Shown piece after piece: positions 1-64,000 of a stretch of 64,000 nt of DNA. The translations under genes were made by a program, and so were the position numbers. The number at the start of each line of letters is the position of its first letter. Position 1 is the first letter of the stretch. This stretch comes from Microbacterium aurugineum (GTDB lineage: Bacteria; Actinomycetota; Actinomycetes; Actinomycetales; Microbacteriaceae): contig NZ_CP078078.1 in NCBI RefSeq assembly GCF_023101205.1, positions 3,481,411 to 3,545,410 on the forward strand. Direction: 5' to 3'. The notes beneath the pieces are model-generated. The model was not told where the DNA came from. It ran no database searches and saw nothing but the letters and a program-made list of their open reading frames with translations.

Positions 1-4
1 GTGG

Positions 5-694
5 TCATCGTGCCACTCCTGTCTGGCCGGTCGGCGGCGTCGGGCCGCCCGTGTTCTCGATGTGGGCAAGCGCGGCGAGCACGCGGCGATTGCCGGACTC
101 GTCCGGGTCGAAGCCCAGTTTCTGGAAGATGGAGGTGATGTGCTTCTCGACGCTGGCCTCCGAGAGGAACAGCAGACCGGCGATCGCCTGGTTCGACTTC
201 CCCTCGGCGATCAGCGCGAGCACGGTGCGTTCCCGCTCGGTGAGTCGCATCATCTTGTCGTCGCGATTGCGGCGCGTGAGGAGCTGAGCGACGACCTCGG
301 GGTCGAGAACGGTCGCGCCCTCCGAGATGCGCTGCACCGAACCGAGGAACTCCTCGACATCGGCGACCCTGTCCTTGAGCAGGTATCCGAGCGGACCGCC
401 CTGCGCCGCGATCAGATCCGAGGCGTATCGCTCCTCGACGTACTGCGAGAGGACGAGGATTGCGAGGGACGGACGCGAGGCCCGCAGACCGAGCGCGGCG
501 CGGATGCCCTCGTCGGTGAAGGTCGGAGGCAACCGCACGTCGAGGATGCAGAGATCCGGTGCACTATCGGCCACCGTCTGCTCGAGCTCCACCGTGTCGG
601 CGAGAGCGGCGACCACCTCGTGCCCTGCGTCCTCCAACAGGCGAACGAGGCCTTCTCTCAGCAGGACCGAATCCTCGCAGATCAGGATGCGCAC
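5..694 (-). CDS. NarL/FixJ-family response regulator
   Basis: DNA-binding response regulator of 229 aa, the usual length for the family. The receiver domain fills about residues 1-120, with acidic residues near the start (CEDS) and the likely phospho-acceptor D52 in ILDVRLPP. A LuxR-type helix-turn-helix lies near residues 150-215 (LTERERTVLALIAEGKSNQAIA, then VEKHI). The start is GTG and lies 13 bases inside the end of the upstream sensor kinase gene, so the two are translationally coupled and form one two-component system. The signal and target genes cannot be read from the sequence. Confidence 0.93.
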   Translation of the reverse strand: MRILICEDSVLLREGLVRLLEDAGHEVVAALADTVELEQTVADSAPDLCILDVRLPPTFTDEGIRAALGLRASRPSLAILVLSQYVEERYASDLIAAQGGPLGYLLKDRVADVEEFLGSVQRISEGATVLDPEVVAQLLTRRNRDDKMMRLTERERTVLALIAEGKSNQAIAGLLFLSEASVEKHITSIFQKLGFDPDESGNRRVLAALAHIENTGGPTPPTGQTGVAR

Positions 695-1950
695 GGTACG
701 TTCACCTCCAGGCTGGTCGGTCCGCCCTGCGGACTGTCGAGGCGGAAGGTCCCTCCCGCGGCGAGGATGCGGTTGGCGATGCCGTCCAGACCCCCACCGG
801 GCTGCACCTGAGCGCCTCCGATGCCGTTGTCCTCCACGCGGGCCCAGAGGGTGTTGCCCTCACGCACGCGCACGGTCACCCGGGCTTCACTGGCCCGCGA
901 GTGCTTGGCAGCGTTGGTCAGGGACTCCGCGATCGAGAAGTACACGGCGGCCTCGGCCTCGCGGCTGCACCGGCCGCCCATCCGGACATCGAGGTGCACG
1001 GGAATGTGCGATCTCCCGGCCAGAGCGGAAAGGGCGGCGTCGAGACCACGGTCATCGAGCACCGAGGCGTGAATGCCGCGAGCGAGTTGGCGGAGTTCGG
1101 TGATCGCTGCCTTGGTCGAGGTGTGAGCCTCGTTGATCAGCTCCTTGGCGGCCTCCGGATCGTTGTCGATCTTCTGCTGCGCGAGTCCGAGCGTCATCCC
1201 GACCGAGACCAGCCGCGGCTGTACCCCGTCGTGCAGATCGCGCTCGATCCGGGTGCGCTCCACATCGGCGGCGCGCACCGCACCCTCACGCTGGGCGGTC
1301 GACGTGCGGACACGCTCGGTGAGCTCGGTCTCCTTGCTGCGGATCACGATCGCGAGGGAGAGGGTTCGGTGCAGCAGTGCCAGCCCGATCATCCCGACGA
1401 CGCAGGCGGCGAGGCCGAGGACGCCGATCAGCGGAGCCCAGGCCACGGGGATCCCCCCGCCACCGAACGGTCCGATCACGGAGTCCGCGGCCGTGAGCGG
1501 GGCGAACGAGATGATGATCGACCACACCAGTCCCCAGAACAGTCGGAGGACGACGAAACCGAGCACGGCGGAGATGGCGAAGTTCGCCACTGCCCGCCAC
1601 ATCCGGCCGTCGATGGCCTGCCGTCCGAGGGACCGCAACCACCCGCCGAATCCGGGACGATCACGCGGCTGTACGCGCAGCGGCGCGATCGGCGTGCGGT
1701 AGAGCGCGCCGACACGAGCGACTTCGAACCAGCCGAGTCCGTAAAGGGCGTAGACGAGTCCGACCAGGAGGACGACGCCGATGCCGGCCGCGAAGAGGAG
1801 GCCGATGCCGGTGCCGAGAAGGCCGCCGAGCATGCCGAAGATGACGCCGCCGAGGACGCCGACGCCTGCCAGATGCAGGATCGTGAGGAAGATGCGCAAC
1901 GGCGGCTTCACCGCGGTTGCGGGAGTCGGGGTCGCAGTCTGAGTGGTCAT
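682..1950 (-). CDS. Two-component sensor histidine kinase (NarL-partner type)
   Basis: Membrane histidine kinase of 422 aa that should phosphorylate the response regulator directly downstream. The N-terminal 200 residues hold about four to five hydrophobic segments (near 20-70, 120-150, 170-200), like the putative sensor domain of this class. A HisKA_3 dimerisation helix follows with the phospho-accepting H240 in ERDLHDG, then a HATPase domain with N box (SLTNAAKH) and G1 box (DNGIGG). I chose the ATG at 1950 (MTTQ); the open frame extends upstream but has no membrane or kinase features there. The 3' end overlaps the regulator gene by 13 bases. Confidence 0.9.
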   Translation of the reverse strand: MTTQTATPTPATAVKPPLRIFLTILHLAGVGVLGGVIFGMLGGLLGTGIGLLFAAGIGVVLLVGLVYALYGLGWFEVARVGALYRTPIAPLRVQPRDRPGFGGWLRSLGRQAIDGRMWRAVANFAISAVLGFVVLRLFWGLVWSIIISFAPLTAADSVIGPFGGGGIPVAWAPLIGVLGLAACVVGMIGLALLHRTLSLAIVIRSKETELTERVRTSTAQREGAVRAADVERTRIERDLHDGVQPRLVSVGMTLGLAQQKIDNDPEAAKELINEAHTSTKAAITELRQLARGIHASVLDDRGLDAALSALAGRSHIPVHLDVRMGGRCSREAEAAVYFSIAESLTNAAKHSRASEARVTVRVREGNTLWARVEDNGIGGAQVQPGGGLDGIANRILAAGGTFRLDSPQGGPTSLEVNVPCAS

Positions 1951-2082
1951 GCTTCCACGGTACGGCGGGGCCGTTGCGCGCGGCACCGAGTCACCCGGAC
2001 ACTCTGTTTCGGGTTTTCCGTAACGCGTGCTCCGGATCTCCTGTGTCCCGAGCCTCCTTCCTGCTTCACTGGAGGCATGACG

Positions 2083-2787
2083 ATGCACGAAGCAGAACCG
2101 CACGGCGCCGGTCTCGGCCAGCGACTGAACTGGCTGCGCGCGGGGGTGCTGGGCGCCAACGACGGCATCGTCTCCGTCGCCTCCCTGGTCGTCGGAGTGG
2201 CCGGCGCCACGACCGACAACGCCGCGCTCCTCACCGCGGGCATCGCCGGCCTCGTCGGCGGAGCGATCTCCATGGCCCTCGGGGAGTACGTGTCGGTGAG
2301 CAGCCAGCGCGACAGTGAGCGCGCGCTGATCGCGAAGGAGAGCGAAGAGCTGCGCACGATGCCTGCGGTGGAGCTCGACGAACTCACCCAGCTCTACCGC
2401 GACCGCGGGCTCTCCGACGAGACGGCACGTCAGGTGGCGGTAGAGCTCACCGCGCACGACGCCCTCGCCGCTCACTTGGAGGTCGAGCTCGGCATCGACC
2501 AGGACGACCTCGTGAATCCGTGGCATGCGGCGATGTCCTCGGCGATCGCCTTCACTCTCGGTGCACTCCTGCCCTTGCTGGCCATCCTCCTCCCGCCCCC
2601 GGAATGGCGGGTGCCGGTGACCTTCATCGCGGTCCTCCTTGCTCTGGCCGTGACTGGAACCGTCTCAGCCAGGATCGGAGGATCCGCGCCGGTGCGCGCA
2701 TCGATCCGGCTGGTGCTCGGCGGAGCACTCGCCCTCGCCGCCACATGGCTCATCGGCACACTACTCGGCACCACCGGCGTCGTGTAG
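2083..2787 (+). CDS. VIT1/CCC1-family iron/manganese transporter
   Basis: Integral membrane protein of 234 aa of the VIT1/CCC1 family, which moves Fe(II) or Mn(II) across membranes. The family signature is visible near the N-terminus (RAGVLGANDGIVS, then GEYVSVSSQRD), followed by an acidic cytoplasmic metal-binding stretch rich in E and D (about residues 75-145) and three C-terminal membrane helices. Two ATGs compete: 2077 and 2083. The GGAGG at 2071-2075 is only one base from the first but seven from the second, so 2083 is preferred. It is divergent from the sensor kinase and ends at a strong bidirectional terminator. Confidence 0.9.
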   Translation: MHEAEPHGAGLGQRLNWLRAGVLGANDGIVSVASLVVGVAGATTDNAALLTAGIAGLVGGAISMALGEYVSVSSQRDSERALIAKESEELRTMPAVELDELTQLYRDRGLSDETARQVAVELTAHDALAAHLEVELGIDQDDLVNPWHAAMSSAIAFTLGALLPLLAILLPPPEWRVPVTFIAVLLALAVTGTVSARIGGSAPVRASIRLVLGGALALAATWLIGTLLGTTGVV

Positions 2788-2805
2788 CAACCGCTCGCGG
2801 GGACG

Positions 2806-2839
2806 ACGAAGGGCGGATGCCGCAGCATCCGCCCTTCGT
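2806..2839. terminator. Bidirectional hairpin terminator
   Basis: Perfect 15-bp inverted repeat (ACGAAGGGCGGATGC and its complement) with a 4-base loop, between two convergent genes. It would serve both the VIT1/CCC1 gene on the plus strand and the gyrA-DUF3566 transcript on the minus strand. Confidence 0.85.
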
Positions 2840-2855
2840 GTGTCCGTGTGAGGGA

Positions 2856-3260
2856 TCAGTTCGACATGAACCCGACGAGCAATCCGCCCGTCACCTTCAC
2901 GGCGAGGTTGTAGATGCCGGCGACCACGGCGCCGAGCACCGTGAAGACGATGAGGTTAAGGATGGCGACGACCGCTGCAAAGGCCATGACCTGCGGCAGT
3001 CCGACGACCTCGGACAGCACGAAAGCGTTGTCGGTGATGCCGACCAGGAAGCTCTCGGCCGTCGTCATGACGTTCGTCGCCTGGAGCACCAGGAAGATGA
3101 GGAAGAACGACACCATCGTGACGACCGCGAGGGCCACGGCTCCGAGGAACGACAGCTTCACCGCCGACCAGAAGTCGACGTAGACCAGACGAAGCCGGAC
3201 CTGCTTGCCGCCTGTCTTGCGTGTCGACTTCTTCGCCAGCTTGTCGGCCACTGTACTCAT
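2856..3260 (-). CDS. DUF3566 membrane protein downstream of gyrA
   Basis: Small membrane protein of 134 aa. A basic N-terminus ([19 protein letters not shown]) precedes the DUF3566 core, with one helix near residues 35-60 ([20 protein letters not shown]) and another near 90-120. DUF3566 proteins sit directly after gyrA in many actinobacteria, for example Rv0007 in Mycobacterium tuberculosis; their role is not established, though the neighbourhood hints at cell envelope or division. The start overlaps the gyrA stop by 4 bases (ATGA), so it is translationally coupled to gyrase subunit A. Confidence 0.88.
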
Positions 3261-5812
3261 GCGTCTGTATCCTCGGGGGTTTCTGTCGTCTCAGGTGCCT
3301 GGATCTCGGCATCCTCCGCTTCGGCCTCTTCTTCGGCGAGGCCACGCTCACCGTTACGGGCGATGGCGAGGATGCGATCGGCCTCCGTCGTCCGGGCGAA
3401 CACCACTCCCATGGTGTCGCGACCCTTGGCGGGGACCTCGGCCACGGCAGAGCGTACCACCTTGCCGCTGGACAGAACCACCAAGACCTCGTCGTCCTCT
3501 GCGACGATCAGACCGCCCGCGAGAGTGCCCCGATCGTCGTTCAACTTGGCGACCTTGATGCCTGTCCCGCCGCGTCCCTGGACCCGGTATTCCTCGATCG
3601 CGGTGCGCTTCGCGTAGCCGCCGTCGGTGACGACGAAGACGAACTTCCCCGGGGCGGCGACGGAGGCCGAGAGCAGGGAGTCGTCGTCGATCTTGAACTT
3701 CATGCCGCGAACACCGGCCGTCGCGCGACCCATCGGACGCAGCGCCTCATCGGTGGCCTCGAAGCGCACCGACATCCCGTGCCGGCTGATGAGGAGGATG
3801 TCGTCTTCCGCGTTCACGAGGAGCGCGCTGACCAGCTCGTCCTCCTCGTTCAGACGGATCGCGATGACGCCGCCCTGGCGGTTGGTGTCGTACGTGTCGA
3901 GCCGGGTCTTCTTGACGAGGCCCTCCCGTGTGGCGAGCACGAGGTAGTCCGCCACCCCGTAGTCACGGATGTCGAGCACCTGGGCGATGCTCTCATCGGG
4001 CTGCAGTGCGAGGAGGTTCGCGACGTGCATGCCCTTGGCGTCACGTCCGGCCTCCGGCACCTCGTAGGTCTTCGCGCGGTAGACCCGGCCCTTGTCGGTG
4101 AAGAACAGCAGCCAGTGGTGCGTGGTCGTCACGAAGAAGTGCTCGACGATGTCGTTCGCCCGCAACTGAGCGCCCTTGACGCCCTTGCCGCCACGGTGCT
4201 GGGAGCGGTAGTTGTCACTGCGCGTGCGCTTGATGTAGCCCTCGCGCGTGACGGTCACCACCATCTCTTCTTCGGCGATGAGGTCTTCCATCGACACATC
4301 GCCGTCGAAGCCGTGCAGGATGTGCGTGCGACGCTCGTCACCGAAGCGGTCGACGATGCCGGTCAGCTCTTCGCGGATGATCACACGCTGACGACCCTCG
4401 TCGGCGAGGATCGCCTTGTAGTCCGCGATCTGGGCCTCGAGCTCGTTCGCCTGATCGATGATCCGCTGACGCTCGAGAGCTGCGAGGCGACGCAGCTGCA
4501 TCTGCAGGATCGCATCGGCCTGGATCTCATCGATGTCGAGGAGCTTCTGGAGACCCTCGTTCGCATCCGCCGTGGTCTGCGACCGTCGGATGAGCGCGAT
4601 GACCTCGTCGAGCGCGTCGAGCGCCTTCAGATATCCGCGCAGGATGTGCATCCGCTTCTCGGCCTCGCGCAGCCGGAACTCGGTGCGTCGCACGATCACA
4701 TCGATCTGGTGGGAGATCCAGTGCGTGATGAACCCGTCGATCGCGAGCGTGCGCGGGACACCGTCCACGATCGCGAGCATGTTCGCGCCGAAGTTCTCCT
4801 GCAACTGCGTGTGCTTGTACAGGTTGTTGAGCACGACCTTCGCGACGGCGTCGCGCTTGAGCACGACGACCAGACGCTGACCCGTGCGGTCCGAGGACTC
4901 GTCACGGATGTCGGCGATGCCGGTGATCTTGCCGTCACGGGCCAGGTCGCCGATCTTGACCGCGACGTTGTCGGGGTTGACCTGATAAGGCAGCTCGGTG
5001 ATGACGAGGCAGGTACGACCCTGGATCTCCTCGACGTTGACGACCGCGCGCATCGTGATCGAGCCGCGACCGGTCCGATACGCCTCGTGGATGCCCTTCG
5101 TCCCGAGGATCTGCGCGCCGGTCGGGAAGTCGGGGCCGGGAACGCGCTGGATCAGACCGTCGAGCAGCTCCTCGCGGGGGATGCCGGGGTTGTCCAGCGC
5201 CCACAGCGCCGCATCCGCCACCTCGCGCAGGTTGTGCGGCGGGATGTTCGTGGCCATGCCGACCGCGATACCGACGGAACCGTTGACGAGCAGGTTCGGG
5301 AACCGGGCGGGGAGAACCGTCGGCTCCTGCGTCTGACCGTCGTAGTTGTCGGTGAAGTCGACGGTCTCCTCTTCGATGTCGCGCACCATCTCGAGCGCGA
5401 GCGGAGCCATCTTCGTCTCGGTGTATCGCGGAGCCGCGGCGCCCATGTTCCCGGGGGAACCGAAGTTGCCTTGCCCGAGAGCGAGCGGGTAGCGGAGGGA
5501 CCACGGCTGAACCAGTCGCACGAGGGCGTCGTAGATCGCCGAGTCGCCATGCGGGTGGTACTGGCCCATGACCTCGCCGACCACACGTGCGCACTTGGAG
5601 AACGACTTGTCCGGGCGGAACCCTCCGTCGTACATGCCGTAGATCACACGGCGGTGCACCGGCTTGAGTCCGTCGCGCACATCGGGGAGGGCGCGCCCCA
5701 CGATGACGGCCATGGCGTAGTCGAGGTAGCTGCGCTGCATCTCCGACTGCAGGTCGACCTGGTCGATCTTGCCGTGATCGTGTTCCGGTTCGGTGCGTTC
5801 TTCGTCAGTCAT
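3257..5812 (-). CDS. gyrA: DNA gyrase subunit A
   Basis: Breakage-rejoining subunit of the type II topoisomerase that introduces negative supercoils using ATP with GyrB. The 851-aa protein has the winged-helix/TOPRIM-interacting N-terminal half with the catalytic Y130 (AAAPRYTE), and the C-terminal beta-pinwheel including the GyrA box-like motif (QHRGGKG). The quinolone-resistance region reads [10 protein letters not shown] with S91 and D95, the residues found in susceptible enzymes of the E. coli type. It follows gyrB by 43 bases and is coupled to DUF3566. Confidence 0.98.
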
Positions 5813-5855
5813 GAATCAATCTCTCTGTCACACATCTGGTCTGAGCCCGCGGGCA

Positions 5856-7949
<2,094 letters not shown>

Positions 7950-8043
7950 TCACGAACTGCCATTCTAGCGGAGTTTCGTGGGGAAACACCGCTCTACGGC
8001 CGTGTGTGGCCCTCTGAGCGTTTCTGACCCCTTGCGTGGTGTC

Positions 8044-8547
8044 CTACCCGTAGGTATCGCGCGGGCCCCGCCCTGGAACGGCTCTGGGACCCCATTTCCA
8101 CGAGGGGACGTCCGGTCCGATGAAGCGCAGGTTCTCCACGCCGGCCTCCGGATAGCGGCGACCGATCTCGGTGAGAATCGTCGCGCGCATGAACTGCAGG
8201 TTCTTCGCCCACGCCGTCGAGTCGCACTTCACGGTGAGCAATCCTCGCTCCAGGGAGACGGGTTCGGAGTGCTTCGCCGTGTCGGCGCCCGCGAGATCCG
8301 CCCACTGACGGACGAGGTCTTCCCTGGCCAGAGTGATCTGCCACCCCGAGTCGCGGCTCAGCTTGTCCAGGACCGCGCCGAGGGTCCCGGGGTCCCGCCC
8401 GGGCGTGAACGGCGCGTTGTCGTCATCGGTCGTGATGCGACGCTTGCGCTTCCAGCTCTTCGAGCTCGGCTGCAGACCGCGCAGACGCAGGTAGGTGCCG
8501 ACCGTCTCGGGAACATCGGCAGCGGGAGTCGGTGCGGCGTCAGTCAT
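8044..8547 (-). CDS. DUF721 (DciA-like) protein
   Basis: Protein of 167 aa with a DUF721 domain in its second half (WQITLAREDLVRQWADLAG, then LTVKCDSTAWAKNLQFM). DUF721 includes DciA, the ancestral loader/activator of the replicative helicase in bacteria lacking DnaC, so a role in helicase recruitment is likely but is inferred from family. I chose the ATG at 8547, with GGGAGG six bases upstream, rather than the ATG at 8565. It overlaps the recF stop by 8 bases, placing it in the dnaN-recF transcript, the usual actinobacterial order. Confidence 0.88.
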   Translation of the reverse strand: MTDAAPTPAADVPETVGTYLRLRGLQPSSKSWKRKRRITTDDDNAPFTPGRDPGTLGAVLDKLSRDSGWQITLAREDLVRQWADLAGADTAKHSEPVSLERGLLTVKCDSTAWAKNLQFMRATILTEIGRRYPEAGVENLRFIGPDVPSWKWGPRAVPGRGPRDTYG

Positions 8548-9724
8548 CGGCTGCCTCCCGTTCATCACTGATCGTCCCGGCGCTGATGCGCACCACATGC
8601 GCGTGCAGCACCTCAGGGATATCTTCCTCCACCGCCGCGGTCACCACGACCTGTTCGTACCCTGCGGTGAGGGCTGCGAGTCGACGACGCCGGTCCGCAT
8701 CGAGCTCGGCGAACACGTCGTCGAGGATCAGGACCGGATCGCCGGCGGGGGATTCACTGCGCAACAGCTCCGCCGACGCCAGCCGGAGCGCGAGCGCGAC
8801 CGACCAGGACTCCCCGTGCGAGGCGTACCCCTTCACCGGAAGGTCGCGGACACGGAGCACGAGATCGTCCCGATGCGGTCCGGTGAGTGTGAGGCCGCGG
8901 TCGAGTTCGTTGGAACGCTTCGCCGCGAGAGAGGCACGGAAGAGGTCCGCGATGCGGTTCGGATCGCTGAGCCTGTCGGCGGGGGAGACCTCTTCGGGTC
9001 CGCCCTCATCCTCTTCGGGGTCGCCGCCACCGACCGAGAGCGCCCACTCCAACTGCGGACGATGATCTGCACCGGCGATCGCTTCATATGCATCGGCGAC
9101 GGGTTGTTGGAGATCGACGGCCAACCGCTGTCGAGCCGTGATGATCTCGGACCCCAGGGAGACCAGCTTGTCGTCCCACACATCGAGGGTGCTCAGACCT
9201 TCGCCCCGGATGCCGCGGGCACGCGCCGACTTCAGCAGGGCATTGCGCTGCTTGAGCACACGGTCGTAGTCGGCGAGCACGCCCGCCATCCGTGGAGTGC
9301 GCTGGATGAGGAGCTGGTCGCTGAACCGGCGGCGGGCGGACGGGTCGCCCCGGACGATCTGCAGGTCCTCCGGCGCGAAGAGGACGACGTGCGCGTAGCG
9401 GGGCAGCTCGTTCGGCTTGGACGGAGAGCCGTTGATGCGTGCCTTGTTCGACCCCTGCCTGTTCACCTGCACTTCGACGAGCACTCGACGCTCGCCGTGC
9501 GAGAGCCGTGCCCGGATGACCGCGAACTCCTGCCCGTCGCGCACCATGGGGGCATCGGACGACACGCGATGCGAGCCGAGAGTGGCCAGGAACACGACCG
9601 CTTCCGCCAGGTTCGTCTTTCCCTGCCCGTTGCGTCCGACGAGCACGTTCGGGCCCCGGTGGAGAGTGAGTTCCGCGGTCGCGTAGTTGCGGAAATCGAC
9701 CAGGCTCAGGTGCTCCACAATCAC
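8540..9724 (-). CDS. recF: DNA replication/repair protein RecF
   Basis: SMC-like ABC ATPase of 394 aa that binds gapped DNA and helps load RecA at stalled forks. The Walker A motif is GRNGQGKTN at residues 30-38; the ABC signature region (YASHGESWSVALALRLA) and Walker B (DPVLILDDVFAELD) lie near the C-terminus. It is located 52 bases behind dnaN and overlaps the DUF721 gene, in the classic dnaA-dnaN-recF order, here on the minus strand. Confidence 0.97.
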   Translation of the reverse strand: MIVEHLSLVDFRNYATAELTLHRGPNVLVGRNGQGKTNLAEAVVFLATLGSHRVSSDAPMVRDGQEFAVIRARLSHGERRVLVEVQVNRQGSNKARINGSPSKPNELPRYAHVVLFAPEDLQIVRGDPSARRRFSDQLLIQRTPRMAGVLADYDRVLKQRNALLKSARARGIRGEGLSTLDVWDDKLVSLGSEIITARQRLAVDLQQPVADAYEAIAGADHRPQLEWALSVGGGDPEEDEGGPEEVSPADRLSDPNRIADLFRASLAAKRSNELDRGLTLTGPHRDDLVLRVRDLPVKGYASHGESWSVALALRLASAELLRSESPAGDPVLILDDVFAELDADRRRRLAALTAGYEQVVVTAAVEEDIPEVLHAHVVRISAGTISDEREAADD

Positions 9725-9776
9725 GGAGTCAGCCTACCTTCGAGGTCTGACAACGGACGCGGGACGAGGCGCGGGA

Positions 9777-10919
9777 TCAGCGAAGGAGGAGGTTCGGCTG
9801 CAGCAGGTACTTGAAGGAGTCGAGGCCCGCCTGGTCGACCGACGTCTGGCTCGTGATCAGCACGGGGCTGAGCTTGTTGGCGTTGTCGCTCGAGGTGAAC
9901 GTCACGCGGACGAACTCGCTCTTGACCGCTCCGAGAGCCTCGATCAGGTACTGGGGGTTGAGGCCGAGCGTGACCTCGTCGCCGCCGGAAAGGATCGCGT
10001 CGACCGACTCGGATGCGCGCGCGTGGTCTCCACCGGAGGCATCCATGGTCACGCTGTCGCTCGAGAACGTGAATCGCAGCGGCGCCGCACGATCGAGGAC
10101 GAGCGAGACACGGCGGACGGCTTCGACGAGGTCGGCCGTGTTGACGACCGCGTAGTGGTCGGTCTGCTCGGGGAAAAGGCGTCGGACCGGGGGGAAGTTG
10201 CCCTTGATGAGCAGCGAGGTCACGGTCTTGTTGCCGGCGGTGAAGGCGATGATCTCGCGATCGCCCGCGCCGGAGAAGGCCACCTGGATGTTGCCGGCGT
10301 GACCGAAGGTCTTCCCGACCTCGAGCAGGGTGCGTGCCGGCACCAGCGCTGTCGCCTCGACGGACTCGCCGTCCCACGGCACATCGCGGAGCGATACCCG
10401 ATAGCGGTCCGTGGCGACCAGGCTCAGAGTGTGTCCGGAGACTTCGAGCTGCACACCGGTGAGGACGGGAGTGACGTCGTCGCGTGATGCGGCGAAGCCG
10501 ACCTGTGCGATCGCCGTGCCGAATTCCTCAGCCGGAACGACACCGGAGGATCCGTTCACCTCGGGGATGGACGGATATTCCTCGACCGGCATGGCGGCGA
10601 GTGTGAATCGGGCCGAACCGCAGGTGACGGCGATCCCACCGTCTTCCTCGACGGCGATCTCGATCGGAGCGTTCGGGAGGCGGCTGGCGATGTCGGAGAG
10701 AAGACGGCCGTGGACGAGGATCGTGCCGGGGGTCTCGACCGTGGCTTCGATGGTCGTCCGAGCGGAGGCCTCGTAGTCGAAGGCGGAGAGCGTGAGGCTG
10801 GATCCGTCTGCTTCGATCAACACTCCGGCGAGGATGGGCTGTGGATTGCGCTGCGGCAGAAGCTTGACGACGAACGAGACAGCCTCGCTGAAGACATCGC
10901 GGTTGACCTGAAACCTCAC
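9777..10919 (-). CDS. dnaN: DNA polymerase III beta sliding clamp
   Basis: Processivity clamp of the replicative polymerase, 380 aa, the expected length for three repeated clamp domains. Recognisable clamp sequences include the N-terminal MRFQVNRDVFSEAV, HGRLLSDIASRLPN, and the C-terminal LSPVLITSQTSVDQAG with the acidic/aromatic rim typical of the beta family. It begins at ATG 10919 on the far side of oriC from dnaA, reading away from the origin-proximal dnaA end in the same direction as dnaA. Confidence 0.97.
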   Translation of the reverse strand: MRFQVNRDVFSEAVSFVVKLLPQRNPQPILAGVLIEADGSSLTLSAFDYEASARTTIEATVETPGTILVHGRLLSDIASRLPNAPIEIAVEEDGGIAVTCGSARFTLAAMPVEEYPSIPEVNGSSGVVPAEEFGTAIAQVGFAASRDDVTPVLTGVQLEVSGHTLSLVATDRYRVSLRDVPWDGESVEATALVPARTLLEVGKTFGHAGNIQVAFSGAGDREIIAFTAGNKTVTSLLIKGNFPPVRRLFPEQTDHYAVVNTADLVEAVRRVSLVLDRAAPLRFTFSSDSVTMDASGGDHARASESVDAILSGGDEVTLGLNPQYLIEALGAVKSEFVRVTFTSSDNANKLSPVLITSQTSVDQAGLDSFKYLLQPNLLLR

Positions 10920-10986
10920 GGGTGCTCCCTTGTCGTCGAACTGTGACGCGTCGTCGTCGGCCCTGCCGGTGCAGGGCTTCCCATGC

Positions 10987-11354
10987 TAGCCCCACAGTCC
11001 TGCGTATCCCTACGCCGAGGTTTCCTGTCATCCGTTCGTCGGTTCTCCCCACCGTCTGGTGATCGGATCGCGCCCTGAATGACTTAACTCCTTAACGGTG
11101 TTAACAGCTGTGGATACTGTGGATAAGTCGGTGGATATCAGGAGCGAGTAGGGAACTACACGCTTGTCAGTTGTGGAAACCCTGAGGAATCCGCGGGATC
11201 CCGGTCCTGGGGACAACGGAGGTGTTGTCCGAGTTATCCACAGGTTTGGGTGTTCAGCTCACATTCGTCCCGATGGAATCCACGATCATCCACAAGTTAT
11301 CCACATGTGCATAGAGGCATCTATCGAGAGATCAGAATCCCTGTCGGGCACACA
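10987..11354. other. oriC: oriC, chromosomal replication origin
   Basis: The 496 bases between dnaN and dnaA contain no gene. Three perfect TTATCCACA DnaA boxes are visible: 11118-11126 (minus), 11234-11242 (plus) and 11297-11305 (plus). One-mismatch boxes directly flank two of them: 11109-11117 (minus) and 11286-11294 (plus). An AT-rich stretch at 11078-11107 (TTAACTCCTTAACGGTGTTAAC region) is the best candidate for the unwinding element. Position, box density and flanking dnaA/dnaN make this the origin; the exact limits are estimated. Confidence 0.92.
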
Positions 11355-11400
11355 AAAAAGTGGAGGACCGCATCCATTCGGGTGCGGTCCTCCACTTTTT
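11355..11400. terminator. Terminator downstream of dnaA
   Basis: Perfect 18-bp stem (11355-11372 with 11383-11400), GC-rich inside and ending in five A on one side and five T on the other, so it can terminate in both directions. It lies 16 bases beyond the dnaA stop and would insulate oriC from dnaA transcription. Confidence 0.92.
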
Positions 11401-11415
11401 CGGAGGTGCGGCGTG

Positions 11416-12807
11416 TCAGCGCCGGCCGAGCTGCGTCGTGATCTCGGTGACCTGGTTGTAGATGGAGCGACGCTCCTTCATGAGCTCACTGATCTTCTTG
11501 TAGGCGTACATGACCGTGGTGTGGTCGCGGTTGCCGAACAGCTGACCGATCTTCGGAAGGGACAGGCTCGTGCGCTCCCTGCACAGATACATGGCGATCT
11601 GTCGTGACGTGGCGATCTGCTGCGATCGGCTCGAACCGTAGAGATCGTCCACGGTGAGCTTGAAGTACTGCGCCGTGGCCGTGATGATGTCGGTCGGCGA
11701 GATGATGTTGTCCTCCGCCGTGTCGATGATGTCGCGGAGCACGGTCTGCGCGAGGGAGATGTCGAGGGCAGAGCGGTTCAGGCTCGCGAACGCGGAGACG
11801 CGGATGAGTGCACCCTCGAGCTCGCGGATGTTCGAGGAGACGACGGTCGCGATGTACTCGAGCACCTCGTCGGGGATGTGGAGGGCCTCGCTCTGCGCCT
11901 TCTTACGGAGGATCGCGATGCGGGTTTCGAGGTCCGGTGCCTGCACATCGGTGATGAGGCCCCACTCGAAGCGGCTCCGCATCCGATCCTCGAAGCCCGT
12001 CAAGTGCTTCGGCGCGACATCACTGGTGATGACGACCTGCTTGTTGTGATCGTGCAGCGTGTTGAACGTGTGGAAGAACGCTTCCTGGGTCTCGGCGCGA
12101 CCCTGCAGGAACTGGATGTCGTCGATGAGGAGGATGTCGACGTCGCGGTACCTGGCCTGGAACGCGGCACCGCGGTTGTTCGCGATCGAGTTGATGAAGT
12201 CGTTCGTGAACTCCTCGCTCGAGACATAGCGGACCTTGACTCCGGCGTAGAGCGACTGCGCGTAGTCACCGATCGCGTGGAGGAGGTGCGTCTTGCCGAG
12301 TCCGGAGTCGCCGTAGATGAACAACGGGTTGTACGCCTTGGCCGGCGCCTCGGCCACGGCGACCGCCGCAGCGTGTGCGAATCGGTTGGACTGGCCGATG
12401 ACGAAGTTGTCGAAGGTGTACTTCGGGTTCAGCCGGGATTCGTGACGCAGCTGTGTGGGCTGCTCCATCGGAGACTCGACGCGGCTCTGCTCCGTGCGTC
12501 CGAAGTCTCCGACGGCGATGGGGGCCGTCTGCTGCTCCGCCAGTTCGTGGTTCACGACGACGCGGTAGGACGTGACCTCTTCGCCGATGTGCGAAAGGGC
12601 CTCCATGATCGGGAGTCGGAGACGCTTGTTGATCTGCGCTGCGGTCAGATCGTTGGGGACTTCGAGGTACAGCGTCGCGGACATGACGCCGGCCGGGACG
12701 GCGAGGCTGAGGAAGCCCTGCAGCTGGGGGGTGACGCGATCGTCGTCGGCCAGCAGCTCCTGCACCGTGGTCCAGATCGGGACGTCGGGCTGGGCAGGTG
12801 ATGTCAT
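11416..12807 (-). CDS. dnaA: Chromosomal replication initiator DnaA
   Basis: Initiator AAA+ ATPase of 463 aa that binds DnaA boxes and melts oriC. Domain I is at about residues 10-90; a short linker follows; the AAA+ core has Walker A GDSGLGKTH near residues 166-174, Walker B ILLIDDIQFL, and sensor motifs. Domain IV carries the DnaA signature FGNRDHTTVMYAYKKI near the C-terminus. The ATG at 12807 gives MTSPAQPDV. Its promoter region has two perfect DnaA boxes, consistent with autoregulation. Confidence 0.98.
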   Translation of the reverse strand: MTSPAQPDVPIWTTVQELLADDDRVTPQLQGFLSLAVPAGVMSATLYLEVPNDLTAAQINKRLRLPIMEALSHIGEEVTSYRVVVNHELAEQQTAPIAVGDFGRTEQSRVESPMEQPTQLRHESRLNPKYTFDNFVIGQSNRFAHAAAVAVAEAPAKAYNPLFIYGDSGLGKTHLLHAIGDYAQSLYAGVKVRYVSSEEFTNDFINSIANNRGAAFQARYRDVDILLIDDIQFLQGRAETQEAFFHTFNTLHDHNKQVVITSDVAPKHLTGFEDRMRSRFEWGLITDVQAPDLETRIAILRKKAQSEALHIPDEVLEYIATVVSSNIRELEGALIRVSAFASLNRSALDISLAQTVLRDIIDTAEDNIISPTDIITATAQYFKLTVDDLYGSSRSQQIATSRQIAMYLCRERTSLSLPKIGQLFGNRDHTTVMYAYKKISELMKERRSIYNQVTEITTQLGRR

Positions 12808-12854
12808 GACGCTCCGGACGAGGAATCGAGGCGGGGTCGACGTGCCGTGCCCCC

Positions 12855-12963
12855 TGTGGATAACTTAGGATGCCACGGTAGTCATCCCGGCTGTGAACGG
12901 CAACCTGCCCTTGAAAACACGCGCGCGTGTTGTGCCTGCCGGGCGCGCCACGGTTGTGGATAA
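12855..12963. promoter_or_regulatory. Two DnaA boxes in the dnaA-rpmH intergenic region
   Basis: Perfect TTATCCACA boxes read on the minus strand at 12855-12863 and 12955-12963, exactly 100 bases apart. The first sits about 11 bases downstream of the predicted dnaA -10 element, close to the transcription start; the second lies upstream of the -35. This arrangement fits DnaA autorepression. The rest of the 316-base gap between dnaA and rpmH holds the two divergent promoters and no gene. Confidence 0.85.
12875..12903 (-). promoter_or_regulatory. Predicted dnaA promoter
   Basis: On the minus strand, TTGCCG (12903-12898), a 17-base spacer and TACCGT (12880-12875) match the -35/-10 pattern of vegetative actinobacterial promoters. 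It lies between the two DnaA boxes. Confidence 0.6.
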
Positions 12964-13009
12964 TGGCTGTGCGGTGCCCGCCGGGCCGCCCTCGCGGAAG
13001 CGCGCAGAT

Positions 13010-13038
13010 TTGCTCTGCGCGCCGGTAGGACGTACCCT
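13010..13038 (+). promoter_or_regulatory. Predicted rpmH promoter
   Basis: TTGCTC (13010-13015), 17 bases, then TACCCT (13033-13038) resemble a vegetative promoter. It would give an untranslated leader of roughly 75-80 bases before rpmH and may drive the whole rpmH-rnpA-yidD-yidC block. Confidence 0.6.
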
Positions 13039-13123
13039 AAGTCGGTTGACTTATGCCATTTTTGGCAGTTCCCCATGTCTCCGGTCGAAGTGAATCCGGT
13101 GGCAGCATTCCCGGAGTGATTCC

Positions 13124-13261
13124 ATGAGCAAGCGCACTTTCCAGCCCAACAACCGTCGTCGCGCCAAGAAGCACGGCTTCCGTGCCCGCATGCGTACGCG
13201 TGCCGGCCGCGGCATCCTCGCTGCACGCCGCGCGAAGGGCCGCACCGAGCTCTCTGCGTAG
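13124..13261 (+). CDS. rpmH: 50S ribosomal protein L34
   Basis: Very basic 45-aa protein with the full L34 pattern: [20 protein letters not shown], then [19 protein letters not shown]. It is a structural protein of the large ribosomal subunit. The ATG at 13124 follows a GGAG at 13112-13115. It heads the conserved rpmH-rnpA-yidD-yidC order and is divergent from dnaA. Confidence 0.97.
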
Positions 13262-13267
13262 TCCGCT

Positions 13268-13618
13268 GTGCTCGCCCGCCCGTATCGACTGACCCGCGGG
13301 AGCGACTACCGTCTGGTCGTTCGACGTGGATCCCGTTGTGGTGGGGCGCGCGTCATCACCTCGGTGCTGGCGACGGGCGAGAACAGGGCCGCGAGGTTCG
13401 GATTCATCATCAGCAAGCAGGTGGGCACCGCTGTGGTGCGCAACACCGTGCGTCGGCGACTCAAAGCCGTGTGCGCGGAGGCGCTCCCGCGCGTCCCTGA
13501 GGGCACGGATGTCGTCATCCGTGCCCTTCCTGCGTCCTCCAGCGCGACTTTCGCGGATCTTCGCGCCGACGTCGATCGCTGCCTGAGCAGACTCGCGCCC
13601 GCCACGGTGTCGGCATGA
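13268..13618 (+). CDS. rnpA: Ribonuclease P protein component
   Basis: Protein subunit of RNase P, which matures the 5' end of tRNAs together with the M1 RNA. The 116-aa protein has the RNR signature region (AVVRNTVRRRLKAVC near residues 55-70), preceded by FGFIISKQVGTA. The GTG start is six bases after the rpmH stop; the stop overlaps the yidD start by 4 bases (ATGA), indicating translational coupling. Confidence 0.96.
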   Translation: MLARPYRLTRGSDYRLVVRRGSRCGGARVITSVLATGENRAARFGFIISKQVGTAVVRNTVRRRLKAVCAEALPRVPEGTDVVIRALPASSSATFADLRADVDRCLSRLAPATVSA

Positions 13619-13965
13619 CCGCGCTACCGGCGTCTTCTGTGGGAACGGCGCGATGGCATGCGCGTGACCTGGTGCGAACCATCCCGGTGATCCCCCGGAA
13701 CCTCGTGCTGGGGTTCCTCACGGCGTACCGCAAGGTGATCTCCCCGATGTATGGAGATGTCTGTGCGTACTACCCCAGCTGTTCGGCTTACGCTGTAGGT
13801 GCGGTGCAGCAGCATGGTGCAGTGAAGGGAGCGGCGCTCTCGGCGTGGCGCATCCTCCGCTGCAATCCCTGGACCAGCGGCGGCGTCGATGACGTCCGGC
13901 CGCACGACCACTTCCGTTACGACTTGACCACACACGGTTTCGTCGTCCCTTCCCGAAAGGACTGA
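13615..13965 (+). CDS. yidD: Membrane protein insertion efficiency factor YidD
   Basis: YidD family protein of 116 aa that aids insertion of inner-membrane proteins alongside YidC. The core motif is clear: a membrane-associated helix, then YRKVISPMYGDVCAYYPSCSAYAV with its conserved cysteines, ending in RILRCNPWTSGGVDDV. The N-terminal 25 residues are an extension relative to short YidD proteins. It overlaps rnpA by 4 bases and is 3 bases before yidC. Confidence 0.94.
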   Translation: MTALPASSVGTARWHARDLVRTIPVIPRNLVLGFLTAYRKVISPMYGDVCAYYPSCSAYAVGAVQQHGAVKGAALSAWRILRCNPWTSGGVDDVRPHDHFRYDLTTHGFVVPSRKD

Positions 13966-13968
13966 TCG

Positions 13969-15039
13969 GTGGGTCTTGACCTTCTGCTCGCCAGCGCGAC
14001 TCCCAGCCCCGAACCTGCGGCGGGGGGATTCGACCTGCTCGGCACCATCCTCTGGCCGCTGAAGTGGGTCGTCGAGCTGATCCTCGTCGCCTGGCATTGG
14101 CTTCTGACCACCGTCGGTCTTCCGTCCGCATCGGGTCTGACCTGGGTACTGTCCATCGTCGGCCTCGTCGTCGTCGTCCGTGCTGCGCTGATCCCGCTCT
14201 TCGTGAAGCAGATCAAGAGCCAGCGAAAGATGATGGAAATCGCTCCTGAACTGCGGAAAGTTCAGGAGAAGTACAAGGGCAAGAAGGACCAGCTCTCTCG
14301 TGAGGCCATGAGCCGCGAGACGATGGCGCTCTACAAGAAGCACGGCACGACGCCGATGTCGAGCTGTCTGCCCCTTCTCGTGCAGATGCCGATCTTCTTC
14401 TCGCTGTACAGCGTGCTGAGCGATGTCAAGAAGCATGCGGAGCAAAGCCTCGGCGGTGTGGGATTGCTCAACCCCGAGCTCACCAAGGAGTTCTACGACG
14501 CCAAGCTCTTCGGGGTCGCGTCCCTGCACGAGACCCTCGGCGACGCGGTCGACGCCAACAACACCACGGCGATCATCATCCTGGTCACGCTCGTCGTGCT
14601 CATGATCGCCTCGCAGTTCTTCACGCAGCTGCAGATCATCTCGAAGAACCTGTCGCCGGAGGCCAAGACCGGCCAGGCGTACCAGATGCAGAAGATCATG
14701 CTCTACGTGCTGCCGCTGGGATTCATCTTCTCCGGTGTGTTCTTCCCGCTCGGCGTGGTCGTGTACTGGTTCATCTCCAACCTCTGGACCATGGGACAGC
14801 AGTTCCTCGTCATCCGAGAGATGCCGACTCCCGGCTCGGAAGCCGCCAAGGCCCGTGAGGAGCGACTCGCTCGCAAGGGCAAGGCGATCGATTCCTCCGG
14901 CAAGGTCGTCCCGATGGCTGCGTACGAGGCCGAGCAGCAGCGTCTGCTCGAGGAGGCGGAGAAGGCGAAGGCTCAGGCGCCCAAGCGTCAGCAGCCCGTG
15001 GGCAAGAAGCGTGCGAAGAAGAAGGGGAACGGTTCATGA
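13969..15039 (+). CDS. yidC: Membrane protein insertase YidC
   Basis: YidC/Oxa1/Alb3 insertase of 356 aa that inserts proteins into the cytoplasmic membrane with or without SecYEG. Membrane segments appear near residues 15-45, 55-80, 140-160, 195-220 and 240-280, with the cytoplasmic hairpin (KQIKSQRKMMEIAPELRKVQ) between the first two core helices. The C-terminus is a long basic tail (KRQQPVGKKRAKKKGNG), typical of Gram-positive types and able to contact ribosomes. Start GTG at 13969; the stop overlaps the next gene by 4 bases. Confidence 0.96.
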   Translation: MGLDLLLASATPSPEPAAGGFDLLGTILWPLKWVVELILVAWHWLLTTVGLPSASGLTWVLSIVGLVVVVRAALIPLFVKQIKSQRKMMEIAPELRKVQEKYKGKKDQLSREAMSRETMALYKKHGTTPMSSCLPLLVQMPIFFSLYSVLSDVKKHAEQSLGGVGLLNPELTKEFYDAKLFGVASLHETLGDAVDANNTTAIIILVTLVVLMIASQFFTQLQIISKNLSPEAKTGQAYQMQKIMLYVLPLGFIFSGVFFPLGVVVYWFISNLWTMGQQFLVIREMPTPGSEAAKAREERLARKGKAIDSSGKVVPMAAYEAEQQRLLEEAEKAKAQAPKRQQPVGKKRAKKKGNGS

Positions 15040-15527
15040 GTGAAACCATGACCGAGAGCTCCGAGCCCACCGTGGCTCAGCTCGAGAACGAAGGCGACGT
15101 CGCCGCGGACTACCTCGAGGAACTCCTCGACATCGCGGATATCGACGGTGACCTGAACCTCGACGTGCGTCAGGGGCGCGCGTATGTATCGGTGGAGGCG
15201 GAGGGCGATGGCCTCGCTCTTCTCTCCGCCCCGGACACGGTGCAGGCGCTTCAGGAGCTCACCCGCCTCGCGGTGCAGAGCAAGACGGGGTCATTCTCCC
15301 GCTTGATCCTCGACATCGCCGGCTCGCGTGACACGCGCCGTCGGCAGCTCGAGACACTGGTCGATGCAGCGTCCGCGAAGCTCGATGAAGGCTCCTCGCA
15401 GGCTTCGCTGCCGTCGATGTCGAGCTATGAGCGCAAACTGGTGCACGATATCGCGGCCGAGCGTGGCCTGGTGTCGGAGTCGTACGGTGAGGGCGCTGAC
15501 CGCCACACGGTTCTTCGTCGGCGTTGA
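15036..15527 (+). CDS. khpB: KH/R3H RNA-binding protein Jag (KhpB)
   Basis: Cytoplasmic RNA-binding protein of 163 aa of the Jag/KhpB family. An acidic N-terminal region is followed by a KH-like domain (VSVEAEGDGLALLSAPDTVQALQEL, then FSRLILDIAG) and a C-terminal R3H domain (SYERKLVHDIAAERGLVSESYGEG). It overlaps the yidC stop by 4 bases, as in most actinobacteria. The stop codon's last base directly precedes the first parS site. Confidence 0.94.
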   Translation: MSETMTESSEPTVAQLENEGDVAADYLEELLDIADIDGDLNLDVRQGRAYVSVEAEGDGLALLSAPDTVQALQELTRLAVQSKTGSFSRLILDIAGSRDTRRRQLETLVDAASAKLDEGSSQASLPSMSSYERKLVHDIAAERGLVSESYGEGADRHTVLRRR

Positions 15528-15543
15528 TGTTTCACGTGAAACA
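15528..15543. promoter_or_regulatory. parS site 1
   Basis: TGTTTCACGTGAAACA, the canonical ParB-binding palindrome, extended here to a perfect 20-base palindrome (15526-15545) that begins inside the khpB stop codon. It lies between khpB and rsmG. Confidence 0.92.
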
Positions 15544-15560
15544 TCGTCCGGGAACTGCAG

Positions 15561-16184
15561 ATGACTGAGATCGAAGGCGAGCCTGCGGTCGCCGCGGAAC
15601 TCTTCGGGGACCGCATCGATCTCGCTCGAGCGTTCACGGCTTCGCTCGCACGTGAGGGTGAGGAGCGGGGTCTGATCGGACCGCTCGAGCTTCCGCGTCT
15701 GTGGACGCGGCACATCCTCAACAGTGTGATCGCTGCTCCGCTCTTCCACGGTTCGGTCGCTGACATCGGATCCGGGGCGGGCCTCCCGGGCATTGTGCTC
15801 GCGATCGCGCGTCCTGATGTGAAGTGGACTCTCATCGAACCGATGGAGCGTCGGGTCACGTGGCTCACCGAGCAGGTGGAGGCGCTGGGACTGACCAATG
15901 TCGTGGTGCAGCGTGCGCGTGCCGAGGATGTTCATCCTGCCGAGGGTTTCGATGTCGTCACGGCGAGGGCCGTCAGTGCCTTGCGTACGCTCATCCCTCT
16001 CACTGCCCCACTCGTGCGCGACGGTGGGGAGCTTGCGTTGCTCAAGGGAATGAACGCCGCGAACGAGATCGACGCTGCCCAGAAGCCGATCAAGAAGTTC
16101 CGTCTGTCGGACGTGCGAGTGGAAGTGCTGGGGGAGGGTGTTCTCACCGAGACGACCCGCGTGGTTCGCGCCCGCGTTCGGTAG
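15561..16184 (+). CDS. rsmG: 16S rRNA (guanine-N7)-methyltransferase RsmG
   Basis: SAM-dependent methyltransferase of 207 aa that makes m7G in the 530 loop of 16S rRNA (E. coli G527). The SAM-binding motif is DIGSGAGLPGIVLAIARPD near residues 72-90; the N-terminal LPRLWTRHILNS and the later VVTARAVSALRTL block are family landmarks. It follows khpB and precedes parA, the usual order around actinobacterial origins, but here parA is 1.3 kb away across the parS array. Confidence 0.95.
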   Translation: MTEIEGEPAVAAELFGDRIDLARAFTASLAREGEERGLIGPLELPRLWTRHILNSVIAAPLFHGSVADIGSGAGLPGIVLAIARPDVKWTLIEPMERRVTWLTEQVEALGLTNVVVQRARAEDVHPAEGFDVVTARAVSALRTLIPLTAPLVRDGGELALLKGMNAANEIDAAQKPIKKFRLSDVRVEVLGEGVLTETTRVVRARVR

Positions 16185-16198
16185 TTCCTCCTGACATC

Positions 16199-16232
16199 AA
16201 GGCGGGGTGTTTCACGTGAAACACCCCGCCTT
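16199..16232. terminator. parS site 2 inside a terminator-like hairpin
   Basis: A perfect 34-base palindrome, with parS core GTTTCACGTGAAAC at 16209-16222 at its centre, extended by AAGGCGGGGT on the left and its complement on the right. It is 15 bases behind the rsmG stop, is GC-rich and is followed by TTTG on the plus strand. It therefore looks like both a ParB-binding site and the rsmG transcription terminator. Confidence 0.8.
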
Positions 16233-16486
16233 TGTCTGCGGTGGAGTTCGCCGTCACGAGGCCTTGGGCCTTCTGGTGCCGGTGGAGGGTCTCTCGGATA
16301 GAGCACCGATCGGCGCTTGAGGGATCTGCGTCGACGTGGCGTCGCGGAGGACGATGTGGGTATCGCGTTCGGCTGTCGGTGCGGACCACGCGAGCCGCTT
16401 CACGCAGTGCATCGTCGTGGATGCTCCGGTGTCGTTGCGTTTCGAGCCGCTGAGGCAACACCGACGGAGTGCTTGCTTTCCAATGA

Positions 16487-16502
16487 TGTTTCACGTGAAA
16501 CG
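16487..16502. promoter_or_regulatory. parS site 3
   Basis: TGTTTCACGTGAAACG, with a perfect 14-base core GTTTCACGTGAAAC at 16488-16501, preceded by GA as in sites 1, 4 and 8. Confidence 0.9.
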
Positions 16503-16678
16503 GAGACGCCCGTGCCTCGGACCGAGGTGCTGTGGTGCCGGCGCCCGTCTGGGGGAGGGGATGAGAACGGAACGTGACGTAAGCCCACGAGCGTCGTCTA
16601 GACCAGGCAACTGAAGACTGCGGTGATTCTTGCGAGGAGTCGTCAATGTTCAGCTCACAGAGCGGTGCTGGCCGTTGA

Positions 16679-16694
16679 TGTTTCACGTGAAACG
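16679..16694. promoter_or_regulatory. parS site 4
   Basis: TGTTTCACGTGAAACG, perfect 14-base core at 16680-16693. The flank GTTGA before it is shared with site 1. Confidence 0.9.
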
Positions 16695-16929
16695 GTGCCT
16701 GGCAGAGCGGCCGCACATTCTCGGTATCGCCGCACAGTAGGAGATCGTGGCGGCACGCACCGTTTCGATACGTCCCTCCCTGTGGTCGGGGACGCCTGAT
16801 CCGGTTTGCGTGGTTCCTCGGGAAGTTCATGCGGGGCTTCACGTATTGCTCTCTGCTGCATGACGCCCCCTCGCCTTCTTGTGGGCTTCCGTCGTCCCCA
16901 TGTGCGGTATCCCCGGCTGGGCGGAAGGA

Positions 16930-16945
16930 TGTTTCACGTGAAACT
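16930..16945. promoter_or_regulatory. parS site 5
   Basis: TGTTTCACGTGAAACT, perfect 14-base core at 16931-16944. Confidence 0.9.
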
Positions 16946-17174
16946 GCGCCTGACGAGTTTGCCGCTGGTCGGATGTAGGCGTATCCCGCCCGCTCCATCG
17001 TTGGGACTGCGCTTCCGTGCAGCTTGGGAAGGCCGTCCGGGGCATCTGTGTTCGTCGTGTGCCATCCCTGGGGCGCATCGGTGCGCTCGTGGTCGCGTGC
17101 ACGCTGACCTCTCACTCCTCGCAGGCGTCGGGGTGCTCGCCCGTAGGTGGCCCTCTATCTCCGGTTCAGAACAA

Positions 17175-17190
17175 CGTTTCACGTGAAACA
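17175..17190. promoter_or_regulatory. parS site 6
   Basis: CGTTTCACGTGAAACA, perfect 14-base core at 17176-17189. Confidence 0.9.
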
Positions 17191-17386
17191 CCCACTGATT
17201 GCGATTGTCCGAATGCTGATGCTGCCGGCGCGCTCGGGCGAGAGGGGGCGAGAAGACGGAGTTCTATCGGACATAGACGGGAACGGGGCGGGTGACGGTC
17301 AGTGCGCGTAAACCGGGTGAAGCTGAGGGTCATCGAGGAGATTGCCCTTGGGGAGGGCCGCTCGTATAGATGTGTCGACGCGCGAT

Positions 17387-17400
17387 GATTCACGTGAAAC
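17387..17400. promoter_or_regulatory. parS site 7 (one mismatch)
   Basis: GATTCACGTGAAAC, differing from the 14-base core at the second base only (A for T). The central TTCACGTGAA is intact, so weaker ParB binding is plausible. Confidence 0.75.
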
Positions 17401-17507
17401 GACCGTCGGGACCTTCTCCGAAGAACCGTGACGAGCGCGGGAGAGCCTGGTCGTCATCCAACGTCGCCCCGTGCGATTAGAGTGGAACGCGGCCCCGAAA
17501 GGAGTGG

Positions 17508-18434
17508 ATGTTTCACGTGAAACAGTCCGAGAAGACATCGGCGAACGAATCGTTCGGGATGGACACACCGCTCGCGCGGGAACTCGCCGACCTCTCTGCC
17601 CGGAGGCGCGCGCTTGAGGCAGCGAAGGTGAAGTTCACGGGGGACACCCGAGTCCTGACCGTCTCCAACCAGAAGGGCGGCGTCGGCAAGACCACATCGG
17701 CTGTCAACATCGCCTCGGCGCTTGCTGGCCTGGGGGCGAAGGTGCTGGTCATCGACCTCGACCCACAGGGAAACGCCTCCACTGCCCTGGGAGTTCCCCA
17801 TAGCGCGGACACCCCTAGTGTCTATGACGTCCTGATCGACGAGTTCCCTCTCGCGGAGATCGTGCAGCCGAGCCCGGAAGACCCCAACCTCTTCTGCGCC
17901 CCCAGCACCATCCACCTGGCGGGCGCAGAGATCGAGTTGGTCGCCCAGGTGGCGAGGGAGCACCGCCTCCGTCGAGCACTGCAGGACTACCTCGTCGACA
18001 ACGCGATGGATTTCGTCATCATCGACTGCCCTCCTTCGCTCGGACTGCTCACCATCAATGCGTTCACGGCCGCATCCGAGGTCTTCATCCCGATCCAATG
18101 CGAGTACTACGCGCTGGAGGGTCTGAGCCAGCTTCTCGGGAGCATCCAGATGATCCAGAAGCACCTGAACCCGGCTCTTCACCTCTCGACGATCCTGCTG
18201 ACCATGTTCGACGGACGCACGCGCCTCGCGCAGCAGGTCGCGGAAGAAGTGCGTACACACTTCCCGGATCAGGTGCTGGAGACGGTGATCCCTCGGTCCG
18301 TCCGAGTGTCGGAGGCCCCGAGTTTCGGCCAGACGGTGATCGCCTACGATGGGCAGTCCGCCGGCGCGATCGCGTACCGCGAAGCTGCCGTCGAGATCGC
18401 GTCGCGCATCGCGACGCAGAGCAAGGAGAAATGA
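17508..18434 (+). CDS. parA: Chromosome-partitioning ATPase ParA (Soj)
   Basis: Deviant Walker-type ATPase of 308 aa that binds DNA nonspecifically and moves ParB-parS complexes. The P-loop is KGGVGKTTSAVN at residues 56-67; the Walker A' region VLVIDLDPQGNAS and the IIDCPPSLG motif follow. The ATG at 17508 has AAAGGAG three bases upstream and reads MFHVKQ through parS site 8. The next plausible start is the internal ATG giving MDTPLAREL (residue 18), so the parS-encoded leader may be dispensable. It overlaps parB. Confidence 0.96.
   Translation: MFHVKQSEKTSANESFGMDTPLARELADLSARRRALEAAKVKFTGDTRVLTVSNQKGGVGKTTSAVNIASALAGLGAKVLVIDLDPQGNASTALGVPHSADTPSVYDVLIDEFPLAEIVQPSPEDPNLFCAPSTIHLAGAEIELVAQVAREHRLRRALQDYLVDNAMDFVIIDCPPSLGLLTINAFTAASEVFIPIQCEYYALEGLSQLLGSIQMIQKHLNPALHLSTILLTMFDGRTRLAQQVAEEVRTHFPDQVLETVIPRSVRVSEAPSFGQTVIAYDGQSAGAIAYREAAVEIASRIATQSKEK
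17509..17524. promoter_or_regulatory. parS site 8, overlapping the parA start codon
   Basis: TGTTTCACGTGAAACA begins at the second base of the parA ATG and encodes FHVK in the ParA N-terminus. ParB bound here would cover the ribosome binding region of the gene's DNA and could repress parAB transcription. Confidence 0.88.
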
Positions 18435-19405
18435 TGGCGAAGCGCACAGGGCTCGGTCGGGGAATCGGGGCGCTGATCCCCACCGCAGATCAGGCGGAGC
18501 GTCCCGTCGACGTCTTCTTCCCCGGATCCAGTCTGCGACCGGCGGAGACGGAGGCGACGATCGGTCCGGATTCCGAGACTCCCGAGCTCGAAGAGGTGCC
18601 CGGGATTCACCTGATCCAGGTGGATCCGAACTCGATCGTCGCGAACCCCCGACAGCCGCGTACGCATTTCGATGCGGATGACCTCGCGGAACTCGTGCAC
18701 AGCGTCCGCGAGTTCGGTGTGCTGCAGCCCGTGGTCGTCCGCAAGAACGCGACAGGCGATTACGAGCTCATCATGGGGGAGCGGCGTACCCGTGCCGCAC
18801 GTGAGGCCGGTCTCGACGTCATCCCCGCGATCGTCCGCGATACCGCCGATGAAGACCTTCTGCGCGACGCCCTCCTGGAGAACCTGCACCGCTCCGAGCT
18901 GAATCCGCTGGAAGAAGCGTCGGCATACCAGCAACTGCTCGATGACTTCGGCATCACCCAGGAAGAGCTCGCCACACGGATCGGTCGCTCGCGTCCGCAG
19001 ATCAGCAACACCATCCGTCTGCTCAAGCTGCCGGTCCCCGTGCAGCAGCGGGTCGCAGCCGGAGTGCTCACGGCTGGACACGCCCGCGCGATCCTCAGCC
19101 TCGAGACTCCGGAGTCGATGCAGCGCCTCGCCGATAAGGTCGTGAACGAAGATCTTTCGGTGCGCGCGACGGAGGAGGCGGCGAAGGCGCAGCCGGCCGC
19201 CGGCAAGTCGGCGAAGGCGACCCCGGGGGCGCGCCGCGCGTATCTCGACGAGGTGGCCGGCAAACTCGGCGACCGACTGAACACACGGGTCAAGATCGCC
19301 CTCGGCGCTCGTAAAGGCCAGGTCACAATTGATTTCGCTTCCATCCAGGACCTCAATCGGATCCTCGAGGAGCTCGGCGAAAGCGGCTACGGCTCGGCGC
19401 GATGA
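18434..19405 (+). CDS. parB: Chromosome-partitioning protein ParB (Spo0J)
   Basis: CTP-dependent DNA clamp of 323 aa that loads at parS and spreads. The N-terminal CTPase domain has NPRQPR (71-76) and the arginine motif GERRTRAAR (115-123); ENLHRSELNPLEEA (149-162) follows; the helix-turn-helix is at about 172-197 (ITQEELATRIGRSRPQISN). The C-terminal dimerisation domain ends near residue 320. Of ATGs at 18431 and 18434 the second has better spacing (5 bases) from AAGGAG. Its likely targets are the parS array just upstream. Confidence 0.96.
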   Translation: MAKRTGLGRGIGALIPTADQAERPVDVFFPGSSLRPAETEATIGPDSETPELEEVPGIHLIQVDPNSIVANPRQPRTHFDADDLAELVHSVREFGVLQPVVVRKNATGDYELIMGERRTRAAREAGLDVIPAIVRDTADEDLLRDALLENLHRSELNPLEEASAYQQLLDDFGITQEELATRIGRSRPQISNTIRLLKLPVPVQQRVAAGVLTAGHARAILSLETPESMQRLADKVVNEDLSVRATEEAAKAQPAAGKSAKATPGARRAYLDEVAGKLGDRLNTRVKIALGARKGQVTIDFASIQDLNRILEELGESGYGSAR

Positions 19406-19467
19406 CATCCCCGGGGCCGTTTCGGTCCCTTAGACTCGCGTCATCTCGACGACGAGGGGGGAATGTC

Positions 19468-20916
19468 ATGTCCGTAGCAGAGGGTCCCGCAACCGTCCAA
19501 CGCCGCGTGATCGCGGTCAGTATCGCCGCGGCGTTGGGCGGATTCCTGTTCGGTTTCGATACCGCGGTGATCAACGGCGCCGTCGACGCGCTCGCGGGCG
19601 ACGTCTCGGGATTCGATCTCGGAACGGCTCTCAAGGGCTTCGCGGTGTCGTCGGCGTTGATCGGCTGTGCGGTCGGTGCATGGTTCGCCGGACCGGTGTC
19701 CAACAAGTACGGACGCATCCCGGTGATGGTGGGCGCTGCGACGCTGTTCTTCGTCTCCGCGATCGGTTCCGGGCTCGCGTTCAGTGTCGTCGACCTGATC
19801 GTCTGGCGTGTGATCGGCGGACTCGGGGTGGGTGCGGCGTCCGTCATCGCCCCGGCCTACATCGCCGAGGTATCGCCGGCCGCGATACGTGGTCGTCTGG
19901 GTTCACTGCAGCAACTCGCGATCGTGACCGGTATCTTCGCCGCGCTGCTCTCCGATGCTCTGCTCGCGGGCCTCGCCGGTGCCGCCGATCAGCCGCTGTG
20001 GGGACTCACCGCGTGGCGCTGGATGTTCATCGTCGAGGCTATCCCCGCGCTGGTCTACGGCATCATGTCGCTGCGTCTGCCGGAATCGCCGCGCTACCTG
20101 GTGCGCAAGGGCGAGTTGAAGCGTGCCGCAGAGGTGCTGGAGACCGTCACGGGGACGATCGACGTCGATGCGAAGATCACGGAGATCACCGGCACGATCG
20201 ACACCGAACGCTCGGAGTCGCTGCGCGACCTGCGCGGAAGCCGACTCGGCCTCAAGCCGATCGTCTGGGTGGGGATCCTGCTCTCGGTGTTCCAGCAGTT
20301 CGTAGGCATCAACGTGATCTTCTACTACTCGACCACCCTGTGGCAGTCGGTCGGGTTCGACGAATCCAGCGCATTGCTCACGTCGGTGATCACGTCGGTG
20401 ACGAACATCGTGGTGACCATCGTCGCCATCCTGCTCGTCGACAGGGTCGGCCGGCGCATCATGCTGCTCGTCGGCTCGGTCGGTATGACGGTGACGCTGG
20501 GACTCATGGCGCTCGCGTTCTCGTTCGGCACACTCGATGCGCAGGGGACGGCGACCCTTCCTGACCCCTGGGCGACCATCGCCTTGATCTGCGCGAACGG
20601 CTTCGTGGTCTTCTTCGGCGCGAGCTGGGGGCCGTTGGTGTGGGTCCTCCTCGGCGAGATCTTCCCCAATTCGATCCGCGCGGGAGCTCTCGCCGTCGCC
20701 GCCGCGGCCCAGTGGGTGGCCAACTTCTTCATCTCGACGACGTTCCCCGCGTTTGCGGAGATCGGCCTCACGTTCGCCTACGGGTTCTATGCGTTCTTCG
20801 CTCTCCTCTCGTTCTTCTTCGTGTTCTTCAAGGTGCCGGAGACGAAGGGCAAGGAGCTCGAGGAGATGAGCGATGAACTGGCCGTACGGCGCCGGAAGGT
20901 CGTACGGGAGACGTAG
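19468..20916 (+). CDS. MFS sugar porter (sugar:H+ symporter)
   Basis: Twelve-helix major facilitator of the sugar porter family, 482 aa, close in pattern to XylE/GlcP/IolT. Signatures: GFLFGFDTAVINGA in helix 1, NKYGRIPVM between helices 2 and 3, WRVIGGLGVGAASVIAPAYIAE, the PESPRYL motif after helix 6, QQFVGINVIFYYS in helix 7, DRVGRRIML, and the C-terminal PETKGKELEEM. I chose ATG 19468 because a GGGGGG tract at 19455-19460 is correctly spaced. The substrate (hexose, pentose or inositol) cannot be decided. It is 62 bases after parB. Confidence 0.9.
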   Translation: MSVAEGPATVQRRVIAVSIAAALGGFLFGFDTAVINGAVDALAGDVSGFDLGTALKGFAVSSALIGCAVGAWFAGPVSNKYGRIPVMVGAATLFFVSAIGSGLAFSVVDLIVWRVIGGLGVGAASVIAPAYIAEVSPAAIRGRLGSLQQLAIVTGIFAALLSDALLAGLAGAADQPLWGLTAWRWMFIVEAIPALVYGIMSLRLPESPRYLVRKGELKRAAEVLETVTGTIDVDAKITEITGTIDTERSESLRDLRGSRLGLKPIVWVGILLSVFQQFVGINVIFYYSTTLWQSVGFDESSALLTSVITSVTNIVVTIVAILLVDRVGRRIMLLVGSVGMTVTLGLMALAFSFGTLDAQGTATLPDPWATIALICANGFVVFFGASWGPLVWVLLGEIFPNSIRAGALAVAAAAQWVANFFISTTFPAFAEIGLTFAYGFYAFFALLSFFFVFFKVPETKGKELEEMSDELAVRRRKVVRET

Positions 20917-20925
20917 GCTTGACGC

Positions 20926-21261
20926 ATGTCCGAGTCCGTACAGCGCCGCGCCAGCCTGGAAGTGCTGCGCGCCGAAGCGGCTGACGAACTCGCGGTGCTC
21001 ATCCAGGAACGTCTTCTCGGTGGCGAAGACCCCTGGGAGTTCATGGAAGACCTGCCGAGCATCGACGAGCTCGTCGTGTACCTCCTCCGGGCCGACAACA
21101 TCAACGCGAACGACGGCGTGCGACCCAATGCCGCCCGGCACTATCGGGTGCTGCGACAGATCGCCCTGGAGTACCCCGAACTGACCTCTGCAGTGTGGGG
21201 CCTACTGGACGAGACCCAGCGCCACCGTCGCTGGGACCCCACCGTCGCCGACGCTTCCTGA
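20926..21261 (+). CDS. Hypothetical protein, 111 aa
   Basis: Soluble acidic protein of 111 aa with no recognised domain. It is predicted mostly helical: an N-terminal helix (RRASLEVLRAEAADELAVLIQERL), an acidic loop (GGEDPWEFMEDLPSIDELVVYLL), and a basic C-terminal part (RHYRVLRQIALEYPELTSAVWGLLDETQRHRRW). It starts nine bases after the sugar porter stop and may be co-transcribed with it. No signal peptide or membrane segment. I do not recognise the family. Confidence 0.65.
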   Translation: MSESVQRRASLEVLRAEAADELAVLIQERLLGGEDPWEFMEDLPSIDELVVYLLRADNINANDGVRPNAARHYRVLRQIALEYPELTSAVWGLLDETQRHRRWDPTVADAS

Positions 21262-21305
21262 GCACGGCAACCTGGTAAGCGGGTTTCGCGCACCCGTTTT
21301 GTGAA

Positions 21306-21325
21306 CATGATTTTCATAAATCATG
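21306..21325. promoter_or_regulatory. Inverted repeat upstream of the namZ-like gene
   Basis: Perfect 8-bp arms CATGATTT and AAATCATG around a 4-base spacer, in an AT-rich island of an otherwise GC-rich region, 87 bases before the namZ start. Candidate operator for an unidentified regulator; no regulator gene is adjacent. Confidence 0.5.
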
Positions 21326-21411
21326 GAACACTGGTAAAAAGGTGACAGCAATGCGGCTGACCCACAATCCGACCCAGGTTCTTCCGCGTTCATGAGACAA
21401 GGGAGTTCGTC

Positions 21412-22599
21412 ATGGCGTCACGCACACGCACCGGCGCGGAACGCGCGGCTGCAGATCCGCAACTTCTCATCGGTGCACGCGTCGGTCTGCTCACGAACTT
21501 CACCGGCACGATGCCCGACCTGTCCAGGAACATCGATGCACTCGTGGCCGCCGGCGCCCGATTGCATCATCTGTTCGGTCCTGAACACGGCTTGGACGGC
21601 TCCGTCCAAGCGGGGGAGAGCACATCCATCGAGCGAGACGCACGCTCAGGGCTTCCCTTCAGCGACACCTATCTGGCCGAGGGAGACCGTCTCGACGAGA
21701 TGATCCTCGAGTCCGGCGTCGATGCGCTCGTCTTCGACATGCAGGACATCGGGGTGCGCTTCTACACCTACATCTGGACCATGTACGACGCCATGCGCAG
21801 TGCGGCGCGCCTCGGGCTCCCCTTCACCGTCCTCGACCGCCCCAATCCCCTCGGCGGTGCGGTGCTCAGCGGCCCCGGTGTGAGCGAATCCCGCTTCACG
21901 AGCTTCGTCGGACGCAGCGACATCCACCAGCGACACGGCCTGACAGCAGGCGAGCTTGCACGTCTGTTCGCGCTCCGAGACCTCGCGGAGGAGGGGTTGA
22001 GCATCGACCTGCGCGTGATCACTCTGGAGAACTGGAACCCCGCCGCCGACTGGACGGAGACGGGTTTGGCCTGGGTACCGCCGTCGCCGAACATCCCCAC
22101 GCTCGATTCCGTCTATGCCTTCGCCGGCACGGGACTGGTGGAGGGGACGACCCTGAGCGAAGGACGCGGAACGACGCGCCCCTTCGAGACGATCGGGGCG
22201 CCCTTCCTCCCCGCCGAGTTCGCAGCAGCGCTTCGCTCTAGAGATCTTCCTGGTGTCCTGATCCGAGGAATCGCGTTCGTACCGACGTTTCACAAGTACG
22301 GCGGCGCGACCGCTCACGGCATTCAGCTGCACATCACCGACCATCGAGACTTCGACCCGGTGGGGACGGCATTGGCGATCCTGGAGGAAGCGCGAGCGGC
22401 GTCTCCGGGAGAGGTTCGCAGTCTGAACGCCGGCGAACGACTGGATCCTGGGGATACCGGGTACGCCCTGGACCGGTTGTGGGGGTCGACATCTCTTCGT
22501 GAAGCGATCAACGGTGAGGGCGGGTTCTCCGCACTGCACCGGGCCTCGGGACGCGTGGTGGACACCTATGGGGACGATGTCCTCCTCTATCCGCGCTGA
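21412..22599 (+). CDS. namZ: NamZ-like exo-beta-N-acetylmuramidase (DUF1343, GH171)
   Basis: 395-aa member of the DUF1343 family, whose B. subtilis member NamZ removes terminal MurNAc from the non-reducing end of peptidoglycan chains or MurNAc-GlcNAc. Landmarks: VGLLTNFTGTMPDLSRNID, LFGPEHGLDG, VFDMQDIGVRFYTYIWTM, VLDRPNPLGG, WVPPSPNIPTLDSVYAFAGTGLVEGTTLSEGRGTTRPFE. No signal peptide is visible, so a cytoplasmic enzyme acting on imported disaccharide is implied. The ATG at 21412 follows AAGGGAG. It opens an operon with acetyltransferases, a deacetylase and an ABC sugar importer. Confidence 0.88.
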   Translation: MASRTRTGAERAAADPQLLIGARVGLLTNFTGTMPDLSRNIDALVAAGARLHHLFGPEHGLDGSVQAGESTSIERDARSGLPFSDTYLAEGDRLDEMILESGVDALVFDMQDIGVRFYTYIWTMYDAMRSAARLGLPFTVLDRPNPLGGAVLSGPGVSESRFTSFVGRSDIHQRHGLTAGELARLFALRDLAEEGLSIDLRVITLENWNPAADWTETGLAWVPPSPNIPTLDSVYAFAGTGLVEGTTLSEGRGTTRPFETIGAPFLPAEFAAALRSRDLPGVLIRGIAFVPTFHKYGGATAHGIQLHITDHRDFDPVGTALAILEEARAASPGEVRSLNAGERLDPGDTGYALDRLWGSTSLREAINGEGGFSALHRASGRVVDTYGDDVLLYPR

Positions 22600-22616
22600 A
22601 AACTATTTCCATTTTG

Positions 22617-22666
22617 TTAAACGCGTTTAAAACTTATTGACAGTCCGGCGCTCGTGAATGTAGCTT
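22617..22666 (+). promoter_or_regulatory. Internal promoter with LacI-type operator
   Basis: TTAAACGCGTTTAA (22617-22630) is a perfect palindrome with central CG, the style of LacI-family operators. Directly after it come TTGACA (22637-22642), 18 bases and TAGCTT (22661-22666), a good vegetative promoter. It would give the acetyltransferase-ABC-deacetylase genes their own sugar-responsive start. Confidence 0.65.
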
Positions 22667-22712
22667 CGATCCATCGCGCCGGACGCTCACCACACCACCA
22701 CAGGAGAGACTC

Positions 22713-23669
22713 ATGCAGAGCAGCATCAGGACGTTCCAGACCGGAGACGGGCCAGAGATCGCGCGAGCGTGGACGGAGTCGGCCCCCGGCGACGGCATCA
22801 GCTATGAGCGGTTCCGCGACCTGATCCTCCTGGATCGTAACTTCGATGCTGAGGGGCTCTTCCTCGCTGAGGATCAGGGCAGGATCGTCGGAGCCGTGTA
22901 TGCCGTGCGGCGCCAGATCGCCGTCGACGCCGACGATCTGGAACCCACCTCGGGCTGGATCCCGTTCTTCTTCGTGGTTCCTTCGGCACGCCGCGCCGGC
23001 ATCGCCACCGCGCTCATGACGGAAGCGAGAAGCTGGCTTCGCGGTCACGGCGTGGAGAAGATGTACTTCTCGTCCTATACCCCGAACTACTTCCTGCCCG
23101 GCCTGGACGCGGAGCGGTACCCCGAAGCCGACATGTTCCTGCGCTCGATGGGCTTCGAGACGCAGTACACCTCGGTGGCGATGGACCGCACACTGAACGA
23201 CTACCGGATGCCTGACGACATCCGTGCCCGCATCGAGCAACTGCGTGCTGAGGGATGGACCTTCTTCTCCCCGAGCGGTGACGATCTCGTCGATCTCATC
23301 GAGATCGCGAAGACCTTCAACCCAGACTGGTCCCGTGGCATCCGTGAGGGAGTCCTCGGCGGACAGTCGTTGGAGCGGATCATGGCGTGCCGCAACCCCG
23401 ACGGCGTGATGCTGGGTTGGGCGATGCACGGCACCTACGAGAACGTGCTGGAGCGCTTCGGTCCGTTCGGTGTCCTGCCCGAGAGTCGCGGAACTGGACT
23501 CGGCAAGATCCTCCTGCACCTCACCCTCGAGCGCATGCGCGCGCTCGGCGCTCACAGCGCATGGTTCCTGTGGACCGAGGAGACCTCGGCCGCCGGCCAT
23601 CTGTACCTGAACACCGGGTTCGAGATCACACGGACCTTCACGATCATGCACGCCCCCACAGCCGCCTAG
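22713..23669 (+). CDS. Tandem GNAT-family N-acetyltransferase
   Basis: 318-aa cytoplasmic protein made of two GNAT folds. The first (about 1-160) has acetyl-CoA motif A PSARRAGIATALM; the second (about 170-315) has PESRGTGLGKILL and a C-terminal YLNTGFEI, the usual GNAT end. The ATG at 22713 follows AGGAGAG. Lying between namZ and a sugar-binding protein, an amino sugar or muropeptide is the likely acceptor, but this is inference; one of the two domains may only be structural. Confidence 0.85.
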   Translation: MQSSIRTFQTGDGPEIARAWTESAPGDGISYERFRDLILLDRNFDAEGLFLAEDQGRIVGAVYAVRRQIAVDADDLEPTSGWIPFFFVVPSARRAGIATALMTEARSWLRGHGVEKMYFSSYTPNYFLPGLDAERYPEADMFLRSMGFETQYTSVAMDRTLNDYRMPDDIRARIEQLRAEGWTFFSPSGDDLVDLIEIAKTFNPDWSRGIREGVLGGQSLERIMACRNPDGVMLGWAMHGTYENVLERFGPFGVLPESRGTGLGKILLHLTLERMRALGAHSAWFLWTEETSAAGHLYLNTGFEITRTFTIMHAPTAA

Positions 23670-23694
23670 CGCGGACCCACCCGAGAGGAATCAC

Positions 23695-24999
23695 ATGAAG
23701 ACTGCAAACCAGCGTCATAGCCGACGAGTGGTGACCGCGATCGCGCTCGGCAGTGCTGCCGCACTCGCCCTGTCCGCGTGCACGACAGGAGCCGAGGGCG
23801 GAGGAGATGACGGAGTCGTCGAGCTCACGTTCCTCAGCCACTACGGAAGCGACCCCTTCAAGTCGGGGATCGGCGCTCTCATCGACCAGTGGAACGAAGA
23901 GAACCCCGACATCCAGGTCACATCCCAGGCTGTCAACTTCGACGAGCTGCTCACGACCCTCAACGTCCGTCAGACCGGCGGCCGTGGTGCCGACATCGTC
24001 AGCTCGTACTCACTCTGGGGCGGGCAGCTTCAGGCGAACGGCGTGCTCTCCGCACCGCCCGCGGACGTCGCAGAGGACATCACGGCGAACTACAGCCAGG
24101 CCGCGCTCGATTCGGTGACCACAGGTGACGGAGACCTGCTGGGCTACCCGACCGAGTTCAACACCTACGCGCTGTTCTACAACAAGCAGCTCCTCGCCGA
24201 AGCCGGCTACGACGGACCGCCGAAGAGTTGGGACGAGCTGACCGAGATCGCCAATGCGACCACGGAGAAGGACGGCTCAGGTAACACGATCGTCCAGGGC
24301 ATCTCTCTCATTCAGGACGGTGACAACCACACGGTGCACCCGTTCCTGTCGCTACTCGACTCAGCTGGTGGCGAGTTCCTCGCCCCCGATGGCAAGTCCG
24401 CGATGGACGACACTGCCGAAGACGTCATGCAGCTCGAGGCCGATCTCGCCGAGACGGGTGCCACTTCGACCTCGATCATGCCGACCAAGGCTTTCCCCAC
24501 CGGGGGCGTCGCCATGGCCGTGCAGGCCGGATGGTGGATCGGCAGTCTCAAGGCCTCTATGGGGGATGACTACGCGAACGTCGGTGTCGCACCCGTCCCA
24601 GGGCCCAAGGACGGAGACGTGGGCTCGCTCGCCTACACGTTCTTCACGGGTGTGAACTCGGGCAGCCAGCACCAGGAGGAGGCGTGGAAGTTCCTCAGTT
24701 GGCTCAACTCCCACGAGAACGAGGACGGCGTGACTGCGCTCGGTGAGTTCCTCGCTGAGCAGGGCCTGATTCCGCCGAGGACCGCGGATGCCGAGATCCT
24801 CGGCCCGAAGTATCTCGCACAGGAGCCGAACCTCGAGCCGATCTACGCCGCCGCTGAGTACGCGATGGCCGAGTCGAATGCGTCCAACGCCTACGAGGCG
24901 AAGACATCCACCAACACCGCTCTCAACGACATCATCGTCAACGGGGCAGACGTGAAGAAGACCTTCTCGAAGTTGGTCAAGGAGATCGACGCACAGTAG
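23695..24999 (+). CDS. ABC sugar importer, solute-binding lipoprotein
   Basis: Family 1 extracellular sugar-binding protein of 434 aa. A type II signal peptide with lipobox LSAC (lipid anchor at C29) is followed by a glycine/aspartate linker and the binding domain (VVELTFLSHYGSDPFKSG; PTEFNTYALFYNKQLLAEAGY; MAVQAGWWIGSLKA). It would present substrate to the two permeases downstream; no ATPase gene is in the operon, so a shared MsiK/UgpC-like ATPase elsewhere is expected. Followed by a strong hairpin before the first permease gene. Confidence 0.9.
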   Translation: MKTANQRHSRRVVTAIALGSAAALALSACTTGAEGGGDDGVVELTFLSHYGSDPFKSGIGALIDQWNEENPDIQVTSQAVNFDELLTTLNVRQTGGRGADIVSSYSLWGGQLQANGVLSAPPADVAEDITANYSQAALDSVTTGDGDLLGYPTEFNTYALFYNKQLLAEAGYDGPPKSWDELTEIANATTEKDGSGNTIVQGISLIQDGDNHTVHPFLSLLDSAGGEFLAPDGKSAMDDTAEDVMQLEADLAETGATSTSIMPTKAFPTGGVAMAVQAGWWIGSLKASMGDDYANVGVAPVPGPKDGDVGSLAYTFFTGVNSGSQHQEEAWKFLSWLNSHENEDGVTALGEFLAEQGLIPPRTADAEILGPKYLAQEPNLEPIYAAAEYAMAESNASNAYEAKTSTNTALNDIIVNGADVKKTFSKLVKEIDAQ

Positions 25000-25005
25000 C
25001 CCCAT

Positions 25006-25038
25006 CAGGAGGCGGGGATGGAGCATCCCCGCCTCCTG
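25006..25038 (+). terminator. Intercistronic hairpin after the binding-protein gene
   Basis: Perfect 15-bp stem (CAGGAGGCGGGGATG and complement) with a 3-base loop, 6 bases after the stop of the binding-protein gene. There is no T-run, so partial termination or 3'-end protection of the binding-protein message is more likely than full termination. It contains the ATG at 25018, which is why that start was not chosen for the permease. Confidence 0.75.
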
Positions 25039-25062
25039 TCCGAGACCACCCACGGAGGGCCG

Positions 25063-26037
25063 ATGGCCAATCCCACACTCATGACGGCGGCGCAGGAAGC
25101 CGCCGAGGACACGATCGCGGTCACGGTCGGAACGACGAAGACCAAGCCGCGAGCACGGCGCTTCCGCCGCGAAGCCCGGGCCGGCTACCTCTTCCTCGCG
25201 CCCTCCCTGCTCTTCTTCACGGTCTTTCTCATTCTTCCGACGTTCTTTGCGATCTTCCTGTCGCTGTCGACGTGGGGAGGATTCGACCTCACGAAGATCG
25301 AGTTCACCGGGTTCCAGAACTACGCGGAGATCCTGCAGCTGGACAGTAAATTCGTCCAGCCGATCCTCGTGAACACCTTCCTCTTCGCAATCATCGCGGT
25401 GATCCTGGCTGTCGGGGGATCCGTCGTCGTCGCCCAGCTGATCGAGCGGCTGAAATTCCAGGGGTTCTGGCGGTTCCTGTACTTCCTTCCCGTTGTGGCG
25501 ACGGTGGTCGCCATCGGCAACGTCTGGAAGATGCTCTACCAGCCTGCTGGGCTCATCAACGCGGTGCTCAACGCGGTGGGCGTCAACTCGATCGGATTCC
25601 TCTCAGACCCCAGCCTCGCTCTGCCGTCTGTCGCGGTGGTGCAGGCGTGGGCATCGATCGGTGCCGCCGTGCTCATCTTGACCGCGGGAATCAAGGGCAT
25701 CGACAAGACGATGTACGAGGCCGCAGAGATCGACGGCGCCGGTCCGTGGCGCACCTTCTGGAGTATCACCCTTCCGCTGCTGCGTCCCTCCCTCGTGTTC
25801 GTCTTCATCACGCAGTGCATCGCGGGACTCCAATCCTTCGCTCTCATCATCGTGATGACCAAGGACGGCGGTCCCGCAAACGCCACGAACGTCGCGGCCT
25901 TCGAGATGTACCAGCAGGCGTTCAAGTTCGGCGCTTGGGGCACCGCGAGCGCCATGGCGATGGTGTTGTTCCTCATCATCTTCATCATCACGCTGCTCCA
26001 GCTCTGGATCAGCCGTCGCACCGGAGGAGACGACTGA
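25063..26037 (+). CDS. ABC sugar importer permease, MalF/MsmF type
   Basis: 324-aa inner-membrane permease with six helices, the first after a basic cytoplasmic stretch (KTKPRARRFRREARAGYLFLAPSLLFF). The EAA loop that docks the ATPase is YEAAEIDGAGPWRTFWSITLPLLRP. The ATG at 25063 (MANPTL) has GGAGG four bases upstream. The stop overlaps the next permease by one base (TGATG). Confidence 0.9.
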   Translation: MANPTLMTAAQEAAEDTIAVTVGTTKTKPRARRFRREARAGYLFLAPSLLFFTVFLILPTFFAIFLSLSTWGGFDLTKIEFTGFQNYAEILQLDSKFVQPILVNTFLFAIIAVILAVGGSVVVAQLIERLKFQGFWRFLYFLPVVATVVAIGNVWKMLYQPAGLINAVLNAVGVNSIGFLSDPSLALPSVAVVQAWASIGAAVLILTAGIKGIDKTMYEAAEIDGAGPWRTFWSITLPLLRPSLVFVFITQCIAGLQSFALIIVMTKDGGPANATNVAAFEMYQQAFKFGAWGTASAMAMVLFLIIFIITLLQLWISRRTGGDD

Positions 26038-26924
26038 TGGGCGTTCGTCAGCGCAAGCGTCACCCGTTCCCATGGATCTCATATCTCGTCGTCGCGATCG
26101 GCGGGGTCATGATGATCGTGCCGTTCTTCGACACGGTGTTCAGTTCGCTCAAGGGCCCGGGCGAGTATGGGATCTTCCCCTACCGCTTCTTCCCCGAGAC
26201 GTGGACCTGGGACAACTACACGGCGGCGTTCGAGCAACTTCAGCTCGACAGGCTCTTCTTCAACAGTGTCGTGGTGACACTGGTCGTGACGGCGTCCGTC
26301 CTGATCACTTCGGCGATGGCGGGCTACGCGCTGGCGAAGCTGCGGTTCCGTGGACGTGACGTCATCTTCCGCTTCGTGCTCGCCACGATGATGCTCCCCC
26401 CGTTCCTCCTGCTGATCCCGGACTTCCTCATCATGTTGAACTGGCCTCTCGTCGGGGGTAACAACATCCTCGGTCAGGGTGGGTTCGGCGGCATGACCAA
26501 CAACATCGTGTCGCTCATGCTGCCGTTCCTCGTGAGCGGATTCGGCATCTTCCTGATGCGCCAGTTCATGGTGGGTGTGCCAGACGAGATGCTCGAGGCG
26601 GCGCGCATCGACGGAGCGGGCGAATGGCGCCTGTTCTTCAACATCGTGCTGCCGCAGGCCACTCCCGTCGCCATCACACTCGGTGTCATCACCTTCGTCG
26701 GGCAGTGGAACGAGTACATCTGGTCCTCGCTCATCGCCTCGGCGAACCCCGATCTGATGACGCTTCCCGTCGGTATCCAGATGCTGCAGAGCTTCATCGA
26801 TCCGAACCGCACGATGCCGATCGTCATGGCCGGAATCGTGATCAGCACTCTGCCGGTCCTCATCATCTTCCTCTTCCTGCAGAAGTACTACGTCCGCGGC
26901 GTCATGCTCAGCGGGATGAAGTAA
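26037..26924 (+). CDS. ABC sugar importer permease, MalG/MsmG type
   Basis: 295-aa second permease with six helices and the EAA loop EAARIDGAGEWRLFFNIVLPQATP. The C-terminus (FLFLQKYYVRGVMLSGMKG-like, here ending SGMK) is typical of CUT1 importers for oligosaccharides. It pairs with the preceding permease, with which it is translationally coupled. Confidence 0.9.
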   Translation: MGVRQRKRHPFPWISYLVVAIGGVMMIVPFFDTVFSSLKGPGEYGIFPYRFFPETWTWDNYTAAFEQLQLDRLFFNSVVVTLVVTASVLITSAMAGYALAKLRFRGRDVIFRFVLATMMLPPFLLLIPDFLIMLNWPLVGGNNILGQGGFGGMTNNIVSLMLPFLVSGFGIFLMRQFMVGVPDEMLEAARIDGAGEWRLFFNIVLPQATPVAITLGVITFVGQWNEYIWSSLIASANPDLMTLPVGIQMLQSFIDPNRTMPIVMAGIVISTLPVLIIFLFLQKYYVRGVMLSGMK

Positions 26925-26961
26925 ACCCCCACCCACAGCCCCACTCAAGGAGTCAGCACAC

Positions 26962-27648
26962 ATGGGCAGGACAGTCCTCGCCATCGGCGGTCATATCGGC
27001 GACATGGACCTCACCGCGGGTCCGACCCTCGCGAAGATGGTGCAGGAGGGCGATCGCGCGATCATCCTCGCCTGCACGTACGGCGAGCGCGGTCACCCCA
27101 CCATCAGTCCGGAGGAGTACCGCGAGCAGAAGGTCGCGGAGGGCGAGGCCTTCGCCGCGGCGATCGGCGCGGAGTTCCGCGTTCTCGACTACTCGGACGG
27201 CTTCCTTCCCGACGACGATTCGGCCGCAGAGCAGATCGCCGACATCATCCGCCAGGAGAAGCCTGAAATCCTCATCACCCACTGGACCAAGAGCATTCAT
27301 CGGGATCACGAGCGGGCAGCCCTGCTGGCAGAACGCGCTCGATTCCTCGCCTCGCTCCCGGTCGGAAGTCCGTTCGGCCGGCACGGCATATCGCAGTTCC
27401 TCCACGCCGACAACTGGGAGGATGCCGAGGGCTTCACTCCGGACATGTACGTCGAGATCCCGGACGCCGCCTACGAAACATGGCGCGCGGCGATCCAGGG
27501 GCAGGCCTTTGCTCGCGGAGAGACGTACGGCTTCCGCTACATCGACTACTACAGCGCGAACATGCTGGCGAAGGGCTGCCTGGCGAACACAACCCGTGCG
27601 TGCGGCTTCGTCCGCGCCGATAAGGGTGCCAAGCTCGCGGGACCGTGA
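26962..27648 (+). CDS. PIG-L/LmbE-type deacetylase, atypical active site
   Basis: 228-aa PIG-L family protein; the family removes acetyl groups from N-acetylglucosamine-type sugars with zinc. Metal-binding residues are visible: H11 and D14 in GGHIGDMD, and the distal H in SIHRDHERA (H113/H116). The canonical motif is AHPDD, where the first D is the general base; here that position is G13. Activity is therefore either supported by another residue (for example D16) or altered. It lies 37 bases after the permease and overlaps the next acetyltransferase gene by 4 bases. Confidence 0.82.
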   Translation: MGRTVLAIGGHIGDMDLTAGPTLAKMVQEGDRAIILACTYGERGHPTISPEEYREQKVAEGEAFAAAIGAEFRVLDYSDGFLPDDDSAAEQIADIIRQEKPEILITHWTKSIHRDHERAALLAERARFLASLPVGSPFGRHGISQFLHADNWEDAEGFTPDMYVEIPDAAYETWRAAIQGQAFARGETYGFRYIDYYSANMLAKGCLANTTRACGFVRADKGAKLAGP

Positions 27649-28298
27649 CCTCGACATCGACGGGATCGGGTGAGGGCCCGAAGGAGCGACCGCTCCTCCG
27701 GCCCTTCCGGCACGGCGATGAGGACGAGCTCGCCGATATCTGCCTGCGCACAGGAGACAGCGGTGCCGACGCGACCAGTCTCTACCGTTCGTCTGGATTG
27801 CTGGCCGACATCTTCGTGCTGCCGTACGTCGCGCGACATCCCGAGAGCGCCTTCGTGATCGAAGGCCCCGAACGCGTTGTCGGTTATGTCGTGTGCGCGC
27901 CGAATACGGTGGCGTTCGACCACTGGTTCCGGGATGAGTGGTGGCCGGGCAGGTCCAAGCGGCATCGAGCCTCCGCGGCGGAGAGCCGGAAGGATGCAGC
28001 GTTGCTGCGCTACGCCGACGCTGTCGGTAAACGGCCCGGCTCTTTCCTGGAGGAGTACCCGGCGCATCTGCACATCGATCTTCTGCCAGCGGCGCAGGGG
28101 AAGGGCGCCGGAAGAAAGCTGATCAACGTGCTCGTGACGCATCTTCGTGATCACGGTGTCCCTGGAGTGCAACTGACGACTGGCGCACGCAACGCTGGGG
28201 CGATCGCCTTCTACACCCGAATGGGTTTTGATCGACTTCACGAGCCCGAGGGCGCGGTCACATTCGGGAAGAGATTGTCGGTTCCCTCCATCGACTGA
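27645..28298 (+). CDS. GNAT-family acetyltransferase, OGA-domain-like
   Basis: 217-aa GNAT protein starting at GTG that overlaps the deacetylase stop (GTGA). The acetyl-CoA motif is LHIDLLPAAQGKGAGRKLI near residues 140-160, followed by TTGARNAGAIAFYTRMGF. The LHIDLLP..QGKG block resembles the acetyltransferase-like domain found at the C-terminus of eukaryotic O-GlcNAcase and in free-standing bacterial relatives beside glycosidases. An amino-sugar acceptor would fit the operon, but no substrate is shown by the sequence. Confidence 0.82.
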   Translation: MTSTSTGSGEGPKERPLLRPFRHGDEDELADICLRTGDSGADATSLYRSSGLLADIFVLPYVARHPESAFVIEGPERVVGYVVCAPNTVAFDHWFRDEWWPGRSKRHRASAAESRKDAALLRYADAVGKRPGSFLEEYPAHLHIDLLPAAQGKGAGRKLINVLVTHLRDHGVPGVQLTTGARNAGAIAFYTRMGFDRLHEPEGAVTFGKRLSVPSID

Positions 28299-28323
28299 CA
28301 CGGCCTGAGCCCGCAGAAAACGA

Positions 28324-28360
28324 GAAAGGGCCGCACCTCCCCGGGAGGTGCGGCCCTTTC
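28324..28360. terminator. Bidirectional terminator
   Basis: Perfect 17-bp stem (28324-28340 with 28344-28360), GC-rich, flanked by AAA and TTTC, between the convergent GNAT and trxA genes. Confidence 0.9.
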
Positions 28361-28371
28361 GGCTCAGAACG

Positions 28372-28695
28372 TCAGCCGATGAACGCGGCGAGGTCCTTCT
28401 CGAGCGCGGGCTTCGGCTTGGCGCCGATGATGGTCGTCTTGACCTCTCCGCCCTGGAAGACCTTCATCGCCGGGATCGACGTGATCTGGTACTTCATGGC
28501 CAGCTGGGGGTTCTCGTCGACGTTGAGCTTGAGGATGGTGATCTTGTCGGGGTTGTCCGCCTGGATCGCGTCCAGGACCGGCGCGACCATACGACACGGT
28601 CCGCACCACTCGGCCCAGAAGTCCACCAGCACGGGACCGTCGGCCTGCAGAACGTCCTGCTCCCAGGTCGCCTGGCTCGTAGCCTTTGCACTCAT
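28372..28695 (-). CDS. trxA: Thioredoxin
   Basis: Cytoplasmic thiol-disulfide carrier of 107 aa, the standard length. Active site WCGPC with C31 and C34, followed by the cis-proline region (TSIPAMKVF) and the closing glycine-rich strand. Reduced by the thioredoxin reductase encoded 64 bases upstream on the same strand. Confidence 0.97.
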   Translation of the reverse strand: MSAKATSQATWEQDVLQADGPVLVDFWAEWCGPCRMVAPVLDAIQADNPDKITILKLNVDENPQLAMKYQITSIPAMKVFQGGEVKTTIIGAKPKPALEKDLAAFIG

Positions 28696-28759
28696 CAGAG
28701 ATCTCCTTGATTCGAGGTTCGTCTGCTACAACAGCCGACGAGGGGAAAGTGTTCCCGGA

Positions 28760-29740
28760 CTATGCCGAGGCGGTGAGGATCTCGGCGGCCTCCGCAGCCG
28801 GGACCTCGACGGATGCGTCCTCGAGGTCCGCGAGGAAGTGCTCCGCGTCGAGGGCCGCGACCGTGCCCGTGCCGGCAGCGGTGATGGCCTGACGGTACGT
28901 GGGGTCGATGACGTCACCCGCGGCGAACACACCGGGCACGGAGGTCTTCGACGAGCGGCCGTCGACCCAGATCGTGCCCTCGGGCGTCAACTCGAGCTTG
29001 TCGTGCACGAGGTGGGTGCGCGGGTCGTTACCGATCGCGATGAACAGACCATCGATCGGCAGGTCGCGCAGGGTGCCGTCGACCGTCGAGCGCAGCTGCA
29101 CGCCGCTGACGGAGTCGCCACCGAGGATTTCGGCGACCTCGCTGTTCCACACGAACTCGATCTTCTCGTTCGCGAACGCGCGCTCCTGCATGATCTTCGA
29201 GGCACGCAGCGTGTCCTTGCGGTGGATGACGTAGACCTTCTCCGCGAAACGCGTGAGGAAGGTCGCCTCCTCCATCGCCGAGTCGCCGCCGCCGACGACC
29301 GCGATCGTCTTCTCGCGGAAGAAGAACCCGTCGCACGTGGCGCACCAGGAGACGCCGTAACCGGACAGGCGCTCTTCGCCCTCGATGCCGAGCTTGCGGT
29401 ACGCCGAGCCCGTCGCATAGATCACGGACTGAGCCTCGTGCTCGACACCGCTGCCGAGGATGACCTTCTTGACGGGTCCGTCGAGCTGCAGTTCGGTGAC
29501 GTCGTCGTAGACGACCTCGGTGCCGAACTTCTCCGCCTGCTCCTGGAACTTCGCCATCAGCTCCGGGCCCTGGATGCCCTCGGGGAACCCGGGATAGTTC
29601 TCGACTTCGGTGGTGTTCATCAGCTCGCCGCCGACTTCGACCGAGCTCGCGATGAGCAGCGGCTTGAGGTTCGCTCGGGCCGCGTAGATGGCAGCCGTGA
29701 ATCCGGCGGGGCCGGAGCCGATGATGATGACCTGACGCAT
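28760..29740 (-). CDS. trxB: Thioredoxin-disulfide reductase
   Basis: NADPH-dependent flavoenzyme of 326 aa. FAD-binding GSGPAGFTAAIYAARAN at residues 8-24, the redox-active CATC in the NADPH domain, the NADPH motif VVGGGDSAMEEA, and the C-terminal FAD motif GVFAAGDVIDPTYRQAITAAG. It forms the trxB-trxA pair on the minus strand downstream of murJ, the order typical of actinobacteria. Confidence 0.97.
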   Translation of the reverse strand: MRQVIIIGSGPAGFTAAIYAARANLKPLLIASSVEVGGELMNTTEVENYPGFPEGIQGPELMAKFQEQAEKFGTEVVYDDVTELQLDGPVKKVILGSGVEHEAQSVIYATGSAYRKLGIEGEERLSGYGVSWCATCDGFFFREKTIAVVGGGDSAMEEATFLTRFAEKVYVIHRKDTLRASKIMQERAFANEKIEFVWNSEVAEILGGDSVSGVQLRSTVDGTLRDLPIDGLFIAIGNDPRTHLVHDKLELTPEGTIWVDGRSSKTSVPGVFAAGDVIDPTYRQAITAAGTGTVAALDAEHFLADLEDASVEVPAAEAAEILTASA

Positions 29741-29831
29741 GTGCTCTCCGTCTTAGAAACTGCAGTCGAATGACCTTCGAGTGCTTCAACCCATGGTAAC
29801 CGCGAGGCATTCCCCCGCCAGTGCGGGAGGT

Positions 29832-31445
29832 TCAGCGTCCGGGGAGGAACCTGCGCACCAGACCACCGGCCGCCTTGAGCTCCGGGGCCCGCATCGCGGC
29901 GAGGATGGCGACGTAGACCACGACCACGGCGAGGCCGATGATCGCGGTGCCGACGGCTCCGAAGATCTTGTTGTCCGTGGTCCAGCCGCTCGGGCCGCCG
30001 AGAAGGAGGAACACCCCCCAGCCCGCGAACCCGGCGGGGATGGCCGCGACCGCGAACCGCAGGATGGCTGTCACCCAGGTTCCGATTCGCAGTCCACCGA
30101 TCTTCCGGTGCAGGAGCCAGCTGGCGACGATTGTCTGGATCGTGCTCGCGAGAGACTGACCGAGCGCGATGGCGGCCGCCAACGCCGTGACCGGGATGAT
30201 GTCGGCGACGTAGAGCCCTTGGGCGACGAGAGCCGTGATGACGATGAGAACGCTCTGAAACAGGGTGAACCAGAACGGCGTGCGTGTGTCGCCGTATGCG
30301 TAGAAGGTTCGTTGCACGATGAAGAGGACGGTGAGCGGAAGCAGACTCACCAGATAGCAGAGGAGGACGAGCGCGGCGGCTTCGGCATCGGCGGCGTTCT
30401 CGGTGAAGACGCGAGAAGCGGGAATGATGGCCGCGATGAGCGCGGCCATGGCGACAGCGATGAAGAGGAAGAGCGTCCGGATGCTGCGCGTGATGTCCGC
30501 GCGGACTTCATCATCTCGACCCGCTGCGGCGTGCTCGCTGATCTGTGTGAAATACGGCGTACCGATCGAGAGCACGATGATGGAGTACGGCAGCATGAAG
30601 ATGAGCCAGGCATACTGCATCGTGGCCACCGACGCCCCGTCGCCGGCAGCGGCGAAGGCGATGCGTCCCTGGATGGTTCCCGCGGTGAGGCTCGCGATTG
30701 CCATGAGGAGAGTCCAACCCGCGAGGCGGCCGGTGGCGCCGAGACCTACACCGCGCCAGCGGAAGTCGGGCTTCAAGGAGAGTCCCGTCCGCCGCCAGAA
30801 CAGGAGAAGGACTCCGGCCTGAACCACGATCCCCAGTGTCGCCGTCCCGCCCAGGGCGGCGATCATCTCCGGCGTCCAGTCAGGAACGTCCGTCAGCGGC
30901 CCCCCGAAGAAAGCGGCGATCAGGAGGAATCCGATGATGGAGATCACGTTGTTGACCACGGGTGCCCACGTGAACGGCCCGAAGATGCGGCGGGCGTTCA
31001 GCGCCTCACCGAGCAAAGCGTAGAGACCGTAGAAGAGGATCTGGGGCATGCACCAGTAGGCGAACGCGGTCGCCAGGGCCAGCTGTGCGGGATCTCCGTC
31101 CGCAGAGAGCCAGACGAGCCAGGGTGAGGCGACGGTCGCCGCACCCGCGATCACCACGAGGACGACCGTCCCGAGGGTGAACAGCTTCGAGATGTACGCG
31201 TTTCCGCCGTCGGCGTCAGCCGAAGCCTTGACGATCTGCGGCACGATCACGGCGGTGAGGATCCCCACGGAGATCAGTGAGAAGACACTGTTGGGAAGCT
31301 GATTGGCGACCGCGAAGGCGTCAGCCGCTTCGGAGTTGACCGAGCCGATCACGCCGACCAGCACGATGCTGCGCAGCAGCCCCGTGACGCGGGAGACCAT
31401 GGTGCCGGCTCCGATGATGGCGCTCGCGCGTCCGAGACTAGTCAC
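29832..31445 (-). CDS. murJ: Lipid II flippase MurJ
   Basis: MOP-superfamily flippase of 537 aa with about 14 hydrophobic helices that moves lipid II outward for peptidoglycan synthesis. N-terminal landmarks ASAIIGAGTMVSRVTGLLRSIVL and DAFAVANQLPNSVFSLISVG match MurJ/MviN. I chose the GTG at 31445 (VTSLGRASAI), which overlaps the upstream DUF6049 stop by 8 bases. The C-terminus ends shortly after the last helix; there is no long cytoplasmic pseudokinase-like extension as in mycobacteria. Confidence 0.93.
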   Translation of the reverse strand: MTSLGRASAIIGAGTMVSRVTGLLRSIVLVGVIGSVNSEAADAFAVANQLPNSVFSLISVGILTAVIVPQIVKASADADGGNAYISKLFTLGTVVLVVIAGAATVASPWLVWLSADGDPAQLALATAFAYWCMPQILFYGLYALLGEALNARRIFGPFTWAPVVNNVISIIGFLLIAAFFGGPLTDVPDWTPEMIAALGGTATLGIVVQAGVLLLFWRRTGLSLKPDFRWRGVGLGATGRLAGWTLLMAIASLTAGTIQGRIAFAAAGDGASVATMQYAWLIFMLPYSIIVLSIGTPYFTQISEHAAAGRDDEVRADITRSIRTLFLFIAVAMAALIAAIIPASRVFTENAADAEAAALVLLCYLVSLLPLTVLFIVQRTFYAYGDTRTPFWFTLFQSVLIVITALVAQGLYVADIIPVTALAAAIALGQSLASTIQTIVASWLLHRKIGGLRIGTWVTAILRFAVAAIPAGFAGWGVFLLLGGPSGWTTDNKIFGAVGTAIIGLAVVVVYVAILAAMRAPELKAAGGLVRRFLPGR

Positions 31446-33570
31446 GCTTCTCCTCGGGCTCCGTGGCCACGGCTTCCTCGTCTTCCTCCGCTGTCTCACG
31501 GCGCTTGCGGCGGATGGTGCGGATCACGCCGAGGGCGATCAGGAGGACCGCGAGACCTCCGAAGATCACGAGGCCGATCGTCTCCCACTCGGCACGGACC
31601 GCGACCCGGACGGTCTGATCCCCTTGGATCTGCACACCCGTGGGGCTGTAGAGACTGAGGCGCAGATCGACCTCGCCGCTGCCCACCCGTGCCGACACCG
31701 GAACCTTCACCCGCGTCGACGAGTTGGGCTGCACGACCGTCTCGGTCATGGGTTTGACGTCGAGACGGGGGTCAGTGGGCGAGACGAAGAGCTGCACGGT
31801 CACCGGCCACGGCAGGTCGTTACGGACCGCGATCGGGAGGTCGGCGTTGGCCGCGAGCAGCTGGATGGTGCTGGACGGCGGGATGTTCACGGCGTTCAGC
31901 GTCGCCCGTGTCTGTGCCTGATGATCGGCGAGGTCCTCCGTGAACGCGTTCGCCGAGGTCCCGACGGCGAGTGTGCGGAGGATCCTGATGCGCTCGGGAC
32001 TCAGCAGCACCTGCGGGTCCTCGAGGATGGACGAGAAGGCGGTGAGCTTGCCCTCGTCGGCCAGGAGCGTCGTCACGGCGGCCGAGCGAGCGGTGTCGGG
32101 TTCTGCGGTCAGAGTCGCCGCGACGGGTGTCGTCGCCCGGAGCGCGGAGAACTCGAATCCGATCGAGTCCGCCGCGGAGATCGCGTCGCGGAGAGCGTCC
32201 GCGCGGCGATTCTCATCGCGGTCCAAGCCGATGAGCAGGGGAGCGCCGGCGGAACGGGCTTGAGCGAACTGGAGCCGCGCCGTCGCTTCGGCGAGCAGAC
32301 GCTGGCGGTCGACACTGTCACCCTCGGCGGCCACTTCTGACAGCACCTCGGAGGTGGTGGCATCGGTGACGAGGAGATCATGGCCCGACGCGGTCGCGTG
32401 GGCAGCGCTCTGTCCACCGACCGCCGACGAGGGAACGATCGTGGTCGTCCCCTCTCCGAGGTACCCGGTGAACGCGGCCAGGTCGGTCTCGGTCAGCGCA
32501 TCGTGCGGCCAGAGGATTCGCGGCAGCGCACCCTCGACCGCGGTGAGCTCCTCATCCGTCGGGAGCGCGGTGGAGTCCGTGGGACGGGGAGTCGGGCCGG
32601 GTGTTGCGCCCGTGCTGTCCGTGGGGGCGACCGTCTCCGGCGTCTGCGGGAAGTCCGCGGCGTTCAAGAAGGGGGCGAACGTCGTCGGCTGGAGCAGTTC
32701 GGGCAACCCCGCCTGTGCCTGCGCCGTGGCATCCGCATCCCCGAACTGCACGGCGAACCGTGCGTTCGGAAGCCCGTCGAGCCGCGTGAGCCACTCCCGT
32801 GCGCTGTCAGGAGCGGCCGTGCCGAGCACCCGGATCGCCGTGAGGATCGACGGGTCGATCGCGATCACGGCCGTCGTCCCCGCGATCCCGTCGAGCTGGG
32901 CGGTCAGCGCGCCGTCGGCGGCGGTGAGCTCTGCGAGCTCTTCGGCGGTAAGCAGCGCACCGCCTTCCGGCGTCGCCGTGAGGGGAACGATCACGCCGAT
33001 CTGCGTGGTCTGCGAGTCCGCCACGATCAGGACGGTCGTCGCGGACGTGTCCGCTTCGGCCGCCGCGTCGTCGCCGGTCTTCGCTCCGGTGAGCTCCGCG
33101 CGCAGCGGGTACACGCCGGGGGCGAGGTCGCCGAGGGTGTCTTCGGGCACGAAGATCGTGGTCGTCGCGGAGGCGCCCGCATCGATCGGCTCGGTGTCGT
33201 CGGCCCCGATCGCAGCGAACTCGCCGGGAGCCTCACCGTCGTCGAGCCAGCTCGTCACCGCCGCATCGTCAGGCAGGGGAGTGCGGTTGAGCTCGACCTC
33301 GACCTGTCCACTGCTGAGCCTCGTGTCCGTCCCGTTGTCGAGAGTGAGCGTCGCCGAGGTCGACGACCCCGGAGCGATGAGTCCGCGCATGCCGGCGGAG
33401 ACGTGCAGCTCGACGGTCTGATCGTCGTCCTTCGGGGCCTGGTCCGCGGCGAAAGCGGCGCCCGGCGCACCCAGGGCACAGGTGCCCGCTGCGATCGCGA
33501 AAACCGCGGCCCTGCCTGCGAGCCGATGCAGGCGCGCACGGAGGCCGGTTTCGGGGGTGATCGCGGTCAT
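31438..33570 (-). CDS. DUF6049 family secreted/membrane protein, MurJ partner
   Basis: Large 710-aa protein: Sec-type signal peptide (residues 1-41, ending GAAFA), long extracellular part rich in alanine, aspartate and serine/threonine with a beta-sandwich-like start (VELHVSAGMRGLIAPGSSTSATLTLDNGTDTR), a single C-terminal membrane helix (WETIGLVIFGGLAVLLIALGVI) and a charged cytoplasmic tail (RKRRETAEEDEEA). A homologous large secreted protein precedes MurJ in most actinobacteria, and the 8-base overlap implies matched expression. Function unknown; cell wall assembly is the natural guess. ATG 33570 was chosen for the signal peptide. Confidence 0.82.
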   Translation of the reverse strand: MTAITPETGLRARLHRLAGRAAVFAIAAGTCALGAPGAAFAADQAPKDDDQTVELHVSAGMRGLIAPGSSTSATLTLDNGTDTRLSSGQVEVELNRTPLPDDAAVTSWLDDGEAPGEFAAIGADDTEPIDAGASATTTIFVPEDTLGDLAPGVYPLRAELTGAKTGDDAAAEADTSATTVLIVADSQTTQIGVIVPLTATPEGGALLTAEELAELTAADGALTAQLDGIAGTTAVIAIDPSILTAIRVLGTAAPDSAREWLTRLDGLPNARFAVQFGDADATAQAQAGLPELLQPTTFAPFLNAADFPQTPETVAPTDSTGATPGPTPRPTDSTALPTDEELTAVEGALPRILWPHDALTETDLAAFTGYLGEGTTTIVPSSAVGGQSAAHATASGHDLLVTDATTSEVLSEVAAEGDSVDRQRLLAEATARLQFAQARSAGAPLLIGLDRDENRRADALRDAISAADSIGFEFSALRATTPVAATLTAEPDTARSAAVTTLLADEGKLTAFSSILEDPQVLLSPERIRILRTLAVGTSANAFTEDLADHQAQTRATLNAVNIPPSSTIQLLAANADLPIAVRNDLPWPVTVQLFVSPTDPRLDVKPMTETVVQPNSSTRVKVPVSARVGSGEVDLRLSLYSPTGVQIQGDQTVRVAVRAEWETIGLVIFGGLAVLLIALGVIRTIRRKRRETAEEDEEAVATEPEEKRD

Positions 33571-33665
33571 GGAGGTCTTCCTCGGGCGCCGGAGAGAGCT
33601 GCCCGTGAGTACTGACCTCCTGATTCTAGGAGGCCATATGAAGGAGAAGCCTGAAGACGCGTAGA

Positions 33666-35177
33666 GTGACGGCCGTGTCCGACACCCTCGCGCCCGTTCC
33701 CGACCCGCTCCACAGCGCCGCTCTCGCAGCGGATCTCGATGCTGCGGACCTCCGTTCCGAGCCGCTTCGGCGACTCTGGGGAGAAGAGGCGGACGATGCC
33801 CTGGCGCGAGGGATGCGGGAGCCGATCCTGCGCGCGATCGCCGACGACACCGGTGCGCTCGCCACTCTCGGACGCCTCTTCGTGCTCGGGATGACCCAGC
33901 CGCGGGAGCCTGTGGCCGCCGCGCTCCCGCGCCTCGGGGTGGATGGGCTCGTCGCCCTCCGCCTCGCGACCGTCGATGCCGACACCGTGACGCCCACGGC
34001 ACTGCTGCGACCGCAGTCGTTCGTCGATGCGGATGGTGTGGGGGAGTGGTGGATCGCGAGCGACCTCGACGAGGTGGCGCTCGACGGAGCGCTGCCCGAC
34101 GATCACGTCCTCGGTGTCGGCGGCGCGTCGCGCACCCTCGCCGAGACCATCGTCCCGATCGAGGTGGATCGCGCGCTCGACCTCGGGACCGGGTGCGGTA
34201 TTCAGGCGCTCCTGGTCGCGCGTCGGGCGGGGAGGGTCATCGCGACCGACATCTCCGCGCGTGCTCTCGCCTTCGCCGAGCTCAACGCGCACCTCAACGG
34301 AGTCGCCAACATCGAGTTCCGCCAGGGGAGCATGTTCGAGCCGGTCGCGGGGGAGGCGTTCGACCTGATCGTCTCGAATCCGCCGTTCGTGATCACCCCG
34401 CGCGTCGACGGGGTTCCCGCGTACGAATACCGCGACGGCGGACTGGTCGGAGACGCGCTGGTCGAGCAGTTCGTGCGCACGGCCCCGACATTCCTCACGG
34501 AGAACGGCATCGTCCAGCTGCTGGGGAACTGGGAGTCCAAGGCGGGAGTCGGGGGCCTCGCCCGCCTGGAGGCATGGGTACCGGCCGAGCTCGACCTGTG
34601 GGTGATCGAACGCGAAGAGCTCTCGCCCCTCGGGTACGCCGAGCTGTGGATCCGTGACGGTGGCACCACCCCGCGCGATTCCGGGTTCACCCCGCTGCTC
34701 ACCGCCTGGCTCGATGACTTCGCCGCCCGCGGGGTGACCTCCATCGGTTTCGGCTACGTCCTGATGCGCCGGGGGTCATCGGGCGATCCGCTGCGACGGA
34801 CCGAGAAGATCGGCCAGCATGTCTCGAACGTCGGAGCGGCACTGGCCACGGGGCTCGCCGCCTACGACGTGCTCACCCAGGGGATGCCGGCGACTCTGAC
34901 GGTCGCCGCCGACGTCACCGAGGCGCGGCACCTGCTGCCTGGCAACGACGACCCGAGCGTGATCGAGCTGCGTCAGGGCGGAGGATTCAGCCGCACCATC
35001 GCGGTCGACCCCGCGCTCGCCGGACTCGTCGGAGCCTGTGACGGTGAACTCACCGTGGGACAGATCGTGGCGGCGCTGGCGGACCTGTTCGACGTCCCGT
35101 TGGCCGAGCTGTGGGCGGACCTCGAACCCCGCATCCGTGCCCTGATCCTCGACGGCATCCTGCTGCCGGGGGAATAG
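33666..35177 (+). CDS. Class I SAM-dependent methyltransferase (HemK/RlmG-like)
   Basis: 503-aa cytoplasmic methyltransferase. A helical N-terminal domain (1-110) precedes the Rossmann fold with SAM motif LDLGTGCGIQALL (171-183) and catalytic SNPPF (237-241), characteristic of N-methyltransferases acting on glutamine or nucleobases. A long C-terminal domain (about 380-503) shows no motif I know. The family is widespread in actinobacteria without an assigned substrate. Starts at GTG 33666; GTG 33675 (MSDTLAP) is an alternative. Divergent from DUF6049. Confidence 0.82.
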   Translation: MTAVSDTLAPVPDPLHSAALAADLDAADLRSEPLRRLWGEEADDALARGMREPILRAIADDTGALATLGRLFVLGMTQPREPVAAALPRLGVDGLVALRLATVDADTVTPTALLRPQSFVDADGVGEWWIASDLDEVALDGALPDDHVLGVGGASRTLAETIVPIEVDRALDLGTGCGIQALLVARRAGRVIATDISARALAFAELNAHLNGVANIEFRQGSMFEPVAGEAFDLIVSNPPFVITPRVDGVPAYEYRDGGLVGDALVEQFVRTAPTFLTENGIVQLLGNWESKAGVGGLARLEAWVPAELDLWVIEREELSPLGYAELWIRDGGTTPRDSGFTPLLTAWLDDFAARGVTSIGFGYVLMRRGSSGDPLRRTEKIGQHVSNVGAALATGLAAYDVLTQGMPATLTVAADVTEARHLLPGNDDPSVIELRQGGGFSRTIAVDPALAGLVGACDGELTVGQIVAALADLFDVPLAELWADLEPRIRALILDGILLPGE

Positions 35178-35205
35178 ACCCCGAATACATGCGTTGGAAT
35201 AGATC

Positions 35206-36261
35206 ATGAAGGCTTTCGGATTCCTCTCTTTCGGTCACTACGCCGATGTCCCCGGATCGGCGACCCGCACAGCGGGCGACATGCTCAAGCAGACGATCGA
35301 GATCGCCGAAGGCGCCGACGAGATCGGGGTGAACGGCGCCTCGGTGCGCGTGCACCACTGGGCGCGCCAGGCCGCATCCCCCATGCCGCTGCTCTCCGCG
35401 ATGGCGGCGCGCACGAAGCGCATCGAGGTCGGCACCGGTGTGATCGACATGCGCTACGAGAACCCGTTCCAGTTCGCCGAGGAAGCGGCAGCGCTCGACC
35501 TGATCGCCGATGGACGGATCGCGCTCGGAGTGAGCCGAGGTTCACCCGAGACCGCGCTTCGCGGCTACGAGACGTTCGGCTACGTCGACGAGGAGGACAC
35601 GGAGCGCGGCAGCGTGCTGGCGCGGGAGAAGTTCGACCTCTTCCTGCGGGCGATCGACGGCGAGGGTCTCGCCCCCGGTGACCCGAGGATGGTGGGAGCG
35701 GGTCGGTATCTGCAGATCGAACCGCAGTCGCCGACGCTCCGTGACCACATCTGGTGGGGATCGGGCTCTCGTTCGACCGCCGTGGAGACGGGTCGCAAGG
35801 GGCTCAACATGATGAGTTCGACCCTCGTGACCGAAGCGACGGGCCAACCCTTCCACGAACTGCAGCGCGAACAGATCGAGCTGTTCCGTTCGGCCTACAA
35901 GGAAGCCGGTCACACCGGGCGACCGCGGGTCTCCGTGAGCCGCAGCGTGTTCCCGCTCGTGTCCGACATGGATCGGGCCTACTTCGGGCTGCGCAGCGAG
36001 GAGAACGCTGACCAGATCGGTGTGATCGACGGATTCCGCTCGACCTTCGGGAAGACGTATGCCGCCGAGCCGGACGTGCTGATCGCCCAGCTGAAGCAGG
36101 ACGAGGCCGTGATGGCCGCCGACACCCTGCTGCTCACGATCCCCAACCAGCTCGGCCCGGAGTACAACCTGCATGTGCTGGAAGCCTTCGCGACGCACGT
36201 GGCGCCGGCACTCGGCTGGAGGCCGAACACCGACGGGCCGGTGCAGGGCGACCCGGTCTGA
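35206..36261 (+). CDS. LLM-class flavin-dependent oxidoreductase
   Basis: 351-aa luciferase-like monooxygenase with a TIM-barrel. Landmarks: early DMLKQTIEIAEGADEIGVNGASVRVHHW, SAMAARTKRIEVGTGVIDMRYENPFQFAEEAAALDLIADGRIALGVSRGSP, and later DHIWWGSGSRSTAVETGRKG. It would use FMN or F420 supplied by a reductase. Substrate unknown. It follows the methyltransferase by 28 bases and may be co-transcribed. Confidence 0.88.
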   Translation: MKAFGFLSFGHYADVPGSATRTAGDMLKQTIEIAEGADEIGVNGASVRVHHWARQAASPMPLLSAMAARTKRIEVGTGVIDMRYENPFQFAEEAAALDLIADGRIALGVSRGSPETALRGYETFGYVDEEDTERGSVLAREKFDLFLRAIDGEGLAPGDPRMVGAGRYLQIEPQSPTLRDHIWWGSGSRSTAVETGRKGLNMMSSTLVTEATGQPFHELQREQIELFRSAYKEAGHTGRPRVSVSRSVFPLVSDMDRAYFGLRSEENADQIGVIDGFRSTFGKTYAAEPDVLIAQLKQDEAVMAADTLLLTIPNQLGPEYNLHVLEAFATHVAPALGWRPNTDGPVQGDPV

Positions 36262-36302
36262 CAGTCGGCTTCGCGGCGGATGTCCGTCGTGCGAGGGATG
36301 CG

Positions 36303-36332
36303 GATGAGAGCTTGCGGGGGCAAGCTCTCATC
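36303..36332 (+). promoter_or_regulatory. Hairpin immediately before a small gene
   Basis: Perfect 12-bp stem GATGAGAGCTTG/CAAGCTCTCATC with a 6-base CGGGGG loop, ending one base before the ATG at 36334. The only Shine-Dalgarno-like bases (GGGGG) are in the loop. It could be the terminator of the preceding gene (no T-run) or a translation-control element. Confidence 0.45.
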
Positions 36333-36333
36333 C

Positions 36334-36504
36334 ATGAGCGAATCCATTTTCTCAGCGGGAACCGATGTGACCTTCGGCCGCGAACGGGGCACCGTCATCG
36401 ACGTCCGGGCAACTCCCTCCGGCAAGTGGGTGTTCGGGGTCGAGACCGCCGAGGGCGAGGTGAGGTACTTCACCGAGAAGGCGCTACGGCTCCCCGCGCG
36501 CTAG
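36334..36504 (+). CDS. Small hypothetical protein, 56 aa
   Basis: Compact basic protein (MSESIFSAGTDVTFGRERGTV, ending FTEKALRLPAR) with a strand-rich pattern of alternating hydrophobics, like a small SH3-type barrel (TVIDVRATPSGKWVFGVETAEGEVRYFTEKAL). No family recognised. A longer reading from 36280 adds 18 residues of low-quality sequence encoded by the preceding hairpin, so the ATG at 36334 is preferred. Confidence 0.55.
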   Translation: MSESIFSAGTDVTFGRERGTVIDVRATPSGKWVFGVETAEGEVRYFTEKALRLPAR

Positions 36505-36535
36505 TGTCGTGATCATCTCGCCCCCTGATGGTCGA

Positions 36536-36790
36536 CTACTTGTTGTCTCGTGGAGCCGGCCAGCGGCGAGTGGTATTCGCTCCGATCAGGAAGGCCAGGA
36601 GGCCGACCACGAGGCAAGCGGCGAGGGGTTGCACCATGGAATCGAGGTCGCCCGACACGGAGAACCATGCCAGGGCAAGAAGCCATGACAGCACAAGGAC
36701 CGCGGCGAGGACAGTACCTGCTTTAGCGCTGAGCTTCCCAGCGATACCGCCCAATGCAAGCAGGGCAATTCCCACGATTGCATAGATCAT
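36536..36790 (-). CDS. Small hypothetical membrane protein, 84 aa
   Basis: 84-aa protein with three hydrophobic segments (MIYAIVGIALLALGGIAG, AGTVLAAVLVLSWLLALAWFSV, VQPLAACLVVGLLAFLIGA) and a short basic tail (TTRRWPAPRDNK). ATG 36790 is preceded by AGGAG at a good distance. No family recognised; nothing nearby indicates a role. Confidence 0.6.
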   Translation of the reverse strand: MIYAIVGIALLALGGIAGKLSAKAGTVLAAVLVLSWLLALAWFSVSGDLDSMVQPLAACLVVGLLAFLIGANTTRRWPAPRDNK

Positions 36791-36871
36791 TGCTCTCCTA
36801 ACACTTGTGAATCCACGGCCACCATACGCCGGCCGGCCCGCCGATGCCGACGATGTAGTGCGCTTCACACT

Positions 36872-38089
36872 TCATGCCAGCGCCTGGCGGGCGACGGCAT
36901 CGGGGTCGGGGCGTCCGGCGACGAGCTTGACGATCGGGCCCAGCACGGCTCGCACGCTCAGGCGCCGGAGCGTGGTCTCACGCAGCCACGCGAGCACACG
37001 CCCGCGGCGGAACATGAGCCGCGCGAGCATCTGTGAGTTCGACTGCGCTGCCTCGACGCGAGGGCGCTCGACCCGCTCCCATGCCTCAAGCAACACCGGC
37101 AGTGTTTGCCGGTCGGCGTGCGCGAGCATGCGGCCCAGCATCCAGGCCGACTCGATCGCCATTCCCGCCCCGATCCCTGCGGTCGGCAGGAAGCCCGCGG
37201 CGGCGTCCCCGAGCAGAACGCCGGCGGGTAGCACCCATCGCGGAGCACGGGCGTCGTCGAGTCGCCACAGGTACGGATCCGGTGCGGTCTCGATCGCGCG
37301 CAGCGATGCCTCCAGGCGAGGGCCGAGGGAATCGACCCGCTCGCGGACGGATGCGGCGAACGCGACGGGACCGTCCGCAAGGTCGGCGTCCGGACCGCCG
37401 AGGAACACACCCAGCCGGTTCTTCACGGGGTAGGCCCCGAGGAAGAACCCATTGCCCCAGATCTCCTCGCCGAGCGTCGGATCGCTGAGATCATCCGCCC
37501 ACCCCACCCAGCCCGACCACCCCGTCTCGATGACCTGCGGTGCGGCCGAACCCAGCACGGAGCGCATGCGTGAGTTCATGCCGTGGGCACCGACGATCAG
37601 ATCGAACCGACCTTCGCCGGCGGGCGTCCCGTCACGGTCGACGAACAGCGCGGTGCGATCGGTCACCTGTTGCACGGTGGTGCCGAACGTCACCGGGCAC
37701 CCGCTCTCGGTGAGCACCTCGATCAGAGCGCCACGCGAGATGCCGTTGTAGTCGCCGTAGACGCGCAGCAGATCGCTCATCGACTCGGAGCGCAGCATCT
37801 TGCCGCGGTGGGATCGGAACGCATAGCGCTGCATGGGTGTGCCCGCGGCGAGGTAGTCCTCGTGCACGCCGAGATCGACCAGAGCTTGGTCGACGGTCGG
37901 CATGAGCGCGAGCATGTAGCCCGGGTGGTCCATCTCGGGCATCCGATCGACGAGAACCGGGTGCAGTCCGTCGCGACGCAGCAGTTGCGTGAGAGTGATG
38001 CCGGCGATGCCGGCACCGACGATGAGCACTCTCAGGCGATCGTCGTGTTGTGCGGCGATCTGGGAGTCGAGTGGTGTGTCGGTGAGCAT
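36872..38089 (-). CDS. FAD-dependent monooxygenase
   Basis: 405-aa flavoprotein of the PHBH/TetX-like class A family. FAD-binding GxGxxG is VLIVGAGIAGITLTQLL near residues 22-38; the middle DG-type motif is FDLIVGAHGMNSRMR; the second FAD motif is GVLLGDAAAGFLPTAGIGAGMAIESA. It would hydroxylate a small aromatic or drug-like substrate using NAD(P)H and O2. ATG 38089 has GAGGAGG upstream. Divergent from a TetR gene with a strong operator between them, the usual inducible detoxification layout. A fragment copy lies at 38791-38931. Confidence 0.88.
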   Translation of the reverse strand: MLTDTPLDSQIAAQHDDRLRVLIVGAGIAGITLTQLLRRDGLHPVLVDRMPEMDHPGYMLALMPTVDQALVDLGVHEDYLAAGTPMQRYAFRSHRGKMLRSESMSDLLRVYGDYNGISRGALIEVLTESGCPVTFGTTVQQVTDRTALFVDRDGTPAGEGRFDLIVGAHGMNSRMRSVLGSAAPQVIETGWSGWVGWADDLSDPTLGEEIWGNGFFLGAYPVKNRLGVFLGGPDADLADGPVAFAASVRERVDSLGPRLEASLRAIETAPDPYLWRLDDARAPRWVLPAGVLLGDAAAGFLPTAGIGAGMAIESAWMLGRMLAHADRQTLPVLLEAWERVERPRVEAAQSNSQMLARLMFRRGRVLAWLRETTLRRLSVRAVLGPIVKLVAGRPDPDAVARQALA

Positions 38090-38130
38090 GTTCCTCCTCT
38101 GGACCACCTAGTACAATGCCCACACTACGC

Positions 38131-38154
38131 CTACTGGACCGACTGGTCCAGTAG
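38131..38154. promoter_or_regulatory. TetR operator between divergent genes
   Basis: Perfect 10-bp inverted repeat with arms CTACTGGACC and GGTCCAGTAG separated by GACT, 9 bases before the TetR start. A half-like copy TGGACC recurs at 38099-38104 beside the monooxygenase start. Likely binding site of the adjacent TetR protein, repressing both genes. Confidence 0.8.
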
Positions 38155-38163
38155 GGTGGACGC

Positions 38164-38778
38164 ATGGCAGCGCTCACGGGGAATCACCGCGACCGACTCA
38201 TCGAGGCGACGGTGGCGGAGTTCGCCTCGGTCGGATATGAGCGCGCGTCGTTGAACCGCATCATCCAGGCGGCCGGCATCAGCAAGAGCTCCTTCTATCA
38301 CGCGGTCGGTTCCAAGTCGGAGCTGCTGGACGCGGTGGTCGAGACCCTGATCGCCGACGTGCGCGCGCACTGGGTCGCCCCGGAACCCGCACAGTTCGCC
38401 GGTGATGACTTCTGGCCGCGCCTCGACGGAGTGCTCACGGATCTCGGCCGACTGGCCGCGGTCGATCCCGCTCTCGGTCTGCTCGGGCGCATCTTCTACC
38501 TGCCGGCAGCGGGAGGCGTCGACGCGAGGAGCACTCTGCTCGATGCCGTGCACGCGTGGGTCGCCGAGGTGCTGCAGGTGGGTGTGCGCACCGGAGCCGT
38601 GCGCGATGACGTGCCCGTGGAGGCGCTCGCCGCGGCGACGTTCGGCATGCTCCGCGGCTTGGACGAGTGGGCTCTCGACGCGACAGCCGCGGAGGCGTCG
38701 CGACGTGCTCGGGATCAGGCCGCGGTTCCGGGGATGCTCCTGCGCGGCCTGCTGGGGCGTCCCTCCTCCGCGGCGTGA
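38164..38778 (+). CDS. TetR/AcrR-family transcriptional regulator
   Basis: 204-aa repressor with N-terminal helix-turn-helix (RDRLIEATVAEFASVGYERASLNRIIQAAGISKSSFYHAVGSK, residues 8-50) and a ligand-binding C-terminal domain. It almost certainly controls itself and the divergent monooxygenase through the palindrome at 38131-38154. The inducer is unknown. Confidence 0.92.
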   Translation: MAALTGNHRDRLIEATVAEFASVGYERASLNRIIQAAGISKSSFYHAVGSKSELLDAVVETLIADVRAHWVAPEPAQFAGDDFWPRLDGVLTDLGRLAAVDPALGLLGRIFYLPAAGGVDARSTLLDAVHAWVAEVLQVGVRTGAVRDDVPVEALAAATFGMLRGLDEWALDATAAEASRRARDQAAVPGMLLRGLLGRPSSAA

Positions 38779-38790
38779 CAACACCGCCAC

Positions 38791-38931
38791 CCGCCACGGG
38801 ATCGTCGCAAGGTCGGCGTCCGGACCGACGAGGAACACGCAGAGCCGGTTCTTCACGGGGTAGCCCCCGAGGAAGACCCGTTGACACAGATCTCCTCGCC
38901 GAGCGCCGGATCGCGGAGATCATCCGCCCAA
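38791..38931 (-). pseudogene. Duplicated fragment of the flavin monooxygenase gene
   Basis: This stretch matches 37361-37501 inside the monooxygenase gene, in the same orientation. Across the 121 columns from 38811 I count 10 mismatches and one single-base gap; the gap breaks the frame. Both flanks end abruptly. It is a partial, decaying copy on the other side of the TetR gene, marking an old duplication or recombination join at the edge of the following cassette. Confidence 0.85.
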
Positions 38932-39053
38932 TTTCACCTACCACGCACACGGGCTCACGCGAGCGACGGCCATTTGGGGGACAGACAGGTGGCTCGCGGG
39001 ACCTCTACGGTGAACATGCCTGGTCGAGAACGGCGGCCGACGCTGATGATGAC

Positions 39054-39860
39054 GTGAGTGAGGTTGTAGCGGTGTTCCAGGCGCAGGCGCCGAATGAGAT
39101 CGCATCGGCCGTAGTTATGGATTCCGAGGTCACCGTAAGCGACAACGCGACAGCACGCGTTGACAGCGAGAGTGCTCACGTTTCGACCCCTGAAGGCACC
39201 GTGTCCCTCGGCGTGACCGCGTCGACGGACTCTGTGCTTTCTGAACCGATTCTCATGGAAGACGGCAGCGCGCTTGTCGCGATCGTCATCAACGAGCCGG
39301 TCGCTGACACGGCGTTCCGGATGCCCCTTGAGCTGCCGGACGCCGCGGCCGCGACGCTGGAGGACGACGGATCGGTCCTGATTATGAACCCCGAGGGCGA
39401 GTTCATCGCGGGCATCGCGCGACCGTGGGCGCGCGATGTGAACGGATCGGATGTTCCCACCTCGTTCGAGCTCGATGGTGACACGCTCATCCAGCATGTC
39501 GACCTGACCAGTGTCCCGGTGGACGCTTACCCCGTCGTCGCGGACCCGTGGGCTGGCCATGACCTTGTGGCGGCAGCGTGGGTGACCAGCCAGGGCGGTT
39601 CGAAGTACGTGATCAACGCGGTGCCCACCTCTTGGGGCGAGTTCTACCGTGGCATCGCGACGCTTGAGTCGCATCTCGCTGATCTCAAGGCAGATCTGGG
39701 AACCAACAAGTCGAAGGTCACATCCACGATCATCAACCAGTTCTATTGCCACGTTGCGTACGGCTGGCTCGGAGGCGGCGCCACCTACAACATGGAATCC
39801 TGGCGAAAGGACGTCCTCTGGTCCGTACAGGGAAACCCGATCACGAAGTGCAATCCGTGA
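39054..39860 (+). CDS. DUF2599-like secreted protein, 5'-truncated
   Basis: The open frame continues upstream through unrelated DNA, but protein-like sequence starts around here (VSEVVAVFQAQAPNEIASAV). The body (DDGSVLIMNPEGEFIAGIARPWARDVNG, then DAYPVVADPWAGHDL) is a pattern common in exported actinobacterial proteins, and the C-terminus (FYCHVAYGWLGGGATYNMESWRKDVLW, final cysteine) resembles DUF2599. Yet no signal peptide or Shine-Dalgarno precedes it: the 5' end seems lost at the junction with the monooxygenase fragment. First gene of a three-gene cassette. Could be a pseudogene. Confidence 0.6.
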   Translation: MSEVVAVFQAQAPNEIASAVVMDSEVTVSDNATARVDSESAHVSTPEGTVSLGVTASTDSVLSEPILMEDGSALVAIVINEPVADTAFRMPLELPDAAAATLEDDGSVLIMNPEGEFIAGIARPWARDVNGSDVPTSFELDGDTLIQHVDLTSVPVDAYPVVADPWAGHDLVAAAWVTSQGGSKYVINAVPTSWGEFYRGIATLESHLADLKADLGTNKSKVTSTIINQFYCHVAYGWLGGGATYNMESWRKDVLWSVQGNPITKCNP

Positions 39861-39871
39861 TGGAGCTCACG

Positions 39872-40201
39872 ATGAATGAACCACGCAACCTCCCGACGTC
39901 GAAGCGAAACCGCACTGTTTGGGCAATCGCCGCGCTGGCAGCGATCGTCGGCATTGCCGCCGGCTACCTCGGCGGCACCGTGGACGGTGATATCCCCTGG
40001 CCTGCCACGGTGCAGGAGACGGCCACCTACAACACGTCCACGGCCCTCACCGCGATCGCAGGGGTGCTCGTGCTCGCTGCGCTGATCATCTGGGGCGTGA
40101 GGACACGTCCCAAGGCTGGGAAGGCCGTCCTGGTGATCACGGGGGCGCTCGTAGCCACCGCCGTTGTGTTCGGTGCCAGCTTCGCGGTGGGTGCCCTGTG
40201 A
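39872..40201 (+). CDS. Small membrane protein of the cassette, 109 aa
   Basis: 109-aa protein with three predicted membrane helices (NRTVWAIAALAAIVGIAAGYL; STALTAIAGVLVLAALIIWGV; AVLVITGALVATAVVFGASFAV) and basic cytoplasmic loops. ATG 39872 has GGAG six bases upstream, within 12 bases of the previous stop; its own stop overlaps a GTG (GTGA) that would start the next gene. No family recognised; position suggests it works with the two exported neighbours. Confidence 0.65.
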   Translation: MNEPRNLPTSKRNRTVWAIAALAAIVGIAAGYLGGTVDGDIPWPATVQETATYNTSTALTAIAGVLVLAALIIWGVRTRPKAGKAVLVITGALVATAVVFGASFAVGAL

Positions 40202-40246
40202 GCGCGCGGACCGGCATGCTCGGAGTGATCAGCGCGCTTCTGCTTC

Positions 40247-40774
40247 GTGACGTGCCTCATGTTGACAGGAGCACCCGCCGTGGCCGCGGAGATATCCCCC
40301 GCACCCGACTCCCTCACGTCAACGGTGGTCGGGGATCTGGACCAACTGACGCAGGATGAGATCGAAGCGCTGCGCTCCGGCTCCCCCAAGATCGTCACCG
40401 TCGACCCGTACTCGGGCGACGTCACAGACGTCGAGGTCATAACCGAGGCAGAGCTCGAAGCGACGCTCGAGGCACTGAGCCCTTCTGGACCCTCCGCACG
40501 TTCCTGGTCTACCGGGTGCGCATCCGGCAAGCCGTGCTGGCACGACAACCCGCCCGGGAACGTGCACTACCAATTCACCTTGGGCGTTACCAACGGGACA
40601 TGGGACACTGTGCGCGACTTCTATACAGGCGACTACTACGCCAAGCTGTGCTGGATCCCGTGGAACTCGACTACCAAGTTCTGCATGCCTGAGCGCAACG
40701 GAACGAAGGCGCTCATCCAGATCGGGATGCAGGTCACCGGCAAGCGGGTCGACCTGAGCAAGACCCGCGTCTAG
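40247..40774 (+). CDS. Cysteine-containing exported protein with frameshifted signal peptide
   Basis: As read, a GTG start gives 175 aa beginning with only the end of a signal peptide (VTCLMLTGAPAVAA). The expected start is GTG 40198, coupled to the previous stop; it encodes MSARTGMLGVISALLL and joins perfectly if one C near 40246 is skipped. The mature part is acidic at first, then has a domain with four cysteines (TGCASGKPCW, KLCW, KFCMPERNG), ending QVTGKRVDLSKTRV. Family unknown; two disulfides are plausible. Either a true one-base mutation or a sequence error. Confidence 0.6.
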   Translation: MTCLMLTGAPAVAAEISPAPDSLTSTVVGDLDQLTQDEIEALRSGSPKIVTVDPYSGDVTDVEVITEAELEATLEALSPSGPSARSWSTGCASGKPCWHDNPPGNVHYQFTLGVTNGTWDTVRDFYTGDYYAKLCWIPWNSTTKFCMPERNGTKALIQIGMQVTGKRVDLSKTRV

Positions 40775-40787
40775 TACCTGTCGCGTT

Positions 40788-40834
40788 CGAAGATCGGCCC
40801 CACGGTGGAGCTTCCGGCGTGGGGCCGATCTTCG
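40788..40834. terminator. Hairpin terminator between convergent genes
   Basis: Perfect 17-bp stem (40788-40804 with 40818-40834) and 13-base loop, 14 bases behind the cassette's last stop. It also lies downstream of the phospholipase gene on the minus strand. Confidence 0.85.
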
Positions 40835-40951
40835 CTCTGGGACCTCTCGGCGACTTCGCCAGAGCCCGGTGCGCGCGTCGCGCGTCCCGCGAACCGACTC
40901 TCAGCTGACTCTTCATTCATCCGTACCGCCTCGAACCGGGCGCAGCCTCCG

Positions 40952-42703
40952 TCAGCCGCCCCGGGGTGGACCGAACAACTCCTCACCGTGCTCGTGGAGC
41001 AGCCTGTACGCATCCGCGAACGTCTCCGGCTCGGGCTCTCCCGGCTGGCCGTAGCGCGCGATCAGCAGCCCGAGAAGCCCGCGGGCGGGCGGGGTCAACG
41101 GCCTCAGCTGATCCTTCCCACCGGGCCGCGGCGCCGACTCCTCGGGGTTCGGAGGCGTGTACGCGGGGGTCGTCACCGGCCAGTCGGCGGGGTGGCGGGG
41201 CTTGTCGAGGTTGACGACGTTCATCAGGGTGTTGGCGAACTGGTCGCGATCGTTGAGCGGCTTCAAACCGTGCAGACGGGAGAGCGTGGCGATGACCGAG
41301 CCGTGGTGCATCTCGTCGTGGATGATCGAGCCGCGCTTCGTGTACGCCGAGACCGCGATCGCCGGGACGCGGCATCCGAGCCGGTCGAACGTGAAGCCCA
41401 TCTCGCCGGCCTCGGTGTCGGGCGTCGGCGTGGTGGCGGCGGGCGGGGGCACGTGGTCGTAGCAGCCGCCGTGCTCGTCGAAGGTGATGAGCAGCAGGGT
41501 GTTGACCGCGTTCGAACCCGTCGCGGACGCACTCGTGCGCACGGCCTCGTAGATGTCATGGATGAGTCGGTCTCCGGCGCGCACGTCCGAGATCGCGCTG
41601 TCGAAGACGGCTTCACCCTCGACCTCGCCCTCGCGGGGGCGGCCGAACGGCGGATGGAAGTCATTGTGGTCGTAGACCATGCGGGGCTCGATGAACGCGT
41701 AGGCGGGGAGCTTCCCGTCCTTCGCCTCGGCGTAGAAGTCCTCCATGGTGCCGAAGTGCTCGGTGCGCCAGTACTTCTCGAGCACCTGGGCATGCAGCAT
41801 CCCGGTGAACGACACGAGCTGGAGCTTGTCGATGTAGATCTTCCAGCTCACCTTCTCGTCTTCGAGCCGATTGAACACCGTCGGGGCTGCCGGAGCATCG
41901 AGCCACTTCTTGTATCCGCCGCCGGCCTGGTTGGTCACGAAGCCGTGTGACGTCGAGGCGTGGAAGAAGGAACGGTTGCAGAAGGTCTGCGACGGGACCC
42001 CGGCGTACCAGTGGTCGAACACGGCGAACTCGGAGGCGAGCGTCGACAGCACCGGGAGCATCTCCGGAGAGAAGGAACCCATGATGTGCCTGGCCTCGTC
42101 GGGCTTCGGGTCGACCCCCTTGCGCAATCGCCGGAAGTTGATGATGTAGTCCTCCAGGAACCCTGACATCGTGGGCTTCTCGCCGTGCGTCGGGGCGTTG
42201 AAGGGCGCGGTCATCTCGTCGACGAAGAGTCTCGCGTTGCTCGCGGGATCCACGGTGCCGAAGATCTGCGTGTTGACGTGCGGGTACTCCTCGCCGGGGT
42301 CCGGGTCGGGAAGGCTCATGATCCGGTCGGTGTCGCCCTCGTACACGTGCGCGTCGACGACCGTGCCGTCGGAGGAGGTGTTGCTGTACGAGCCGAAGTC
42401 CAGGCCCTCGAACGTCTCGCCTGCCGGCAGATTCTCCCGGGAGTACAGGTATCCGAGCAGGTTGTCGAAGGAGCGGTTCTCACCCATCACGACGACGAGG
42501 TGATCGAACCCCGGCTCACTGCGCGGAGTGAGGGCCGCGAACGGATCCGGGTCGTCTGCGAAGCCGTCGCGAGGGTTGCCGGCCATCGACGCGCCGATCG
42601 CCGCGCCGCCCGCACCCCCGACCGCCGCGCCCGCGAGCGCGGCGCCCCCGATCTTGAAGAAACCGCGGCGCGAGGTGGCACGGGCGGAGGAGTCGTCTGT
42701 CAC
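40952..42703 (-). CDS. Phospholipase C/phosphoesterase, Tat-exported
   Basis: 583-aa PF04185 phosphoesterase, the family of bacterial phospholipase C and acid phosphatases. The N-terminus has a Tat-type signal (SRRGFFKIGG followed by an alanine/glycine-rich hydrophobic stretch). The metal-binding motif ENRSFD is at residues 75-80; later HTSHG-like FHASTSHGF, ITFDEHGGCYDHVPPP and the MHHGSVIATL block match the family. It would cleave phospholipid head groups or other phosphodiesters outside the membrane, plausibly for phosphate supply. No partner genes adjacent. Confidence 0.88.
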   Translation of the reverse strand: MTDDSSARATSRRGFFKIGGAALAGAAVGGAGGAAIGASMAGNPRDGFADDPDPFAALTPRSEPGFDHLVVVMGENRSFDNLLGYLYSRENLPAGETFEGLDFGSYSNTSSDGTVVDAHVYEGDTDRIMSLPDPDPGEEYPHVNTQIFGTVDPASNARLFVDEMTAPFNAPTHGEKPTMSGFLEDYIINFRRLRKGVDPKPDEARHIMGSFSPEMLPVLSTLASEFAVFDHWYAGVPSQTFCNRSFFHASTSHGFVTNQAGGGYKKWLDAPAAPTVFNRLEDEKVSWKIYIDKLQLVSFTGMLHAQVLEKYWRTEHFGTMEDFYAEAKDGKLPAYAFIEPRMVYDHNDFHPPFGRPREGEVEGEAVFDSAISDVRAGDRLIHDIYEAVRTSASATGSNAVNTLLLITFDEHGGCYDHVPPPAATTPTPDTEAGEMGFTFDRLGCRVPAIAVSAYTKRGSIIHDEMHHGSVIATLSRLHGLKPLNDRDQFANTLMNVVNLDKPRHPADWPVTTPAYTPPNPEESAPRPGGKDQLRPLTPPARGLLGLLIARYGQPGEPEPETFADAYRLLHEHGEELFGPPRGG

Positions 42704-42768
42704 GCCCCGATCCTATGACCGTGCCCGTGTCGAGCGCAGGGGCGAAAACAGAGACGGAATGCGCGCGA

Positions 42769-42797
42769 CCCGGCGTGTCGGGGTGGGACACGCCGGG
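42769..42797 (-). terminator. Terminator of the polyamine-type operon
   Basis: Perfect 11-bp GC stem (42769-42779 with 42787-42797), about 60 bases beyond the stop of the ABC ATPase gene. On the minus strand it is followed after 25 bases by TCTCTGTTTT. Confidence 0.6.
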
Positions 42798-42857
42798 CGT
42801 GCGAGGGGTCGTCTGGGTTTCAGCCCCGGGGCGAGGGAGGGGCGAGGGAGGGGGAGG

Positions 42858-43901
42858 TCAGGCGGCGGCGATCCAGAGCACCGCGCCGTCGCGCCAGCCG
42901 AGGCCGGCTGCGCCTTCCGGGATGGGCGCTTCGTGCCGCGGGCGCACGACGCGCATCCGCTTCCCCGCGAGCTCGACGATGTACACGATGTCGGCCCCGC
43001 GGTAGACGTGGGCGACGACGTCGACGTTCACCGGAGTGTCCGCGCCGACCGTCGGCGAGAGCCGCAGGTCCTCCTGGCGGAGCACGACCTCACCGGTGCC
43101 ATCGGGGCCCGCCCCCGTCAGCGGCACCTGGATCGCGGTGCCGTCGAGCGTCGCGACCGCTCCGGAACGTGTGGCCGGGAGCAGGTTGGCCGCGCCGATG
43201 AAGTCTGCCGCGAACGGGGTGCGCGGTGCGCCGTAGAGTTCGGCCGGCGCACCTTCCTGTTCGATCACTCCCGCATTCATCAGGACGATGCGGTCGGAGA
43301 GGCTCATCGCCTCCTCCTGGTCGTGCGTGACGAACACGGTGGTGAGCCCGAGGGTGCGGTGCAACTCCTTGAGTTCGACCTGCATGTCCTCCCGCAGCCG
43401 GGCATCGAGGTTCGACAGCGGCTCGTCCAGCAGGAGCACACGCGGCTCGAACGCGATCGCGCGGGCCAGGGCGACACGCTGCTGCTGGCCGCCCGACAGC
43501 TGCGCCGGCATCCGGTCGGCGAGGTGACCCATCTGCACGCGTTCCAGAGCCCGCACGGCGAGTTCCTTCTGCTCGGTCTTGGACTTCTCGCCCGACATCC
43601 GCAGCCCGAAGCGCACGTTCTCGACCACGCTCATGTGCGGGAAGAGGGCATAGCTCTGGAACATCATGCCGAGGTGACGCTTCTCGGGCGGGAGCTTCGT
43701 CACATCCTGGCCGGCGATCTCGATGGTGCCGCTGCTCGGCGACTCGAGCCCCGCGATGCAGCGCAGGAGCGTCGTCTTGCCGCACCCCGACGGGCCGAGC
43801 AGGGAGACGAACTCCCCGGACCGCATCGAGAGATCGATGCCCTTGAGCACCGATGTCCCCTTGAAGTCCTTGGTGAGAGCAGTGATGGTGAGTGTTGTCA
43901 T
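42858..43901 (-). CDS. ABC transporter ATPase, PotA type
   Basis: 347-aa ATPase of a spermidine/putrescine-type importer. Walker A GPSGCGKTT, signature LSGGQQQRVALARAI, Walker B LLLDEPLSNLD, H-loop VFVTHDQEEA, then a C-terminal TOBE domain (about 275-347). The ATG at 43901 overlaps the permease stop by one base. Last gene of the operon. Confidence 0.93.
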   Translation of the reverse strand: MTTLTITALTKDFKGTSVLKGIDLSMRSGEFVSLLGPSGCGKTTLLRCIAGLESPSSGTIEIAGQDVTKLPPEKRHLGMMFQSYALFPHMSVVENVRFGLRMSGEKSKTEQKELAVRALERVQMGHLADRMPAQLSGGQQQRVALARAIAFEPRVLLLDEPLSNLDARLREDMQVELKELHRTLGLTTVFVTHDQEEAMSLSDRIVLMNAGVIEQEGAPAELYGAPRTPFAADFIGAANLLPATRSGAVATLDGTAIQVPLTGAGPDGTGEVVLRQEDLRLSPTVGADTPVNVDVVAHVYRGADIVYIVELAGKRMRVVRPRHEAPIPEGAAGLGWRDGAVLWIAAA

Positions 43902-44701
43902 CAGACGAACAACCTTCCCAGGCCGATGATGCGTTCGAGCACGATCATGAGGACGACGGTGAGCAGGACCATGAGAGTCGATACCGCCGCCACGGTGGGC
44001 GAGGTGCTGAACTCCAGCTGGCCGTAGATGGCGATGGGGAGCGTCTCGAGCTGCGGTGTGCGCAGGAAGAGGGCGATCACCGCATCGTCGAAGGAGATGT
44101 TGAAGGCGAAGAACGCACCCGCCGCGATGCCGGGGCGGGCGATGGGCAGCACGACGAGGCGGTAGCGGTTCCAGGCGCTCGCGCCGAGGGTGCGCGCGGC
44201 TTCTTCCGTGAAGTGGTCTGCCCGCGCCATCACGCCGGTGACGGTGCGCATCACGTACGGGATCGCGATCACGACGTGCACGGCGATCAGGACACCGACG
44301 TTCGGTGCGCCGATCGTGAGCGACGAGATCGACAGGGCACCGATCGCCAGGATGATCGTCGGGATCGTCAGCGGCGACATCAGCAGGGCTTGGATGGCGG
44401 CGCCGCCGGGGATGGTGAAGCGGGTCAGCGCGAGGGCGGCAGCGGTGCCGATCGACGCGGCCACGACGGCCACGGTGACGCCGACCACGAGGCTCAGACG
44501 GAACGGTTCGAGGTAGGTGTCCGAGGTGAGCGCCTCGACGTACCAGTCGAGGGTGAACCCCTGACCGGGGAACGTGAGGAAGCGGTTCTCGCCGACGGAC
44601 GCACCGGCGACGACCAGGAGCGGGACGAGCATGTAGAGCGTCACGATGACGCCGAGGACGATGGCGAGGACCCTGCCGAGGATCGGAACGGAACGGACCA
44701 T
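43901..44701 (-). CDS. ABC transporter permease, PotC type
   Basis: 266-aa permease with six helices and an EAA loop (EEAARTLGASAWNRYRLVVLPIARPG). ATG 44701 (MVRSVPIL) begins two bases after the stop of the preceding permease gene. Partner of the PotB-type permease in a polyamine-class importer. Confidence 0.9.
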   Translation of the reverse strand: MVRSVPILGRVLAIVLGVIVTLYMLVPLLVVAGASVGENRFLTFPGQGFTLDWYVEALTSDTYLEPFRLSLVVGVTVAVVAASIGTAAALALTRFTIPGGAAIQALLMSPLTIPTIILAIGALSISSLTIGAPNVGVLIAVHVVIAIPYVMRTVTGVMARADHFTEEAARTLGASAWNRYRLVVLPIARPGIAAGAFFAFNISFDDAVIALFLRTPQLETLPIAIYGQLEFSTSPTVAAVSTLMVLLTVVLMIVLERIIGLGRLFV

Positions 44702-44703
44702 GG

Positions 44704-45531
44704 TCACACCTTCTGCTTCCCGAGTCGGGACGTCGCTGCGAGCACGAGCATGACCCCGGCGAAGAGCAGCACCGCCTGCGCGGCCGCGAACGACCAGTCG
44801 AGGTTGGTGGTCGCATCGACGTAGATGGTCTGCGCGAACACAGGGATCTGCGCCCCGCCGATGAAGCGCGGCGTGATGAACGAGCTCACCGAGAGGACGA
44901 AGACGAGCGAGGCACCGGCGACGATGCCGGGGATCGCGAGCGGGAGGACGACGTGCCACAGCGTGCGCCAGAATCCGGCGCCGAGCGTGCGCGACGCCTC
45001 TTCGAGCTGAGGCTTGATGCCGGAGATCACACCCAGGATGCTGAGCACCGCGAACGGCAGGAGCACCTGCACCATCGCGATCACGACCCCGGTCTCGGTG
45101 CCGAGGAAGCCCTGCGTGCCGCCGACGAGGAACTCCACGCCGGGAATCTGCATCATCAGCCCGGCCGGTCCCATCAGGACGACCCAGCCGAAGGTGCGGA
45201 CCACGACGCTCGTCATGAGGGGGAGGATCACCACGATGAGCAGGAAGGAGCGCACCAGGGAGCCGGCGCGAGCCATCACGTACGACAGCGGGATCGCGAT
45301 GACGAGCGTGATGATCGTCTGGATCACCCCCAGGCGGAGCGAACGCAGCGCCGCCTGGAGGTGATATTCACTCGTGAACAACCGGGTGAAGTTGTCGAGG
45401 GTGAACCCGCCTGCCGACGATTGCACGCTCATGAGGAGCATGCCAGCCACCGGGGTGATGAAGGCGAGCGCGAGCAGCACGATCGCCGGCAGGAGCAGGA
45501 GCCAGGGCTCCCTACGGGTTCGGACACTCAT
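44704..45531 (-). CDS. ABC transporter permease, PotB type
   Basis: 275-aa permease with six helices and EAA loop (EEASRTLGAGFWRTLWHVVLPLAIPG). ATG 45531 (MSVRTRREPW) overlaps the binding-protein stop by 4 bases. The PotB/PotC order and sizes are those of PotBC/PotHI systems. Confidence 0.9.
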   Translation of the reverse strand: MSVRTRREPWLLLLPAIVLLALAFITPVAGMLLMSVQSSAGGFTLDNFTRLFTSEYHLQAALRSLRLGVIQTIITLVIAIPLSYVMARAGSLVRSFLLIVVILPLMTSVVVRTFGWVVLMGPAGLMMQIPGVEFLVGGTQGFLGTETGVVIAMVQVLLPFAVLSILGVISGIKPQLEEASRTLGAGFWRTLWHVVLPLAIPGIVAGASLVFVLSVSSFITPRFIGGAQIPVFAQTIYVDATTNLDWSFAAAQAVLLFAGVMLVLAATSRLGKQKV

Positions 45532-46607
45532 TTGGTGATCAGCGCATTCCACTCATCGGTCCAGGACTGCCGCGAAGCTGCGACATCGCCCGGAGCGTAG
45601 ACGACGACCGTCTCCAGCTCGTCGCCGGTGAGCACGGCTTCCGCGGCGTCGCCGGAGAGTTCGGTCTGGGTGTTGACCGGCGAGTACCGCATGTTCTCCG
45701 CGAAGACGGCCTGCGCTTCGGGGCGCAGTTCGAAATCGATGAAGAGCTTCGCGAGGTCGGGGTTGTCCCGGCCCTCGACCACGTTCGCCGTGATGAGGGA
45801 GGCGGTGACGCCCTCCTTCGGGACGATGAACTCTACCGGAAGGCCCGCGTCCTGCAGCGTGCCGGCGTAGTCCATCGCGTACGGGGCGAGCCAGGTGTCG
45901 CGCTGTGCGAAGGCGGTCTGCAGGTCGGGCGAGGTGGGTACGACGATCGCGTCGCCCGACGAAGCCAGCTCCCCGAGGTCGGTGATCGCCTGCGAGGGGT
46001 CCTCGATACCGCCGCCGAGCGCATCGGAGACACGGAGCATCGAGAGCACGCCGTACGTGTTCGAGAAGTCCGTGAGGGCGATGTGGCCGGCGTAGGCCTC
46101 GTCGAACAGGTCGAGCCACGAGGTCGGTGCCGGAGCATCGGCCTCGGTGTTGTAGACGAGTCCGATCGGTGCGAGCTGGATCACAGGGCCCTCCCCGCGC
46201 TCGAGGCCGGCCGTGGCGAGGTCGATCAGGTCACCGGATTCGGACAGCTCGTCGGCGGCGATCGGTGCGATGAGACCGTCCGCGGCGGCGGTGAGCTCCT
46301 GCCCGCCGGAGAAGTGCACGACATCGATCTGCGGGCTGGCCTTCTGGGCGGTGACCTGCGCGAGGGCATCGGCGCTGTACAGCGTGATCAGTTCGACCTT
46401 GGCGCCGGTCTCCTCCTCGAAGGGATCGACGACGGCCTCGATGAAGGCCTTCTCCCAGTCGCCGCCGAACGACGTGACGACGAGGGTCTCGCCGGCGAAC
46501 TCCTTGTCGCCGGACGATGCGGTGTCATCGCCGGCCGCACAGCCGGCGAGGACGAGGGCGCCGGTGGCGACGAGCGCTCCGGTGGTGAGGATTCTTCGGG
46601 TATTCAT
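45528..46607 (-). CDS. ABC transporter binding lipoprotein, PotD/PotF-like
   Basis: 359-aa periplasmic-type binding protein with a lipoprotein signal (GALVLAGC, lipid on C23). The mature domain (ETLVVTSFGGDWEKAFIEAVVDPFEEETGAKVELI; IALTDFSNTYGVL) matches the spermidine/putrescine/iron class 1 cluster. Substrate not certain: within this operon a putrescine-derived or gamma-glutamyl compound is likely. AAGGAG lies seven bases before the ATG. Confidence 0.88.
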   Translation of the reverse strand: MNTRRILTTGALVATGALVLAGCAAGDDTASSGDKEFAGETLVVTSFGGDWEKAFIEAVVDPFEEETGAKVELITLYSADALAQVTAQKASPQIDVVHFSGGQELTAAADGLIAPIAADELSESGDLIDLATAGLERGEGPVIQLAPIGLVYNTEADAPAPTSWLDLFDEAYAGHIALTDFSNTYGVLSMLRVSDALGGGIEDPSQAITDLGELASSGDAIVVPTSPDLQTAFAQRDTWLAPYAMDYAGTLQDAGLPVEFIVPKEGVTASLITANVVEGRDNPDLAKLFIDFELRPEAQAVFAENMRYSPVNTQTELSGDAAEAVLTGDELETVVVYAPGDVAASRQSWTDEWNALITK

Positions 46608-46648
46608 GCACTGCTCCTTCGGGATGGGTCCAGCACTGAGTAGACGCC

Positions 46649-47119
46649 TTAGACCAGGCGTCCGATGGTGAGCTGCTTCGCTCCGTCGATGCGGATCGCC
46701 GCGCTTTCCTTGGCGAACTCCGCGAGTCCTTCGGTGATGCCGCCCCAGATGTTGACGGGTGTCCATCCGAGCGGGCCGAGAGTACGGGCACCACGATCGT
46801 AGAAGACGCCGATCTCGTACCACTCGAACGGCAGGCCGCCCATCTGCATGGGACGCTGCCAGTACCACTGCAGGTCACCCGGTGCGGGTACGACCTGCTG
46901 GTTCTCGAACGGCACCTTCTCCGGGTCGAAGTTCTGCGCCTCTTCGGGGAGGCCGACCATGACCTCGGGGCCGGCGTACATCGCGTGCATCGCCTGCATG
47001 GTGACCGGCTTCTCCAGTGCACCCCACATGGCCTCGCAGGTGCGAGGGGCGAGGTCCTCGAACAGGGTGGCGACGGCGCGGACGCCGTTCTCGTACTCGA
47101 GGAAGACCTGCTTGGTCAT
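46649..47119 (-). CDS. DUF3830 (cyclophilin-like fold) protein
   Basis: 156-aa DUF3830 protein: VFLEYENGVRAVATLFEDLAPRTCEAMWGAL at the start and WYEIGVFYDRGARTLGPLGWTPVNIWGGI in the middle. The family is predicted to have a cyclophilin-like beta-barrel; biochemical role unknown. Its ATG overlaps the amidohydrolase stop by 4 bases, so it is made together with the PuuD-like enzyme, suggesting a role in the same catabolic step or in sensing. Confidence 0.85.
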   Translation of the reverse strand: MTKQVFLEYENGVRAVATLFEDLAPRTCEAMWGALEKPVTMQAMHAMYAGPEVMVGLPEEAQNFDPEKVPFENQQVVPAPGDLQWYWQRPMQMGGLPFEWYEIGVFYDRGARTLGPLGWTPVNIWGGITEGLAEFAKESAAIRIDGAKQLTIGRLV

Positions 47120-47874
47120 CGTGTTCCTTTCTCCGCAGCGGGTTGTTCCGCTGCTCGTTCGCGGGCGGCCGAGACGAACGCCGCGAACAGCGGCATCTCC
47201 TCCGCGGCCTCATCGGGGTCGATCATCTTCTCGGGGTGCCACTGCACCGCCCAGAAGGGCCAGTCGCCGTCTGCTTCGACGGCTTCGACGATCCCGTCCG
47301 AGGCCCACGCGACCGGGTGCAGGTCGGGGGCGGGGACGGCGATGGACTGGTGGTGGATGGTGTTCACGATCCGGTGCCGCGTGCCGTACAGGTCGGCGAG
47401 ACGGCTGCCGTCGGCGAGTCTGATCGGATGCCGGGCCGCGAGCTGCTGGTCTGCTCCGCGCACGGGCTGGTGATCCTCGGTGTGCGGGATGTCGACGAGG
47501 AGGGTGCCGCCGAAGGCGACGTTGGACACCTGCAGCCCGCGACAGACGGCGAGGACCGGGATGCCACGTCGGCGGGCGCCCCGCGCGAGGGCGATCTCGA
47601 ACCCGTCGCGCGACGGATCGTAGGACTTGCCCTCCTGCGGTTCCGCGCCGTAGCGGGACGGGTGCACGTCTTCTCCACCCGAGAGGAGCAGTCCGTCGAG
47701 GCGGTCGAGAACGTCGTCGACGCCCGCCGTCGGGGGCAGCAGGACGACGGCGCCACCGGCGGCTTCGACGGGTGCGGCGTACTCGGCACCCAGGGTGTGT
47801 GCGGGGCGGCCCGCCCCGAGATCGGTGTCGATGAAGCGACGCCAGGTCGTGATGCCGATGAGCGGACGGGTCAT
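47116..47874 (-). CDS. puuD: Gamma-glutamyl-gamma-aminobutyrate hydrolase-like (PuuD), peptidase C26
   Basis: 252-aa class I glutamine amidotransferase-like hydrolase; PuuD releases glutamate from gamma-glutamyl-GABA. Motifs: LLLSGGEDVHPSRYG, catalytic nucleophile in VLAVCRGLQVSNVAFGG, and the His/Glu pair in AVQWHPEKM. ATG 47874 overlaps the aldehyde dehydrogenase stop by 4 bases. The PuuC-PuuD pairing supports the assignment; the exact acyl partner may differ. Confidence 0.88.
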   Translation of the reverse strand: MTRPLIGITTWRRFIDTDLGAGRPAHTLGAEYAAPVEAAGGAVVLLPPTAGVDDVLDRLDGLLLSGGEDVHPSRYGAEPQEGKSYDPSRDGFEIALARGARRRGIPVLAVCRGLQVSNVAFGGTLLVDIPHTEDHQPVRGADQQLAARHPIRLADGSRLADLYGTRHRIVNTIHHQSIAVPAPDLHPVAWASDGIVEAVEADGDWPFWAVQWHPEKMIDPDEAAEEMPLFAAFVSAARERAAEQPAAEKGTR

Positions 47875-49361
47875 GACAGCTCGATCCAGGTGGTCTTGAG
47901 ATCGGTGAACTTGTCGATCGCATGCAGGCTCTTGTCGCGGCCGAAGCCCGACCCCTTGACCCCGCCGAAGGGGATCGTCATGTCGCCCTCCTCGAAGCAG
48001 TTCACCCAGACGACGCCGGCACGCAGACGTCGCGACAGGGTGTGCACCGCGTTGAGGTCGGTGCTCCACAGCGCGGCCGCGAGTCCGTACTCGGTGCCGT
48101 TGGCGATCTCGAGGGCGTCCTCCACGTCGTCATAGGCGATGACCGAGAGGACGGGGCCGAAGACCTCGCGCTGGGCGACTTCGTGCTGCGGTGTGACTCC
48201 GAGCACCACGGGGGCGAAGTAACTGCCGCCGTCGACGGCCTCGAAACGCTCCGGGGTTCCGGCCGCGAGCTCTCCGCCTTCCGCCTGGGCGCGCTCCACG
48301 AAACCGGCGATGCCGGCGAGCTGCTTCTCGCTGACGATCGCTCCCATCGAGGTGGTGACATCGAACGGGTCGGCGGGCAGACTCGTCCGCGCGACTTCGG
48401 CGGCGATCTCCAGCGCACGATCATGCTGCGCGCGGGGCACGAGCAGGCGGGACGACGCCGTGCACATCTGTCCCTGGTTGTAGAAGCATCCGTCGGCCGT
48501 GGCACGCACCGCGCGCTCCAGGTCGGCGTCGGGCAGCACCAGGCTCGCGGTCTTCCCGCCGAGCTCGGGCCAGACCCGCTTGCCGTTGGATACCGCCGAG
48601 TAGCCCAGGAAGCGCCGTCCGACCTCCGGGGATCCCGTGAAGGTGACGATGTCGACGTCGGGGTGCTCGCCGAGGGCGCGACCGGCGACGTGTCCGGCGC
48701 CGGGGAGGACGTTGAGCACGCCGGAGGGGATGCCGGCCTCGTGCGCGAGCTCGGCCAGTCGCAGCGCCGAGTAGGTCGTGTGCTCGGCGGGCTTGAGCAC
48801 CACGCTGTTGCCGACCGCGAGGGCCGGGGCGAGCTTCCAGGCGGTCATGGTCAGCGGGAAGTTCCACGGCACCACGGCCGCGACGACGCCTGCGGGCTCC
48901 CGGGTGACGAGCGCGAGACTGTTCGGCGTGGTGACGGGGGCCTCGTCGAGGATCTTGTCGGCGGCCTCGCCGTACCAGCGGAAGCAGGTGACGACGGCGT
49001 GAAGCTCGGTCTGCAGAGCCTCACGGACGGGCTTTCCCATCTCGAGCGAGATCGTGAGGGCGAGCTCTTCGGCGTTGTCGTGGATCTTCTGCGCGAAGGC
49101 GATCAGCCGCTGTCCGCGCTCACGAGGGGCGATCCGCGACCAGACCCCGGAATCGAAGGCGGTGCGCGCGGAGCGGACGGCCCGGTCCACATCGGCCGGC
49201 GAGGCGGCGCTGATCTGCGGAAGTGCGCGACCGTCGCGGGGGCTCACGGGAGACAGGGGCTCGGCCGAGCCCTCCTCCCACGCGCCGTCGATGAACATGC
49301 GCGTGTGCAGGGGCAGCGTCGCCGCGCGATCCGCCCAGTCGTCTCCAGTAGCCGTGAACAC
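47871..49361 (-). CDS. puuC: Aldehyde dehydrogenase, PuuC-like
   Basis: 496-aa NAD(P)-dependent aldehyde dehydrogenase. VVPWNFPLTM, FTGSPEVGRRF, ELGGK with the general-base glutamate, and the catalytic cysteine in GQMCTASSR are all intact; the C-terminal FGGVKGSGFGRDKS follows. PuuC oxidises gamma-glutamyl-gamma-aminobutyraldehyde; the PuuD partner supports that use. Starts at GTG 49361 with GGAGAGG six bases upstream; that Shine-Dalgarno lies in a 12-bp hairpin. First gene of the operon. Confidence 0.88.
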   Translation of the reverse strand: MFTATGDDWADRAATLPLHTRMFIDGAWEEGSAEPLSPVSPRDGRALPQISAASPADVDRAVRSARTAFDSGVWSRIAPRERGQRLIAFAQKIHDNAEELALTISLEMGKPVREALQTELHAVVTCFRWYGEAADKILDEAPVTTPNSLALVTREPAGVVAAVVPWNFPLTMTAWKLAPALAVGNSVVLKPAEHTTYSALRLAELAHEAGIPSGVLNVLPGAGHVAGRALGEHPDVDIVTFTGSPEVGRRFLGYSAVSNGKRVWPELGGKTASLVLPDADLERAVRATADGCFYNQGQMCTASSRLLVPRAQHDRALEIAAEVARTSLPADPFDVTTSMGAIVSEKQLAGIAGFVERAQAEGGELAAGTPERFEAVDGGSYFAPVVLGVTPQHEVAQREVFGPVLSVIAYDDVEDALEIANGTEYGLAAALWSTDLNAVHTLSRRLRAGVVWVNCFEEGDMTIPFGGVKGSGFGRDKSLHAIDKFTDLKTTWIELS

Positions 49362-49366
49362 GGTCG

Positions 49367-49397
49367 TCCTCTCCAGGGGTGATGGCCCTGGAGAGGA
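49367..49397 (-). promoter_or_regulatory. Hairpin covering the puuC ribosome binding site
   Basis: On the minus strand, arms TCCTCTCCAGGG and CCCTGGAGAGGA form a perfect 12-bp stem with a 7-base loop. The 3' arm contains the GGAGAGG Shine-Dalgarno, six bases from the GTG start. In RNA it would block translation; in DNA it could be an operator for the neighbouring Lrp/AsnC regulator. Confidence 0.7.
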
Positions 49398-49425
49398 TAC
49401 TCGCCCTATTTCGCCACTAGGTCAA
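49397..49425 (-). promoter_or_regulatory. Possible promoter of the Puu-like operon
   Basis: On the minus strand TTGACC (49425-49420), 17 bases, then GAGTAT (49402-49397). The -10 match is only 3 of 6. If real, transcription begins within or just before the ribosome-site hairpin. Confidence 0.4.
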
Positions 49426-49476
49426 GCGATAGAGACCGATCTCGCCATTTCGTTACATGCAGGTAACAGAATCGGC

Positions 49477-50502
49477 CTAGAGGCGAATAGCGCCCGTGGG
49501 CATGTCATTGGCCAGCGCGGCGGGTGCCTCGTCGACGATCAGGGACCCGCGCAGCACCGGAGTGATCACCACCAGCGACTCGACGACCTCGAGTCCGTCG
49601 TGCCCCGCCACGGCGGGACCGGTGAGGAACTCGTAGAACGCATCCGCATCCTTGACGAGCACATTGGCCAGCAGCTGCGAGGTCCCCGTGGTGGCGGCGA
49701 TGAACTTCACCTCCGGTGCGGCGGCGAGAGCCGCTCCCACCTTCTCGAGGCGCGCCATCGGGACGCGGAGCCACACCAGAGCCTCCAAACCGAGGCCGAA
49801 CAGGCTCGGCACCACCTCGGTGCGGGGATGCATGAGGCCGCGACGGCTCAGGGACTCCATCCGTCTCCGGGTGGTGGTGACGTTCAGTCCCAGTGACCGG
49901 GCGAGCTGCGCGACCGGCATCCGACCGTCTTTCAGCAGCAGGCGGATCAGTGCTTCCTCGTCCGCGCTGAGGGAATCGGCGGGGTCGACCTCGGAGCCGG
50001 ACGACTCGTCGAGCATGCGGGCCTGTTCGTCGGTGAGCACTCCCGCGCGCCAATCGTGCCCCGAGCGGAAGAACTTCAGCACCGTCGTCACGTTGATCGA
50101 GTCGATGCCCTCGAGCTCGGGGAAGTCGGTGAAGAGCAGCTCACGGATGGAGGCGTCGTCGCGGGGGAGCAGCATTCCGGCGATGTCGCTGCTGCCTTCG
50201 AGCACCGAGACGGAGGAGGCGTCCGACCGTCGTGCCAGCGTGCGTGCCACATGCCAGAGCGCGTGCGGTTCGGTCGTGATGCGGAACAGCACCGCGCGGG
50301 CGTGGAGCACTCTGGCGGGGTCGACATAGGTAGAGACCCGCACCAGTCCGCGGTCGAGCAGTCGCTGTCCACGGCGGGCGACGGTGCGTTCCGGCAGATC
50401 GACCACGCGGCCGATCTCCCCCCACGACGCACGGCCGTTCACCTGCAGGGCCGCGGCGACGATCCGATCGGTTTCGTCGGCCATCACATCGTTCGTGGGC
50501 AC
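49477..50502 (-). CDS. Lrp/AsnC-family regulator, double-module
   Basis: 341-aa regulator made of two AsnC-like units: first winged helix at about 8-60 (ASWGEIGRVVDLPERTVARRGQRLLDRGLV), ligand-type domain to about 150, second helix-turn-helix at about 180-235 (MPVAQLARSLGLNVTTTRRRMESLSRRGLM) and a second RAM-like domain to the end. Ordinary family members are half this size. GTG 50502 has AAGGAG six bases upstream. It precedes the Puu-like operon in the same direction and is its likely regulator. Confidence 0.88.
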   Translation of the reverse strand: MPTNDVMADETDRIVAAALQVNGRASWGEIGRVVDLPERTVARRGQRLLDRGLVRVSTYVDPARVLHARAVLFRITTEPHALWHVARTLARRSDASSVSVLEGSSDIAGMLLPRDDASIRELLFTDFPELEGIDSINVTTVLKFFRSGHDWRAGVLTDEQARMLDESSGSEVDPADSLSADEEALIRLLLKDGRMPVAQLARSLGLNVTTTRRRMESLSRRGLMHPRTEVVPSLFGLGLEALVWLRVPMARLEKVGAALAAAPEVKFIAATTGTSQLLANVLVKDADAFYEFLTGPAVAGHDGLEVVESLVVITPVLRGSLIVDEAPAALANDMPTGAIRL

Positions 50503-50676
50503 GGGCTCTCCTTCACCGGGGACGGACTCGGGTGAAGGTTATCCCAGTGCGCCGAGCCGCCGGGACCAAAACGGAGACCGGACGCGGTCGTCGCGGCGTG
50601 TCTCGAGCCGACCTGCCGCCGGAGCGCGAGACGGTCCCGGTTTCGGCATCCGCGCGCGGGAGCAGCGCCACGAACG

Positions 50677-50712
50677 AGGACGCCGTCCAGGCCGAAGCCC
50701 GGACGGCGTCCT
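50677..50712 (-). terminator. Terminator of the metallophosphoesterase gene
   Basis: Perfect 12-bp stem AGGACGCCGTCC/GGACGGCGTCCT with a 12-base loop, starting 17 bases beyond the metallophosphoesterase stop. It lies in the 227-base gap before the regulator gene, which otherwise shows nothing clear. Confidence 0.75.
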
Positions 50713-50729
50713 GTGATGACGATCGCGGA

Positions 50730-53276
50730 TCAGTCCGCTTCGGTCGTCTCCGCCGTGGTGTGCTGCCGACGACGGCGCATCGCGAACAGACCGAGGCCCG
50801 CTGCCAGGAGCACCACGGCTGCGACGATGTACGGCGTGCTGTCGGCACCGGTCGCGGCCAGGTCGTCCGCGGTCGAGCTCCCCGCGCCCGGGGTCACTGC
50901 CCCTCCGCCGGAGACCGCAGCGACGGTGAGTGCCGCGGTGACCTCCGTGCCATCGGGCAGGATGACGGCGAGGGTGTGTGCGCCCGCCGGAGTGTTCGCG
51001 GGGATCGTGACCGTCCGCTGGAACGAGCCGTTCGCACCGGCGGTCGCGGTGCCCAGCTGCACCGGGTCGGAGCGGAGCTCGAGGCGAAGCTCGGCGCCCT
51101 CCGCGAAGCCGCTGCCCGAGACCGTGACGGTGCCACCGGCCTTCACCGCGGCCGCGCCGAGCTCGATCTTGGCCGGAACCTCGGGCTCCGGCGTGACCGG
51201 GGGTGTGACGCCCTCCTCGGTGACCCACTTCTCGCCGGCGTCCGACTTCGTCACGGTGAACGTGTCGTAGACGGCGCCGACGGGGAGGTCGGTCGTGGCT
51301 CCCGGCTGCTTCTCCGCGAGGTAGGAGCGGTAGACGAGCTGGTTCTTCGAGACGTCGATCACCTGGTACGTCGTCACGTCCTGACCGCGCAGCACCTGCG
51401 TGGCGCCGTTGTTGGTCCAGACGTTCTTCTCGGCGGATTCCAGGTCGTAGTGCTTCGCGCCCGAGTTCGACACGACGTAGACGGGACCCGTGGTGAGGCC
51501 GGGGGTCTCGGTCGCGTCCGTGTTCACATAGCCGCGGGCGTAGGTGTGGTCGTGGCCCATGAGTACCAGGTCGATGTCGTTGCGCTGGAAGACCGGCAGC
51601 CACTCCGCGCGCAGCACCGGCTCGTCACGGCCTGCCGATGCGGAGAACACCGGCTGGTGGAAGGTGACGACGTTCCACTTCGACGGGCTGTTCTGCAGCA
51701 GCAGGTCGAGCCATGCGCCCTGGAAGCGGGTCCAGAGCACGCCGATCTGCGTGGATGGGCACTCCGCGCCGCTGCAGGAGGGGAGTCCGGCCGGCGTGAG
51801 GAAAGTGGTGTCGCGTGTCGCGTTCAGCGTGATGAAGCGCACGCCCTGGTAGTCGGTGTAGTACGCGGTCTCGGCAGCGAACGAGCTCCAGTGGTCGAAG
51901 AACGCGCGGTACTGCTGCGCGACCTCCGAGTCGCCCTTCGCGAGGTCTGCCAGCTCACCGATCGAGCTGGTCGACGGGTTGTTGTGCGGGTACTCGAAGG
52001 CTGCCTTCCAGGCGGTGAGCAGCTTGTCGCCGGAGTACTCGTGGTTGCCGGGGGCTGCCATCACGTTGGTGCGGACCGCCGAGTCCTTCATGCCCTTGAA
52101 CCAGTTGACCCACTCGTTCTCGTTGCTCGAGGTGTTGATCAGGTCGCCTGCGTGCACCGAGCCGATCGACCGGGGAGCGTTGGCCTCGGCCTGCTTCACG
52201 ACACTCGGCCACGTGGTGTCGAGGCCGATCTGCGCGTCGCCGTAGTAGAGGAACTGGAAGTCGGTCGCGGAAGGATCCGCGGTGCGGAAGGTGAACCACT
52301 CGCTCCAGCTGCCGGGAAGACCGACGCGGTAGCGGTACTCGGTGGCGGCGGTGAGGCCGGTCACCGTCGCCGAGAAATGCTTGTTCGGGTTGCCGTTCAC
52401 GACGCCGGCATCGTACGCGTCGACGGTGCGTGTCTCACCGCCGCCGGCCGGGGCGATTTCGACCTGTCCGACCGTGTGGGAGGCGTCGCCGGCCAGCCAC
52501 GAGAAGGCCTGGGAGACCTCGGGCTGCTCGGTCGGCGTGAGGATGACGCGGGTCGGCGGGGCGAGCACGGGCGTGCCGGGGTCGGACGCCTCCACGAGGG
52601 TCAACGAAGACATGTCGAAGTAGATGTCGGAGCTGGTCTCGCGATCCTGGAAGAGGGAGACGGCGATGGTGTTGGTGCCGTCGTGGAGCAGGTCGCCTTC
52701 GGCGCTGAACGTGCTCGTCAGCGGGTCGCCGTTGCTGTCGCCGGCATACTCGACGTTGGTCGTGTCGGTGATGCGGCCGTCGACGTAGCGGGCGACCTCC
52801 TCGCCGTTGATCCAGACGATGATCGCATCGTCGTAGGTGATCGTGCTCTGCAGGACGGCGACCTTCTCCGCCACGCCCGCCTCGAGCTCGAAGGTCGTGC
52901 GGAAGAAGTACGTCGGCACGGTCGGAGCCTGGGTGCCGTCGAGGTAGTGGTTCAGGAGTGTTCGGGGCGTCTGCGGGCCGACCGGGGCGAGCTCTCCGCG
53001 TTTTGCGCCGAAGGAGCCGGGGGCCGTCTTCCACGCGCTGTCGTCATAGGCGGGCAGCGTCCAGTCGCGGAGCGCCGCGGGAGCGGGCGAGGGATCGGAG
53101 CCGTCGTCGAGATAGTGCCAGGCGGTGTCGCCGGTGATCAGCGAGCCGGTCGGAACCTCGGGGTCGGGTGCGGCGAGGGCCGCGGGGGCGACGACGGCGC
53201 CGCCGAGCAGGGCGAGGAGCGCGACGGAGGTGAGTCCGTGACGTCGCCACCGCACCGCAGGGGTGGGGGAGGTCAT
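50730..53276 (-). CDS. Secreted metallophosphoesterase with sortase (LAXTG) anchor
   Basis: 848-aa surface enzyme. Signal peptide (about 1-35, ending ALAAP), an N-terminal carbohydrate-binding-like jelly-roll region (about 40-235), a fibronectin-like purple-acid-phosphatase N domain (about 240-335), then the calcineurin-like domain with YYGDAQIG, HAGDLIN, APGNHEY, VTFHQPVF and MGHDHTYARGY metal ligands. A C-terminal Ig-like repeat is followed by LAATG, a hydrophobic helix and RRRRQ, a class E-type sortase signal. Predicted wall-anchored phosphatase or phosphodiesterase. Confidence 0.88.
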   Translation of the reverse strand: MTSPTPAVRWRRHGLTSVALLALLGGAVVAPAALAAPDPEVPTGSLITGDTAWHYLDDGSDPSPAPAALRDWTLPAYDDSAWKTAPGSFGAKRGELAPVGPQTPRTLLNHYLDGTQAPTVPTYFFRTTFELEAGVAEKVAVLQSTITYDDAIIVWINGEEVARYVDGRITDTTNVEYAGDSNGDPLTSTFSAEGDLLHDGTNTIAVSLFQDRETSSDIYFDMSSLTLVEASDPGTPVLAPPTRVILTPTEQPEVSQAFSWLAGDASHTVGQVEIAPAGGGETRTVDAYDAGVVNGNPNKHFSATVTGLTAATEYRYRVGLPGSWSEWFTFRTADPSATDFQFLYYGDAQIGLDTTWPSVVKQAEANAPRSIGSVHAGDLINTSSNENEWVNWFKGMKDSAVRTNVMAAPGNHEYSGDKLLTAWKAAFEYPHNNPSTSSIGELADLAKGDSEVAQQYRAFFDHWSSFAAETAYYTDYQGVRFITLNATRDTTFLTPAGLPSCSGAECPSTQIGVLWTRFQGAWLDLLLQNSPSKWNVVTFHQPVFSASAGRDEPVLRAEWLPVFQRNDIDLVLMGHDHTYARGYVNTDATETPGLTTGPVYVVSNSGAKHYDLESAEKNVWTNNGATQVLRGQDVTTYQVIDVSKNQLVYRSYLAEKQPGATTDLPVGAVYDTFTVTKSDAGEKWVTEEGVTPPVTPEPEVPAKIELGAAAVKAGGTVTVSGSGFAEGAELRLELRSDPVQLGTATAGANGSFQRTVTIPANTPAGAHTLAVILPDGTEVTAALTVAAVSGGGAVTPGAGSSTADDLAATGADSTPYIVAAVVLLAAGLGLFAMRRRRQHTTAETTEAD

Positions 53277-53545
53277 GTCAGTCCTTCGTGGATGGGGGTT
53301 CCGTGCTCAGCCGCACGGGGCCCATCCACTCCACCGAAGACGGATGGCCGGAGCCTGACCCCGCGGAGACCGGAAGGTGAACGGCTGTCGCGACACGCGC
53401 CGCACCCTCGTTCGGCCGCGGTTGCGCGCACCCCGGCGGCTGATTCGAAGCCGATATCTTGGCGCCGCGGAGCCGAGCGCCTGGGATCGATCGGTGCGGG
53501 CCTTCGATATGGTTCGCGGAGCGGGCAACCAGGGAGGGGTGTGTC

Positions 53546-54943
53546 ATGGCGGACCGGGATGACAGGAGCGGGTTCGGAGGGGTGCTGCATCGTCTCTTCG
53601 CATCGACAGTCGAAGCACCGGCGGAGGTGAGGAGCGACCCCGTCCGTGGCGAGGCCGTGGTCGCGGCGGAGACGAAGTACGCTCGCTCCCTTCGGCGGGC
53701 TGTCGGCGTGGCAGCGCTCGTCGGCTCCCTCCTGGTGGGCGTGCAGGTGCTCTTGGCGCGGTTGACGAGGACGGCTGCCGAAGCCCAGCAGACGGCCGTC
53801 TCGGTGGTCTCCCCGGCGACGCTCGACGGGCAGCAGGGAGGTGCCGCACTGCTGCTTCTGCTCCCCTCGTCGATCGCCCTCCAGGTTCTCCTCCGGATGC
53901 CCCGGGACCACGAGAACGTCGAGCCGGAGGATGCCGTCGCGCATCGGCAGTTCTGGGGACGAATGGCGGCGGTTGTGGCGATGGCCTCCGCATTCGTCGC
54001 CCTCTCGACCTTCGTGAACGCGGCCGTCGCCAACGTCACCGTGAACTCTCTCGATGTGGTGGAGATGTTCGGCGTCCCCGCCGGCGCAGTGCTGGCGCTG
54101 CTGATCGCTGCGGATGCGGCGACGCAGGCGGACCTCGAAGCCGTGAGGCTGAGCCTCGCCTCGACGCGGACCGCAGAGGCGATCGAACGGACGCGCGCGG
54201 CGGTGTCGCGCATACCGGGCCGGGCAGACCAATCCCCGAAGCGGTCCCTCGTCATCCAGGGGGTCGTTGCCGGCGTCGTGGTGATCGGCGCCGGGTCGGC
54301 TCTCGTCCACGGGATGATCGGGCACGCGGGGTTGACGGCCGCGTATGCGTTCTTCGCCACGGCGCTGTCGGTGTTCGCGGTGGGCACCGCCGCCCAGATG
54401 ATCCCCTCCGTGCTCCAGGCGAAGATCCTGGACACGGTGATCGTGCTGGTGCCGCCGGCGCTGGTCACGGTCGTCGTCGTGCTCGAGGGCGCCACCACGG
54501 CGATGCGGTTCGCCACCGGCGAGGATCAGAGCCGGTACCTCACCGGGCTGACGTATGGGCTGCTGATCGCGCTTCCGCCGGTCGTGATCGTCGCGGCGCT
54601 CGTGTTGCCTCGCGGCCGAGGACGAGTCTCGTCCCCGCTGTTCGCCGTCGCACGATCGAGCCTCCTGGCTCAGATAGCGCGGTTGGAGAAGGTCGAAATG
54701 CGAGGGGAATCGGATCCGTGGCGGGTGTTCGCGGCGCTGGCGATCCTCGCGAGCCCGTTGCCGCCCGTGGCGCTGGTGCTCGTGGTCATCGCGACCTGGC
54801 AGCGGCGCCAGAGCGCGGATCGGCGACGCCCGCTCATCATCGGGGCGTGGGTCGTGGTGGGGACGGTGGCGGTGATCGAGCTCGTCGCGGTCGTGACGCT
54901 TCCGATCTACGGACAGGCGCTGGGGTGGTTCGCGGCGCAGTAG
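53546..54943 (+). CDS. Hypothetical polytopic membrane protein, 465 aa
   Basis: 465-aa protein with about nine to ten hydrophobic helices and short charged loops; the longest loop (about 190-245, DLEAVRLSLASTRTAEAIERTRAAVSRI) looks amphipathic and cytoplasmic. The ATG at 53546 has GGGAGGGG upstream, and I rejected a longer start at 53459. No transporter motif recognised. The 269-base gap before it, shared with the divergent metallophosphoesterase, must hold both promoters; I see no clear hexamers there. Confidence 0.75.
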   Translation: MADRDDRSGFGGVLHRLFASTVEAPAEVRSDPVRGEAVVAAETKYARSLRRAVGVAALVGSLLVGVQVLLARLTRTAAEAQQTAVSVVSPATLDGQQGGAALLLLLPSSIALQVLLRMPRDHENVEPEDAVAHRQFWGRMAAVVAMASAFVALSTFVNAAVANVTVNSLDVVEMFGVPAGAVLALLIAADAATQADLEAVRLSLASTRTAEAIERTRAAVSRIPGRADQSPKRSLVIQGVVAGVVVIGAGSALVHGMIGHAGLTAAYAFFATALSVFAVGTAAQMIPSVLQAKILDTVIVLVPPALVTVVVVLEGATTAMRFATGEDQSRYLTGLTYGLLIALPPVVIVAALVLPRGRGRVSSPLFAVARSSLLAQIARLEKVEMRGESDPWRVFAALAILASPLPPVALVLVVIATWQRRQSADRRRPLIIGAWVVVGTVAVIELVAVVTLPIYGQALGWFAAQ

Positions 54944-55004
54944 CGCGGGGCGACCGCACCGGAACCACCCGGATGCGCCCACCCACCCCGGTACGCTGGA
55001 ACCC

Positions 55005-56432
55005 ATGCTCAACATGGCTGACGGCCTCGCTCGTCTCGGTGCGCTCGCCGAGAATCCGGTCGTCGGCACCCTCGCGAGGGCGTTCGAGAGCGCTGGCTAC
55101 GAATTGGCCGTGGTCGGTGGTCCGGTGCGCGATGCGCTGCTCGGTCGGGAGACGCACGATCTCGACTTCACCACGAACGCGTCGCCCGACGACATCCTGG
55201 CGATCGTCACACCGATCTCGACCGCCCGCTGGGACATCGGCCGCGAGTTCGGCACGATCGGTGCGCGCGTGCAGGGCGAGCAGGTCGAGATCACGACGTA
55301 TCGCGCCGACAGCTACGACGGCGTGACCCGCAAGCCCACGGTCGAGTTCGGCGACACGATCGACGGCGACCTCGTGCGCCGCGACTTCACAGTCAACTCG
55401 ATGGCGCTCCAGGTGCCGTCTGTGAAGCTCGTCGACCCGACCGGCGGAGTGGAAGACCTCATCGCCGGTGTTCTGCGCACCCCCGCCGACCCGAAGATCT
55501 CGTTCGGCGACGACCCGTTGCGGATGCTGCGGGCGGCTCGTTTCAGCGCCCAGCTCGGCTTCCGCGTCGACGAGGCCACCACCGAGGCGATCGCCGCGCT
55601 GCGCGAGACCCTGACGATCGTGAGCCCCGAGCGCATCCAGTCCGAGCTCGTGCGCCTCATGCAGACGGACGATCCGGTGCGCGGCATCCGCGTACTGGTC
55701 GACACCGCCCTGATCGACGAGTTCCTCCCCGAGGTCACCGCGCTGCGCCTCGAGGTCGATGAGCACCATCATCACAAGGACGTCTACGAGCACTCGCTCA
55801 CCGTGCTCCGTCAGGCGATCGAGCTCGAGCACTCCCGGCACCCCGGTGCCGCTCCCGATGTGCCGCTGCGCATCGCCGCCCTGCTGCACGACATCGGCAA
55901 GCCTCGCACCCGCAAGCTCGAGGCCGGGGGAGTGGTGACCTTCCATCACCACGACGTGGTCGGTGCGCGCATGGCCCGCAAGCGACTGCAGGCCCTGCGT
56001 TTCGACACCGCCACGACCGACGCCGTCGCCACCCTCATCGAGCTGCACCTGCGCTTCTTCGGCTATGCCGAGGGGACCTGGACGGATGCCGCGGTGCGAC
56101 GCTACGTGCGCGACGCGGGCGATCTGCTCGAGCGGTTGCACATCCTGACCCGGGCCGATGTGACCACGCGCAACAAGCGCAAGGCCGGTCGCTTGGCGGC
56201 TGCGTACGACGACATCGAATCGCGCATCGTCGCCCTCCGTGAGCAGGAGGAGCTCGACTCGATCCGTCCGGAACTCGACGGAAACCGCATCCAGGAGGTG
56301 CTCGGCATCTCACCGGGGCGTGAGGTGGGCGAGGCGTACCGGTTCCTGCTCGACCTGCGCCTGGACGAGGGTGTGCTCGGTCCCGACGTCGCGGAGCAGC
56401 GCCTCCGCGAGTGGTGGGCCTCGCGCGGCTGA
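55005..56432 (+). CDS. cca: CCA tRNA nucleotidyltransferase with HD domain
   Basis: 475-aa class II CCA-adding enzyme (PcnA/Cca). Nucleotidyltransferase motif VVGGPVRDALLGRETHDLDFTT near residues 33-54, RRDFTVNSMAL, the template ERxxxE-type region FGDDPLRMLRAARFSAQLGF, and an HD phosphohydrolase domain (DEHHHHKDVYEHSLTVL, LLHDIGKPRT). It adds or repairs the 3' CCA of tRNAs. In many actinobacteria this gene lies beside the MurJ partner gene; here it is about 21 kb away. Confidence 0.95.
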   Translation: MLNMADGLARLGALAENPVVGTLARAFESAGYELAVVGGPVRDALLGRETHDLDFTTNASPDDILAIVTPISTARWDIGREFGTIGARVQGEQVEITTYRADSYDGVTRKPTVEFGDTIDGDLVRRDFTVNSMALQVPSVKLVDPTGGVEDLIAGVLRTPADPKISFGDDPLRMLRAARFSAQLGFRVDEATTEAIAALRETLTIVSPERIQSELVRLMQTDDPVRGIRVLVDTALIDEFLPEVTALRLEVDEHHHHKDVYEHSLTVLRQAIELEHSRHPGAAPDVPLRIAALLHDIGKPRTRKLEAGGVVTFHHHDVVGARMARKRLQALRFDTATTDAVATLIELHLRFFGYAEGTWTDAAVRRYVRDAGDLLERLHILTRADVTTRNKRKAGRLAAAYDDIESRIVALREQEELDSIRPELDGNRIQEVLGISPGREVGEAYRFLLDLRLDEGVLGPDVAEQRLREWWASRG

Positions 56433-56511
56433 CTCCGGCCCGCCTATTCCGCGCGTGGCCCCACGCTCGTACACTGAATCCACGAAGCCTCTTCGATGAT
56501 CGGAGATCGCT

Positions 56512-57840
56512 GTGTCTGCGCCGTGGCAGGTATCCCGCGAGTCCCTTCCGGCGACATCGCGCCTTCTCGTCGAGCGCGCGCACGAGGAACTGCTCGCCGG
56601 CAATCTCGACGACCGGCGGCTGCAGGGGGTGCGTCCGCTCGTCCGCGAGTCGTGGGAACGCTCGTGGCGCCGCCGTGTCGCCCCCGAAGACACACCGCCG
56701 CTGGAGTTGATCAGCGACGAACTGGAGGAGTATCGGCTCGCCCACCCGCTCGCCTCCGCGATGGACATGATCCGCGCCCTGCTGTTGCCGGGCTCGAGCG
56801 AGGACACCGGGGTGATCATCGCCGTCGGTGACCAGGCGGGTCGGTTGCTGTGGATCGAAGGCGACGAACAGCTGCGCTCGCTCACGGACGACATGGGCTT
56901 CGTCGCCGGTGCGAACTGGTCGGAGGATGCGGTCGGGACGAGTGCGCCCGGCACGGCCCTCGCCTTGGAACAGTCGGTGCAGATCCGCGGTGCCGAGCAC
57001 TACAACAGGCTCGTGCATCCGTGGTCGTGCACGGCCGCACCTGTGCGCGACCCGGAGACGAAGCGTGTGCTCGGGGTGATCGACATCACCGGCGGACCCG
57101 AGGTCGTGTCCCCGCAGGCACGGTTGCTGGTCGATGCGACGGCTCGGGCCGTGGAGTCCGAGCTGATGGTCGCGCGCCTCCGGGCGAGGAGCGAGACGCC
57201 GCGTTCGCGGTCGACCCCCTCGAAGGCGCGTATCCCGGCGACCGCCCGGGCGACGCTGCACGTTCTCGGACGCGACCGTGCGCGCTTGGAGACCGAGTCG
57301 GCGCACGGCGAGGCCATGATCGACCTGAGCGCGCGACATGCCGCCATCCTCCTGATGCTCGCGGTCCACCGTCAGGGACTCTCCGCAGAGCGCCTGTGCG
57401 AGCTGGTCTACGGCGAAGGGGTCTCGCCCGACACGCTGCGCCCGGAGATGGTGCGTCTGCGCAAGGTGCTCGAGCGCACGGCCCCCGACCTCGTGCCGGA
57501 GTCCCGTCCCTATCGGCTGCCCGTCGCCCTCGACACCGACGCGCATGACGTGCTCTCGCTGCTCGACCGCGGTGCTCACCGTGTCGCACTGACGGCGTAC
57601 CGCGGGCCCGTGCTGCCCGAGTCGGCCTCGCCCGGGGTGGAGGAGTTCCGCGAGACGGTGCGCGGGGCGTTGCGTGAGGTGATGCTCTCGGAGGCCAGCC
57701 TCGACGTTCTGCTCTCCTACGCCGAGATCCCCGAGGGGCAGGGCGACGCCGAGGTGCTGCGCCTGGCCCTGGAGATGCTCCCCGCACGGTCGCCGAAGCG
57801 CGCGGCACTGGTCACCCGGATCGAGCGCCTCGGCAGCTGA
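56512..57840 (+). CDS. GAF-domain transcriptional regulator (AcoR-like N-terminus)
   Basis: 442-aa regulator with an N-terminal GAF sensor (about 30-215; VRPLVRESWERSW entry helix, GFVAGANWSEDAVGTSAPGTAL, YNRLVHPWSCTAAPVRDP) as in AcoR-type activators. The sigma-54 AAA domain is absent; instead the C-terminus (about 285-350) is a winged-helix-like region (DLSARHAAILLMLAVHRQGLSAERLCELVYGE). It is followed by the aldehyde dehydrogenase gene and probably controls it through repeats at 57926-57961. GTG start. Confidence 0.85.
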   Translation: MSAPWQVSRESLPATSRLLVERAHEELLAGNLDDRRLQGVRPLVRESWERSWRRRVAPEDTPPLELISDELEEYRLAHPLASAMDMIRALLLPGSSEDTGVIIAVGDQAGRLLWIEGDEQLRSLTDDMGFVAGANWSEDAVGTSAPGTALALEQSVQIRGAEHYNRLVHPWSCTAAPVRDPETKRVLGVIDITGGPEVVSPQARLLVDATARAVESELMVARLRARSETPRSRSTPSKARIPATARATLHVLGRDRARLETESAHGEAMIDLSARHAAILLMLAVHRQGLSAERLCELVYGEGVSPDTLRPEMVRLRKVLERTAPDLVPESRPYRLPVALDTDAHDVLSLLDRGAHRVALTAYRGPVLPESASPGVEEFRETVRGALREVMLSEASLDVLLSYAEIPEGQGDAEVLRLALEMLPARSPKRAALVTRIERLGS

Positions 57841-57841
57841 T

Positions 57842-57912
57842 CCCCCCGTTTGCGGGATCGAAAACGCCCCTCCCGGGCCCCTCTCCGGTGCGTTTCTGAT
57901 CCCGCACGGGGG
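57842..57912 (+). terminator. Long imperfect inverted repeat after the GAF regulator
   Basis: The 5' arm from 57843 (CCCCCGTTTGCGGGATCG...) and the 3' arm ending at 57912 pair over about 23 bases with a 2-base bulge and a mismatch near the top. It begins two bases after the regulator stop. There is no T-run; it may end the regulator transcript or stabilise it. Confidence 0.5.
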
Positions 57913-57925
57913 TCGATCCCGCGAC

Positions 57926-57961
57926 TGCAACCCGCTGCAACGTTGCGCATCGGGGTGCAAC
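57926..57961 (+). promoter_or_regulatory. TGCAAC direct repeats upstream of the aldehyde dehydrogenase
   Basis: TGCAAC occurs at 57926, 57936 and 57956, that is spaced by one and two helical turns, and the middle copy joins an inverted half to make GCAACGTTGC (57937-57946). Candidate activator-binding array for the GAF regulator, 63-98 bases before the ATG. Confidence 0.65.
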
Positions 57962-58023
57962 CTCCCGCGACCTACCTTCGGAACACAGCCGCGCACGAAG
58001 CGCGGCCCGTCGAAGGAGACTCC

Positions 58024-59574
58024 ATGAGCATCGTCGAAGAAGACGTGTCCCTCGCCTACGCGGCCCCGGGCCGGCCGGGCGCCCTCGCGAACTATCGTCC
58101 CCGATACGGCCACTACATCGGGGGAGAGTTCGTCGAACCCGTGAAGGGCCAGTACTTCGAGAACATCAGCCCCGTCAACGGCAAGCCCTTCACGGAGGTC
58201 GGCCGCGGCACGAGCGAAGACATCGACCGCGCCGTGGACGTGGCCTGGAAGGCGTTCACCGGATGGGGGAAGACGAGTCCGGCTGAGCGCTCGGTCATCC
58301 TGAATCGCATCGCGGATCGCATCGAGCAGCACCTCGAGGAGATCGCGGTCGCGGAGACGTGGGAGAACGGCAAGCCCGTGCGCGAGACCCTCGCCGCCGA
58401 CATCCCTCTCGCCGTCGACCACTTCCGCTACTTCGCCGGTGTGCTGCGGGCACAGGAGGGCGGGATCAGCCAACTCGACGAGAACACCGTCGCGTACCAC
58501 TTCCATGAGCCGCTCGGCGTGGTCGGGCAGATCATCCCCTGGAACTTCCCGATCCTGATGGCCGTGTGGAAGCTCGCGCCCGCGCTCGCCGCAGGCAACT
58601 GCGTCGTGATCAAGCCGGCCGAGCAGACGCCGGCATCCCTGCTGTTCCTGTTCGACATCATCGGTGACCTGCTCCCGGCGGGTGTCGTGAACATCGTCAA
58701 CGGGTTCGGCATCGAGGCGGGCGCTCCGCTCGCGCAGCACAAGCGCATCCGCAAGGTCGCCTTCACGGGAGAGACCACGACCGGTCGTCTGATCATGCAG
58801 TACGCCTCGCAGAACCTGATCCCGGTCACGCTGGAGCTGGGAGGCAAGAGCCCGAACGTGTTCTTCGACGACGTCGCGCGCTCGACCAGTGACCCGTTCT
58901 ACGACAAGGCACTCGAGGGCTTCACGATGTTCGCGCTGAACCAGGGCGAGGTCTGCACCTGCCCCTCGCGTGCACTCATCCAGCGGTCGATCTACGACGG
59001 ATTCCTCGCCGACGGACTCCAGCGCGTCGGCAAGGTCGTGCAGGGAAACCCGCTCGACCCCGCCACGATGATCGGTGCGCAGGCATCGAACGACCAGCTG
59101 GAGAAGATCCTCAGCTACATCGACATCGGCACGCAGGGCGGTGCGCGACTGCTGGCCGGAGGGGAGAGGGTCGACCTCGGCGGTGATCTCAGCGAGGGGT
59201 TCTACGTCGCCCCGACCGTGTTCGAGGGCACGAACGACATGCGCATCTTCCAGGAGGAGATCTTCGGTCCGGTGCTCTCGGTCACGTCGTTCGATGGCTT
59301 CGACGACGCGATCTCCATCGCGAACGACACGCTCTACGGACTGGGTGCGGGTGTGTGGAGCCGCAGTGGGGACACGGCCTATCGCGCGGGCCGGGCGATC
59401 GAGGCCGGACGCGTATGGACGAACACCTACCACCAGTACCCGGCCCACGCCGCGTTCGGCGGGTACAAGCAGTCGGGTGTGGGACGCGAGAACCACAAGA
59501 TGATGCTCGATCACTACCAGCAGACGAAGAACCTCCTCGTCTCGTACGCGGAAGGGCCCATGGGCTTCTTCTGA
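58024..59574 (+). CDS. exaC: Aldehyde dehydrogenase, ExaC/acetaldehyde type
   Basis: 516-aa NAD-dependent aldehyde dehydrogenase. [26 protein letters not shown] and the catalytic cysteine in [13 protein letters not shown] are intact; the CTCPSR signature and the DUF779 neighbour are typical of the acetaldehyde dehydrogenases used in ethanol oxidation. ATG 58024 has AAGGAG five to six bases upstream; upstream codons carry regulatory repeats. A GC hairpin separates it from the DUF779 gene. Confidence 0.93.
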
Positions 59575-59582
59575 GCTCGACC

Positions 59583-59616
59583 CCGGGCGGGCGCTGCTCC
59601 CTCAGCGCCTGCCCGG
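59583..59616 (+). terminator. Intercistronic hairpin between exaC and DUF779
   Basis: 14-bp stem with one mismatch (59583-59596 with 59603-59616) and a 6-base loop, 8 bases after the exaC stop, without a T-run. Likely sets unequal expression of the two genes. Confidence 0.6.
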
Positions 59617-59638
59617 ACCATCTCTGGAAGGGGGAACC

Positions 59639-60040
59639 GTGGCCATCAGCGGCACACAGCAGCGGGTCGATGTGACGGAGGCCGCGGCCTCTCTCGTGCG
59701 CGAGCTCACCGTGCAGCACGGTCCGCTCATGTTCCATCAGTCGGGCGGATGCTGCGACGGCTCCGCGCCCATGTGCTTCCCCGTCGGTATGTTCCTCATC
59801 GGCGAGGGCGACGTGCTGCTCGGCAATCTCGACGTCGGACTCGCAGACTCCGTCGAGGTCTACATGTCGCAGTCGCAGTTCGAGTACTGGAAGTACACGC
59901 ACCTGACCATCGACGTGGTGCCCGGCCGCGGTGCCGGGTTCAGCGTCGAGGGGCCGACGGGTATGCGATTCCTCATCCGCTCCCGGATGCTGGACGACGC
60001 GGAGCTTGCGTACTTCGGACTGGCGACGCCGGCAAGCTGA
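59639..60040 (+). CDS. DUF779 protein
   Basis: 133-aa DUF779 protein with the family motif HQSGGCCDGSAPMCFP (three cysteines that could bind a metal) and a beta-rich second half (VEVYMSQSQFEYWKYTHLTIDVVPGRGAGFSVE). The family is nearly always encoded beside ExaC-type aldehyde dehydrogenases; its role is unknown, perhaps a chaperone or small-molecule sensor. GTG start at 59639 after GAAGGGGG. Confidence 0.9.
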   Translation: MAISGTQQRVDVTEAAASLVRELTVQHGPLMFHQSGGCCDGSAPMCFPVGMFLIGEGDVLLGNLDVGLADSVEVYMSQSQFEYWKYTHLTIDVVPGRGAGFSVEGPTGMRFLIRSRMLDDAELAYFGLATPAS

Positions 60041-60049
60041 CGTCCCGCC

Positions 60050-60805
60050 TCAGCGCGGCAGCCGCGGAACCGCGTCGACGAGCGCTCGCGTGTACGGGTC
60101 CTGCGGGTCGTGCAGCACGGCCGAAGTGGCACCCTGCTCGACGACGCGACCGTTCTGCAGCACGAGCGTGCGGTCGCACGCCGAGGCGATCGCGGTGAGG
60201 TCGTGCGACACCATCACGAGCGACAGGCCGTTCTCGCGACGCAAGCGATCGAGCAGCTCGAGCACCTGCACGCGCGTCGTCACGTCGAGCGCGCTGACCG
60301 GCTCATCGGCGAGAAGCACGCGCGGGCGGGAGACCACGGCGCGGGCGATCGCGATGCGCTGACGCTGCCCGCCGGAGAACTCGTGCGGATAGCGGCGGGC
60401 GGTGTCAGCGGGAAGCCCGACGGAGTCCAGGGCCTCGGCGATGCGGCGTTGCGCGTCGGCGGCGGATGCCAGGCCGAGCGAGCGGAGTGGTTCGCCGACG
60501 ATCCGGTCGATGCGCTGGCGAGGGTCGAGCGACGAGTACGGGTCTTGGAACACCGGCTGCACGCTCGCGCGGAACCGTCGCATCTGTGCGCGGTCGCGCA
60601 GGGCGAGCGGGGCGCCCTCGAACAGCACCCGTCCGTCGCGAGGAGCATCGAGCCCGAGCATCAGCCGCAGGATCGTGGACTTGCCCGCCCCCGATTCTCC
60701 GACGAGGCCCAACGAGTCGCCCTCGTCGATGCGCAGTGACACGTCGTGGAGAACGCGGCGCGATCCATAGGCGAAGCCGGCTCCGCGCACTTCGAGCAGC
60801 GTCAT
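60050..60805 (-). CDS. Oligopeptide/dipeptide-type ABC ATPase (OppF/DppF-like)
   Basis: 251-aa ATPase: Walker A GESGAGKST, QDPYSSLDPRQ (typical of peptide importers), signature FSGGQRQRIAIARAV, Walker B LLADEPVSALD, H-loop MVSHDLTA, and a C-terminal DPYTRALVDAVPR tail. It overlaps the other ATPase gene by 4 bases. Substrate: peptide or nickel; not decidable here. Confidence 0.9.
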   Translation of the reverse strand: MTLLEVRGAGFAYGSRRVLHDVSLRIDEGDSLGLVGESGAGKSTILRLMLGLDAPRDGRVLFEGAPLALRDRAQMRRFRASVQPVFQDPYSSLDPRQRIDRIVGEPLRSLGLASAADAQRRIAEALDSVGLPADTARRYPHEFSGGQRQRIAIARAVVSRPRVLLADEPVSALDVTTRVQVLELLDRLRRENGLSLVMVSHDLTAIASACDRTLVLQNGRVVEQGATSAVLHDPQDPYTRALVDAVPRLPR

Positions 60806-61599
60806 CGTCCGACCTCCCCGGCATCGAGGAAGGCATCGAGCGCGCGGGCGCTGTCGACCAGCATCCGCGTGTACGGCTCGGCCGGCTCCTGCAGCACCTG
60901 CGCCACCGCGCCCGCTTCCACGACGAGTCCGTCGCGCAACACGACGATGCGATCCACCATGCGCGAGACCACGGCCAGGTCATGGCTGATGAACAGCAGC
61001 GCCATGCCCCGCTCGTCGACCAGGCGTTCGAGCAACGTGAGCACGCCGTCCTGCACGGTCACGTCGAGTGCGGTGGTCGGCTCGTCGGCGATGAGCAGTT
61101 GCGGGCGGGCCGCGAGGGCGATGGCGATGGCGACACGCTGGCGCTGACCACCCGAGAGCTCATGCGGGTAGGCGCGCGCGATGCGGGCGTCGGAGAGGGA
61201 GACCTCGTCGAGGGCCGTGGCGACGGCGCTCTTCAGCTCCGCCCCGCGCAGACCGAGGTGGCGCCGCAGCGGTTCGGCGATCTGTCGTCCCACCCGCATC
61301 AGGGGGTCGAGCGCGGTGAGCGGTTCCTGGAACACGATCTGCGCGACGGGTCCGCGCAGCGGGCGGAGGTCGGCGTCGCGAGCGTCGATCACCTGGTGGC
61401 CGTCGAGCAGCACCGAGCCCGACGCGCGGAGGGCATCCGGCAGCAGCCCGGTCACGGCCATCGAGGTCAGCGACTTGCCCGAGCCGGACTCGCCGATCAG
61501 CCCCAGGCGCTCCCCCGCCCCGAGGGAGAACGAGACATCGCGCACGAGCGCGCCGGCGCCGGAGCGGACCGTGAGTCCGGAGACGTCGAGGAGGCTCAT
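60802..61599 (-). CDS. Oligopeptide/dipeptide-type ABC ATPase (OppD/DppD-like)
   Basis: 265-aa ATPase: Walker A GESGSGKSL, FQEPLTALDPLMRVG, signature LSGGQRQRVAIAIAL, Walker B LIADEPTTALDVTVQ, FISHDLAVV, tail EPYTRMLVDSA. ATG 61599 (MSLLDVSGL) overlaps the permease stop by 4 bases; longer upstream reading was rejected because it runs inside the permease gene. Confidence 0.9.
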   Translation of the reverse strand: MSLLDVSGLTVRSGAGALVRDVSFSLGAGERLGLIGESGSGKSLTSMAVTGLLPDALRASGSVLLDGHQVIDARDADLRPLRGPVAQIVFQEPLTALDPLMRVGRQIAEPLRRHLGLRGAELKSAVATALDEVSLSDARIARAYPHELSGGQRQRVAIAIALAARPQLLIADEPTTALDVTVQDGVLTLLERLVDERGMALLFISHDLAVVSRMVDRIVVLRDGLVVEAGAVAQVLQEPAEPYTRMLVDSARALDAFLDAGEVGR

Positions 61600-62456
61600 C
61601 GGCTCCTCCTTCGGGTCGGGTCGGCGAGGTCGCGCAGACCATCGGCGAGGAAGTTCACACCGAGCACGAGCGCGATGATCGCGACTCCGGGAGCGATGGC
61701 ACCGACGGGTGCGGTGAGCACGGTGCCCTGCGCCTCCTGCAGCATCCGTCCCCACGAGGCGTTGGGCGGCGGTGCCCCGAGCCCGAGGTACGACAGGCTC
61801 GCCTCGGCCAGCACGGCGGCGCCGAACTGCAGCGCCAGGCTCACGGCGAGGGTGGGTGCGATGTTCGGCAGCACGTGTTGGAACACGATCCCGAGCACGC
61901 CGGTGCCGCTCGTGCGCGCGGCGGTGATGTACTGCTCCTGCAGCACGCGGCGCGCGAGGATACGCGTGAGTCGCGCCACGACCGCCGACATCGCCAGGCC
62001 GATCGCGAGCACCGCAGACCACAGCGACGCTCCCTGCACCGCGACGACCAGCATCGCCAGCAGCAGCACGGGGAACGCGATCACCACGTCGAGACCAGCC
62101 GAGAGGGTGTCGTCGACCCAGGGGCGGGCGAACGCGGCGAGAAGCCCGATGATCGTCCCGAGGACCGCGGCGATCGCGACCGCGCCCGTGCCGACGATGA
62201 GCGCGATCCGTGCGCCCCACATCAGTTGCGAGAACAGGTCGCGGCCGAGTCGATCGGTGCCGAGGAGGTGCTGTGCGCTCGGGCCTTCGAGCCGGCCTCC
62301 ACTGGTGTCGGCGAGCGGATAGGGCAGCCAGAACAGGGAGACCAGCGCGATCAGCACGATGACGCCGGTGAGGACGATCCCGATCACCAGGGTCGCCTTC
62401 GGCCGTCGGCGCACGGGTACGGAGGCGGTGATCAGCTGTTCGGCGACGCGGCTCAT
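61596..62456 (-). CDS. Peptide-type ABC permease (OppC/DppC-like)
   Basis: 286-aa permease with about six helices and the GTDRLGRDLFSQLMWGAR motif that marks OppC/DppC proteins, plus the EAA-type loop (ARTSGTGVLGIVFQHVLPN). Start and stop overlap the neighbouring genes by 4 bases each. Confidence 0.92.
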   Translation of the reverse strand: MSRVAEQLITASVPVRRRPKATLVIGIVLTGVIVLIALVSLFWLPYPLADTSGGRLEGPSAQHLLGTDRLGRDLFSQLMWGARIALIVGTGAVAIAAVLGTIIGLLAAFARPWVDDTLSAGLDVVIAFPVLLLAMLVVAVQGASLWSAVLAIGLAMSAVVARLTRILARRVLQEQYITAARTSGTGVLGIVFQHVLPNIAPTLAVSLALQFGAAVLAEASLSYLGLGAPPPNASWGRMLQEAQGTVLTAPVGAIAPGVAIIALVLGVNFLADGLRDLADPTRRRSR

Positions 62457-63415
62457 CGGTTCCCCGAAACGCTCGTGCGCAGGCGCGGATCGATCAGACG
62501 CTGCACGATGTCGGCGGCGAACCCGACCAGCAGCACGAAGAGCGTGCTGACGACGAGGACGCCCTGGATCACCTGGAAATCGTGCTGCTCGATGGCCGAG
62601 AGCAGCAGGCTGCCGAGCCCGGGAAGTGTGAAGACGCTCTCGACGACCACCGCCCCGAGGAGCGTCGTCGACAGCTCGATGCCGAGGACCGCGACCACGG
62701 GCACCGCCCCATTGCGCACGCCGTGCCGGAGCAGCGCTTCCCCCATGCCGGAACCTCCGGCGCGCGCGGTGCGCAGGTAGTCGCTTCCGAGCACGTCGAG
62801 TGTCGCCGAGCGGACGTAGCGGCTGAGAGAGGCGCTCATGACGATCACGATGGTGAGAATGGGCAGCGCGAGCGAACGGAGCGCATCCGCCGGATCCTCC
62901 CAGTCCTTCCGGGGGAACCCGCCGGAGGGCAGCACGCCGAGACCGAGCGCGAACACCCAGACGAGCACGACGCCGACCCAGAACACGGGGACGGCGACGC
63001 CGAGCTGCGCGAACCCCGACAGCGCGATCCCGTACCAGCGGTCGGACTTGACGGCCGCGGTGATACCGATCACGAGCGAGACGAGGAGCGCGAGGGTGAA
63101 GGCGATGAGCGTGAGCGGGAGCGTCACGGCGAGGCGATCGGCGATGTCAGGTCCGACCGGACGGGAGCTCAGGAACGATTCACCGAGATCGAAGCGGAGC
63201 AGCTGACCCGCCCAGGTGGTGAACTGCTGCAGCAGGGGCTGGTCCGAGCCGACCTGGGCGCGCGCGGCGGCGATCTGCTCGGGGGTGGCGTTCACCGAGA
63301 GCAGCGCGTTGGCCGGGTCGCCGGGGAGAAGGCGCAGCAGCACGAAGATCGCGACCATCGCGACGACGAGCGACACCGCGAGGAACGCGAGGCGGCGCAG
63401 GAGGTAGGCGAGCAT
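62453..63415 (-). CDS. Peptide-type ABC permease (OppB/DppB-like)
   Basis: 320-aa permease with N-terminal YLLRRLAFLAVSLVVAMVAIFVLLRLLPGDPA, the hallmark of OppB/DppB, six helices and the loop YLRTARAGGSGMGEALLRHGVRN. It follows the binding-protein gene after an intercistronic hairpin. Confidence 0.92.
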   Translation of the reverse strand: MLAYLLRRLAFLAVSLVVAMVAIFVLLRLLPGDPANALLSVNATPEQIAAARAQVGSDQPLLQQFTTWAGQLLRFDLGESFLSSRPVGPDIADRLAVTLPLTLIAFTLALLVSLVIGITAAVKSDRWYGIALSGFAQLGVAVPVFWVGVVLVWVFALGLGVLPSGGFPRKDWEDPADALRSLALPILTIVIVMSASLSRYVRSATLDVLGSDYLRTARAGGSGMGEALLRHGVRNGAVPVVAVLGIELSTTLLGAVVVESVFTLPGLGSLLLSAIEQHDFQVIQGVLVVSTLFVLLVGFAADIVQRLIDPRLRTSVSGNR

Positions 63416-63430
63416 GGCTTCTCAGGATGA

Positions 63431-63463
63431 CGTGGGGGATGCCGACGCGCGGCATCCCCCACG
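63431..63463 (-). terminator. Intercistronic hairpin after the peptide-binding-protein gene
   Basis: Perfect 14-bp stem (63431-63444 with 63450-63463) with a 5-base loop, between the binding-protein stop and the first permease gene. No T-run; same position and style as the hairpin at 25006-25038. Confidence 0.75.
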
Positions 63464-63467
63464 CACG

Positions 63468-64000
63468 TCAGGACTTGACGATGTCGTAGGCGAAGAACTG
63501 CGAGTTCAGGCCGTTGACCGGGTACCCGCTGAGGTCGCTCGAGGCGACCACGATCTGCGGGTACAGGTACAACCATACGCTCGCGGCATCGGCGGCGATC
63601 TTCTCGTTGACCTTCTTGAGAAGAGCGGTCTGTTCGTCGGTCGTCGCGGCCTGCTCGGCGTCGGCGACCCACTGCTGCACGTCGGCGTCGTCGTAGCCCC
63701 AGTAGAAGTCGGGGTTGCCGTACCAGACCACGTCGCGGTCGTTCACGTGCTCCTGCAGCGTGGCCTCGAAGTCCTGCTCCTTGAAGACCTTCGTGTACCA
63801 CTCGTCGGCGCTGATCGTGTTGATCTCGACCGTGATGCCGACCTCGGCGAGCTGCGACTGCAGGAACTCCGCCACCGCGGGGTGAGGGTCGTAGCTCGGG
63901 GTGTCGAGCGTGAACGTGAAGCCGTCGGCGTAGCCCGCCTCCGCGAGCAGCTTCTTCGAGAGGTCGACGTCGTAGGGGTTGACCTGCGTGAGGTCCTCGT
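63468..64000 (-). CDS. Peptide-type ABC substrate-binding protein (family 5), partial
   Basis: C-terminal 177 codons of a family 5 solute-binding protein; the reading frame is open to the window edge and the N-terminus with signal peptide lies outside. Visible: QVNPYDVDLSKKLLAEAGY (the standard late helix of the family), then PSYDPHPAVAEFLQSQLAEVGITVEI and a C-terminus ending FFAYDIVKS. Encodes the receptor of the importer downstream. Confidence 0.9.
   Translation of the reverse strand, partial: EDLTQVNPYDVDLSKKLLAEAGYADGFTFTLDTPSYDPHPAVAEFLQSQLAEVGITVEINTISADEWYTKVFKEQDFEATLQEHVNDRDVVWYGNPDFYWGYDDADVQQWVADAEQAATTDEQTALLKKVNEKIAADAASVWLYLYPQIVVASSDLSGYPVNGLNSQFFAYDIVKS

Follow-up and report, generated by a model that had tools for sequence, protein, structure and literature searches.

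A single parS array beside parA

The parS-like sites beside parA very likely form the complete ParABS centromere of this chromosome, confined to 2 kb near oriC, and the strong docking motifs for chromosome segregation would probably all lie in that one, mostly gene-free stretch. We searched the window (the whole 64-kb stretch of DNA analyzed here) for GTTTCACGTGAAAC, allowing up to two mismatches, and recovered seven exact copies and one single-mismatch copy at 15529-17523 (Table 1), the same eight sites as in the original prediction. Shuffling yielded 0.08 expected matches per window, which rules out a chance origin. The proposed whole-genome scan with one mismatch bore this out: the complete single-contig genome (3,626,995 bp; 3.63 Mb) contained no GTTTCACGTGAAAC at one mismatch or fewer beyond the eight sites of the array. 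Allowing two mismatches added one site, C1:23583, approximately 152 kb off if the chromosome is circular, which we regard as chance level because the backward control pattern also gave one match genome-wide at up to two mismatches.

The start-to-start spacings were 680, 279, 192, 251, 245, 211, and 123 bp, the 680-bp step between parS 1 and parS 2 being across rsmG. The sites had been described as all upstream of parA, which holds for the first seven; parS 8 covers codons 1-6 of parA and is therefore not strictly upstream. Similarly, of the seven sites that had been placed in approximately 1.3 kb without genes, six are within the rsmG-parA gap, whereas the seventh overlaps the parA start.

Table 1. 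Coordinates of the parS-like sites and neighboring features in the window
Feature	Position	Strand	Remarks
Probable oriC, six DnaA-box-like sites	11109..11305	.	Flanked by genes we take, from their ORFs, to be dnaA and dnaN
khpB (R3H domain)	15036..15527	+	Pfam PF01424
parS 1, exact	15529..15542	.	In the 33-bp khpB-rsmG gap, 2 bp past the khpB stop; identical in same-species G189
rsmG (GidB)	15561..16184	+	Pfam PF02527
rsmG-parA gap, 1,323 bp	16185..17507	.	Six parS (16209-17387) inside and the start-codon site at its end; no coding signal
Perfect palindrome, 34 bp, around parS 2	16199..16232	.	10 bp past the core on either side
parS 2, exact	16209..16222	.	25 bp past the rsmG stop; center of the 34-bp palindrome; identical in G189
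parS 3, exact	16488..16501	.	Motif scan; G189 comparison
parS 4, exact	16680..16693	.	Motif scan; G189 comparison
parS 5, exact	16931..16944	.	Motif scan; G189 comparison
parS 6, exact	17176..17189	.	One mismatch in G189
parS 7, one mismatch (GATTCACGTGAAAC)	17387..17400	.	Exact in G189
Last 56 bp before parA	17452..17507	+	Part of the gap most often common to other genus genomes
parA (AAA_31)	17508..18434	+	Pfam PF13614
parS 8, exact	17510..17523	.	Overlaps parA codons 1-6, encoding MFHVK (ATG TTT CAC GTG AAA C)
parB	18431..19405	+	Pfam ParB_N, HTH_ParB, ParB_C; GERR and ENLHRSELNPLEEA motifs

The core is palindromic and occurs far above chance, as in chromosomal ParABS systems, and it adjoins genes for a ParA ATPase and a ParB with N-terminal, HTH, and C-terminal domains that matches solved Spo0J/ParB structures; the genome also contains an SMC-length ORF. 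All eight sites fall within 2 kb, as in the one-cluster compact centromere of Myxococcus xanthus, and the whole-genome scan did not show the scattered arrangement of described actinobacteria (tens of kb or more). Because every site at one mismatch or fewer lies beside ParA and a three-domain ParB, the compact centromere put forward in the original prediction is the natural reading, with ParB predicted to bind the array sites. The DnaA-box-like matches in the window numbered 11, not above the 8.4 expected by chance, and the grouping of six alone is notable; with oriC thus predicted 4.2-6.4 kb away, the array is origin-proximal.

The rsmG-parA gap

A coding gap in the window was ruled out by a codon model and a Pfam scan. 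The codon model, trained and checked on the same neighboring genes, gave a positive best frame in none of 10 windows of 240 bp, and the five gap-overlapping ORFs that were scanned had no Pfam match at an E-value of 0.01. Rfam returned no RNA match in the window. The palindrome around parS 2 was predicted to form a strong RNA hairpin (-32.7 kcal/mol, 50 nt folded) and is possibly the rsmG terminator, and the 56 bp immediately preceding parA are probably the promoter and leader of that gene. A consensus scan of 15400-17600 found neither a terminator nor a sigma-70 promoter, which leaves both roles putative. Within the genus, 22 of 53 genomes had a parS no more than 60 bp from the stop codon of rsmG, with a median palindrome extension of 2.5 bp, and the placement of parS in a terminator was rejected as a general rule.

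Across 252 exact sites in gap interiors of the genus, the palindrome continued into its flanks as A-Y-core-R-T; frequencies at position -1 were 0.60 for T, 0.32 for C, and 0.06 for G, against a background of 0.18, 0.31, and 0.35, respectively. This preference is a constraint beyond the searched core. The orientation of a GAT flank was shared within genomes beyond expectation (15 of 2,000 simulations as extreme; 4 to 0 in the window) in a test that takes in genomes with visible repeats.

Turnover of spacer DNA

Among 366 genus genomes, the gap interior was matched (E-value 1e-5) by G189 alone, a strain assigned to the same species by the kinship tool; one or two candidates were scored per genome, and weak interior homology could therefore be missed. 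A sensitive comparison gave one between-species interior match, a 121-bp segment of G010 that contains a parS and is 64% identical. The single strain pair available for a conservation test, the window genome and G189, showed differences at 117 of 1,235 spacer positions and at 2 of 98 positions in the seven cores of 16209-17523 (Fisher P = 0.009). At third positions of codons in khpB, rsmG, and parA, 37 of 681 differed, a lower rate than in the spacers (P = 0.0016). The spacer DNA thus appears nearly species-private, and in related species the motif seems to be kept in the parA-side stretch while the intervening DNA is replaced. This pattern of evolution was unexpected and, like the palindrome around parS 2, is not part of the original prediction.

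parS arrays in the genus, family, and order

The genus was taken to be Microbacterium from its best named relatives (Microbacterium sp. MYb54, ParA 94%). Sites were present in 58 of 59 genus genomes (median 7), mostly no more than a few kb from parA, and in 47 of the 58 all lay within the fetched parA locus; the remaining genome (G037), with no site, no close ParA, and 110 contigs, was left out of the locus set. The original prediction had regarded the array as unusual among actinobacteria, which our comparison did not support: a median of seven sites near parA is typical of the genus, and many genomes of the family and order are alike, with sites close around parAB and often 3' of parB. Equally dense clusters in relatives, which would have counted against it, were found in part: the top value of eight sites per 2 kb was reached in 6 of 53 genus genomes, where the median was 6. 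The window genome thus ranks among the densest of its genus without being an outlier. The contrast with other actinobacteria was overdrawn, since compact arrays are normal in the genus and present elsewhere in the order (sampled with 20 genomes).

The gap was 85-8,607 bp long in the genus (median 2 kb). ParA carries a long N-terminal extension in five genomes, and gaps were therefore also measured from the upstream-most start, giving a conservative range of 60-7,707 bp. Gap lengths exclude G003, G009, G039, G050, and G054, in which rsmG was not found in the fetched stretch, several being cut by contig ends. The number of sites ranged from 3 to 18 and rose with gap length (Spearman 0.81; 53 genomes). 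Some gaps contained other ORFs, namely GIY-YIG in seven genus genomes and GNAT-like in two. Outside the genus, 115 genomes had a ParA match, of which 80 were analyzed, covering 73 genera, seven of them twice; some of these were picked for high site counts, and the family figures therefore lean to large arrays. The median gap was 97 bp (79 measured, G060 likewise left out), and sites were often located at khpB-rsmG, at the parA start, and after parB.

Satellite arrays in relatives

Some species have a satellite array of 110-290-bp units in tandem, most of which carry a parS. In three of the four families of units, the core ranked first or close to first in conservation. Repeats of this kind can be collapsed in assemblies. 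Unit identity was 0.63 overall versus 0.93 at parS in G046 (10 full units; rank 1 of 246 windows), 0.56 versus 0.90 in G039 (12 units; rank 4 of 233), and 0.77 versus 0.97 in G033 (5 units; rank 1 of 170); in a second repeat of G033, parS was not best kept (rank 37 of 97). G149, from another genus, had a 170-bp tandem repeat with parS 169-171 bp apart, and G010 had six partial repeat copies. Repeats pairing parS were visible in 8 of 44 gaps, a set to which G039 does not belong. The G046 and G039 satellites matched each other weakly (62% across 470 bp of doubled consensus, E-value 2e-9), and we claim no homology between them.

The window gap had no masked self-match and hence no tandem repeat, and its units shared no homology beyond approximately 30 bp at the sites. 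Similarity of the window flanks was weak, its level being reached in 62 of 2,000 random sets. Across genomes, excluding the eight with visible repeats, 10-bp flanks matched slightly better within than between genomes (6.26 versus 6.07 when permuted; 12 of 500 permutations as high), which is a weak signal.

Proposed mechanism and alternative explanations

In ParABS systems, ParB clamps load at parS and slide, ParA drives movement, and SMC is recruited. Each 14-16-bp palindrome of the array would accordingly be an entry site at which ParB-CTP clamps load before sliding across the surrounding DNA, and the resulting ParB mass would be moved by ParA and recruit SMC. With every site in one place, the array would form a single ParB domain and a single point of SMC entry, and little gene transcription would cross it. 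The gap would be largely non-coding DNA bearing loading sites, with selection holding the motif, its place, and the approximate site number without holding the DNA between sites. Arrays probably expand through tandem duplication of parS-bearing segments and then decay to motifs alone, and the window array looks like the decayed stage. We are less sure of this history than of the centromere itself; because the window units lack mutual homology, a duplication origin is suggested by the relatives together with the weak flank similarity. On this basis, the genus and some other family genera may possess a regional, satellite-type centromere of approximately 0.1-8 kb that is continually rebuilt, parS-bearing units being amplified in tandem, diverging, and being replaced. 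Only the motif and the parA-side end, and in close relatives the rsmG side as well, would persist, under selection on motif number or density, and perhaps length, rather than sequence.

A plausible but less likely alternative is that the sites are ordinary clustered parS without special evolution, in tolerant intergenic DNA that diverges like any non-coding DNA. Clusters beside parAB are indeed common, and gaps in other family genera are short; moreover, Tn-seq in Caulobacter found new parS best tolerated near old ones (PMC5815017). However, a median gap of 2 kb, reaching 7.7 kb by the conservative measure, is long for mostly non-coding DNA, and nearest relatives were alike in gap length (Spearman 0.60; 41 non-independent pairs) despite a median alignable fraction of 0. 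Deletion bias under drift shrinks non-coding DNA and would be expected to shorten the gap.

An unlikely alternative is that regulation came first, parS at the rsmG end and the parA start letting ParB tune rsmG-parAB transcription with the interior sites as a by-product. Among the genomes measured, 40 of 53 in the genus and 37 of 79 elsewhere in the family have a parS that overlaps the start codon of parA, and the final 56 bp or so are the part of the gap most often common to several species, but autoregulation would be satisfied by the start-codon site alone, leaving 3-18 sites and the satellites unexplained. Finally, a dead gene or insertion hot spot with parS-resembling mobile-element repeats is very improbable: small ORFs in a few gaps may be insertions, but the window gap carried no coding trace, 432 of 448 genome-wide sites in 58 genus genomes (window genome included) were at the partition locus, and a mobile repeat was ruled out by the absence of the motif elsewhere in the genome, unlike a dispersed element.

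The genus presents a graded series from gaps of approximately 60-90 bp to arrays of approximately 7.7 kb, including satellites, decayed arrays, and so far one conspecific pair, and therefore makes the growth, turnover, and benefit of many parS in one place testable. The packing into one dense array is relevant to SMC loading as well: clustering of strong parS is thought to avoid SMC collisions (PMC8357415), while separated sites were suggested to favor SMC loading (PMC10387095). If length is kept without sequence, the gap would be non-coding bulk DNA under selection, within a compact genome; if the array is a continually rebuilt satellite, it would be a bacterial counterpart of fast-evolving satellite centromeres.

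Comparison with known systems

Single parS clusters have been called commoner on plasmids (PMC10387095). The chromosome of M. xanthus has 22 parS between 9108251 and 9111304 (approximately 3 kb; consensus TGTTCCACGTGGAACG), approximately 4 kb upstream of parA, and three further sites are reported, one of them distant and two close to the ends of the cluster (PMC3899335); this one main chromosomal cluster resembles the window array but is denser. Corynebacterium glutamicum, likewise an actinobacterium with mostly intergenic sites, has ten parS, nine of them intergenic, across 35 kb at 73 kb from oriC rather than in one intergenic array, and with a single parS it grows like the wild type (PMC7083940), so eight sites need not be required. 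In Caulobacter crescentus, the five strongest parS lie within 5 kb in a cluster approximately 8 kb from ori (PMC5815017). Unlike those of the window, they are within essential or costly genes, and the portion of that study considered here describes no non-coding array.

Plasmid centromeres such as sopC of plasmid F are built of tandem units that each carry one ParB site. The arrays of G046, G039, and G033 are alike in this respect, whereas the window array is not tandem; the plasmid centromeres have another ParB type and motif and a much shorter unit. In eukaryotic satellite centromeres with the CENP-B box, the repeats change fast but retain a short, conserved motif to which protein binds, and the parS array would turn over much as these repeat-rich centromeres of plants and animals do. 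This likeness is an analogy only, without shared proteins or ancestry and with differences in size and specification.

Position and number of parS sites

A motif scan of the window recovered the parS-like sites of the original prediction, seven exact and one with a single mismatch, against 0.08 expected. They had been placed between khpB and parA, which holds for seven of them, whereas the eighth coincides with the start of parA. The window occupies positions 3481411-3545410 of a complete contig of 3,626,995 bp. Over this contig, no site with one mismatch or fewer was found outside the array; there is no second cluster, and the eight sites are the full set. Permitting two mismatches added one chromosomal site, which is at chance level according to a backward control pattern. 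The number of DnaA-box-like sequences over the whole window was not above chance; oriC is indicated by their grouping. The perfect palindrome directly after rsmG is centred on parS 2 and could form a hairpin in RNA.

Features of the parS array and its surroundings
Feature	Window coordinates	Location or description	Evidence
parS-like sites (n = 8)	15529-17523	one-mismatch copy at 17387	motif scan
parS 1		between khpB and rsmG	motif scan
Six parS sites		inside the 1,323-bp rsmG–parA gap (16185..17507)	motif scan
parS 2	16209..16222	after rsmG	
34-bp perfect palindrome	16199-16232	directly after rsmG	
parS 8		parA start, ATG TTT CAC GTG AAA C	motif scan
DnaA-box-like group (n = 6)		between dnaA and dnaN	4-6 kb from array

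Judged by sequence, the partition machinery is canonical: Pfam domains are AAA_31 in ParA and ParB_N, HTH_ParB, and ParB_C in ParB, and a frame of 1,193 codons elsewhere in the genome is of SMC type. ParB can be aligned to solved Spo0J/ParB and contains the GERR and ENLxR motifs, which have a role in CTP binding. In a clade of five relatives (G026, G043, G046, G055, and G058; loci L171, L170, L169, L165, and L168), ParA bears a long, acidic, low-complexity N-terminal extension with MN(N/K)WLRRLGMGGRRD near its start and FHVKQ, encoded by parS, in frame within it.

Array size across the genus

parS was present in 58 of the 59 sampled genus genomes, at 3–18 sites each; the one genome lacking it (G037), a fragmented assembly, also lacked a close ParA match. 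Among the 58 fetched loci, some of them truncated by contig ends, the parA locus contained 432 of the 448 genome-wide sites, and 47 genomes had every site there. Where rsmG lay in the stretch (53 genomes), the rsmG–parA gap or the parA start held 358 of 410 sites. Gap length had a median of 2,048 bp (range, 85–8,607 bp), or 2,039 bp (60–7,707 bp) when measured from the upstream-most parA start, and site number rose with it (Spearman 0.81). The window array is typical of the genus, at its dense end: the densest 2 kb held a median of six sites, and eight in 6 of the 53 genomes. The gap of G043 contains, at about 3814-4747 and inside its parS array, a 148-bp tandem repeat of about six copies without parS.

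Coding content and turnover of the gap

The window gap is non-coding. A codon model trained on the neighbouring genes gave a positive best frame in 0 of its 10 windows, and five of its ORFs had no Pfam match. Of 2,259 windows of those same training genes, 99% were positive; across the genus, 7.8% of 1,059 gap windows were positive, against 0 of 1,059 shuffled ones. ORFs for small GIY-YIG nucleases were confined, among 138 loci searched, to eight genomes (G012, G016, G017, G033, G038, G041, G045, and G137), seven of the genus and one of another genus; all lie inside the gap, within the parS array, and one or more of them is broken. Such a nuclease might drive array rearrangement. GNAT-like ORFs occur in the gaps of G021 and G031, and a single unknown ORF pair is also found in a relative's gap.

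The DNA between sites turns over rapidly. Among 366 genus genomes (E 1e-5, with scores for one or two candidates in each), the gap interior was matched in the window genome itself and in G189, labelled as the same species, alone. In 82 further genomes, matches fell only within the last 57 bp or, in some, within an initial 71 bp that includes parS 2; 282 gave no match to the gap. A more sensitive comparison of fetched gaps added one interior match, in G010 (64% over 121 bp). Between nearest neighbours (both gaps at least 300 bp, parA 79–93% identical; 41 non-independent pairs), masked gaps had a median alignable fraction of 0 and a maximum of 0.30, and gap lengths were correlated at 0.60. Relative to G189, identity was 90.5% in the spacers between cores, where indels of 1, 3, 5, and 14 bp occurred, and 97–98% in the three flanking genes, whose third positions differed less often (37 of 681) than spacers (117 of 1,235; P 0.0016). 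The motif itself is constrained: of the 98 positions in the seven 14-bp cores from 16209 to 17523, 2 differ (P 0.009). The two strains have one imperfect copy apiece, not the same one, which in this one strain pair looks like decay of single copies within a maintained set.

Satellites and array origin

In some relatives, parS is carried in satellites, tandem repeats with parS in their units. In G046, tandem units of about 290 bp, most of them containing parS, fill a 3-kb stretch; the repeat of G039 measures about 287 bp, and G033 has two, of 195 bp and 113 bp. In conservation among 14-column windows, the parS core ranked first or nearly first for three of the four unit families, and 37 of 97 for the fourth. 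G149, from another genus, has a 170-bp repeat (3.2 copies by TRF) with parS 169–171 bp apart. Of the 44 gaps that were 600 bp or longer, 8 still had repeats pairing parS sites once parS was masked; the window gap was not among them, and 0 of 220 shuffled gaps gave any self-hit. Palindromic sites within an array tended to have the GAT flank on one side (four to none in the window), a bias as extreme in 15 of 2,000 simulations; this test includes the satellite genomes, and the pattern is that expected from direct duplication. Arrays may have been built by duplication followed by decay.

Proposed function

It is established that ParB is loaded at parS, that it slides and bridges, and that it both drives ParA and recruits SMC. 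With one dense array, ParB would form only one domain and SMC would have only one point of entry; the lack of genes may shield ParB clamps from transcription, and the start-codon parS could link ParB to parAB expression. The array is probably a ParABS centromere in one cluster, with DNA that is rebuilt from one species to another, and its interest lies in this evolutionary pattern. Among the titles listed by full-text literature searches, which covered few subscription journals, none concerned Microbacterium parS or chromosomal tandem-satellite parS.

Comparison with the family, the order, and other bacteria

Gaps are short elsewhere in the family: among 79 genomes of other genera, the median was 97 bp (61 bp conservatively), and 21 (18 conservatively) reached at least 800 bp. 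A FastTree phylogeny of RsmG, ParA, and ParB had 132 rows, with 39 of its 129 inner branches unresolved; on this tree, the long-gap state required 18 changes. One clade unites the genus with its neighbours, and 51 of its 63 rows are long-gap, with apparent reversions such as that of G034 (97 bp), next to G042 and G017 with about 1.4 kb.

In short-gap genera, sites were frequent at khpB–rsmG, the parA start, and downstream of parB, and some genera had arrays after parB or before rsmG. Dense arrays lie mostly before rsmG in G149 and G076 (L250 and L238; 17 and 10 sites) and after parB in G172 and G130 (L252 and L186); in G149, the 170-bp repeat, which has one parS in each unit, makes up part of the array. 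In other families of the order, the gap reached 800 bp or more in 3 of 20 genomes, and clusters after parB were seen in several. GTTTCACGTGAAAC, with one mismatch or fewer, was absent from all eight sampled genomes of one order family (f8; L281, L282), all eight of which had a ParA match; ParB of this family may read another motif.

Compact arrays are thus common in this branch; the contrast originally drawn with scattered actinobacterial parS was not supported. That contrast fits Streptomyces better. It is likewise better suited to Corynebacterium (PMC7083940). In most bacteria, parS sites are clustered within 5–40 kb (PMC8357415), and 22 parS sites in 3 kb are given for M. xanthus (PMC3899335).
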